From an uncultured Luminiphilus sp. (GTDB lineage Bacteria; Pseudomonadota; Gammaproteobacteria; Pseudomonadales; Halieaceae): DNA of 35,550 nt. This document shows, piece by piece, positions 1-35,550 of the stretch (within the stretch, counting starts at the first letter, position 1; each line of letters starts with the position of its first letter). Under the pieces are notes generated by a model that saw nothing but the letters and a program-made list of their open reading frames with translations, made no database searches and had not been told where the DNA came from. Where the stretch lies: the NCBI GenBank assembly GCA_938091485.1, contig CALKMV010000048.1, positions 1 through 35,550 of the forward strand, written 5' to 3'. Position numbers and translations under genes: made by a program.

Positions 1-2
1 TA

Positions 3-341
3 CAGGATATCGAGGCGGCGCGGGATCGTTCTCTTCGCGAGCTCGATATCCGTATTGCCATTCTGCACAGCCAACGCGACACCCTGTCGCAACAGCTCGC
101 CCGGCATGAGGCTGCTCTCGGCACCACTGGGCTGTCTGGCCAAGTGACGAGCCAGTACGAGGAAGAGACTGTCGCGGCGCTCAGTGCAGAAATCCGGATT
201 CTTGATGAAGCCACAGAGGGCCGACGAGAGCAGGCGGCTGCAATGGCCGAAGCCTTCAGTCGCGATATAGCGCGCTTTGCTGAGCTGGAAGAGATCGTCG
301 CCTTGCGGCGCCAGATGAGTGTGTCGCCTGCTTCACCCTAG
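3..341 (+). CDS. C-terminal part of a coiled-coil protein (5' end outside window)
   Basis: The reading frame is open from the first bases of the window to a TAG at 339-341, so this is the last 112 residues of a longer protein. The visible part is almost entirely charged and heptad-like (repeated Arg/Glu/Gln/Ala/Leu with no membrane segment and no Cys), as in a long helical coiled coil. It ends in a short Ser/Pro-rich tail. A GTG at 144 could be read as a start, but the frame and the helical composition continue upstream of it, so an internal start is unlikely. It converges on slmA with a 17-base gap. I do not recognise the family. Coiled-coil tails of this kind occur in small envelope proteins such as DUF4124 proteins, but the diagnostic N-terminus is not in the window. 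Confidence 0.6.
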   Translation, partial: QDIEAARDRSLRELDIRIAILHSQRDTLSQQLARHEAALGTTGLSGQVTSQYEEETVAALSAEIRILDEATEGRREQAAAMAEAFSRDIARFAELEEIVALRRQMSVSPASP

Positions 342-358
342 AGTGCTCGTGGGAGACC

Positions 359-979
359 TTATTGGCTCGCAACCCCGACAGGATTCATCAGGCCCTCCGT
401 GATTTGCGCCCACTGATCTGCCCAGCCCTCTGTCGGGCGGCGTCTGAAGTCGCTCCGACAAAATTGAGACACCCTACCTTCTGCTGCAGACATCAGTAAA
501 TTGGCCGCAGTGGCGACCGGCAGGCAGGTTCGGAGGCCCTCGCGGAGTTCTGCCTCACGCAGATACTGCTTGAGCTGCGTCTCCAGCCGCTCGTAAACCT
601 GATCAACCTGATGGTGAAGCCGCCGTGACTCGCCCGTCAGTGCCCGGCCGGTCAGTAATCGCGTAATGCCGGGATTTTTTTCACAGAATTCAAGATATAA
701 CCGCAGCAGAGCCTGGCACTGTGTCAACGCTCCGACCTGATCACTGGGGATGCGCCCAACGAGCCCAAACAGCGTGTCTTCGGCAAAGGCTAACAGCCCT
801 GCGTACATGGTGCTTTTGGAGGGAAAGTGGCGATATAGCGCCGCTTCTGACACCCCGACGCGGGAGGCCAAACCGGCGGTCGTGATTCGGCTATCGGGAG
901 CAGCCTCAAGCATTTCGGCAAGCGCCATGAGAATCTCTTGCTTGCGGTCGATGCGAGGTGTGGCGGTGCTGTCGGACAT
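359..979 (-). CDS. slmA: Nucleoid occlusion factor SlmA (TetR family)
   Basis: SlmA is a TetR-type DNA-binding protein that binds specific chromosomal sites and blocks FtsZ ring assembly over the nucleoid. The N-terminal helix-turn-helix is clear: the segment TTAGLASRVGVSEAALYRHF is the TetR recognition region with the strongly conserved ALYRHF turn. The all-helical remainder carries the family's FCEKNPGITRLLTG stretch. I place the start at the ATG at 979, giving 206 residues, close to the usual 196-198. A TTG at 1036 would add 19 residues without homology to the family N-terminus. The gene lies directly downstream of argB on the same strand, and together with coaBC this repeats a common gammaproteobacterial neighbourhood. 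It is probably transcribed with argB. Confidence 0.93.
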   Translation of the reverse strand: MSDSTATPRIDRKQEILMALAEMLEAAPDSRITTAGLASRVGVSEAALYRHFPSKSTMYAGLLAFAEDTLFGLVGRIPSDQVGALTQCQALLRLYLEFCEKNPGITRLLTGRALTGESRRLHHQVDQVYERLETQLKQYLREAELREGLRTCLPVATAANLLMSAAEGRVSQFCRSDFRRRPTEGWADQWAQITEGLMNPVGVASQ

Positions 980-1041
980 GGGCTTTCGGTCGTCCACGGT
1001 AGCGTCGATGCTAATCAGAGCGAAGGGATCGTGCAAATCAC

Positions 1042-1932
<891 letters not shown>

Positions 1933-2034
1933 TTATCCGGCGCAAATAAAGCGCAGAGAATGAGCCGGTGCGCGCCCAAAGGCAATGTGAAGATGCCGCA
2001 GTGCGCGTGCCGACCAAACGAAGAAACTTACTCC

Positions 2035-3252
2035 TTAAGGGCGCCTCAGCAAACGTTCAAGTGAGTCTGCAACGGCGAGCACAATCTGTTCGGCGATGAC
2101 CCGTTTACTGGCCAGAGGCAGGCTCCGCTCCTCTGTTTCAGTGATCAGATGGACGGCATTCTGCTCGGCGCCAAAGGTGGTATCAGGGTCGCTGACGTCA
2201 TTGGCAATGATCATATCAAGACCTTTTCGCAGCCTTTTTTCCCGAGCGTGGTCCATCACCGAGTTGGTCTCGGCAGCGAAGCCAGCGATCAGGACTGGCC
2301 GGTTGGCCAATTGAGAAACGCTGGCGATGATGTCGGGGTTCTCAACCAGAGTAATGACGAGAGTGTCCCCGGCTTGCTTTTTGATTTTATCGGCTGATGT
2401 CGACTCAGGCCGATAGTCAGCGACGGCTGCTGCGCCTATAAAGAGATCGGCACCGTCTGCCAGCTCCAGGGCGCGAACGCACATCTCAGCTGCGGAGGTG
2501 ACCAGGTGCAGCGTAACGCGATCAGGTGGGTCCAAGTGGACGGGTCCGGATATCAGCTCGACCTGAGCGCCGGCGTCGGCACAGGCGCCAGCAAGCGCAT
2601 AGCCCATTTTCCCCGAGCTGTGATTGCTCAGGTATCTCACGGGGTCAATAGCCTCCACTGTCGGACCCGCGGTGACAACAACCCGCCGTCCTTCCAGCAG
2701 ACGATTGTCGAAGCGCTGATTCAGCGCTATCACGATGGCCTCCGGCTCTAGCAGGCGACCCAGTCCCACGTCGCCGCAGGCCTGCTCACCGGCGCTGGGT
2801 CCAACGATTTGAATGCCGCGGGAAGCGAGCATCTGGATATTTTCCTGCGTTGCGGCGTGAGCCCACATTTGCTGGTTCATGGCTGGCGCAACGGCGACAG
2901 GAGCCGGTGTTGCCAAAGCGACCGTGGTCAGCAGATCGTCTGCCCGACCCTGAGCAAGCCGTGCGATCACGTCTGCCGTCGCGGGTGCAATGATCATGAG
3001 ATCGGCCCAGCGCGCTAACTCAATGTGTCCCATACCTGCTTCCGCGGCCTCATCAAGGAGCTCGGTGTGGGTGGGCTCTCCAGACAGCGCCTGCATGGTT
3101 AAAGGCGTAATGAACTCCGTCGCGCCCCTAGATAACACCACGCGCACCAAAGCCCCCTGCTTTTTCAGCAGTCGCACCAGCTCCGCGCCTTTATAGGCCG
3201 CGATACCGCCGGAGATGGCCACCAGAATGTGGCGCTGGTTTAGCTGGCCCAT
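2035..3252 (-). CDS. coaBC: Bifunctional CoaBC: phosphopantothenoylcysteine synthetase/decarboxylase
   Basis: This protein catalyses two steps of coenzyme A synthesis: CTP-dependent ligation of cysteine to 4'-phosphopantothenate (CoaB, C-terminal) and FMN-dependent decarboxylation of the product (CoaC, N-terminal). The 405 residues match the family. The CoaC half shows the flavin-binding start LVAISGGIAAYK, the catalytic-His segment GHIELARWAD, the PAMNQQMW substrate motif and the Cys-containing lid ACGDVGLGRL. The CoaB half begins near residue 190 with VVVTAGPTVEAIDPVR and SNHSSGKMG, and contains the lysine-rich ADKIKK synthetase motif. The ATG at 3252 has an AAGG a few bases upstream. It heads the coaBC-argB-slmA strand and is divergent from rpmB. 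Confidence 0.97.
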   Translation of the reverse strand: MGQLNQRHILVAISGGIAAYKGAELVRLLKKQGALVRVVLSRGATEFITPLTMQALSGEPTHTELLDEAAEAGMGHIELARWADLMIIAPATADVIARLAQGRADDLLTTVALATPAPVAVAPAMNQQMWAHAATQENIQMLASRGIQIVGPSAGEQACGDVGLGRLLEPEAIVIALNQRFDNRLLEGRRVVVTAGPTVEAIDPVRYLSNHSSGKMGYALAGACADAGAQVELISGPVHLDPPDRVTLHLVTSAAEMCVRALELADGADLFIGAAAVADYRPESTSADKIKKQAGDTLVITLVENPDIIASVSQLANRPVLIAGFAAETNSVMDHAREKRLRKGLDMIIANDVSDPDTTFGAEQNAVHLITETEERSLPLASKRVIAEQIVLAVADSLERLLRRP

Positions 3253-3339
3253 AGGCCTTAAATCCCCGTATCAGATCGTTCGCACCCTAGCATTTGCGGG
3301 GGTTTTTGCACACTTGGGGTAGTTGCCATGAGCGGTGGC

Positions 3340-3368
3340 TTGCGCCTCCAAGGCCCCTCTGGTATAAA
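3340..3368 (+). promoter_or_regulatory. Sigma-70 promoter of rpmB-rpmG with GC-rich discriminator
   Basis: A -35-like TTGCGC (3340-3345) is separated by 17 bases from a near-consensus -10 TATAAA (3363-3368). The bases after the -10 are strongly GC-rich (ACGCGCCCC), the discriminator type found at stringently controlled ribosomal-protein and rRNA promoters. The predicted transcript start is near 3375, giving a leader of about 27 nt to the rpmB ATG, which is preceded by GGAAG. Growth-rate/ppGpp control is inference from the discriminator. Confidence 0.6.
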
Positions 3369-3401
3369 ACGCGCCCCTTGTAGATCTCGACGGAAGCTCC
3401 C

Positions 3402-3638
3402 ATGTCACGTGTCTGTCAGGTTACGGGTAAGCGGCCCGCAACCGGTAATAACGTCTCGCACGCCAAGAACCGAACCAAGCGTCGCTTCTTGCCTAACTTG
3501 CATAATCATCGTTTCTGGGTTGAGTCCGAGAAGCGCTTTGTCTCTTTGCGCGTCTCTTCCAAGGGTATGCGCATTATTGATAAGCGCGGTATCGAAACCG
3601 TTTTGGAAGATCTCCGTGCTCGCGGCGAGAAAGTCTGA
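3402..3638 (+). CDS. rpmB: 50S ribosomal protein L28
   Basis: L28 is a small basic protein of the large ribosomal subunit. The 78-residue product has the standard length and order of motifs: [11 protein letters not shown] at the N-terminus, [19 protein letters not shown] in the middle, and [16 protein letters not shown] towards the C-terminus. The first gene of a two-gene operon, it is followed after 10 bases by rpmG, as in nearly all gammaproteobacteria. The ATG is preceded by GGAAG at a suitable distance. Confidence 0.98.
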
Positions 3639-3648
3639 GGATTGAACC

Positions 3649-3804
3649 ATGCGTGAAAAGATCAGAATGAACTCCACGGCTGGCACAGGCCACTTCTACA
3701 CCACGGACAAAAACAAGCGCACCATGCCCGATAAGCTGGAAATGAAAAAGTACGATCCGGTGGCGCGCAAACACGTCGTGTACAAAGAAGCGAAGATCAA
3801 ATAA
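3649..3804 (+). CDS. rpmG: 50S ribosomal protein L33 (zinc-free type)
   Basis: Translating from the ATG at 3649 gives 51 residues beginning [19 protein letters not shown] and ending [11 protein letters not shown] before TAA at 3802-3804. This is the usual size and sequence of L33, a large-subunit ribosomal protein. It contains no cysteine, so it is the C-minus form that needs no zinc and is not part of the zinc-sparing paralogue system. It follows rpmB by 10 bases and is followed after 17 bases by a strong intrinsic terminator, which defines the operon end. Confidence 0.97.
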
Positions 3805-3821
3805 CGTCTGTCTTCATTAGC

Positions 3822-3850
3822 AAAAACCCCGGCCTCGAGCCGGGGTTTTT
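3822..3850 (+). terminator. Intrinsic terminator after rpmB-rpmG
   Basis: A perfect 12-bp inverted repeat (3822-3833 with 3839-3850) has a five-base CTCGA loop. The stem core is CCCCGGC/GCCGGGG, preceded by five A and ending in five T, so the RNA forms a stable GC hairpin with a U-run. It lies 17 bases after the rpmG stop and separates the operon from mutM. The A-tract on the other side would also let it work on the minus strand. Confidence 0.93.
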
Positions 3851-3948
3851 GTTTCTGCGGTCTGCGCAAGGGCCCACTGGCCTCATGCTAGGGTTCGTGG
3901 TCCGATAGTCACCGCTTCATCTTGAGTCGAAGTAGCAGCAGAGCGCCC

Positions 3949-4758
3949 ATGCCAGAGTTACCTGAAGTTGAAACCACCTGCCGGGGCATCGCGCCACATA
4001 TTGTGGGGCGAAGCGTGCGCGAGGTGATTGTGAGGGAGCCTCGTTTGCGTTGGCCTGTTCCTCGCAAATTGAATCAGCTGATGTCAGGAGCCCAATTTCT
4101 GTCGGTGAGCCGGCGGGCGAAATATTTATTGCTGGAGACAGAGCGCGGCATTGTGATGGTGCATCTCGGGATGTCGGGTAGCTTGCGGATTATGCCCGCT
4201 GACACGCCACCGCTCTTTCATGACCACATCGATGTGGTCCTTGATGATGGCCGCTGTCTCAGGTACCACGACCCACGACGGTTCGGCAGCTTCCACTGGT
4301 TGGAGACGCAGCAACATCCGTTGCTGGATCATTTGGGCCCTGAGCCGCTATCAGAGACCTTCAGCGGCGCTTACCTCTACGGGCGGTCACGTGGGCGTCG
4401 GATTCCGTTGAAGCAGTTCATTATGGACGGCAAAGTCGTGGTGGGTGTCGGCAATATCTACGCCAATGAAGCGCTGTTCATGGCAGGTATTCATCCGGCA
4501 CGCGCAGCGGGCCGCGTGTCAGAGATGCGCTATGAACTGCTCGTTACAGCCATCAAACAGGTTCTCGGTGACGCGATTGAACAAGGCGGTACCACCCTTC
4601 GGGATTTTGTGGGTGGTGACGGGTCTCCCGGATATTTTGCCCAACAATTGCGGGTTTATGGCCGCAGTGGGCAGCCGTGCCGACAGTGTCGCACCGCTCT
4701 AAAGGAAATTCGTCAGGGAGGAAGAAGTACTGTGCTGTGCCCCCAGTGTCAGCGGTGA
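3949..4758 (+). CDS. mutM: Formamidopyrimidine-DNA glycosylase MutM (Fpg)
   Basis: MutM removes 8-oxoguanine and formamidopyrimidines from DNA and cleaves the abasic site by beta/delta elimination. The start is the ATG at 3949 because the catalytic residue must be Pro2: the mature protein begins PELPEVE, with Glu3 also catalytic. A TTG at 3922 would put nine residues before this proline and destroy activity, so it is rejected. Further signatures are the RRAKYL lysine loop near residue 55, the H2TH segment with VVGVGNIYANE, and a C-terminal zinc finger of the form CxxC-x16-CxxC ending at the last residues. The 269-residue length is standard. It is probably transcribed separately, downstream of the rpmG terminator. 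Confidence 0.97.
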   Translation: MPELPEVETTCRGIAPHIVGRSVREVIVREPRLRWPVPRKLNQLMSGAQFLSVSRRAKYLLLETERGIVMVHLGMSGSLRIMPADTPPLFHDHIDVVLDDGRCLRYHDPRRFGSFHWLETQQHPLLDHLGPEPLSETFSGAYLYGRSRGRRIPLKQFIMDGKVVVGVGNIYANEALFMAGIHPARAAGRVSEMRYELLVTAIKQVLGDAIEQGGTTLRDFVGGDGSPGYFAQQLRVYGRSGQPCRQCRTALKEIRQGGRSTVLCPQCQR

Positions 4759-4805
4759 ACACAGCACCTGTGATGCACTGCCCGCGGATTATCTGGTTGC
4801 ACCCT

Positions 4806-5318
<513 letters not shown>

Positions 5319-5355
5319 CTACACAAGTCTTAAGGGGCGGACAAACTGCCCCACC

Positions 5356-5937
5356 CTAAGGACTTCTTTGCTTCAGTAATTGGTAGCGCACATCGCCGGC
5401 GGTTTTGTCCCGGAAGATCTCGTAGTGGGTTTCTGGCACGGCTTCCGGATTCGAGCGAGATGTCTCAAAGTAAATCCAACTGTTGGCAGTGATGTGCTTT
5501 CCACTCTGCAATGACATCAAGGTGGATTCACCGACTCTCGCATCAAACGGTGGGTCTACGAAAACAATATCCCATGTTCTGCTGGCTGCGCCGAGAAAGT
5601 CACTTGCCGGGGTGCAATGAGCGGCACCGCAATGCTTAGCGTCGAGTCTCCCCAGATGGCGATCAATATAGGTGGCGGCTTCTCCATCGGTATCGACGAA
5701 ATCACAGTGAGTGGCGCCGCGCGACAGCGCCTCGATCCCGAGAGCGCCCGAGCCCGCAAAGAGATCCAGGCAACGCGCACCGTGCAAACTGTGTCCCAAC
5801 CAGTTGAATACAGTTTCTCTGACCCTGTCTCCCGTGGGCCGCAGTCCAGGCCGATCTGGGAATGCGAGTTTCTGTCCGCGCCACCGCCCACCGATGATGC
5901 GGAGCTGTGAGGTAGCCGGTTTGGCAGCGCGTCGCAT
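5356..5937 (-). CDS. rsmD: 16S rRNA (guanine966-N2)-methyltransferase RsmD
   Basis: RsmD methylates G966 of 16S rRNA in the assembled small-subunit head, using SAM. The 193-residue protein has the family opening LRIIGGRWRGQKL, the substrate loop GLRPTGDRVRETVFNWL, the SAM-binding motif I LDLFAGSGALGIEALSRGA and the catalytic VDPPF motif typical of N2-guanine methyltransferases (DPPF variant of NPPY). The ATG at 5937 gives the standard N-terminus. It is divergent from ftsY (86 bases between starts) and upstream of coaD. The rsmD-ftsY divergent pair is widespread in gammaproteobacteria. Confidence 0.95.
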   Translation of the reverse strand: MRRAAKPATSQLRIIGGRWRGQKLAFPDRPGLRPTGDRVRETVFNWLGHSLHGARCLDLFAGSGALGIEALSRGATHCDFVDTDGEAATYIDRHLGRLDAKHCGAAHCTPASDFLGAASRTWDIVFVDPPFDARVGESTLMSLQSGKHITANSWIYFETSRSNPEAVPETHYEIFRDKTAGDVRYQLLKQRSP

Positions 5938-6023
5938 GCTGGCTCCTGTTTTTTTGGGTGCTAGACTGCTCGGAAGAAACGGTGCGATAGCGTTCCACCA
6001 CGCCCAACCGAGTCAGACAGATC

Positions 6024-7124
6024 ATGAAGCTATTCAAACGCCGCGCCAAGCCCGATCGTCAGGCTGATGAAGCCAGAGATGACGCAATCACGGAAGCCCT
6101 GGAGGCCCCCGCACCCGATGAGAGCGGCGTCCCTGATGAGGTAGCCGAAGGGGGGGTGGGTCCTGCGTCGTCGGTGGCAGAGGAAAGCGCCTCGTCGCAG
6201 AGCGGCCCCGGTGTTTTCGAGCGGCTGCGCAGCGGGCTGAGTAAAAGTCGGGGTCAGTTCACGGAAGGGCTCGCCAGCATTGTCTTGGGCAAGAAGCAGC
6301 TGAGCCCCGCACTGCTTGAAGCCCTCGAGGAGCAGCTGATCATGGCTGATCTGGGCCTCGAAACCACCGAGAGAGTGCTCGAGTTACTCCGGCAGCGACT
6401 CGATCGCAGTGAATTGTCTGCACAGGAGTCCGTGATGTCAGCTCTAAAGCAGACATTAACGGAGTTGCTAGCGGGACAGGAGTGTCCGCTGGACACTACG
6501 GGGCACCGGCCTTTTGTCATACTGGTTGTTGGGGTCAACGGTGCAGGGAAAACCACCACCATTGGCAAGTTGGCGTATCGGCTGCAGCAGGAGGGGCGCA
6601 GCGTGATGCTGGCGGCCGGCGACACCTTCAGGGCGGCCGCGGTAGAGCAGCTACAGGTCTGGGGCGATCGCCACAATGTGCCAGTGATTGCTCAGCATAC
6701 CGGGGCGGACAGTGCGTCTGTTCTGTTTGATGCCTTGGAGGCGGCTACCGCCCGTGGCGTGGACGTCCTGATTGCGGATACGGCAGGGCGGCTTCAAAAC
6801 AAATCTCATCTTATGGATGAGCTCAGCAAGGTGGTGCGCGTTATGCGCAAGCAGAATGAGGCAGTCCCCCACGAAACTTTGTTGGTGCTCGATGCGGGAA
6901 CGGGCCAGAACGCGGTGTCCCAAGCAGTGGAGTTTGATCAGGCAGTGGGGGTGTCGGGTGTTGCAGTCACCAAGCTAGACGGCACGGCTCGAGGTGGGGT
7001 GCTGTTTGCCATTGCTCACAAGCTTAAGCGCCCCATCCGATTTATTGGTGTAGGCGAGCAGGCCGAGGATCTGAGAGATTTCAGCGCCCGGGATTTTGTT
7101 GATGCCCTGCTGGATGACCACTAG
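6024..7124 (+). CDS. ftsY: Signal recognition particle receptor FtsY
   Basis: FtsY is the membrane-associated GTPase that receives SRP-ribosome complexes and delivers inner-membrane proteins to SecYEG. The 366-residue protein has a short basic start, a 60-residue acidic A domain rich in Glu/Ala, then the N domain and GTPase G domain. GTPase motifs are GVNGAGKTT at 170-178, the DTFRAAA insertion, DTAGR at 252-256 and TKLDG at 316-320, followed by GVGEQAEDL near the C-terminus. It is the first gene of the conserved ftsY-ftsE-ftsX cluster; ftsE begins 12 bases after its stop. The divergent rsmD leaves room for a promoter in 5938-6023. Confidence 0.97.
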   Translation: MKLFKRRAKPDRQADEARDDAITEALEAPAPDESGVPDEVAEGGVGPASSVAEESASSQSGPGVFERLRSGLSKSRGQFTEGLASIVLGKKQLSPALLEALEEQLIMADLGLETTERVLELLRQRLDRSELSAQESVMSALKQTLTELLAGQECPLDTTGHRPFVILVVGVNGAGKTTTIGKLAYRLQQEGRSVMLAAGDTFRAAAVEQLQVWGDRHNVPVIAQHTGADSASVLFDALEAATARGVDVLIADTAGRLQNKSHLMDELSKVVRVMRKQNEAVPHETLLVLDAGTGQNAVSQAVEFDQAVGVSGVAVTKLDGTARGGVLFAIAHKLKRPIRFIGVGEQAEDLRDFSARDFVDALLDDH

Positions 7125-7136
7125 GGTTTTGCACCA

Positions 7137-7799
7137 GTGATTGAATTCGAGCGGGTCAGTCGCCGCTTCGGTGATCAGGACGCACTGCGCAACCTGAATC
7201 TGACTCTCGAAAGGGGAGAAATGGCTTTTCTCACTGGCCATTCGGGGGCGGGTAAGAGTACCTTGTTGCGCCTCTTGCTGTTGCTTGATCGACCCAGTAG
7301 CGGTGATATTCGCGTCAACGGTGAGTCGACCAGCAACATTCGCGCGCGCAAGGTACCACGCTATCGGCGCCGTTTTGGCGTCGTGTTTCAAGACCACAGG
7401 CTGCTCTTTGATCGCAGCGTTCACGACAACGTTGCGTTGCCGTTGGTGATGGCTGGATTCTCCCCCACGGACACCGCGCGCCGGGTGCGCGCCGCTCTCG
7501 ACAAGGTGGGTTTGCTATCACATGAGCGCGCAAACCCTGCGGTATTGTCGGGGGGTGAGCAGCAGCGCGTGGGCATCGCGAGGGCTGTTGTCGCGAGACC
7601 GGAGTTTCTGATTGCCGACGAGCCCACGGGTAATCTCGACCCTAAGCTATCGACCGAGATCATGGCGCTATTTGAGGCCTTCAATCAGGTTGGCGTAACT
7701 GTGCTGGTGGCGACGCATGATTTGCCACTGATATCGCGTCTTAGGCACCGCATTATCGCGCTCCAAGATGGGCGCCTTGCCGGCGCCAACACCCGATGA
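7137..7799 (+). CDS. ftsE: Cell division ATP-binding protein FtsE
   Basis: FtsE is the ABC ATPase that, with the membrane protein FtsX, controls divisome assembly and activates peptidoglycan hydrolases through periplasmic partners such as EnvC. The 220 residues contain Walker A GHSGAGKST (34-42), the Q-loop in VVFQDHRLL, the ABC signature LSGGEQQR (137-144), Walker B FLIADE and the switch histidine in VATHD. The start is GTG at 7137, the first in-frame start after ftsY. The stop overlaps the ftsX start as ATGA, so the two are translationally coupled. Confidence 0.97.
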   Translation: MIEFERVSRRFGDQDALRNLNLTLERGEMAFLTGHSGAGKSTLLRLLLLLDRPSSGDIRVNGESTSNIRARKVPRYRRRFGVVFQDHRLLFDRSVHDNVALPLVMAGFSPTDTARRVRAALDKVGLLSHERANPAVLSGGEQQRVGIARAVVARPEFLIADEPTGNLDPKLSTEIMALFEAFNQVGVTVLVATHDLPLISRLRHRIIALQDGRLAGANTR

Positions 7800-8749
7800 G
7801 TGCCGCACCGGAGCAGGTCAGAGAAGAGTGGGGGCGGTTCGCAGCCTGGCGATCGCAGCACCGGGCCGCAGCCGCCAGTAGCTGGCAAAAGTTGGTGTCG
7901 CGGCTGGTGGCCACGGTGATGGTGTGGCTGGTCGTAGCCATATCTCTGGCGCTGCCCAGCGTGTTGCTCCTGACGCTGGACAATTTGAGACCACTGGTGC
8001 CCGACCTTGCGCGCCCGGCACAGGTGTCGGTCATGCTGGGCGGGCAACTCGACTTTGCGCAGGCGGAAGCCTTACGGCGCAAAATCCAGGACTGGACCAG
8101 CGTTGAAGACGTGACGCTGATTGGTCGAGATGAGGCGCTGACAACGTTCGGTGAGCAGACCGGCTTGTCGCAGTTGCTGACATCGCTGGATCGCAATCCA
8201 CTGCCGCATACGCTGTCGGTTTTACCGAGCATGCCCCGCGCTGACGAGGCTCTCAGCCGGTTGATCGAAGATCTCAACGCGCTGCCGGAAGTGGAAAGGG
8301 TCATGGCGGACAACCAGTGGATGGCCCGCCTGAATCAGATCCTTGTTGCCGGTGAGCGCTGGGGACTCGCTTTAGGGGGTGCCATGGTATTGGGTGCCAT
8401 TCTTGCGCTCGCCAATACGTTGTATCTCGCGATTGCCGCCCGGCGGGAAGAAATTCTAGTAGTGCGCCTGATTGGCGGTTCGCCCGCGTTCATCCGCAGG
8501 CCCTTTCTCTACACCGGCCTGTATTTTGGCGCGGGCGGCGGGCTGCTCGCAGGAGCCATGTTGTGGATATTAACCCTGTGGGTCGCAGGCCCAGCCAATG
8601 CGCTGTTTTTGCTATATGACAGCCCGGGTCAGCTTCACGGGCCGGGCTGGCGGTATCCGTTAGTGCTGATTGCGCTGGGTGCGGCCTTGGGCTTGCTGGC
8701 CTCGTGGATGGCGTCTGTGCGTTATTTCAGCCGTCTTGAAGCGCATTAG
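7796..8749 (+). CDS. ftsX: Cell division protein FtsX (ABC permease-like)
   Basis: FtsX is the inner-membrane partner of FtsE. It has four transmembrane helices and a large periplasmic loop that recruits amidase activators. The 317-residue protein shows a cytoplasmic N-terminus of about 40 residues, a first membrane helix near 43-66, a periplasmic domain of roughly 110 residues with the typical SVMLGGQLD start, and three more hydrophobic helices in the last 140 residues. The start ATG overlaps the ftsE stop by four bases. It is followed by a 100-base region carrying two adjacent inverted repeats and then rpoH. Confidence 0.95.
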   Translation: MSAAPEQVREEWGRFAAWRSQHRAAAASSWQKLVSRLVATVMVWLVVAISLALPSVLLLTLDNLRPLVPDLARPAQVSVMLGGQLDFAQAEALRRKIQDWTSVEDVTLIGRDEALTTFGEQTGLSQLLTSLDRNPLPHTLSVLPSMPRADEALSRLIEDLNALPEVERVMADNQWMARLNQILVAGERWGLALGGAMVLGAILALANTLYLAIAARREEILVVRLIGGSPAFIRRPFLYTGLYFGAGGGLLAGAMLWILTLWVAGPANALFLLYDSPGQLHGPGWRYPLVLIALGAALGLLASWMASVRYFSRLEAH

Positions 8750-8762
8750 TGCTTCCTAACCT

Positions 8763-8785
8763 CCTGAAAAACGGTATTTTTCAGG
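8763..8785. repeat. AT-rich perfect hairpin between ftsX and rpoH
   Basis: A 9-bp perfect inverted repeat (CCTGAAAAA at 8763-8771, TTTTTCAGG at 8777-8785) has a five-base CGGTA loop. It begins 13 bases after the ftsX stop and ends two bases before the CIRCE element. It could act as a weak transcription terminator or attenuator for ftsYEX, or as a second protein-binding site. The stem is A/T-rich and is not followed by a T-run, so it is not a typical intrinsic terminator. Its role is unknown. Confidence 0.6.
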
Positions 8786-8787
8786 GT

Positions 8788-8814
8788 TTAGCACTCTGCG
8801 GGGGAGAGTGCTAA
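8788..8814. promoter_or_regulatory. Perfect CIRCE operator (HrcA binding site) upstream of rpoH
   Basis: The half sites TTAGCACTC (8788-8796) and GAGTGCTAA (8806-8814) are exact reverse complements separated by exactly nine bases. This is the full consensus of CIRCE, the operator of the heat-shock repressor HrcA, classically found before groESL and hrcA-grpE-dnaKJ. Here it precedes rpoH, with the ATG 36 bases after the operator. It overlaps the likely promoter, as expected for repression. hrcA is not in the window. The match is seen directly; HrcA control of rpoH is inference. Confidence 0.9.
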
Positions 8815-8817
8815 AAT
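8788..8817 (+). promoter_or_regulatory. Putative sigma-70 promoter of rpoH embedded in the CIRCE element
   Basis: A -35-like TTAGCA (8788-8793) and a -10-like TAAAAT (8812-8817) are 18 bases apart. Both hexamers overlap the two CIRCE half sites, so a bound repressor would cover the whole promoter. The predicted start is near 8824, giving a leader of about 25 nt. A sigma-E-type promoter, as at E. coli rpoH, is not evident in the intergenic region. Additional promoters inside ftsX cannot be excluded. Confidence 0.45.
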
Positions 8818-8849
8818 ACCTCGCCAGGAGCCTTGTGGAGGCGATCGAC

Positions 8850-9725
8850 ATGACTGAAACAACGCGTTTACCAGCCTTGCCCAATAGCGCTGTGTTGAAT
8901 ATGGCGCCCGGTGCGAACTTGTCGGCCTATATTCAGGCGGTGAGCGGTATTGCTGTGCTGTCGGCCGAGCGTGAGCGCGAGTTGGCAGAGCGCCTGTTTT
9001 ATGAAGAGTGTGTCGATTCAGCGCGGGAGTTAGTCCTGGCGCATCTTCGCTTCGTGGTGCACATTGCCCGCAGCTACTCTGGTTATGGCCTCGCAGAAGC
9101 CGATCTAATTCAGGAGGGCAACGTTGGCCTCATGAAGGCGGTGAAGCGCTTTGACCCTAATAAAGGCGTTCGACTGGTGTCGTTTGCGGTCCATTGGATC
9201 AAGGCTGAGATGCACGAGTACATTCTCCGCAACTGGCGGATTGTTAAAGTCGCCACGACCAAGGCCCAGAGGAAACTGTTTTTTAATCTGCGCAGCCAAA
9301 AGAAATCCTTGGGCTGGTTGTCGGCTGAAGAAACCCGGGCGATTGCGGCTGATCTCGGTGTGGACGAAGCGGAGGTCACGCGCATGGAAGGGCGCTTGGC
9401 CAGTCGAGATGTTGCGTTCGATGCGTCCCCCGATAGTGACGAAGATGATGCCTGGCAGGCGCCGCAATATTTTCTGACGGGCGGCCAGACTGATCCGGGT
9501 CAGCTAGTGGAGGCAGAAGACTTTGCTCAGGAGAGCTCGGCCCGGCTACGCATCGCTCTGGCGGAACTGGATGATCGCAGCCGCGATATTCTTGAGCGGC
9601 GCTGGTTGGCAGACGACAAGGCTACGCTGCACGAGCTGGCAGCCGAGTATGAGGTGTCGGCAGAACGCATACGGCAGCTGGAAGCCAATGCGATGAAAAA
9701 GCTGCGCACCGCCATGGCGGCATAA
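8850..9725 (+). CDS. rpoH: Heat-shock sigma factor RpoH (sigma-32)
   Basis: RpoH directs RNA polymerase to heat-shock promoters (chaperones, proteases). The 291-residue protein has sigma-70 region 2 with [20 protein letters not shown] and [20 protein letters not shown], and then the diagnostic RpoH box QRKLFFNLR. This box separates it from RpoD and RpoS and is involved in core binding and chaperone/FtsH-dependent control. Region 4 near the C-terminus has [17 protein letters not shown]. The start is the ATG at 8850, preceded by TGGAGG. A GTG at 8808 would lie inside the CIRCE element and add 14 unrelated residues. It sits after ftsYEX as in most gammaproteobacteria. The CIRCE site suggests HrcA repression in addition to the usual post-translational control. 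Confidence 0.97.
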
Positions 9726-9762
9726 CGACCTACCGACAACACCCCCAACTCAAGTCGCTCCC

Positions 9763-10461
9763 GTGGGATCCTCCCGGCCTCCGCTGAATCATCGGATACG
9801 CAGTTTCGTGATGCGCGCCGGGCGAACGACGCCCGGTCAGGAGCGGGGTTGGCAGGAAGGCTTTCCACAGTTTGGTCTTACGCTGGAGAGCGGACCCCTC
9901 GACTGGGATCAGACCTTCGGCTTTACAGGTCGACGCATTATCGAAATTGGCTTTGGTATGGGCGACAGCCTGTTACAGATGGCCAAGGCCGAGCCGGCCG
10001 TTCAGTTTGTCGGTATCGAAGTTCATCGACCTGGAGTTGGACGGTTGCTGGCACAGCTCTTGGGCGGCAAGATCCAGAATCTCCGAGTTTATGCCGACGA
10101 TGCGGTAGAGGTCATGGAGCAGTGCTTTTCCCCCAATACGCTCGACGCGATCCATATTTTTTTCCCGGATCCCTGGCATAAAAAGCGACATCACAAGCGG
10201 CGACTGATCCAGCCACAGCTGGTTCGCGATCTGGCGCGGTTGCTGAGGAAAGATGGCTATTTACACCTCGCAACCGACTGGGCGCCTTATGCTGAGCATA
10301 TGTTCGAGGTGCTCGATGCGGAGCCGCTGCTGATTAGCGCAGCGGGCGAGCCCGCTACAGCGGTTCCGCGCCCTCACTATCGCCCCCCCACCAAATTTGA
10401 AGCACGGGGCGAGCGCTTGGGGCACGTTGTTCAAGACCTGATTTATCGCAGGTATCAGTAA
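9763..10461 (+). CDS. trmB: tRNA (guanine46-N7)-methyltransferase TrmB
   Basis: TrmB makes m7G46 in the variable loop of many tRNAs using SAM. The 232-residue protein carries the family N-terminal segment RIRSFV-x-RAGR, the SAM-binding motif IIEIGFGMGDSLLQMA near residue 59, FVGIEVHRPGVGRLL, and the hallmark FFPDPWHKKRHHKRRL near residue 150. The C-terminal PTKFEARGERLGH is also typical. The GTG start at 9763 is chosen because the next ATG (9811) would delete the conserved RIRSFV segment. It begins 37 bases after rpoH. trmB is not the usual neighbour of rpoH in enterics, so the linkage may be local. Confidence 0.93.
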   Translation: MGSSRPPLNHRIRSFVMRAGRTTPGQERGWQEGFPQFGLTLESGPLDWDQTFGFTGRRIIEIGFGMGDSLLQMAKAEPAVQFVGIEVHRPGVGRLLAQLLGGKIQNLRVYADDAVEVMEQCFSPNTLDAIHIFFPDPWHKKRHHKRRLIQPQLVRDLARLLRKDGYLHLATDWAPYAEHMFEVLDAEPLLISAAGEPATAVPRPHYRPPTKFEARGERLGHVVQDLIYRRYQ

Positions 10462-10552
10462 AGTGCAGCGGCCGCCATCAGGCAATTGACTGCAGAATCT
10501 CCGGGTGGCCTTTTCTGTTATGAGCTAATGCTTACACCGCATGAGAGTAGCG

Positions 10553-11707
10553 TCACAGAAAGGTCGCAATCACGCTATCCAAGAAGCGATAACCCAGCGG
10601 GGTTGTCACAAACTGTCCCTGACGCGGTGCCTCCAGCCAGCCTCTTGATATAGCGACCTCGGCTGCCGCGATCAGTTGATCCACGTCAGCGCCGGTCGTT
10701 TGGGTGAAAAGGGAGAGTGGCACGCCAGACTTGAGTCGCAGCGTGTTCATGGCGAACTCAGCGACCCTGTCTGCTGTCTGCAGGTAGACCTCCTGCGGTG
10801 GTGGCATGGGCGACCCTGCCGCGAGTGCAAGATAGTCCGTGGGTGTTCTGGTTCTCTGCGTTCGAATAATGCCACCGTCCGGTAGCGAGACCTTGCCATG
10901 AGCACCTGCACCCAGACCGATATAGTCGCCAAAACGCCAGTAGTTCAGGTTGTGTTGGCTCTCCTCGCCCTCCTTGCCAAATGCAGACACCTCATATTGA
11001 TGCAGCCCAGCGCCGCAGAGGATCTCCTCTCCGGCGTCTTGAATAGTTGCCAGCGCACTGTCGTCAGGCAGCGTGGGCGGGGTCGACCAGAAGCGGGTGT
11101 TGCGCTCAATAGTCAACTGATACCAGGAGACGTGGCCTGCGCTCCGCTCAATCGCTTCGAGCAAGTCAGCCTGCGCCGAGCCGCTGTCCTGCTCAGGCAG
11201 GCCGTGCATAAGGTCAATATTCCAGCGCGTGAAACCTGCTTTGCCCGCCAAATCCAGTGCGCGGCGCGCTTCGTCACCCGAGTGGATCCGTCCCAGCGCC
11301 TTGAGTGCAACGTCGTTAAAACTCTGCACACCAATACTGAGCCGGTTCACCCCGGCGGCATGGTACTCCGCAAAATGAGCGCTCTCTGCGCTCCCCGGAT
11401 TACTTTCCAGCGTGATTTCTGCGTTGCGCGACAGCGTGGCTCGCGCCGATATCCCCTCCAGCAGTGAACCGACCCAGCGCCCCTCAAACAGACTGGGTGT
11501 GCCGCCTCCAATAAAAATGGATGCGATGGGACGGTTGCTCCACCAAACATGTTGGCTATCAAAGTCAGCCAGAAGCGCTTCGATATAGGGTTCTTGCAGA
11601 GACGCCGAAAAGCCCTCGTGGCTGTTGAAGTCACAGTAGGGGCACTTCTGAGTGCACCAGGGCAAATGAATGTAGAGCGAGAGGGGGACCGCAAGCGGAT
11701 TGATCAT
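10553..11707 (-). CDS. hemW: HemW, radical SAM heme chaperone (HemN-like)
   Basis: HemW is a radical-SAM protein that binds heme and is thought to deliver it to respiratory enzymes. It was long annotated as oxygen-independent coproporphyrinogen oxidase. The 384 residues begin SLYIHLPWC, with a CxxxCxxC cluster-binding motif at Cys18, Cys22 and Cys25 followed by Asp-Phe. True HemN has the form CxxxCxxC-x-C; the fourth cysteine is absent here, which fits HemW. Other motifs are IFIGGGTPSLF, NRLSIGVQSF, IDLMHGLP and the C-terminal HemN domain. The start overlaps the rdgB stop by four bases, placing it last in the eight-gene operon from yggS. Confidence 0.93.
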   Translation of the reverse strand: MINPLAVPLSLYIHLPWCTQKCPYCDFNSHEGFSASLQEPYIEALLADFDSQHVWWSNRPIASIFIGGGTPSLFEGRWVGSLLEGISARATLSRNAEITLESNPGSAESAHFAEYHAAGVNRLSIGVQSFNDVALKALGRIHSGDEARRALDLAGKAGFTRWNIDLMHGLPEQDSGSAQADLLEAIERSAGHVSWYQLTIERNTRFWSTPPTLPDDSALATIQDAGEEILCGAGLHQYEVSAFGKEGEESQHNLNYWRFGDYIGLGAGAHGKVSLPDGGIIRTQRTRTPTDYLALAAGSPMPPPQEVYLQTADRVAEFAMNTLRLKSGVPLSLFTQTTGADVDQLIAAAEVAISRGWLEAPRQGQFVTTPLGYRFLDSVIATFL

Positions 11708-12300
11708 GCTGCGAGTTGATCCAGTAGCTGGCGAACGGCGATGGCCCGATGACTGACGCGATTTTTTTCTTCTGCTGTCAGTTCGGCTGCGTGCTGGTCA
11801 TGGCCGTCGGCAACAAACAGGGGGTCGTAGCCAAACCCACCGGCACCTCGGAGGGCTAGGGCAATGTGACCGTACCATCGGCCTTCTGCGATGAGTGGCG
11901 TGGGATCGTCGGTGTGCCGCAGTAATACGACCACCGCAACGTAGAATGCCGCCCGATCAGCGCCTTCCAGTGTTGCCATGTTCTGTAGCAATAGCGCGTT
12001 ATTGGCCTCGTCGTCACCACCTGAGTATCGCGCTGACCGCAGGCCTGGCGCCCCCCCGAGCGCGGGTACAACCAACCCGGAGTCGTCTGCCAACGCAGCA
12101 CAGTGGCCTTGGGCACAGGCGTGTCGAGCCTTGATCAGCGCATTTTCGACGAAAGTGCTCCCGGTTTCCTCCGCTTCACTGAGGCCGAGATCGGCTTGCG
12201 GAATGATCGTCCACCGGTCGCTCAGCACTGCTTGAAATTCGCAGATTTTGCCCGGGTTGTGACTGGCAATGATCAGGCGGGGCAGCGTGTCGTCAGTCAT
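11704..12300 (-). CDS. rdgB: RdgB/HAM1 non-canonical purine NTP pyrophosphatase
   Basis: RdgB hydrolyses dITP, XTP and ITP to monophosphates, keeping deaminated purines out of DNA and RNA. The 198 residues show the substrate-binding opening IASHNPGKICEF, the catalytic ALADDSGLVVPALGG motif, GGFGYDPLFV and the C-terminal SHRAIAVRQL. All are standard for the ITPase fold and the length matches. The ATG at 12300 follows the DUF4426 stop by three bases, and its own stop overlaps the hemW ATG. The rdgB-hemW pairing is conserved in gammaproteobacteria. Confidence 0.96.
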   Translation of the reverse strand: MTDDTLPRLIIASHNPGKICEFQAVLSDRWTIIPQADLGLSEAEETGSTFVENALIKARHACAQGHCAALADDSGLVVPALGGAPGLRSARYSGGDDEANNALLLQNMATLEGADRAAFYVAVVVLLRHTDDPTPLIAEGRWYGHIALALRGAGGFGYDPLFVADGHDQHAAELTAEEKNRVSHRAIAVRQLLDQLAA

Positions 12301-12303
12301 GAC

Positions 12304-12783
12304 CTAGCTCTGTCGCCACAGCTGCACTTTCATTTTATGGTCGAAAGGAGACGCCGCACCCTCGGGTTGAAAGGTGAATTCAAAAAAGCGGTACTCCTGA
12401 TCTAGAAACTCAAAGGGCACGATGTAGTAAGTGGCTCGACCCTCACGAATCTCCTTGATCCGCATGTCACCACCCGTAATCAAGTCCCATGTGCGGCCCT
12501 CGATCTTCATCGGGCGACCCGCTATTTCCCCGGAGTCGGCATCGCGGACCGACAGCGTCAGAATGGCCTTGTCAGGACCGCGGGTGATGCCGTATTCGGC
12601 TGCGACTTCAGGAGACAGGAACGTGGTGTAAACGATACTGTGGTGCAGCTCGAATTGGTCATAGCGAGTCGATTGTTGGGCCGCAGTTGGCAGGATGAAA
12701 CCCGCCAACAGTAGAGCAACAATCAGGCCCCGGCGCGACGAATGCGATAGATCGCGCTGCTGGCGAACAGATTGGGAAACCAT
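12304..12783 (-). CDS. DUF4426 family exported protein
   Basis: This predicted periplasmic protein of unknown function is consistently found between metW and rdgB in Pseudomonas and relatives. From the ATG at 12783 it has 159 residues: an Arg-containing n-region, a hydrophobic core LIVALLLAGFIL and a cleavage site near AQQ, then a beta-rich domain with YDQFELHHSIVYTTFLSPEVA, TLSVRD and FEFTFQPEG. The C-terminal half contains paired aromatic residues and no obvious catalytic motif. A longer frame starts at 12855, but the extra residues look like metW read in another frame. Even with the chosen start, the signal peptide overlaps the last 61 bases of metW. A link to methionine synthesis is suggested only by position. 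Confidence 0.82.
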   Translation of the reverse strand: MVSQSVRQQRDLSHSSRRGLIVALLLAGFILPTAAQQSTRYDQFELHHSIVYTTFLSPEVAAEYGITRGPDKAILTLSVRDADSGEIAGRPMKIEGRTWDLITGGDMRIKEIREGRATYYIVPFEFLDQEYRFFEFTFQPEGAASPFDHKMKVQLWRQS

Positions 12784-13322
12784 CTGCCCAGCAGCGCTTG
12801 TGCGGGTCCGGCTATAGTCGCCCGCTCGACAATATCGATCTTTAATTCTGAACACAGCGACTCAAAGTCCTTGACGGTGCAAAAGTGAATGTTAGGCGTG
12901 TCGTACCAGTGCCGGGGCATGGCCCGAGACATGGGCATACGGCCCTTTAGACCGAGATGAGCACGGCATCGCCAGTGCCCGAAATTAGGGAAGGACACGA
13001 TGGCTTCGTCGCCAATGTCGACCATACGTTGCAGAGCAATGTGTGGATGCGTCAGTTCCTGTAGGGCGTGCGCCAGCACGACCACATCGAAGCTATTGGT
13101 CGTAAAGCAGTGCAGGCCATCGTTGATGTCTTCCTGAACGACGTCTAGTCCTTTGCTGACAGATGCGATCAGATTTTCCGGGTCGATATCCACGCCGACG
13201 CCATGTGCGCCACGCTCCTCCCTGAGGCGGGCCAGGAAGGTACCGTCACCGCAGCCGAGATCCAGCACTCGGCTGCCCGGTGTAATCCAGGCCAGCACGG
13301 TTTTAAGGTCCAGCCGGTTCAT
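12723..13322 (-). CDS. metW: Methionine biosynthesis protein MetW
   Basis: MetW is a small class I SAM-dependent methyltransferase-like protein needed, together with MetX, for homoserine O-acylation in Pseudomonas-type bacteria; its exact biochemical role is unsettled. The 199 residues begin with SRVLDLGCGDGTFLARL (SAM motif I), GVGVDIDPENL (motif II) and FDVVVLAHALQEL (motif IV), typical of the family. It overlaps metX by four bases (ATGA), which supports co-translation and a MetX-MetW complex. The last 61 bases also encode the start of the DUF4426 protein in another frame. Confidence 0.95.
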   Translation of the reverse strand: MNRLDLKTVLAWITPGSRVLDLGCGDGTFLARLREERGAHGVGVDIDPENLIASVSKGLDVVQEDINDGLHCFTTNSFDVVVLAHALQELTHPHIALQRMVDIGDEAIVSFPNFGHWRCRAHLGLKGRMPMSRAMPRHWYDTPNIHFCTVKDFESLCSELKIDIVERATIAGPAQALLGRWFPNLFASSAIYRIRRAGA

Positions 13323-14464
13323 GATGGACCTACCCTCTGCATCCAGCCCTTCAGCAGCTGTTCATAGTGGAGGTTGGGCAGCAGGAAGCCATCGTGACCG
13401 TTGTCGGTCTCGATGTTGGCATACGTCACCGGTCTTCCTGCGGCCATCAGTGCGTCGCGGATTTCGATGGATCGCTGGGGTGGGAAACGCCAGTCAGAGC
13501 TGAAAGAGGCCACCAGAAAGTTTGCCCGGGCATTAGACAAGGCGGCGATGAGGTCGCCATTGTGACCCGCGGCCAAGTCGAAAAGATCCAGAGCCCGAGT
13601 CATCAGCACGTAAGTGTTGGCATCGAACTGCGTAGAGAAGCGACTGCCTTGGTGTCGCAGATAGCTCTCCACCTGAAATACCCACTCAGCGTTGTCCCCC
13701 GGCGCGAAACTGTCTTCTCGCAGCTCCCTGCCAAACCGGTCGCTCATCCCGTCCGCGGACATGTAGGTGAGGTGACCGACCATTCTCGCCAGAGCAACAC
13801 CCCTTGTTGGCTGAGCGCCCTGTGCCAGGTAATTGCCCTCACACCAGTCCGGATCGGAAAGGATTGCGTGACGCGCAATTTCGTTAAAGGCAATATTTTG
13901 TGCAGTGAGACCCGGCGCTGCCGCCAGCGCGACACAGTTTTCAACCCAGTCGGGAAAGTCGATTGCCCATTGCAGGGCTTGCATTCCCCCCAGACTCCCA
14001 CCTATCACAGCCGCCCATCGCGGAATGCCGAGATACTCTGCCAGCCACTTCTGGCTACGAACCCAATCCTTCACTTGAGGTTGCGGAAATCCTCCACCCC
14101 AAGGTGCTCCTGTATCGGGGTTCAGTGTGTTGGGGCCTGAGGAACCGTCGCAACAGCCAAGATTATTCGAGCAGACGACAAATAAGCGTTCGGTATCTAT
14201 CGGTTTTCCGGGGCCGATCGCTAGGTCCCACCAGCCTGGGCGACGGTCGTCCCCAGAGTGGAAACCCGCTGCATGGTGTGAGCCAGACAATGCATGACAA
14301 ATGAGCACGGCATTGTCACCGGCGCTGTTCAGCTCGCCATAGGTCTCGTAGACCAATTCGTGGCCGCTAAGGACAGCACCGTTAGTGAAAGTGAATGGTG
14401 TGTCACATTTGGCAATGTGTGGCGACACCAAGCCGACACTGTCTGAGGGGGTCGTCTCGCTCAT
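13319..14464 (-). CDS. metX: Homoserine O-acyltransferase MetX
   Basis: MetX acylates the hydroxyl of L-homoserine from acetyl-CoA or succinyl-CoA, the committed step of methionine synthesis. Acyl specificity cannot be read with confidence from sequence alone; the Pseudomonas enzymes with MetW are often succinyltransferases. The 381-residue protein has the alpha/beta hydrolase catalytic Ser157 in GGSLGGMQAL, the Asp in SSDWRFPP and the His in NGHDGFLL. The start is the ATG at 14464, two bases after the yggT stop; the longer frame from 14638 only reads through yggT. The conserved oxyanion-region segment usually reads LGGCxGSTGP, whereas here it is LGCCDGSSGP, with Cys replacing the second Gly. 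Confidence 0.95.
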   Translation of the reverse strand: MSETTPSDSVGLVSPHIAKCDTPFTFTNGAVLSGHELVYETYGELNSAGDNAVLICHALSGSHHAAGFHSGDDRRPGWWDLAIGPGKPIDTERLFVVCSNNLGCCDGSSGPNTLNPDTGAPWGGGFPQPQVKDWVRSQKWLAEYLGIPRWAAVIGGSLGGMQALQWAIDFPDWVENCVALAAAPGLTAQNIAFNEIARHAILSDPDWCEGNYLAQGAQPTRGVALARMVGHLTYMSADGMSDRFGRELREDSFAPGDNAEWVFQVESYLRHQGSRFSTQFDANTYVLMTRALDLFDLAAGHNGDLIAALSNARANFLVASFSSDWRFPPQRSIEIRDALMAAGRPVTYANIETDNGHDGFLLPNLHYEQLLKGWMQRVGPS

Positions 14465-14466
14465 TT

Positions 14467-15060
14467 TCAGAGCCCGAAAACCAGGCCCGGCGGTAAGCCA
14501 ACGGTCAGCGCAGCATTCCTTAGGCCTATTTGCACGACATTGATGCCGATGAACACCAGAATGGGGGAGAAGTCGATCCCGCCCATATTCGGTAGCAGAG
14601 AGCGAAAGGGCGCCATGACAGGCTCGGAGATCTGCCAAATCAGTTCGATAGCCGGGTGGCGGCTTCCGGGCGCTATCCAGCTGACAATGATCATGGCGAT
14701 CAGAACGAAAAAGTAGAGATTGACCAGCAGAGCAAAAACGCCGATCACGCCCCAGATCAGGACAGTTGTAAAGCCGGGCAGCGCCCAGCGCTCACCTGCT
14801 ACCAAGGCAATCCCCACCAGAATCAGTGACTGCAAAAGCACAGCGAGAATTAGCACGGCCCAGTCAATCCTGCCCTTTGCGGGCAGCGCGCCTCGCAGTG
14901 GCGCAAGCATAGGATTGGTCAGTCGCACGATCAGTTGCGACAGTGGGTTATAGAAGTTCACTCGTGAGGCGTGAAGCACCCCGCGCAGTATCACGACCAA
15001 CAGCAACAATGCCCCAAGATTGCGAATTAAATACAGCGATATTTCTGCACTGGCACCCAT
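14467..15060 (-). CDS. yggT: YggT family membrane protein
   Basis: This 197-residue integral membrane protein has two tandem YGGT repeats. Each has a hydrophobic helix followed by a conserved NPxxxLIxxLTxPxLxPLR-like amphipathic segment (NPLSQLIVRLTNPMLAPLR in repeat one, ELIWQISEPVMAPFR in repeat two) and a second helix. Four to five membrane helices are expected. Family members have been linked to osmotic tolerance and, in plants (CCB3/YlmG), to membrane or heme-protein assembly; the bacterial function is not firm. Its ATG shares one base with the proC stop (TAATG), a linkage conserved across many bacteria. Confidence 0.92.
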   Translation of the reverse strand: MGASAEISLYLIRNLGALLLLVVILRGVLHASRVNFYNPLSQLIVRLTNPMLAPLRGALPAKGRIDWAVLILAVLLQSLILVGIALVAGERWALPGFTTVLIWGVIGVFALLVNLYFFVLIAMIIVSWIAPGSRHPAIELIWQISEPVMAPFRSLLPNMGGIDFSPILVFIGINVVQIGLRNAALTVGLPPGLVFGL

Positions 15061-15908
15061 TAGCCGAACTCCTCTCCGAGCGCTTTAGCGCGGGCAGCAC
15101 ATTGCCGCACCGCTTCCGCTACCACCGCGTCAAATTGGCTCGTTTGTAGCGATTGCAGCGCTTTTTCGGTGGTACCACCGGGGCTGGTGACCTTCTCACG
15201 CAGCACGGCGACCGGCTCGGTGGACTGAGCAGCCAACGACGCGGCGCCCAGAGCGGTTTGCACGGTTAGCGCCATCGAGACGTCCTCCTCAAGCCCCAGT
15301 GCCACGCCGGCTTGCGCAATGGCTTCAATTAACGCGAAAAAGTAGGCCGGGCCACTACCCGATACAGCCGTCACGGCATCGAGCAGGTGTTCGCTAGCCA
15401 CCCAGACGGTCTTACCAGCGGCGCTGGTGACCTGCTCAGCAAGATCCCGGTGGGTGCCGCTGACCGAGTCGGCCGCATAGAGTGCGCTGGCTCCGAGGCC
15501 AATCATGGCCGGTGTATTGGGCATGCAGCGGATGATGGCGACGTCTTCGCCAGCGTGAGTTTGCAGAGAGCTGATGGGAATACCGGCTGCGATAGACAAT
15601 AGAGCGCTATGGGGGCCCAACTGATCCCTGATGGCCGTTAATGCCGCTGGCAGGATTTGTGGCTTTACGGCAGCCACCACCAGATTTGCACGCTCAAACA
15701 AGCCCTCAGGTGAGGTGCCCACGTGCGTCAAACCTAAAGCCTCCAAACCCGATAGTGCCTCCTCGCTGGGGTCACTGGCGTGCAAGCAACTCGGAGAAAA
15801 CCCCTTTGCGATGAGCCCACTGATCATGGCGCTGGCCATATTGCCTGCGCCGAGAAAAGCGATAACAGGTGCCACTTCAGATGACATGGGATGGAGGGTG
15901 TCCGTCAC
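15060..15908 (-). CDS. proC: Pyrroline-5-carboxylate reductase ProC
   Basis: ProC reduces pyrroline-5-carboxylate to L-proline with NAD(P)H, the last step of proline synthesis. It has the Rossmann start IAFLGAGNMASAMISGL, the VVAAVKPQ segment, IIRCMPNTPAMIG, and the substrate-binding SGSGPAYFFALIEA with the C-terminal TSPGGTTEKAL. Two starts are possible: GTG at 15908 (282 residues, eight bases after yggS) or ATG at 15887 (275 residues). Neither has a convincing Shine-Dalgarno, so coupling to yggS translation is likely. The length is slightly above the usual 270-275, so the ATG at 15887 may be the true start. Confidence 0.95.
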   Translation of the reverse strand: MTDTLHPMSSEVAPVIAFLGAGNMASAMISGLIAKGFSPSCLHASDPSEEALSGLEALGLTHVGTSPEGLFERANLVVAAVKPQILPAALTAIRDQLGPHSALLSIAAGIPISSLQTHAGEDVAIIRCMPNTPAMIGLGASALYAADSVSGTHRDLAEQVTSAAGKTVWVASEHLLDAVTAVSGSGPAYFFALIEAIAQAGVALGLEEDVSMALTVQTALGAASLAAQSTEPVAVLREKVTSPGGTTEKALQSLQTSQFDAVVAEAVRQCAARAKALGEEFG

Positions 15909-15916
15909 AAGCGAGC

Positions 15917-16639
15917 TTAATTATACCGCGCCCCAAAAATATCTGTGCCGATGCGCACGATGCTGGCGCCCTCGCCAACGGCGGCCTCCAGATCTCCCGA
16001 CATGCCCATCGACAGGGTATCGAGCTGTGGCACGGAGTGAGACAGGTGATCCATCAGTACTTTTAACTGTCGAAAGGGCTCGCTTTGCGCGGCCTGGCTG
16101 GTGGCCGGCGCAGGTATCGTCATCAGCCCACGGAGAGCCAGCCCCGGCAACTCGCTGATGGCGGCAATTAAATCGGGGGCTGCATCGGGTTCCACGCCGG
16201 ATTTGCTGTCCTCGTCTGAGGTCTTGACCTGCACCAAAACATTCAATGGTCCTTTACCGTCTGGCCGCTGCTCGCTCAGGCGGCGCGCAATCTTTAGCCG
16301 GTCGACACTGTGTACCCAGTCACTGACCTCCGCGATCACGCTGGTTTTATTGCTCTGGATCGGGCCAATGAAGTGCCATGACAGGGGCAGATCCGCGAGA
16401 GCGGCGGCTTTTTCTGCCATTTCCTGTGCGTAATTTTCACCAAATGCGCGCAATCCCAGACCGTGGGCTTGCCGCACCAGTTCGGAGGGCTTGGTTTTAC
16501 TGACCGCGAGGAGGGAAACACAACCAGCAGGGCGGCCCGCGGCCTCTTCTGCTGCGCGAATCCGGCGGTCGACTTCTGATATATTGCGCTTAAGTTCAGT
16601 CGGCATCATGGTGGCATCATAAGGAAGTTGATTCCCCAT
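15917..16639 (-). CDS. yggS: YggS/PLPHP family pyridoxal phosphate homeostasis protein
   Basis: This is a PLP-binding protein without known catalytic activity that buffers the vitamin B6 pool and influences amino-acid and keto-acid homeostasis. The single-barrel fold is recognised by the PLP lysine in LLAVSKTKP, FGENYAQE, WHFIGPIQSNK, SMGMSGDLEAA and the phosphate-binding VRIGTDIFG near the C-terminus. The open frame starts at 16639 (240 residues). Family N-termini suggest that the ATG at 16606 or 16609 may be the real start, giving about 229 residues. It heads the yggS-proC-yggT operon and is divergent from pilT, with at most about 64 bases available for both promoters. Confidence 0.93.
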   Translation of the reverse strand: MGNQLPYDATMMPTELKRNISEVDRRIRAAEEAAGRPAGCVSLLAVSKTKPSELVRQAHGLGLRAFGENYAQEMAEKAAALADLPLSWHFIGPIQSNKTSVIAEVSDWVHSVDRLKIARRLSEQRPDGKGPLNVLVQVKTSDEDSKSGVEPDAAPDLIAAISELPGLALRGLMTIPAPATSQAAQSEPFRQLKVLMDHLSHSVPQLDTLSMGMSGDLEAAVGEGASIVRIGTDIFGARYN

Positions 16640-16670
16640 GTGCTAGCCCGACACCCGCGGAGACTGTGAC

Positions 16671-17711
16671 ATGGATATCACTGAATTACTCGCTTTCAGC
16701 GTCCAACAGGGCGCTTCAGACCTTCATCTCTCGGCAGGCCTGCCACCCATGATCCGCGTGGACGGCGATGTTCGGCGTGTCAACGTGGCCGCGCAGGATC
16801 ATGCCGAAGTCCAGGCGCTGATCTACGACATCATGAATGACCGCCAGCGGAAGGATTTTGAAGAATTTCTGGAGACGGACTTTTCCTTCGAGGTGCCCGG
16901 GGTGGCGCGCTTCCGTGTCAACGCCTTCAACCAGAACCGCGGCGCGGGGGCGGTTTTTCGGACGATCCCCTCGGAAGTGCTATCCATGGATACTCTGGGT
17001 ATGGGCCAGGTATTCCGCGATATCTCCATGATACCCAGAGGCCTCGTACTGGTGACCGGGCCCACTGGCTCGGGTAAGTCGACCACGCTCGCTGCGATGA
17101 TCGATTTCATTAACGATAACCGCTACGACCACATCCTCACCATTGAAGACCCGATTGAATTTGTGCACGAGAGCAAGCGATGCCTGGTTAATCAACGTGA
17201 AGTGCACCGCGATACGCTCGGCTTTTCGGAAGCGTTGCGCTCAGCGCTTCGCGAGGACCCGGATATTATTCTCGTGGGCGAGATGCGCGATCTGGAAACC
17301 ATTCGTCTGGCGCTGACTGCCGCAGAGACCGGTCACTTAGTATTTGGCACCCTGCACACGACCTCTGCTGCCAAGACGATTGACCGCGTGATTGATGTCT
17401 TCCCGGCGGCGGAGAAAGCCATGGTGCGCTCGATGCTGTCTGAGTCCCTTCAGGCCGTGATCTCACAGACCCTGCTTAAGAAAAAAAGCGGTGGCAGAGT
17501 TGCTGCCCACGAAATCATGCGCGGTACTTCAGCGATCCGAAATCTCATTCGCGAGGACAAGGTGGCGCAGATGTATTCCGCTATTCAGACGGGCCAGGCA
17601 ATCGGCATGCAAACAATGGACCAGTGTCTGCAGGGTCTGGTTGAAAAACGCATCATCACGGTCGAAGCGGCGCGCGAGAAAGCGCGCCAACCCGACAGCA
17701 TTACCTCCTGA
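16671..17711 (+). CDS. pilT: Type IV pilus retraction ATPase PilT
   Basis: PilT is the hexameric ATPase that depolymerises type IV pili and powers twitching motility and DNA uptake. The 346 residues start MDITELLAFSVQQGASDLHL as in the Pseudomonas protein. Motifs are Walker A GPTGSGKSTT at 130-139, the Asp box ILTIEDPIEFVH, Walker B DPDIILVGEMRD, the His box TGHLVFGTLHTT and the PilT-specific AIRNLIRE near residue 288, required for retraction. A GGAG precedes the ATG at 16671. In Pseudomonas pilU follows directly; here pilT ends three bases before the convergent ruvX, so no pilU is linked. The pilT-yggS divergent pair is conserved. Confidence 0.97.
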   Translation: MDITELLAFSVQQGASDLHLSAGLPPMIRVDGDVRRVNVAAQDHAEVQALIYDIMNDRQRKDFEEFLETDFSFEVPGVARFRVNAFNQNRGAGAVFRTIPSEVLSMDTLGMGQVFRDISMIPRGLVLVTGPTGSGKSTTLAAMIDFINDNRYDHILTIEDPIEFVHESKRCLVNQREVHRDTLGFSEALRSALREDPDIILVGEMRDLETIRLALTAAETGHLVFGTLHTTSAAKTIDRVIDVFPAAEKAMVRSMLSESLQAVISQTLLKKKSGGRVAAHEIMRGTSAIRNLIREDKVAQMYSAIQTGQAIGMQTMDQCLQGLVEKRIITVEAAREKARQPDSITS

Positions 17712-17714
17712 GTC

Positions 17715-18137
17715 CTATTGCTCGTTGAGCCAAGTGGTGAGGATGATCGCCGCTGCCTGATCGTCGATGGGAGTTGTGGAGAAATCACCGTGGTGGCCAG
17801 CAGACAGGGCGGTGGCTTTTGCCTCGCGACTGGAAAGCCGCTCGTCGACCAGTGTCACGGCGATCTGGCATCGACCCTCTATTTGACGGGCAAACTTCAT
17901 CACTCTGTGGCTGATGTCGCTCTCGGAGCCGTCCATATTGAGAGGATGGCCGACGATCACTCGGCTTGGTTGCCATTCCTCGATCAGTTTGGTCAGTGCG
18001 CCCCAGTCGGGCACCCCGTCTCGCGCGCCGATGATGGTCAGTGGACGTGCGGTTCGTGAGATCGTATTACCCACTGCCACACCCATATTGCGGAGACCAT
18101 AATCGATTGCTATCACCGTTTCATGCTTGGTGGTCAT
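17715..18137 (-). CDS. ruvX: RuvX/YqgF, RNase H-fold nuclease
   Basis: RuvX is a small RNase H-fold protein, described as a putative Holliday junction resolvase and implicated in processing of the 16S rRNA 5' end. The 140 residues have the first catalytic Asp in IAIDYGLRNMGVAVG, GHPLNMDGSES in the middle, the catalytic Glu in VTLVDERLSS, and the final Asp in TPIDDQAAAIIL. The ATG shares one base with the yqgE stop. It is last in the gshB-tonB-yqgE-ruvX operon, an order also found in Pseudomonas. Confidence 0.95.
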   Translation of the reverse strand: MTTKHETVIAIDYGLRNMGVAVGNTISRTARPLTIIGARDGVPDWGALTKLIEEWQPSRVIVGHPLNMDGSESDISHRVMKFARQIEGRCQIAVTLVDERLSSREAKATALSAGHHGDFSTTPIDDQAAAIILTTWLNEQ

Positions 18138-18721
18138 CAGGCGTGCCCAGCCTCGGCGCTCAGTAGGTCGATGTCGATACCGAGCTGGCGGCCTGCCGCC
18201 CCCAGCCGGTGATCGGCTGAGATCTCAAACAGCACTCTGAGATCAGCCTTAACGGTCAACCAGCTGTTTTCTGTCATTTCAGCCTCCAACTGACCCGGCG
18301 CCCAGCCCGCGTAACCCAAAGCCACAAGATATTCCTGTGGCCCGTCTCCTGCGGCGATGGCACAGAGGACATCGCGCGAGCCCGTCAGGCTCATTTCGTC
18401 ATTGACGGGCTGACTTCCCTCCCAGCTTGGCTCCCCTCGATGCAGCACAAAGCCGTGATCGGTGGCCACCGGCCCGCCTGCGAGAATCAGGGAGTCCGGG
18501 CACGCTGAGGTCGCCTCGATATCCAGGTGGGTAAGCATATCGATCAGACCTATCTCCAGGCACTGGTTAACCACGATGCCCATTGCGCCGTGGTCGGTAT
18601 GGTCACAGAGATAGGTGAGGGAGCGAGTAAAAAAGCCACTACCAATTACCGGTGTTGCGATCAAAAAATGGCCCCGTAGCGATGCGGCGGACGAAGTTGG
18701 TGTGTTGGGCGCGTTAATCAT
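18137..18721 (-). CDS. yqgE: YqgE/AlgH family protein
   Basis: This is a conserved cytoplasmic protein of the UPF0301 (AlgH) family, associated with alginate regulation in Pseudomonas but of unresolved biochemical function. The 194 residues begin with the family signature LRGHFLIATPVIGSGFFTRS, then YLCDHTDHGAMGIVVNQ, LILAGGPVATDHGFVLHR and ALGYAGWAPGQLEAEM. The order and length are canonical. It lies 14 bases after the tonB-like gene and overlaps ruvX by one base; the yqgE-ruvX coupling is conserved across gammaproteobacteria. Confidence 0.94.
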   Translation of the reverse strand: MINAPNTPTSSAASLRGHFLIATPVIGSGFFTRSLTYLCDHTDHGAMGIVVNQCLEIGLIDMLTHLDIEATSACPDSLILAGGPVATDHGFVLHRGEPSWEGSQPVNDEMSLTGSRDVLCAIAAGDGPQEYLVALGYAGWAPGQLEAEMTENSWLTVKADLRVLFEISADHRLGAAGRQLGIDIDLLSAEAGHA

Positions 18722-18735
18722 GGTTGCGTGACCAG

Positions 18736-19389
18736 TCAGCGGCGGAATTGCCAGGTGCGGACAATGGCCAGCTCTCCCGCTTCGCGCGCCAACGCAGCAG
18801 GAAAGGGGGGAAAGGGCGCCAATTTCTCGACGGTATCAATAGCGGCGCGATCAAGTTCGCCAATGCCCGAGCTGTCCAGCAGGTCAATCCGCTGCAGCGC
18901 CCCATCGCTCAAGACTGTGACGCGGAGTCGTACATCGCCATTACCGTAGCGACGCGCCAGGCCTCGGTAATAGGCATTGCCAAATCGTTCGATATCAGCC
19001 TGCCATTGCCGCAGATACTCAGCATCAAGTGCTGCACGCGCTGCTACTGCCGCGCTCGTGGGATAGACGACTGCTGTCGACGCGGTGACTCGGGCCTTTG
19101 CGCTGCTTGCAATCAGCGGGTCGGTTGCGGAAGTGGGGTTGGCCGGTGGGCTGGGTACCGCGGGCGCAGCCCGCAATGACGGGGTGCCCAATTGATTGGC
19201 CGCAGCATCGGCCGCGGCTGTCTCGGGCGCCAGCGCTGCAGGCGTCAGCAATATAGTCACCGCACGGTTGGCTGCTTGTCGGGTAGAGTCTCCTGCCGGT
19301 GAGATCATGAAGCCAAAAATCACGATCAGGTGAATACCCAGTGAAAGCAGGAAGGCAGGCGGTAGACCTGTCCGGGGCGCCAGCATCAT
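18736..19389 (-). CDS. TonB family energy-transducing protein
   Basis: The 217-residue protein from the ATG at 19389 (or 19386) has an N-terminal signal anchor (FLLSLGIHLIVIFGFMI, residues about 13-29), a periplasmic linker rich in Ala/Pro/Ser/Thr, and a C-terminal TonB domain with GDVRLRVTVLSDGALQRIDLLDSSG. This equals the position and organisation of the Pseudomonas tonB3 gene between gshB and yqgE. The Pro-rich (EP/KP) repeat region of classical TonB is very short here, so it may span the periplasm differently or serve a specific purpose; tonB3 is linked to type IV pilus function in Pseudomonas. The longer frame from 19602 reads through gshB and is rejected. No ExbB/ExbD genes are in the window. 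Confidence 0.85.
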   Translation of the reverse strand: MMLAPRTGLPPAFLLSLGIHLIVIFGFMISPAGDSTRQAANRAVTILLTPAALAPETAAADAAANQLGTPSLRAAPAVPSPPANPTSATDPLIASSAKARVTASTAVVYPTSAAVAARAALDAEYLRQWQADIERFGNAYYRGLARRYGNGDVRLRVTVLSDGALQRIDLLDSSGIGELDRAAIDTVEKLAPFPPFPAALAREAGELAIVRTWQFRR

Positions 19390-19406
19390 GGCAGGGGGGA
19401 GGCGAC

Positions 19407-20360
19407 TCAGGAGCTCGCCTCCGCCAGAGGCAGGCTGTCGAGGAGCTGGCCCGCGATATCCAGCCCTGATTCCGTCTCGATTTCCCGAAGGCAGGTGGGG
19501 CTGGTGACGTTGATTTCTGTGAGGTGGTCGCCAATCACATCGAGGCCGACGAAGTAGAGGCCGCGCTCCCTGAGGGTCGGCCCTACCTGACTGGCGATCC
19601 ATTGATCCCGTTCCGTAAGTTCCTGCACTCTGCCGGCGCCGCCTGCTGCGAGATTACCCCGACTCTCTCCCGCCAAAGGAACTCGTGCCAGACACCAGGG
19701 CACCGCCTCGCCATTAATCATCAAAATACGTTTGTCGCCTTCTATGATGGCGGGCAGGTACTGCTGCGCCATGATCGTTTGGTGACCCGAGTGCGTGAGC
19801 GTCTCCAGAATGACACTAACGTTAGGGTCGTCGGGTTGCGCGCGGAAGATCGCACTGCCGCCCATGCCATCCAGCGGCTTGAAAATGACATCACGGTGTT
19901 CTGAATGAAAGGCTCTTAACCGGTCCATGTCCCGGCTGACCAACAGCGGTGGGCAACACTGTGAGAATTCGGTGGCGAACAACTTTTCGTTGCAGTCCCT
20001 GAGGCTTTGGCAGCGGTTGACCACGAGAGTGCCTTGTTGCTCAGCCCGCTCGAGGAGATAGGTGGCGTAGATGTATTCCATATCAAAAGGCGGGTCCTTT
20101 CGCATCAGGACCACGTCAAGCTCCGCTAGAGATAAGGTGGCGGCTTCGCCCAGGTCATACCAGTGTTCGGGGTTGTGGTGGACCGTTAACGGCTGCGCGG
20201 TTGCCATTGGCACTTCACCGTCCAGAAACAGCCCATCAGGCGCTATGTGAAATAACGCCCACCCGCGATCCTGCGCCGCCCAGAGAAGCGCTAGAGTGGT
20301 ATCTTTTTTATAGTGGATCGACCCAATGGGGTCCATCACTACGCCGAGCTTGAGGCTCAT
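19407..20360 (-). CDS. gshB: Glutathione synthetase GshB
   Basis: GshB joins gamma-glutamylcysteine and glycine with ATP to make glutathione. The 317-residue ATP-grasp enzyme has the standard opening KLGVVMDPIGSIHYKKDTT, VLMRKDPPFDMEYIY, the NEKLFATEF segment, FKPLDGMGGSAIFR (ATP-binding loop), GDKRILMINGE and the C-terminal FVGLDVIGDHLTEINVTSPTC. It is the first gene of the gshB-tonB-yqgE-ruvX strand; the next start follows after 17 bases. It is divergent from the alpha/beta hydrolase, with 108 bases between their starts. Confidence 0.97.
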   Translation of the reverse strand: MSLKLGVVMDPIGSIHYKKDTTLALLWAAQDRGWALFHIAPDGLFLDGEVPMATAQPLTVHHNPEHWYDLGEAATLSLAELDVVLMRKDPPFDMEYIYATYLLERAEQQGTLVVNRCQSLRDCNEKLFATEFSQCCPPLLVSRDMDRLRAFHSEHRDVIFKPLDGMGGSAIFRAQPDDPNVSVILETLTHSGHQTIMAQQYLPAIIEGDKRILMINGEAVPWCLARVPLAGESRGNLAAGGAGRVQELTERDQWIASQVGPTLRERGLYFVGLDVIGDHLTEINVTSPTCLREIETESGLDIAGQLLDSLPLAEASS

Positions 20361-20468
20361 GCTGGGATCCTACCAAGGCAAGGCTGGCTATCTTGCGATC
20401 CACAGCAATTCCCCGCAAGCTCTGTCCGCCCGAAAAGCGGGGTATTTTGTGGCCTTCTGGGAAGCCGT

Positions 20469-21737
20469 ATGTCATTACTTTTTGTTCTTGTCGCCTGCAT
20501 CAGCTTGCTGTGTTCAGTCACTGCGGTGCTGCAGGTTCGCCAGATCGGCTGGGCCGTCTGGCTGTGGTTTTTCTCGGGGTGGGTAACCGGGGAGCTGGCA
20601 GTCTGGTTTATCGGATTGCAGATGATGTTTGTCGCGCTATGGGTGGTGATAGTTGGCACCGATAGCTGGGGTTTCGCGCTGGGGCTGTCATCCTTTTTGG
20701 CTGCCTGGGGGCTACTTGGGTGGGCGCTTCGGGATGGCTTTGACGCCGGTACAGCGTTCCATCGGGCACTGCGCCTTGCGCTGGGCGCGGACTTTACGAG
20801 TCACATCCCCGAGACAAGGCGGGCCAAGCTGACACAACAGATTCATAGTCAAGAGTGGTTATGGCCGTTTCGTTTTCGTCGTCCCGGCGTGCGCTACGTG
20901 CGCAACTTGAGTTATGCCTCCTCAGGAAAGCGGGGATTGCTCGACATTTACACCCCGGTGACTCAGGGAGAGCGCCGACCTGTGTTGCTGCATGTGCATG
21001 GCGGCGCCTGGATGATGGGCCACAAGTCTCATCAAGGACAGCCACTGCTGCACCGCATGGTTGAAATGGGCTGGGTTGGTGTTTCTATCAATTATCGGCT
21101 CGCGCCCCGGGACGCCTATCCCGCCCAGATTATTGACGTCAAAAAGGCCATTGCCTGGGTAAAGACCCACATAGAGGAATATGGTGGCGACCCGGACTTT
21201 ATCGTCGTAACGGGTGGCTCGGCGGGAGGGCATCTCTCTCTGCTCGCAGGCCTGACCTCCGGACACGCCGACTGGCAGGCAGGTTTTGAGGGTATGGATA
21301 CGACGGTGCAGGGCGTGCTGGCAATGTATCCGGTGGTAGATCTCACCAACCGGCACGGCATTAGACAGCAGGCCAGAATGGATGGATTCATCAGCCGAAA
21401 GATCATTCAGCAGACCCGAGAGGCGGCACCAGAAGTGTTCGAAGACGGATCACCCATCTCCTGGATCCATCGTGACGGTGTCGCCGCGGCGGCCCCACCG
21501 GTTTGTATCGTTCAGGGCACGCACGACTCGCTGGTATGGGTCGAGGAGGTGCGGCGCTTCGTAGCCGAATTCGCGCCGCTGACCAGCGTCCCATTGGTCT
21601 ACGCAGAATTGCCGCGCGCCCAACATGCTTTTGAGATTTTTCACTCGCCCCGCACCAGTCATTTTCTGAATGCGGCCTCCGCGTGGCTGGAATGGGTTCG
21701 CGCGCAACATGGTAAGCAGAAGACCCTCTCCCAGTAG
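20469..21737 (+). CDS. Membrane-anchored alpha/beta hydrolase (hormone-sensitive lipase type)
   Basis: This 422-residue protein from the ATG at 20469 has an N-terminal membrane domain of about 90 residues with three to four hydrophobic helices, then an alpha/beta hydrolase domain. The esterase part has the oxyanion motif HGGAW at 177-181, the nucleophile Ser251 in GGSAGG, the likely acid Asp353 in QGTHDSLV and the base His386 in AQHAF, a complete triad of the family IV (HSL-like) esterases. Substrate is unknown; short-chain esters are usual for the family. The frame could start at 20313, but the extra residues would cross the gshB start. It is divergent from gshB and convergent with rsmE, probably a single-gene unit. 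Confidence 0.85.
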   Translation: MSLLFVLVACISLLCSVTAVLQVRQIGWAVWLWFFSGWVTGELAVWFIGLQMMFVALWVVIVGTDSWGFALGLSSFLAAWGLLGWALRDGFDAGTAFHRALRLALGADFTSHIPETRRAKLTQQIHSQEWLWPFRFRRPGVRYVRNLSYASSGKRGLLDIYTPVTQGERRPVLLHVHGGAWMMGHKSHQGQPLLHRMVEMGWVGVSINYRLAPRDAYPAQIIDVKKAIAWVKTHIEEYGGDPDFIVVTGGSAGGHLSLLAGLTSGHADWQAGFEGMDTTVQGVLAMYPVVDLTNRHGIRQQARMDGFISRKIIQQTREAAPEVFEDGSPISWIHRDGVAAAAPPVCIVQGTHDSLVWVEEVRRFVAEFAPLTSVPLVYAELPRAQHAFEIFHSPRTSHFLNAASAWLEWVRAQHGKQKTLSQ

Positions 21738-21830
21738 TGTTCTGAGATATCGTCGGCCCAAAAACGTGATGATTTCTAGCGAGGATGGGACAAGCTTCAT
21801 TGCCGACGCCGCCGGTTTTTTAGCGGGTGT

Positions 21831-21877
21831 GGGCCCAGCCAATATAGGCGATGCCGACCGTGAGGGAGGTCGGGCCC
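21831..21877. repeat. Nested inverted repeats between the hydrolase and rsmE
   Basis: The 173-base convergent gap holds a 6-bp inverted repeat CCGACC/GGTCGG (21854-21859 and 21868-21873) with an eight-base loop. It lies within a larger pair of GGGCCC sequences at 21831-21836 and 21872-21877, whose second copy overlaps the inner arm, so the two foldings are alternatives. No T-run follows on either strand. It may be a factor-dependent termination or transcript-end structure. Confidence 0.35.
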
Positions 21878-21910
21878 TGCGTGGAAGCGCTGGGCTTTGT
21901 TGTCTCGCGC

Positions 21911-22660
21911 TCAGGCGGGCATCTCTCCCCAGAAAACACTGAGGACCGATAAAGCCACTGTCGGTGCCGTTTCGGTCCGTAAAACCCGTGGTCCAAGCTG
22001 CAATAGGCTAAATCCGTGTGAGCCTGCTGCGGCAAACTCCCGGTCGGTTAATCCGCCTTCGGGGCCGATCAGTAGCGCCGCATCCTGGGGGGTCCCTTGG
22101 GGGACGGTGGAGGCAGTCGCCCCGGTGCCGTCTACACAATGAAGTACCCACTTTTGCTCCGCTGATACGTTCTCTATCCAGGTCAGCAAAGGCTGGGGTG
22201 CTGTTATGGAGGGCACTTTGACCCGCCCGCACTGTTCACAGGAACTGATCGCAATCTGTTGCCAGTGTGCGATCCGCTTCTCGATCCGATTTGCTGGAAT
22301 GGCAAAGTCAACTCTCTCGCTCTGCAGAGGGATGATTGCCCCAATCCCCAATTCAGTCGCTTTTTGGATGCCCCAATCAAACCGGTCGCCCTTGCTCAGG
22401 CACAAACCCAATACCGTATGCACAGGAGATTCGGTGTCGGGCGAGTGCGTCTCGCCGATATCAACAGAGACCTCGCGCTTACTGACGCTGGTGATGGTGG
22501 CAACAAACTCGAGCCCGTTGCCATTGAAGAGTGTGACCTGCTCTCCCGCCCTTCCCCTCAGGGCACGGCCGAGGTGCTGGGCGGCGCTTCCGGTCAGCAC
22601 CACTTGGCTCCCCGAAGCGAGCGGTTGATCGGTAAATAGTCGAGGATTGCGCACCGTCAC
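21911..22660 (-). CDS. rsmE: 16S rRNA (uracil1498-N3)-methyltransferase RsmE
   Basis: RsmE methylates U1498 in the 16S rRNA decoding region using SAM. The 249-residue SPOUT-class protein has an N-terminal PUA-like domain (LTGSAAQHLGRALRGRAGEQV) and a C-terminal knotted domain with KGDRFDWGIQKATELG, LLIGPEGGLTDREF and LGPRVLRTETAP, the SAM-binding knot loops. The start is a GTG at 22660 with TGGAGA five bases upstream. It follows ahcY by 100 bases on the same strand, so it may be read from the SAM-cycle operon, with a small hairpin between them. Confidence 0.95.
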   Translation of the reverse strand: MTVRNPRLFTDQPLASGSQVVLTGSAAQHLGRALRGRAGEQVTLFNGNGLEFVATITSVSKREVSVDIGETHSPDTESPVHTVLGLCLSKGDRFDWGIQKATELGIGAIIPLQSERVDFAIPANRIEKRIAHWQQIAISSCEQCGRVKVPSITAPQPLLTWIENVSAEQKWVLHCVDGTGATASTVPQGTPQDAALLIGPEGGLTDREFAAAGSHGFSLLQLGPRVLRTETAPTVALSVLSVFWGEMPA

Positions 22661-22707
22661 GTCTCCAGATGATGTGTGAGTGTACGCTTGTTCGCGGGGC
22701 GGTGTCT

Positions 22708-22730
22708 GAGGCGCTGAACCGCGGCGCCTC
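22708..22730. repeat. GC-rich hairpin between ahcY and rsmE
   Basis: A 7-bp perfect inverted repeat, GAGGCGC (22708-22714) and GCGCCTC (22724-22730), has a nine-base loop. It lies 31 bases after the ahcY stop on the minus strand. There is no T-run, so it is more likely an RNA 3'-end or attenuation structure than an intrinsic terminator. Confidence 0.4.
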
Positions 22731-22760
22731 GTTCTTGGTGGGGCCTAGTGGCTCAAGATC

Positions 22761-24152
22761 TTAATACTTGTAGCTGTCAGTCTTGAAGGGCCCGTCTACC
22801 CCAACACCGATGTAGTCGGCCTGTTTGGGACTCAGTTTGGTCATGACGCCACCAAAGCCCTGCACCATGTATGCCGCGACCTGCTCGTCGAGGTGTTTTG
22901 GCAGCACTTCAACGGTGATTGCGTCCTGCCGGGCATCGGCAGACAGATCAGCAAATCGCTTGTCGTACAAGTGGATTTGCGCGAGCACCTGATTGGCAAA
23001 AGAGCCGTCCATGATGCGAGAGGGATGCCCGGTAGCATTTCCCAAATTCACCAGGCGGCCCTCAGAGAGCAGGAGTAAATAGTCATTTTGGGCGGCATCT
23101 CTCATGATCTTGTGGACCTGTGGCTTGACTTCCTCCCACTGCCACTCTTCGCGCATGTAGGCGGTGTCGATCTCATTGTCAAAGTGGCCGATATTGCAGA
23201 CTACCGCGCCTGACTTGAGCGCCCGCAACATCGCTGAGGTGCAGACATTGAAATTGCCCGTTGCGGTCACCAGCATGTCGGTGGAACCCAACAGGTCGGT
23301 GTTGATGCAGGTGTCAGAGCCGTCGTCGACGCCATCAATGAAGGGTGATACCACTTCGAAACCGTCCATACAGGCCTGCATTGCGCAAATGGGATCACAT
23401 TCCGTGATCCTCACGATCATGCCTTCTTGGCGCAGAGACTGAGCAGAGCCTTTGCCCACATCGCCATAGCCGATGACCAGGGCGCGTTTGCCCGCTAGCA
23501 GGTGGTCCAGACCGCGTTTAATGGCATCGTTCAGGCTGTGGCGACACCCATACTTGTTGTCGTTTTTTGATTTGGTGACCGCGTCATTAACGTTGATCGC
23601 GGGGACTTTTAGCTCGCCGTTGGTCAGCATCTCATAGAGTCGATGCACCCCGGTGGTAGTCTCTTCAGTAATGCCGTGGATGCGATCGAGCATCTGCGGG
23701 TACTGCTCGTGCAGCATGGCAGTCAAGTCGCCGCCGTCATCCAGCACCATGTTTGCATCCCAGGGCTTGCCGTCCTCAAGGATGGTTTGTTCAATACACC
23801 ACTCATATTCCTCTTCTGTTTCCCCTTTCCAGGCAAAAACGGGGACGCCGGCTGCGGCGATCGCCGCAGCGGCGTGATCTTGCGTTGAAAAAATATTGCA
23901 CGATGACCAGCGCACTTCAGCACCCAGCGCCACCAAGGTCTCAATGAGCACGCCCGTCTGGATGGTCATATGGATACAGCCAAGGATTTTGGCGCCTGCC
24001 AGCGGTTGTGAGTCACGATAGTGCTCTCGGAGTGCCATCAGCGCGGGCATTTCGCTCTCGGCGATTTCCAGCTCCCGGCGACCCCAGTCAGCCAGATGGA
24101 TATCGGCGACTTTGTAGTCCGCGAAAGCGCTTTGTTCAACAGCAGTATTCAT
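22761..24152 (-). CDS. ahcY: Adenosylhomocysteinase AhcY (SAH hydrolase)
   Basis: AhcY reversibly splits S-adenosylhomocysteine into homocysteine and adenosine with a bound NAD, removing the product inhibitor of all SAM methyltransferases. The 463-residue protein is of the long bacterial type. Motifs include [31 protein letters not shown], the catalytic region [16 protein letters not shown], the NAD-binding [16 protein letters not shown] and the C-terminal DSYKY. The ATG at 24152 is preceded by a GAGAGAGA purine stretch. metK lies 27 bases upstream, so the two are one operon under the ArsR-methyltransferase regulator. metF, a frequent downstream partner, is absent; rsmE follows. Confidence 0.97.
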
Positions 24153-24179
24153 AGTGGTATCTCTCTCAGATTTCGAGGG

Positions 24180-25352
24180 TTAACGCCCGGCCGCCGCTCG
24201 CAGTGCGTCGGCTTTATCGGTGCGTTCCCAGGTAAAGGTGTCTCCCGATCGACCGAAGTGACCATATGCCGCGGTAGTACGGTAAATAGGGCGCTTTAGA
24301 TCGAGCATATTGATAAGGCCTTTCGGCCGCAGATCAAAGTGCTCGCGAATTAAGGAAACGATGGCCTCATCGGCGAGCGTTGCTGAGCCGAAAGTATTGA
24401 CTGAAATCGATGTGGGTTCGGCCACGCCAATGGCATAGGACACCTGCACTTCACATCGTCGAGCCAGGCCCGCGGCCACAATATTCTTCGCGACATAGCG
24501 ACCCGCATAGGCCGCGGAGCGGTCTACTTTTGAGGGGTCTTTGCCGGAAAACGCCCCGCCGCCGTGGCGGGCCATACCGCCGTAAGTGTCGACGATGATT
24601 TTGCGCCCCGTCAAACCACAATCGCCCTGAGGCCCGCCAATCACAAAATTACCGGTAGGATTGATATGAAAGAGCGTATCGGCGTGCAGCCATTCTTCAG
24701 GGAGCGTGGGCTCGATAATTTCCTTGCGAACCGCCTCTCGCAATTCCTCCTGAGAAATATCCGGGCTGTGCTGTGTGGACAGAACAACAGCTTCGACGCG
24801 CTCGGGTTTGCCGTTTGCGCCGTAGCGCATGGTGATCTGGCTTTTGGCATCGGGTCGCAGCCAGGGTAGCGCACCCGACTTCCGCATTTCCGCCTGCTTT
24901 TCAACCAGGCGATGCGAATAATGAATTGGCGCGGGCATCAGCACGTCGGTCTCATCGGAGGCAAAACCGAACATCAGCCCCTGATCACCCGCTCCCTGAT
25001 TGGCCTCGTCGGCCTCGTGGGTTCCCAGTGCAATGTCGGCAGACTGCTGCCCGATAGCGTTGATCACGGCGCAGGTGTACCCGTCAAAGCACACATCGGA
25101 TGAATCAAAACCAATGTCCAGCACGGTCTGTCGGATAACTTCTTCCAGCTCTCCCGTTGTGACCGTGCCAGATGTGGTGACCTCACCTGCCACCACGACC
25201 ATCCCCGTTTTGACGAGTGTCTCGACCGCGACACGGGCATCTGGGTCTTTGGTCAGGTAGGCGTCTAGGATGGCATCCGAGATCTGATCAGCCATTTTGT
25301 CCGGGTGGCCTTCCGACACTGACTCGGAAGTAAAAAGAGAGTATTCGCTCAT
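24180..25352 (-). CDS. metK: S-adenosylmethionine synthetase MetK
   Basis: MetK makes SAM from methionine and ATP. The 390-residue protein has the N-terminal [20 protein letters not shown] with the ATP-binding His, the hexapeptide GAGDQG used as a family signature, DAKSQIT, the phosphate-binding [19 protein letters not shown] and a C-terminal AYGHFG. Length and all motifs are standard. The ATG at 25352 has TAGGAA about ten bases upstream. It starts 21 bases after the ArsR-methyltransferase stop and is followed by ahcY, so SAM production and SAH removal are co-expressed. Confidence 0.98.
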
Positions 25353-25373
25353 AAGACTATTCCTAAAACCGAT

Positions 25374-26351
25374 TCAGCTGCGGCGAAAGTGCTGCACCTG
25401 AACTTGAAAACCATTGCGTTGAGCCAGAAAAACGCTGGCGTCGAGTTCGAGGCCGGCATCTCTTGCCCAGCCCTCAAGTTGCTCCGGCGAGAAACCCAGC
25501 CACAAGTCGCCACAATGCTCCCTCGCCCACGCCTGATCGTGCGCACACAGCTCGCTGACAATCAGGCTGCCTCCTGCGGTGAGTAGCGTGGCCGCCTCAC
25601 GGATAATCTGTTGAGGCTGCGAGGTGTGATGGAGCACCATGTTGGCAATCACCACCTCTGCGCTCAGCTCGGAATCCACCAGTGCTGTTGTGCTGCCACA
25701 AACGAAGTCGATGTTGTCGAGGTGGGCCGCGTTGCGACGCGCTTGCTCAAGCATCTCACTCGACAAATCCAGCGCAACCACATGCCGAGCGCGCTTGTGG
25801 AGCTCAGGCAGCAGCCATCCTTCGCCGACGCCTACCTCTATCATCTGGGGTGGCGGGAAGCGACCCGCTCGTTCAAGTAACTGCAGGGTCACCTCGCTAT
25901 AGTCTTTCCACGGAGCAATCAGCTCCTGCTGCTCACGAAAGCGGGCCAGGTGTCCTTTGAAGAATGCGAGGGAGTTGTCTTCTCGTAGCTTTTGCACGCG
26001 CATCACGCCCTGTGACAACGGTGTTGGGAGCTGCTCGGCATCGACGCTCAGCAGGATCTCTTCGTGAAGCGGGGCGAGTGTCCCCAAGGGGAGGGCCCGT
26101 CGATAATAGGTCGCTGTGCCTTCTTTTTTCCGGTTCAGCAGGCTGGCCTCAATCAGGATTTTCAGATGATGGCTCAGCGCACTCTGCCGAGTTGAAAAAA
26201 TATCGCAGAGCTCTGAGACACTGAAGGAGTCCTGTGCCATGACGCGCAGGATATTGAGCCGAAACGCATCACCTGCCGCTTTGAGCAGAGTAGCCAAAGA
26301 CGGCGTAGCGTCACTTTTGCGAAGCTCGATAATTTGGGCGGCAGCTTTCAT
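25374..26351 (-). CDS. ArsR-family regulator fused to a SAM-dependent methyltransferase domain (SahR-like)
   Basis: The 325-residue protein has two domains. Residues about 15-90 form an ArsR winged helix with SVSELCDIFSTRQSALSHHL, but the ELCxC metal-binding motif of arsenic sensors is missing, so it is not a metal sensor. Residues about 150-310 form a class I methyltransferase with motif I EVGVGEGWLL at 172-181, an acidic Asp195 after beta-2, and VVIANMVLHH. Pseudomonas has the same type of gene beside metK. ArsR-family regulators named SahR that control SAM-cycle genes are described in proteobacteria. The C-terminal domain may bind SAH or SAM as the signal rather than act as an enzyme; this is inference. 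It is the first gene of the operon with metK and ahcY, and its promoter carries a palindromic operator. Confidence 0.9.
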   Translation of the reverse strand: MKAAAQIIELRKSDATPSLATLLKAAGDAFRLNILRVMAQDSFSVSELCDIFSTRQSALSHHLKILIEASLLNRKKEGTATYYRRALPLGTLAPLHEEILLSVDAEQLPTPLSQGVMRVQKLREDNSLAFFKGHLARFREQQELIAPWKDYSEVTLQLLERAGRFPPPQMIEVGVGEGWLLPELHKRARHVVALDLSSEMLEQARRNAAHLDNIDFVCGSTTALVDSELSAEVVIANMVLHHTSQPQQIIREAATLLTAGGSLIVSELCAHDQAWAREHCGDLWLGFSPEQLEGWARDAGLELDASVFLAQRNGFQVQVQHFRRS

Positions 26352-26374
26352 GGGCGCGGAGCCTACCAGCGCCC
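26352..26374 (-). promoter_or_regulatory. GC hairpin directly before the ArsR-methyltransferase start
   Basis: A 6-bp all-GC inverted repeat, GGGCGC (26352-26357 on the plus strand) and GCGCCC (26369-26374), has an 11-base loop and ends at the base before the ATG. The loop on the transcript carries GGTAGG, the only Shine-Dalgarno-like sequence. The hairpin could limit initiation. If transcription starts near 26372, the outer base pairs would be lost, so the structure is uncertain. Confidence 0.35.
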
Positions 26375-26378
26375 TGTT

Positions 26379-26407
26379 ATTTAATCAAAATATTTTGATG
26401 AACTAAA
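26379..26407 (-). promoter_or_regulatory. Putative promoter of the ArsR-methyltransferase/metK/ahcY operon
   Basis: On the minus strand, TTTAGT (26407-26402) and TTAAAT (26384-26379) are separated by 17 bases and resemble -35 and -10 hexamers (3/6 and 4/6 matches). The -35 overlaps the rpiA stop codon. The palindromic operator fills the spacer almost exactly, the classic layout for steric repression. Hexamer matches are modest, so the operator position is the stronger evidence. Confidence 0.4.
26384..26399. promoter_or_regulatory. Palindromic operator for the ArsR-methyltransferase regulator
   Basis: ATCAAAAT/ATTTTGAT is a perfect 16-bp palindrome in the 51-base gap between the rpiA stop and the regulator start, 32 bases upstream of the ATG. 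ArsR-family dimers bind AT-rich imperfect palindromes of this size, usually in their own promoters. Its perfect symmetry and its place ahead of regulator-metK-ahcY make autoregulation the simplest reading. I saw no second copy of it elsewhere in the window. Confidence 0.7.
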
Positions 26408-27074
26408 CGGTGAGCCGCAACACGCCTTCCGGTGTCCCTAGCAACAGCTCGTCGGCGGGACGAAGCGCGAATAGCCCGTTGCAGACGACGCCGGTCATGT
26501 CGTTGATTTGCCGCTCAAGTTCAATGGGGGATGCAATATTCAGCCCATGGACATCGAGAATCACGTTGCCATTGTCCGTGATGGTGCCTTCTCTCCATAC
26601 TGGCTGGCCGCCGAGCTTGACCAGCTCCCGTGCGACATGGCTCCGCGCCATGGGGATCACCTCAACCGGCAACGGGAACGCCCCCAAGGTGTCTACCCGC
26701 TTGCTCTCGTCAGCGATACAGATAAAACGCTCTGCGACCGCTGCAACGATCTTCTCACGCGTCAGGGCTGCCCCGCCGCCCTTAATGAGGTGCAGCTGTT
26801 CATTGGCTTCATCAGCACCGTCAATGTAAATATCGACCCGCGGCACCGCATTGAGGTCGGTGACAGAGAATCCCATTTCCCGGAGCAGGCTTGCGGAGCG
26901 CTCGGAGCTGGAAACCGTGGTATCAACCCGGTGGCGAATCGTCTTCAGGCCTTGAATGAAGTGTTCAGCGGTGCTGCCGGTGCCAATCCCCAACACTAGG
27001 AGCTCGTCGGGATGATCCGAGACACTTTGGAGCGCTGCAGCAGCGACCTGCATTTTGAGAGTGTCTTGATCCAT
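26403..27074 (-). CDS. rpiA: Ribose-5-phosphate isomerase A
   Basis: RpiA interconverts ribose-5-phosphate and ribulose-5-phosphate in the non-oxidative pentose phosphate pathway. The 223 residues have the phosphate loop [12 protein letters not shown], the SSSERS segment, the catalytic [26 protein letters not shown] and the C-terminal [17 protein letters not shown]. The ATG at 27074 gives the standard length. The stop is 51 bases before the SAM-cycle regulator on the same strand, and the regulator's promoter overlaps the stop. tkt, another gene of this pathway, lies about 8 kb away at the window end. Confidence 0.97.
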
Positions 27075-27319
27075 TCTGACGCCGCCTTATTATTTGATAG
27101 CAGCGAGAGAGGTTACGGTGCCTGCCCGCTACTTACCAGTGCGGCTCTCCAATAGTGCTGTAAATCAGAGACTCGAAAAGTCAAACATTGCGGAAGGCTC
27201 CCAAGCCTAGGTCTCGGGGTCAGGCGCCCTAAGGGCAGGATGGATTTCCCAAAAAGCACCTTGCGGATTGGGGAAAGATTTTGCATGGTTCTGGGCTAAC
27301 CTCTATAGAGAGCAAGCTC

Positions 27320-29290
27320 ATGCTGGATTGTTGTGTCCGCTACTTTTCGAAGCTCCAGGTAATATGTTCAGCAGTGATGCTAACGGCCATCGCCACCACA
27401 CCCGCTTTGTCTGAAGAGACGAGGTCGATTCCCACTTACGAACAACTTGCTGCAAAAGCCGAGTTCCGCCAAGCCGAGATCTCGCCGGATGGCAAATATC
27501 TGGCCGTCGATGTGGTCCATGAGGAGCGCCGCGCGTTGGCGGTTCTCAAGACAGACGACCTCGAAGTCATCAAGGTGTCCGGTTTTTATGACGCCGAGGT
27601 AGGCGGGTTCGCCTGGATCAATAACGATCGCCTGGTGCTCACGATTGTCCGCAAGCGGTTCGGCCGCGAGGCGCCCGGCTCATACGGTGAGATTTATGCT
27701 GTGAATGCTGACGGCAGCGCGCCTAAATATCTCTACGGCATTAACGCGGACGAGCCAGCCATGGCCTATGGCGATTTGTTGGGCAAAATTGATGACCGCC
27801 ATATCCTGATTCAGAGCTACCCCTTTGGGGTCAAAGACGGTATTCCGGAAGCGCTGAAGGTCAATATTTATAGCGGCCGAATCAGCCGCGAGGCGCGATC
27901 TCGGCTACGTGGCGCGGCCTTTGCTCACGACGAGGATATGGCGCCGCGTTTCGTTCAGGGCGTCGACGACGATAACCAGCAAGTGTTTTCCTATCGTCCA
28001 CGCGATTCGCGGGATTGGCAGGATCTGGAGATGCCCTTTGGAGATCGCGCAGAGGTCTTGGGATTTGAAGCCGGCAGCGACACGTTGCGTGTCATTGGCT
28101 CCCATGGCGGTGACAAAGCTATCAGAGGCTTTTACCTCTTTGAGCCGAGCTCGGGAAAAGTGGAGCTTGTCTACGCCGCCGCCGACACCGATGTTGAGTG
28201 GGCCTACACGGATGACGACGACGCAGTATACGGCGTGCAAATCAATCGCCATTACCGCGAGTTTGTGCCGCTGAACACAGATCATTCACTCACAAAAATT
28301 AAGTTGGCGCTGCAGAGCAATTTTCCCAACCACAACGTGTCGCTGGTTTCCAAGACCGATGACAACCAGCAGTTTGTAATTTCACTTTCTGCACCCAATG
28401 ATCCGCCCAGCTTTTATCTATTTAATGTGGAAACAGGATCACTTCGTCTCCTGATGCACGCTTATCCTGAGGTGGAGGGCACATTGCTGGCCCAAACCGA
28501 TGGCATCAGTTTTGCTGCGCGGGATGGCCAGATCATCCATGGCTATCTCACCACGCCACCGACCGGTGAGGCGCCTTTTCCGATGATTGTCCATCCTCAT
28601 GGTGGGCCTCACGCGCGTGATGGTTGGAGGTATGACAGTTATGTCCAATCCATGGCCACCCGGGGCTATGCCGTTTTACAGGTGAATTTCCGTGGCTCCA
28701 CCGGATTCGGCGACGCTTTCATGGAGGCGGGTTATCGGGAATGGGGCCGTGTGACGCAGCAGGACATTGTCGATGGTACGCGCTGGGCGATTGCTGATGG
28801 CGTTGCTGACCCGGCGAGAATCGGTATTTATGGCGCCAGTTTCGGTGGGTATTCGGCGTTTCAGGCGCCTCTGGTCGCACCGGGTTTGTTCCGCGCAGCC
28901 ATTGGCTACGTGGGGGTTTATGACCTCGACTTACTCTACAACTCTGGTGATATTCCGACGGTGCGATGGGGTGCTGCTTATTTGGATACCACGCTGCCCA
29001 GCGACCCCGAACAGCGGGAAGCGCAGAGCCCGGCGAGGCGTGCCGACGAGCTAGACCTTGCGCTGTTTATTGTTCACGGCAAGGACGATTTCAGGGCTGC
29101 TTATGAGCATGCCGAAGTGATGCGAGACGCCCTTGATGAGGCTGGCAAGTCCTATGAATGGCTGGTGAAGGATAAGGAAGAGCATGGCTTTTACACTCCC
29201 GAGAACACCGTCGAGCTCTTCGAGCGCGTAGAGCGGTTTTTTGATCAGCACCTGAGCGTGACCGCGGACGAGGCGTGGTCTCTCGAGTAA
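27320..29290 (+). CDS. Secreted S9 family (prolyl oligopeptidase-like) serine peptidase
   Basis: The 656-residue protein from the ATG at 27320 has a Sec signal peptide (hydrophobic core around residues 14-27, likely cut after ALS), a predicted beta-propeller of about 350 residues, and a C-terminal alpha/beta hydrolase domain. The triad is visible: Ser507 in GASFGGYSAF, Asp590 in HGKDD and His622 in EEHGF; HPHGGPHARDGW precedes the nucleophile as in S9C peptidases. The propeller usually restricts access to short peptides. Location is periplasmic or outer-membrane facing. The open frame starts at a TTG at 27281, but the signal peptide fits the ATG. The stop overlaps the sulfotransferase start (TAATG). 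Peptide-crosslink-cleaving isopeptidases near TonB receptors also belong to this family; that is a remote parallel only. Confidence 0.9.
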   Translation: MLDCCVRYFSKLQVICSAVMLTAIATTPALSEETRSIPTYEQLAAKAEFRQAEISPDGKYLAVDVVHEERRALAVLKTDDLEVIKVSGFYDAEVGGFAWINNDRLVLTIVRKRFGREAPGSYGEIYAVNADGSAPKYLYGINADEPAMAYGDLLGKIDDRHILIQSYPFGVKDGIPEALKVNIYSGRISREARSRLRGAAFAHDEDMAPRFVQGVDDDNQQVFSYRPRDSRDWQDLEMPFGDRAEVLGFEAGSDTLRVIGSHGGDKAIRGFYLFEPSSGKVELVYAAADTDVEWAYTDDDDAVYGVQINRHYREFVPLNTDHSLTKIKLALQSNFPNHNVSLVSKTDDNQQFVISLSAPNDPPSFYLFNVETGSLRLLMHAYPEVEGTLLAQTDGISFAARDGQIIHGYLTTPPTGEAPFPMIVHPHGGPHARDGWRYDSYVQSMATRGYAVLQVNFRGSTGFGDAFMEAGYREWGRVTQQDIVDGTRWAIADGVADPARIGIYGASFGGYSAFQAPLVAPGLFRAAIGYVGVYDLDLLYNSGDIPTVRWGAAYLDTTLPSDPEQREAQSPARRADELDLALFIVHGKDDFRAAYEHAEVMRDALDEAGKSYEWLVKDKEEHGFYTPENTVELFERVERFFDQHLSVTADEAWSLE

Positions 29291-30558
29291 TGCAGGTTGA
29301 TGCTGATCAATCCATTGTCGATGGCTTCGCGGCATTATCAGCGGGCAGGCCCCAGGCGGCGCTTGATGCCGTCATTGCCGTTGATACGGATGCGTATCCG
29401 CGGGCGAATTTGCTGAGAGGGCATGCGCATAAAGCGCTGGGAAGTCATGAGCGTGCCGAGCAAGCCTACCGGGCCCTGACGGAGAGTGCAGATCCTCATC
29501 AGTGCGCGACGGGGTGGTGGAGTCTTGCCGCCCTCAAGACGGCCGCATTTACGCATACGGACGCCAGCCGGCTCGACGCCCTGATACCAGACTTCGCTGA
29601 AGACGGATACCGGGGCCTCTTGCATTTGACCCGAGCCGAGATCTGGCATCAGGCGGGTGTGCATGACATGGCATTTGAACATCTCAAGGCGGGCAACGAC
29701 CTCGTCTCTAGCGCTCGACCTTTTAACGGAGAAGCATTTCACAGCTTCGTGAATGAGCTGCTGACCATGAAGGCGTGGCCTATCCCCGCTCCCCCAAATC
29801 ATGCCGAGCCGGCGCCGCTGTTTATCATCGGACAGCCGCGTTCGGGGACCACATTGGTTGAACAGATTTTGGCGTCCCACCCATCGGTTGACGCCACCGA
29901 CGAGCTCACTTTCATGGGTCACCGTGGCGCTGATTTGCAGCGTGATATCGGGTACGCGGCAGGCATCATGGCGGACGACGCTGATAGGTGGGAGACAATT
30001 CGGGAGCAGTACTTTGCGCAGGTGGCCCTCTATCGAGACAAGTCGGGCACCCACGTCATTGATAAAACGCCAGAGAACTTTTTGCACGTCGCGCTAGTGC
30101 TAAAAGTGCTGCCGAATGCACGATTTGTGCATGTGGTGAGGGACCCGCTGGACAATATCGTGTCCCAATACCGGCATTTCTTCCCCGAGGGCCGTGAGTA
30201 CAGCAACAGCCTAGCGGGCTTACTCTTCTATTGGCAGGGATACTTGATGCTGATGCGGCATTGGAGCGCGCTCTTCCCAGAGCGTATCCATCACCTCCAT
30301 TATTCCCGGCTTGTGAAGTCACCCGATGCTGAAATTGAATCGCTACTGGATTTTTGTGGTTTGAGTGAGGCTCCGGAGTGCTTTGCACCCCATGAAACAC
30401 AGCGGCCGGTCATGACCCCGAGTGCCGCACAGGTGCGTCAGCCAATCAATCGGTCAGGCCTCGACAGTGGCTTGGCTTACGGTGGCGCCATGCAGGACTG
30501 GCTCAAGGATATTGGCAAGCTGAAAGAAGTCAGCGCCAGCCTGTTTGGCAAAGCCTGA
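29290..30558 (+). CDS. TPR-containing sulfotransferase family protein
   Basis: The 422-residue protein has a helical, TPR-like N-terminal half (repeated Ala/Leu helices over residues about 5-135) and a sulfotransferase domain. The 5'-phosphosulfate loop PRSGTTLVEQIL begins at residue 183, and the 3'-phosphate motif RFVHVVRDPLDNIVSQY is near residue 278; both are the PAPS-binding signatures. Such proteins are frequent in marine alpha- and gammaproteobacteria, but their acceptors are mostly unknown. The start ATG at 29290 shares one base with the peptidase stop, so the two are translated together. A GTG at 29275 is rejected because of the TAATG junction. There is no signal peptide, so it acts in the cytoplasm while its partner is exported. 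The stop abuts the convergent gene with no space. Confidence 0.88.
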   Translation: MQVDADQSIVDGFAALSAGRPQAALDAVIAVDTDAYPRANLLRGHAHKALGSHERAEQAYRALTESADPHQCATGWWSLAALKTAAFTHTDASRLDALIPDFAEDGYRGLLHLTRAEIWHQAGVHDMAFEHLKAGNDLVSSARPFNGEAFHSFVNELLTMKAWPIPAPPNHAEPAPLFIIGQPRSGTTLVEQILASHPSVDATDELTFMGHRGADLQRDIGYAAGIMADDADRWETIREQYFAQVALYRDKSGTHVIDKTPENFLHVALVLKVLPNARFVHVVRDPLDNIVSQYRHFFPEGREYSNSLAGLLFYWQGYLMLMRHWSALFPERIHHLHYSRLVKSPDAEIESLLDFCGLSEAPECFAPHETQRPVMTPSAAQVRQPINRSGLDSGLAYGGAMQDWLKDIGKLKEVSASLFGKA

Positions 30559-31035
30559 CTAGCGCTCTTTGACTTTGATGCGCACACCCTTCTCTGTCAC
30601 GAGGAAGATAGAGCCAAAGAAACCATCCTCAATCGACACGCGCTCACCCCGCTTGATCGTTATCTGGGTGTCGCTAATCTTTTTGAACAGTCGGCCATCT
30701 TCAGCGATAAAAATGGTGTCGCGCTGCTGCGTAAAGAGGACATCCTTAATAATAAAGGTGATTTGCTCGGGCACCTCTTCGATAACTTCGGGCGCCTGTT
30801 CCTCACCAAAAACAATCGCAGCCACTTCAGCATTGCGCTGCTCTTGGCGCTGCTCACTGGAGCCAGCTTGAGGCTTTTCGAGCGATGCCTTGATCGCGGC
30901 TGCCGCGTTGTCGTAGCAACTCAGTCGGCTGCTGTCGTTTTCAATATCCGCGCATTCCATGAATGACTGGGCGCTCGCCTCAACGCACACCAGCGTCAAT
31001 AGCGTAAACATTAAGCTGTAGCGGTAAGTGTCCAT
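30559..31035 (-). CDS. Small exported protein with an RLxCYD motif, unknown function
   Basis: This 158-residue protein starts with a signal peptide (Arg in the n-region, core FTLLTLVCVE, cleavage after ASA), then CADIENDSSRLSCYDNAAAA with two cysteines 12 residues apart. This C-x11-C 'RLxCYD' start is shared by several unrelated envelope proteins, such as VasI of type VI secretion and PldA-like proteins. A Gln/Glu-rich linker (about 50-85) follows, and then a beta-rich C-terminal domain of about 70 residues with ITFIIKDVLF and VRIKVKER. The ATG at 31035 lies 25 bases inside the methyltransferase gene; the ATG at 31011 would overlap by one base (TAATG) but lacks a charged n-region. I do not recognise a family. 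Confidence 0.75.
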   Translation of the reverse strand: MDTYRYSLMFTLLTLVCVEASAQSFMECADIENDSSRLSCYDNAAAAIKASLEKPQAGSSEQRQEQRNAEVAAIVFGEEQAPEVIEEVPEQITFIIKDVLFTQQRDTIFIAEDGRLFKKISDTQITIKRGERVSIEDGFFGSIFLVTEKGVRIKVKER

Positions 31036-31958
31036 CCGATGATGCCGTCCTTGTCAGTGAGCGCGTTAAAGCAGGGGCTGTTCCAGCCTATTGTATTCAT
31101 ATGTTGAGCGAGGGTCTCCATGTCCTCGGCGGTTTTCGCCACTGAGAGCATCTGCTGGTGCCGCTCTCGTGCTGCCTGAGCCTCTTCGACCAACTCGCTG
31201 ATAAACCGGGCACGGGTATCTGGAGCTTGACCAAGCAGCTTGAAGAAGCGCAGCGCCGCCATAACATGATCCGCCATGAAGGCGTTGCCCGTTTCCAGCG
31301 TGGCGCCTCGGAGGTATTTGTTCCCCATGCCGTTCATGAATTTACGTGCCTTTTCGGCTTCGTCATCAGCCTTCAACGCCTCGACGTTGCCGACCCTCAC
31401 CATCGTCTCATGTATCGTGGTGAGTGCGTCGCGAATGTGCTCAATGTCTGATAGCTCATACTCGCTTACCGCCCGCCGAGACATCTTGGCTACGATCGAT
31501 TCATGATGGTGGAGAAGAGCAAAGAACTGCCCGCTGGACCGCATTCGCGGGTGCAAGGCTTTCAAGGTGATGTTGAGATCACTGTACTCCATGCCATAGA
31601 TGGAGAGACAGAGAGACACGTCCTGGATGGATTCGGGGAGGGCCTCCACCGGGGTATTAGCCAGCAGAGAGACGGTGCCGCTCGCTTGGCGAACGGGCTC
31701 CTGCAGAATGCTGGGGAGCGCGACTTCGGCGGCGTCCACGCCCACATAATCAAATGTTCTATCTAAAGAAAACAGAAAAGGCAGTAAAGAGCCGTTGCCG
31801 CAACAGAGCTCGAGCACGTTTAGCGGTTCCTGGCTGGGTGGAATCAGTTGGGGCAACGTATCCAGCCACTCTTTGACAGGCCCGGCGTAACCTTTATCGA
31901 AGTAGTCACCAAATGTGGTGGTGTGTCCCTGACGCCAGAACCGGCTCCAAGCTTCCAT
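31011..31958 (-). CDS. Class I SAM-dependent methyltransferase
   Basis: The 315-residue protein has the SAM motif I VLELCCGNGSLLPFL at about 48-62, DYVGVDAAEVALP (motif II) and VSLCLSIYGMEYSDL (motif IV), and a long helical C-terminal half of about 150 residues that no common methyltransferase group has. The substrate is not evident. The N-terminus MEAWSRFWRQGHTTTFG is of the kind seen in several small-molecule or lipid methyltransferases. It is the first gene of a two-gene unit with the exported protein, which starts inside its 3' end. A promoter must lie between 31959 and the terminator at 32024-32056. Confidence 0.82.
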   Translation of the reverse strand: MEAWSRFWRQGHTTTFGDYFDKGYAGPVKEWLDTLPQLIPPSQEPLNVLELCCGNGSLLPFLFSLDRTFDYVGVDAAEVALPSILQEPVRQASGTVSLLANTPVEALPESIQDVSLCLSIYGMEYSDLNITLKALHPRMRSSGQFFALLHHHESIVAKMSRRAVSEYELSDIEHIRDALTTIHETMVRVGNVEALKADDEAEKARKFMNGMGNKYLRGATLETGNAFMADHVMAALRFFKLLGQAPDTRARFISELVEEAQAARERHQQMLSVAKTAEDMETLAQHMNTIGWNSPCFNALTDKDGIIGWTLTATA

Positions 31959-32023
31959 TGCTATGTCTGCATGTGGTTGCGCAGCCGCGATTAAGCCACA
32001 AGGGCTGTTACTGGCACAAACGC

Positions 32024-32056
32024 AAAAAAAAGGCCCGCATTAGCGGGCCTTTTTTT
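32024..32056. terminator. Strong bidirectional intrinsic terminator between the TonB receptor and the methyltransferase
   Basis: The stem GGCCCGC/GCGGGCC (32032-32038 and 32043-32049) has a four-base ATTA loop and is flanked by eight A and seven T, which extend it to 14 paired bases. It lies 21 bases after the TonB-receptor stop on the minus strand and makes the receptor a single-gene transcript. The symmetric A and T tracts allow termination on both strands. Confidence 0.95.
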
Positions 32057-32077
32057 GTTTTTGGCTTGATCAAATGA

Positions 32078-34717
32078 TCAGAACTCCAGCGTGTACTCCG
32101 CGTAGTAAACGCGACCTACTTTCGGGTACTGGTACTCGTCGACTTCGGTACCGAAGTCATTGAGCAGCGGATCTTCATCGGTCAGGTTGTTAGCACCGAT
32201 GGTGATCTGGCCCCAAGAACCGAAGTTATAGCCGACTGAAGCGTTCCACATATCCCATGAGTCGTACTTGTCATCACTGGATCGTGACTCAGACTCACCG
32301 ATAAAGTCGTAGGCAACGTTGGCGAAGAAGTTGTTCCACGCCCAGCTAGCCTGAGCATTAGATCGCCACTCTGGGAAGCCGAGGGTTCCCGTCACATCGA
32401 TCATGTTGCCTTGGCCGTAAACCTCTTCTACTTCGTACTTGAGGTACTTGGTCCCGGTATAGCGCAGGCTAATAACACCGAATGCGGTGTCGATGGTGCC
32501 AGCCAGACCCAAGTCAAGTGCTTCACGCTTCTGCTCGACCATGCCGTTGGCAAAGCCCGCGGAGATTTCCACGACCTGGCCTGCAGCATTACGGTCGACC
32601 AGATCACTGCCGCCGCCACCAGATGAGCGAGACGAGTAGTCTTGGTTCAACGCATCCTGAGCCGACAGATAGTCGATGGTATTGTTGAGCTTCAGCTCAA
32701 TCCAGGTTGCACTGGCTTTCCAGCTGAACATGTCGCCATCCCACAGATCCCAGTCAGCACCGATGGAGAGAGACTCAGACTCTTCTGCATCGAGGTCGGG
32801 GTTGGAACCGATATAGGTATCAAACTGGCGAGACGGGCAGGGATCCTGGCCGCTTATCTCACATCCCCAGAAGTCTGTAGCGCCTTCAGCAGAGAACGAT
32901 GTTGCACCATAGAGGTCAGACAGGTCCGGAGCACGGAAGCCCTCACCCCATGAAGCGCGGAAACGAAGCTGCTCGTAACCGGGCACTGCGACGTTGATAC
33001 CAACGCGAGGAGAGGTGGCGTTACCGAAGTCAGAGTAGTCATCTGCACGGAATGCAGCTGAGATCTCCATCCAATCCAGGATTGGGAAGACACCTTCTAC
33101 CATGTAGGCGGTAACGTCGCGATAGCCCTCTGCAGAGTTGCCTGCGGAACCACCCACCATGCCAGCTTCTGACTGCGCGTCTACCAGTGCAGCGTACTTG
33201 ATCTCGTAGTACTCAGCGCCCAAGTAGATTGCAGCGGTGCCACCAGCCATGTCAAACATGTCCCACTGAACACCACCCGACCAGCGCGTCAGAGTCTGAC
33301 GGTCGTCGTTATGTGTCGTGGTCTTCAGGTTGGCAACGAACTGATCAAAATCATCAACACCGTAAGCGACGTTGTACGCCAGACCGCCATAGCTCAAGTA
33401 GTACATGCCTACCGATGATGAGCGGTACTCAGAGTGCGAGTAGTTGGCTTCAACGCGAACGTTGTCAGAGACTTCCCACTTCAGGCCGGTGTTGATATCG
33501 ACCAGGGTGTCGTTGACGAAGTTGTCACGGGTGCCTATGTCGGTCCAACGGAAGTAACCGAAGGTGGCGCCGATATCATTTCTGGGGTCGCCAGGAATAG
33601 TCGGTCCTGGGGCCGCGGGCGGTGCATAACGGCCAAACGACTCGTTGTCAGAAATGATCGCATCGAGATAGACATCAAGGTTGTCATTGATCTCGTACTC
33701 GGCAGATACCCAACTGTTCAGGCGCTCCAGCGAGGCGCGGTTAGCAGATACCAGTGCGTACGCGTAGCCACAATAAAAACCAGTATTGGGACCAGCGACC
33801 AAATCCATACGCATCTCGCCTACGAAACCGCTGCCACCGGGGTCGTCTTGACAGCCAGCACCCGGCGTAAATGCCCACGTGCTTCTGTCATTGGGGTCGT
33901 AGGGACCGCTTACGTTGGGGTTAACCAGGGTGTAACCGTAGAAGCTAACGCCAACAGTTTCAGCGTAACCAACGATGTCGCCGTCGCCATCGTAGTCACC
34001 GTAGCTTGCAGCGGTGAAGTCGCGATCGGCATCAAAAATGGGATCACGCTTGTCATACTCGATGCCCATCGTCACGCTACCGCGGTCTGAGCTGGCGCCG
34101 AAGAGCATTGACAGCGACTCTTCCTCACCGCTGTCGCGATCGCGATCGCCATACCGGCCGGTGATCTTGAAGCCGTCGTAGCCGCGCTTCAGGATAATGT
34201 TGACGACACCTGCTACCGCGTCTGAACCGTAGATCGCCGACGCACCGTCAGCAACAATCTCAATACGGTCAACGGCAGAGAAAGGAATCATGTTCAGGTT
34301 GACGGTGCCGCCACCACCCAGTGAGGGTGAGCCAGCAACCCGGCGACCATTGATCATCACCAGCGTTCGGCCTGCGCCGACACCACGAAGGTCAATTGTC
34401 GCGTTGGACTGAGCGCTGCTTCCCGATGACTCTCGGAATGAGCCAAGCGAGTTCAGGTTCGAGCTACGCAGTGCGTCCGCCACTGAGATGTCACCCTGAA
34501 TCTTCATGTCTTCCGCAGAGATCACAATGGTCTCCTGCGAGATGGTATTGACGGTTGAGCGGGTAATCCGTGACCCGGTTACCAGAACCTCTTCGGTTTC
34601 TGTTACCTCAACATCGTCATCTTGTGCGTTGACCACGCCCATGTTGAGAGCCAGTGCTCCCGTCGACAGGCACAGTGCATACCGCACAGCGTCGTGCATG
34701 ACGTTTCGTTTTGTCAT
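32078..34717 (-). CDS. TonB-dependent outer-membrane receptor
   Basis: This 879-residue outer-membrane beta-barrel receptor would import a ligand using TonB energy. It has a signal peptide (cut near VNAQ, residue 32), a TonB-box-like region at about 40-48 before TGSRI, and a plug domain from about 50 to 180 with ATIDLRGVGAGRTLVMINGRR and VDRIEIVADGASAIYGSDAVAGVVNI. The long barrel ends in the C-terminal Phe typical of outer-membrane proteins. Barrel loops contain at least three Cys-bearing segments, and a DYDGDGDI calcium-like stretch lies near residue 230. The strong site GAGGAG precedes the ATG. No CUT or sigma-regulator domain is present. The ligand is unknown; relatives of this plug type import carbohydrate or peptide ligands. 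Confidence 0.95.
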   Translation of the reverse strand: MTKRNVMHDAVRYALCLSTGALALNMGVVNAQDDDVEVTETEEVLVTGSRITRSTVNTISQETIVISAEDMKIQGDISVADALRSSNLNSLGSFRESSGSSAQSNATIDLRGVGAGRTLVMINGRRVAGSPSLGGGGTVNLNMIPFSAVDRIEIVADGASAIYGSDAVAGVVNIILKRGYDGFKITGRYGDRDRDSGEEESLSMLFGASSDRGSVTMGIEYDKRDPIFDADRDFTAASYGDYDGDGDIVGYAETVGVSFYGYTLVNPNVSGPYDPNDRSTWAFTPGAGCQDDPGGSGFVGEMRMDLVAGPNTGFYCGYAYALVSANRASLERLNSWVSAEYEINDNLDVYLDAIISDNESFGRYAPPAAPGPTIPGDPRNDIGATFGYFRWTDIGTRDNFVNDTLVDINTGLKWEVSDNVRVEANYSHSEYRSSSVGMYYLSYGGLAYNVAYGVDDFDQFVANLKTTTHNDDRQTLTRWSGGVQWDMFDMAGGTAAIYLGAEYYEIKYAALVDAQSEAGMVGGSAGNSAEGYRDVTAYMVEGVFPILDWMEISAAFRADDYSDFGNATSPRVGINVAVPGYEQLRFRASWGEGFRAPDLSDLYGATSFSAEGATDFWGCEISGQDPCPSRQFDTYIGSNPDLDAEESESLSIGADWDLWDGDMFSWKASATWIELKLNNTIDYLSAQDALNQDYSSRSSGGGGSDLVDRNAAGQVVEISAGFANGMVEQKREALDLGLAGTIDTAFGVISLRYTGTKYLKYEVEEVYGQGNMIDVTGTLGFPEWRSNAQASWAWNNFFANVAYDFIGESESRSSDDKYDSWDMWNASVGYNFGSWGQITIGANNLTDEDPLLNDFGTEVDEYQYPKVGRVYYAEYTLEF

Positions 34718-34810
34718 GAGTTTCTCCTCGAGTTGTATCGGACGGTCGACTCGTTTACGGCAGAGCGATGCTCGCCGCCACGTTGTTAACGCGCCCCCTT
34801 TTTTTACTAT

Positions 34811-34822
34811 CTATACGTATAG
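34811..34822. repeat. Perfect palindrome upstream of the TonB receptor
   Basis: CTATACGTATAG is a perfect 12-bp palindrome about 94 bases upstream of the receptor start, in AT-rich sequence where a minus-strand promoter is expected. It could be an operator or contain -10-like hexamers. I do not recognise a known regulator motif. Confidence 0.35.
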
Positions 34823-35008
34823 CGTCGTGGTTTTCACCTAACACATTAGGCGGGAACATCGACTTACCTCGGATTCTACAGAAAGATCGCTCCGTAATAA
34901 AAGCGTCACAATTTTCAAATGTGGTAATAATTGACGGCGTTTTGACTGGTTTAGTCGCTCGTTTTTTGGTGCCGCAGTGGAGACATCAGCGGTAATTTGG
35001 CAAGAAAT

Positions 35009-35037
35009 TTGCCCATGGGCGCGGCTTCGCAGACAAT
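35009..35037 (+). promoter_or_regulatory. Putative promoter of tkt
   Basis: TTGCCC (35009-35014) and GACAAT (35032-35037) are 17 bases apart and match the sigma-70 -35 and -10 at four positions each. The predicted start is near 35044, giving a leader of about 25 nt with GGAG just before the ATG. The 10-bp palindrome GCCCATGGGC overlaps the -35. Confidence 0.45.
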
Positions 35038-35068
35038 AGCACCCGCCTCGTGACCCCCCGGAGTTGTT

Positions 35069-35550
35069 ATGCCCTCGCAAACTGAACTGGCTAACGCCAT
35101 TCGTGCTCTCGCCATGGATGCCGTTCAGGCGGCCAACAGCGGCCATCCCGGCGCGCCCATGGGCATGGCGGATATCGCCGAGGTCCTCTGGAACCGGCTC
35201 TTGCGGCATAACCCCAGCAACCCGCAATGGCCCAATCGCGACCGCTTTGTGCTCTCCAACGGGCACGGGTCGATGCTGATCTATGCGCTGTTGCACCTCA
35301 CCGGTTACGAGCTCTCAATCGAGGACATCAAACAGTTCCGGCAGCTGCATAGTAAGACGCCCGGGCACCCAGAGTTCGGCTATACGCCAGGCATTGAGAC
35401 CACAACTGGGCCGCTGGGCCAGGGTTTGGCTAATGCGGTGGGCATGGCGATCGCCGAAAAGACGCTGGCGGCGCAGTTCAACCGCGATGGTCACGCCATT
35501 ATCGACCACCACACGTGGGTATTTTTGGGTGATGGTTGCTTGATGGAGGG
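35069..35550 (+). CDS. tkt: Transketolase, N-terminal part (runs off the window)
   Basis: Transketolase moves two-carbon ketol units between sugar phosphates in the pentose phosphate pathway using thiamine diphosphate. Reading from the ATG at 35069 (GGAG five bases upstream) gives 160 residues up to the window edge with no stop. Family motifs are [29 protein letters not shown], the [21 protein letters not shown] segment, [20 protein letters not shown] and GDGCLMEG, the last being the start of the ThDP/Mg2+-binding site. In Pseudomonas tkt sits beside the metK regulator; here it lies about 9 kb away, with accessory genes in between. Confidence 0.96.

Follow-up and report, generated by a model that had tools for sequence, protein, structure and literature searches.

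The sigma-32 system of Escherichia coli and the HrcA/CIRCE system of Bacillus are the textbook examples of alternative heat-shock schemes. In Bacillus, the activity of HrcA depends on GroEL, and in E. coli DnaK is sensed at the level of sigma-32 activity. Sigma-E promoters follow the consensus GGAACTT-N16-TCTRA. The P3 promoter of E. coli rpoH is sigma-E dependent and has a GAACTT-type -35 and a TCTRA-type -10 element at 16-nt spacing. E. coli rpoH is also controlled by a translational thermosensor, and in other bacteria CIRCE can function at the mRNA level. To our knowledge, rpoH of E. coli has no CIRCE. HrcA/CIRCE and sigma-32 regulons, partly of the same groups, were reportedly described by Permina and Gelfand in 2003, and their work may already list rpoH sites.

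A CIRCE in front of rpoH has been predicted in Geobacter sulfurreducens. According to the accessible part of Rodionov et al. (2004; PMC545781, Table 8), an exact element lies upstream of rpoH at position -51 to the translation start, and further CIRCEs are located at groESL and hrcA-grpE-dnaK-dnaJ; overlap with a sigma-E promoter is not mentioned in that part. A literature search, with most subscription papers outside its reach, returned no other report of CIRCE before rpoH, and the accessible parts of PMC3989490, PMC9803151, PMC11764788, PMC10490939, PMC10696704 and PMC3224663 contain no mention of an HrcA site at rpoH. Like G. sulfurreducens, the bacterium analysed here, an uncultured Luminiphilus sp., carries an exact CIRCE before rpoH.

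Results

An exact CIRCE precedes rpoH

The window (the whole stretch of DNA that was analysed, 35,550 nt) reads TTAGCACTC-TGCGGGGGA-GAGTGCTAA at positions 8788-8814. This is an exact CIRCE (TTAGCACTC-N9-GAGTGCTAA) with half-sites at 8788-8796 and 8806-8814 and a 9-nt spacer. It has no mismatch at the 18 half-site positions, just as an earlier sequence-only reading had claimed for every half-site base. The element, annotated without a strand as a predicted HrcA operator, has the consensus, is conserved in relatives, lies in a genome with hrcA and overlaps the predicted promoter of a heat-shock gene. It is the sole match at up to three mismatches in the 35.5-kb window, where 0.01 such matches are expected and 1 of 100 shuffles contained one, and again the sole match in the 1.3-Mb assembly. 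Read backwards, the CIRCE pattern yields two chance matches in the assembly at the same threshold, so that exactness and place carry the weight. A chance origin of the match was ruled out by the shuffle expectation and by a reversed half-site control in the class survey described below, in which the best fit had five mismatches (2 of 127 genomes).

CIRCE is situated in the 100-bp gap between the end of ftsX (8749) and the rpoH ATG (8850), 35 nt before this start codon. The gene order at the locus is ftsY-ftsE-ftsX-CIRCE-rpoH-trmB, with ftsY at 6024-7124 (TIGR00064), ftsE at 7137-7799 (TIGR02673) and ftsX at 7796-8749 on the plus strand (TIGR00439), all above cut-off, and trmB at 9763-10461 on the plus strand (TIGR00091, 166.2 bits, cut-off 112.65). 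The rpoH gene (8850-9725, plus strand) encodes a canonical sigma-32 protein of 291 amino acids, assigned to this family by TIGR02392 (384.5 bits, cut-off 323.1) and scoring 412.2 bits with PRK06596. The protein carries the motif QRKLFFNLR, which we take to be the 'RpoH box', and is up to 92% identical to RpoH of Luminiphilus and Halieaceae marine Gammaproteobacteria. The longest rpoH frame opens with a GTG at 8808, inside CIRCE. This start is not needed; the ATG at 8850 is the better predicted start, because a Shine-Dalgarno-like GGAGG (8837-8841, plus strand, read from the sequence) precedes it and the closest relatives align from that residue. Ten further ORFs were scanned between 362 and 17708. 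Eight of them are ordinary (slmA, argB, coaBC, mutM, hemW, metX, proC and a pilT family member), with the succinyltransferase model slightly below cut-off for metX, and the ORFs at 4809-5288 and 5359-5937 had no match at E 1e-60.

hrcA and chaperone genes in the same genome

The sequence-only reading had proposed a search of the genome for hrcA and for other CIRCE copies. The gene is present in the assembly, which comprises 1.3 Mb and is 54.7% complete: HrcA scored 215.3 bits with PF01628 and 317.2 bits with TIGR00331 (cut-off 197) and matches its full-length model. It is encoded in an hrcA-grpE-dnaK-dnaJ cluster adjoining recN. Other CIRCE copies did not turn up at up to three mismatches in this incomplete assembly, the hrcA cluster included. 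A CIRCE at hrcA-grpE-dnaK was rejected, as the best fit near hrcA had seven mismatches. The genome also contains rpoE (278 bits, cut-off 236), and groEL had no match in the 54.7%-complete bin.

Sigma-32-like promoters were searched with the consensus printed in the accessible part of PMC545781. At the level of 12 of 13 positions, the 14 kb scanned around hrcA hold just two, one before grpE and one before dnaK (locus L326, contig C20, 7311 and 6536 on the minus strand; CTTGAAA..CCCCAC or CCACAT, and CTTGAAT..CCCCAT), and none was found in the 35.5-kb window. Since the cluster has these promoters and no CIRCE, grpE and dnaK are probable sigma-32 targets, and HrcA would reach DnaK solely via RpoH in this organism.

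The site is conserved and associated with hrcA

Upstream regions of 80 named rpoH loci were compared, irrespective of their hrcA status. CIRCE is found before rpoH at up to two mismatches in 72 of them (no mismatch in 62, one in 9, two in 1). The best fit in the remaining eight has at least five mismatches; L097, with 22 nt of upstream DNA, is scored as a miss. Across the 72 sites, identity is 89-100% in the 18 half-site columns and about 28-61% in most flanking columns. Two stretches of the flanks stand apart, a GGAACTTTT-like block (-15 to -7; 58-90%) and the AAT columns after the right arm (86-100%). In the spacer, the first base is T in 72 of 72 sites and three columns reach 62-75%. At the 13 loci closest to the window the half-sites are perfect, and spacer and flanks vary. 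Two refuting conditions of the earlier reading, a genome without hrcA and loss of the half-sites in close relatives, were examined and turned out in its favour: hrcA is present, and the relatives keep the half-sites ahead of rpoH, with change in most of the flanking columns. A site peculiar to the window's genome is ruled out by the named loci and the class survey.

For the class survey, 143 gammaproteobacterial genomes were sampled, one per family. Fifteen without rpoH above cut-off were left out, and upstream DNA was taken for 127, a set that excludes the window's genome and includes G035 of the order sample. CIRCE with up to three mismatches precedes rpoH in 85 of 91 hrcA-positive genomes (45 exact, 29 with one mismatch, 6 with two and 5 with three), leaving six without the site, compared to 9 of 36 hrcA-negative genomes. 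Five of these nine are listed as at least 97% complete. Four of them have CIRCE with 0-1 mismatch before rpoH and no hrcA match (L280 in G159, L197 in G237, L233 in G271, L278 in G278), and the fifth, G218, has three mismatches and likewise no hrcA match. Such genomes suggest that hrcA was missed or recently lost, or that another protein binds the site.

The window's order was sampled with 145 genomes, of which the hrcA-positive G022 and G062 were left out for lack of a full rpoH match, leaving 41 hrcA-positive genomes. With three mismatches allowed, 40 of these 41 have the site before rpoH (38 with two allowed), versus 5 of 102 hrcA-negative genomes, for which the threshold was two mismatches (G002, G016, G091, G087 and G141). 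Of the 40, among them the genome of the window itself and G119, whose rpoH is cut by a contig end, 33 came from a scan at up to two mismatches and seven more from a scan at up to three; the sole exception is G105. All 97 site-less hrcA-negative genomes, among them G120 with no full rpoH match, were scored by genome-wide pattern search. In 27 of them (26 and G035) the upstream DNA was scanned as well, with a best fit of five mismatches. The association in the order gave a Fisher P of 1e-28; neither this test nor that for the class corrects for shared descent. In family f18, hrcA and the site are both present in G017 and both absent from G092. As a control, E. coli was negative with PF01628, i.e. 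it has no HrcA. Among the sampled Gammaproteobacteria with HrcA, CIRCE at rpoH is near the rule.

Outside the class, at least 2 of 113 genomes inspected by eye have an exact-core CIRCE adjoining a listed rpoH (G334 and G403, both of family f197, with rpoH matches below cut-off). Among the other 37 genomes, drawn from window, order and class, at least six do so (G000, G197, G250, G352, G371 and G393). These figures are lower bounds, as the pattern accepted only sites with an exact core that are followed by an ATG at 8-38 nt, and as many rpoH positions were absent from the lists compared. At two loci additional repeats were seen close to the CIRCE before rpoH, namely a second CIRCE-like repeat in G153 (L252) and an extra half-site in G195 (L239).

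The putative operator overlaps predicted promoters

A single sigma-70-like site lies between 8700 and 8900, namely TTAGCA-18-TAAAAT (8788-8817), in which TG precedes the -10; the mean for shuffled sequence was 0.1. The candidate -35, TTAGCA (8788-8793), belongs to the left arm of CIRCE, and the candidate extended -10, TGCTAAAAT (8809-8817, plus strand), is composed of the right arm and AAT. Since this site overlaps CIRCE, the operator itself provides most of the predicted promoter. The claim that the element sits on the rpoH promoter therefore stands as a prediction, and the CIRCE-borne extended -10 TGCTAAAAT is likely the promoter in the window. AAT directly follows CIRCE in all 13 loci closest to the window and in 53 of the 72 named loci with a site.

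A sigma-E-type promoter, which the earlier reading does not mention, can be recognized at many sites of relatives. GAAC starts 14-16 bases before CIRCE in 61 of 94 class sites (background 0.3% per position) and occupies -16 to -13 in 57 of 72 named sites. Combined with TC of the left arm and a following TAA, this block gives GAACTT-N16-TCTAA, the form of a sigma-E promoter. TAA stands at the start of the spacer in 22 of the 94 class sites and in 41 of the 72 named ones; even a loose T-any-A start is found in just 44 of 94 class sites, and the -10 match is thus weaker than the -35 match. At 40 of the 94 class sites, right arm and next bases form a TG-extended -10 (at least five of six matches). 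GAAC and the right-arm -10 occur together in 22 of the 94, GAAC only in 39, the -10 only in 18, and neither in 15.

In the window itself, GGTATTTTTC (8773-8782, plus strand) is identical to GGAACTTTTC of the relatives at 8 of 10 positions and ends five bases before CIRCE, at the same spacing as GGAACTTTTC. It is a probable decayed sigma-E-type -35, although 8/10 matches to GGAACTTTTC occur 12 times on the plus strand of the whole window. By position, TCTGC (8795-8799, plus strand) corresponds to the sigma-E-type -10, which reads TCTAA in most relatives. With GGTATTTTTC and TCTGC in these places, GGAACTT-N16-TCTRA is not matched in the window, and GAAC is missing at the -35 place both here and in all 13 closest loci (0 of 13). 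The absence of GAAC and the 8/10 match of GGTATTTTTC together suggest that sigma-E input is lost or weak in the window; the sigma-E part of the rpoH promoter seems to have decayed in this lineage.

CIRCEs of rpoH and groESL were compared after assigning the downstream gene by a short protein motif and setting aside sites with neither motif; a groESL CIRCE was assigned in 14 order loci. GAAC at the fixed spacing was observed in 20 of 28 rpoH CIRCEs (window included) and 0 of 23 groESL CIRCEs, and the right-arm -10 in 14 of 28 and 1 of 23, respectively. TTGAC lies upstream of the groESL CIRCE in 17 of 23 cases, counted by eye. In addition, 30 rpoH loci of the order were scanned for the strict sigma-E-type pattern GAACTT-N15/17-TC[TA][AG]A, which is present in 8 of 26 hrcA-negative and 1 of 4 hrcA-positive loci. 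Two hrcA-negative loci, L058 and L054, have TTAGGCATCTAA and TTGGCACTTCTAA before a sigma-E-type -10, which look like an eroded CIRCE left arm.

As the CIRCE arms overlap -10 elements, some of the conservation may be due to the promoter and not to the repressor. An extended -10 is formed by the right arm, both in the window and in the 40 class sites, the left arm with TAA gives a sigma-E-type -10, and the first spacer base is the invariant T. That the palindrome is kept mainly as a part of the rpoH promoter (TTAGCA ... TGCTAAAAT, and the sigma-E-type -10 in relatives), HrcA binding being incidental, is nevertheless improbable. Promoters have no need of 18 palindromic positions, and groESL has the same palindrome in a different promoter frame. 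Moreover, most hrcA-negative genomes of the order lack the site (5 of 102 keep it), whereas the strict sigma-E-type promoter stays in 8 of 26 scanned, although this strict pattern detects just 1 of 4 hrcA-positive loci. We consider it very improbable that the inverted repeat works at the level of the mRNA leader, through stability or as a translational thermosensor, instead of as an operator. There are precedents in the action of CIRCE in mRNA of other bacteria and in the E. coli rpoH thermosensor, but transcription from either predicted promoter would begin inside the repeat or immediately behind it, so that the repeat would not lie wholly in the leader, and Rfam gave no family at gathering level in the window. 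A relic unused by HrcA in the window's lineage would fit the absent sigma-E-type -35 of its clade and is hardly credible, given an hrcA gene that fits its full-length model and half-sites that have no mismatch at the 13 closest loci despite varying spacer and flanks.

Discussion

The exact match, its conservation before rpoH and its association with hrcA suggest that 8788-8814 is very probably a working HrcA operator, through which HrcA would repress rpoH, so that a shortage of GroEL would raise sigma-32. With HrcA bound there, the extended -10 and the start region would be covered and RNA polymerase blocked, so that rpoH would be transcribed at a low level. Once GroEL is occupied by unfolded proteins, HrcA would lose activity and leave the operator, and rpoH would be transcribed. 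Sigma-32 would then switch on chaperone genes, in the window's genome probably grpE and dnaK. A subsequent rise in GroEL would re-activate HrcA and close a feedback loop.

The operator overlies a sigma-E-type promoter in most relatives, so sigma-E and the release of HrcA may both be read there, and envelope stress and cytoplasmic folding stress would converge at rpoH. As the same arrangement recurs in most HrcA-bearing relatives sampled, the two heat-shock systems appear to be wired together. We lean slightly towards the view that HrcA control of rpoH, combined with sigma-E, is ancestral in Gammaproteobacteria, and that the E. coli scheme is derived through loss of hrcA and then of the operator. 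In such an ancestral composite promoter, GroEL shortage and envelope stress would meet on sigma-32 synthesis. Should the supply of sigma-32 be set by HrcA in most Gammaproteobacteria that have this repressor, both systems would be one hierarchy, which senses GroEL at the level of transcription and DnaK through the activity of sigma-32. The E. coli circuit would then look reduced. A repressor operator built into a sigma-E-type promoter is also a concrete design that can be tested.

The idea of HrcA at rpoH is already in print, and the new part is likely the breadth of the arrangement and its overlap with sigma-E-type promoters. With the Geobacter case published, we limit the claim of novelty to these two aspects. 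Operator and repressor family are common to the rpoH site and HrcA/CIRCE at groESL. The promoter frames differ, as none of the 23 groESL CIRCEs has GAAC at the rpoH spacing that is found in 20 of 28 rpoH sites. The rpoH promoter of the relatives resembles E. coli rpoH P3 in its GAACTT-type -35 and TCTRA-type -10, whereas E. coli differs from the window's genome in having neither HrcA nor a known CIRCE at rpoH. G. sulfurreducens, a delta-proteobacterium, is the sole genome with an rpoH site in Table 8 of PMC545781; unlike in this species, hrcA-grpE-dnaK of the window's genome is without CIRCE, and the arrangement at rpoH recurs across Gammaproteobacteria.
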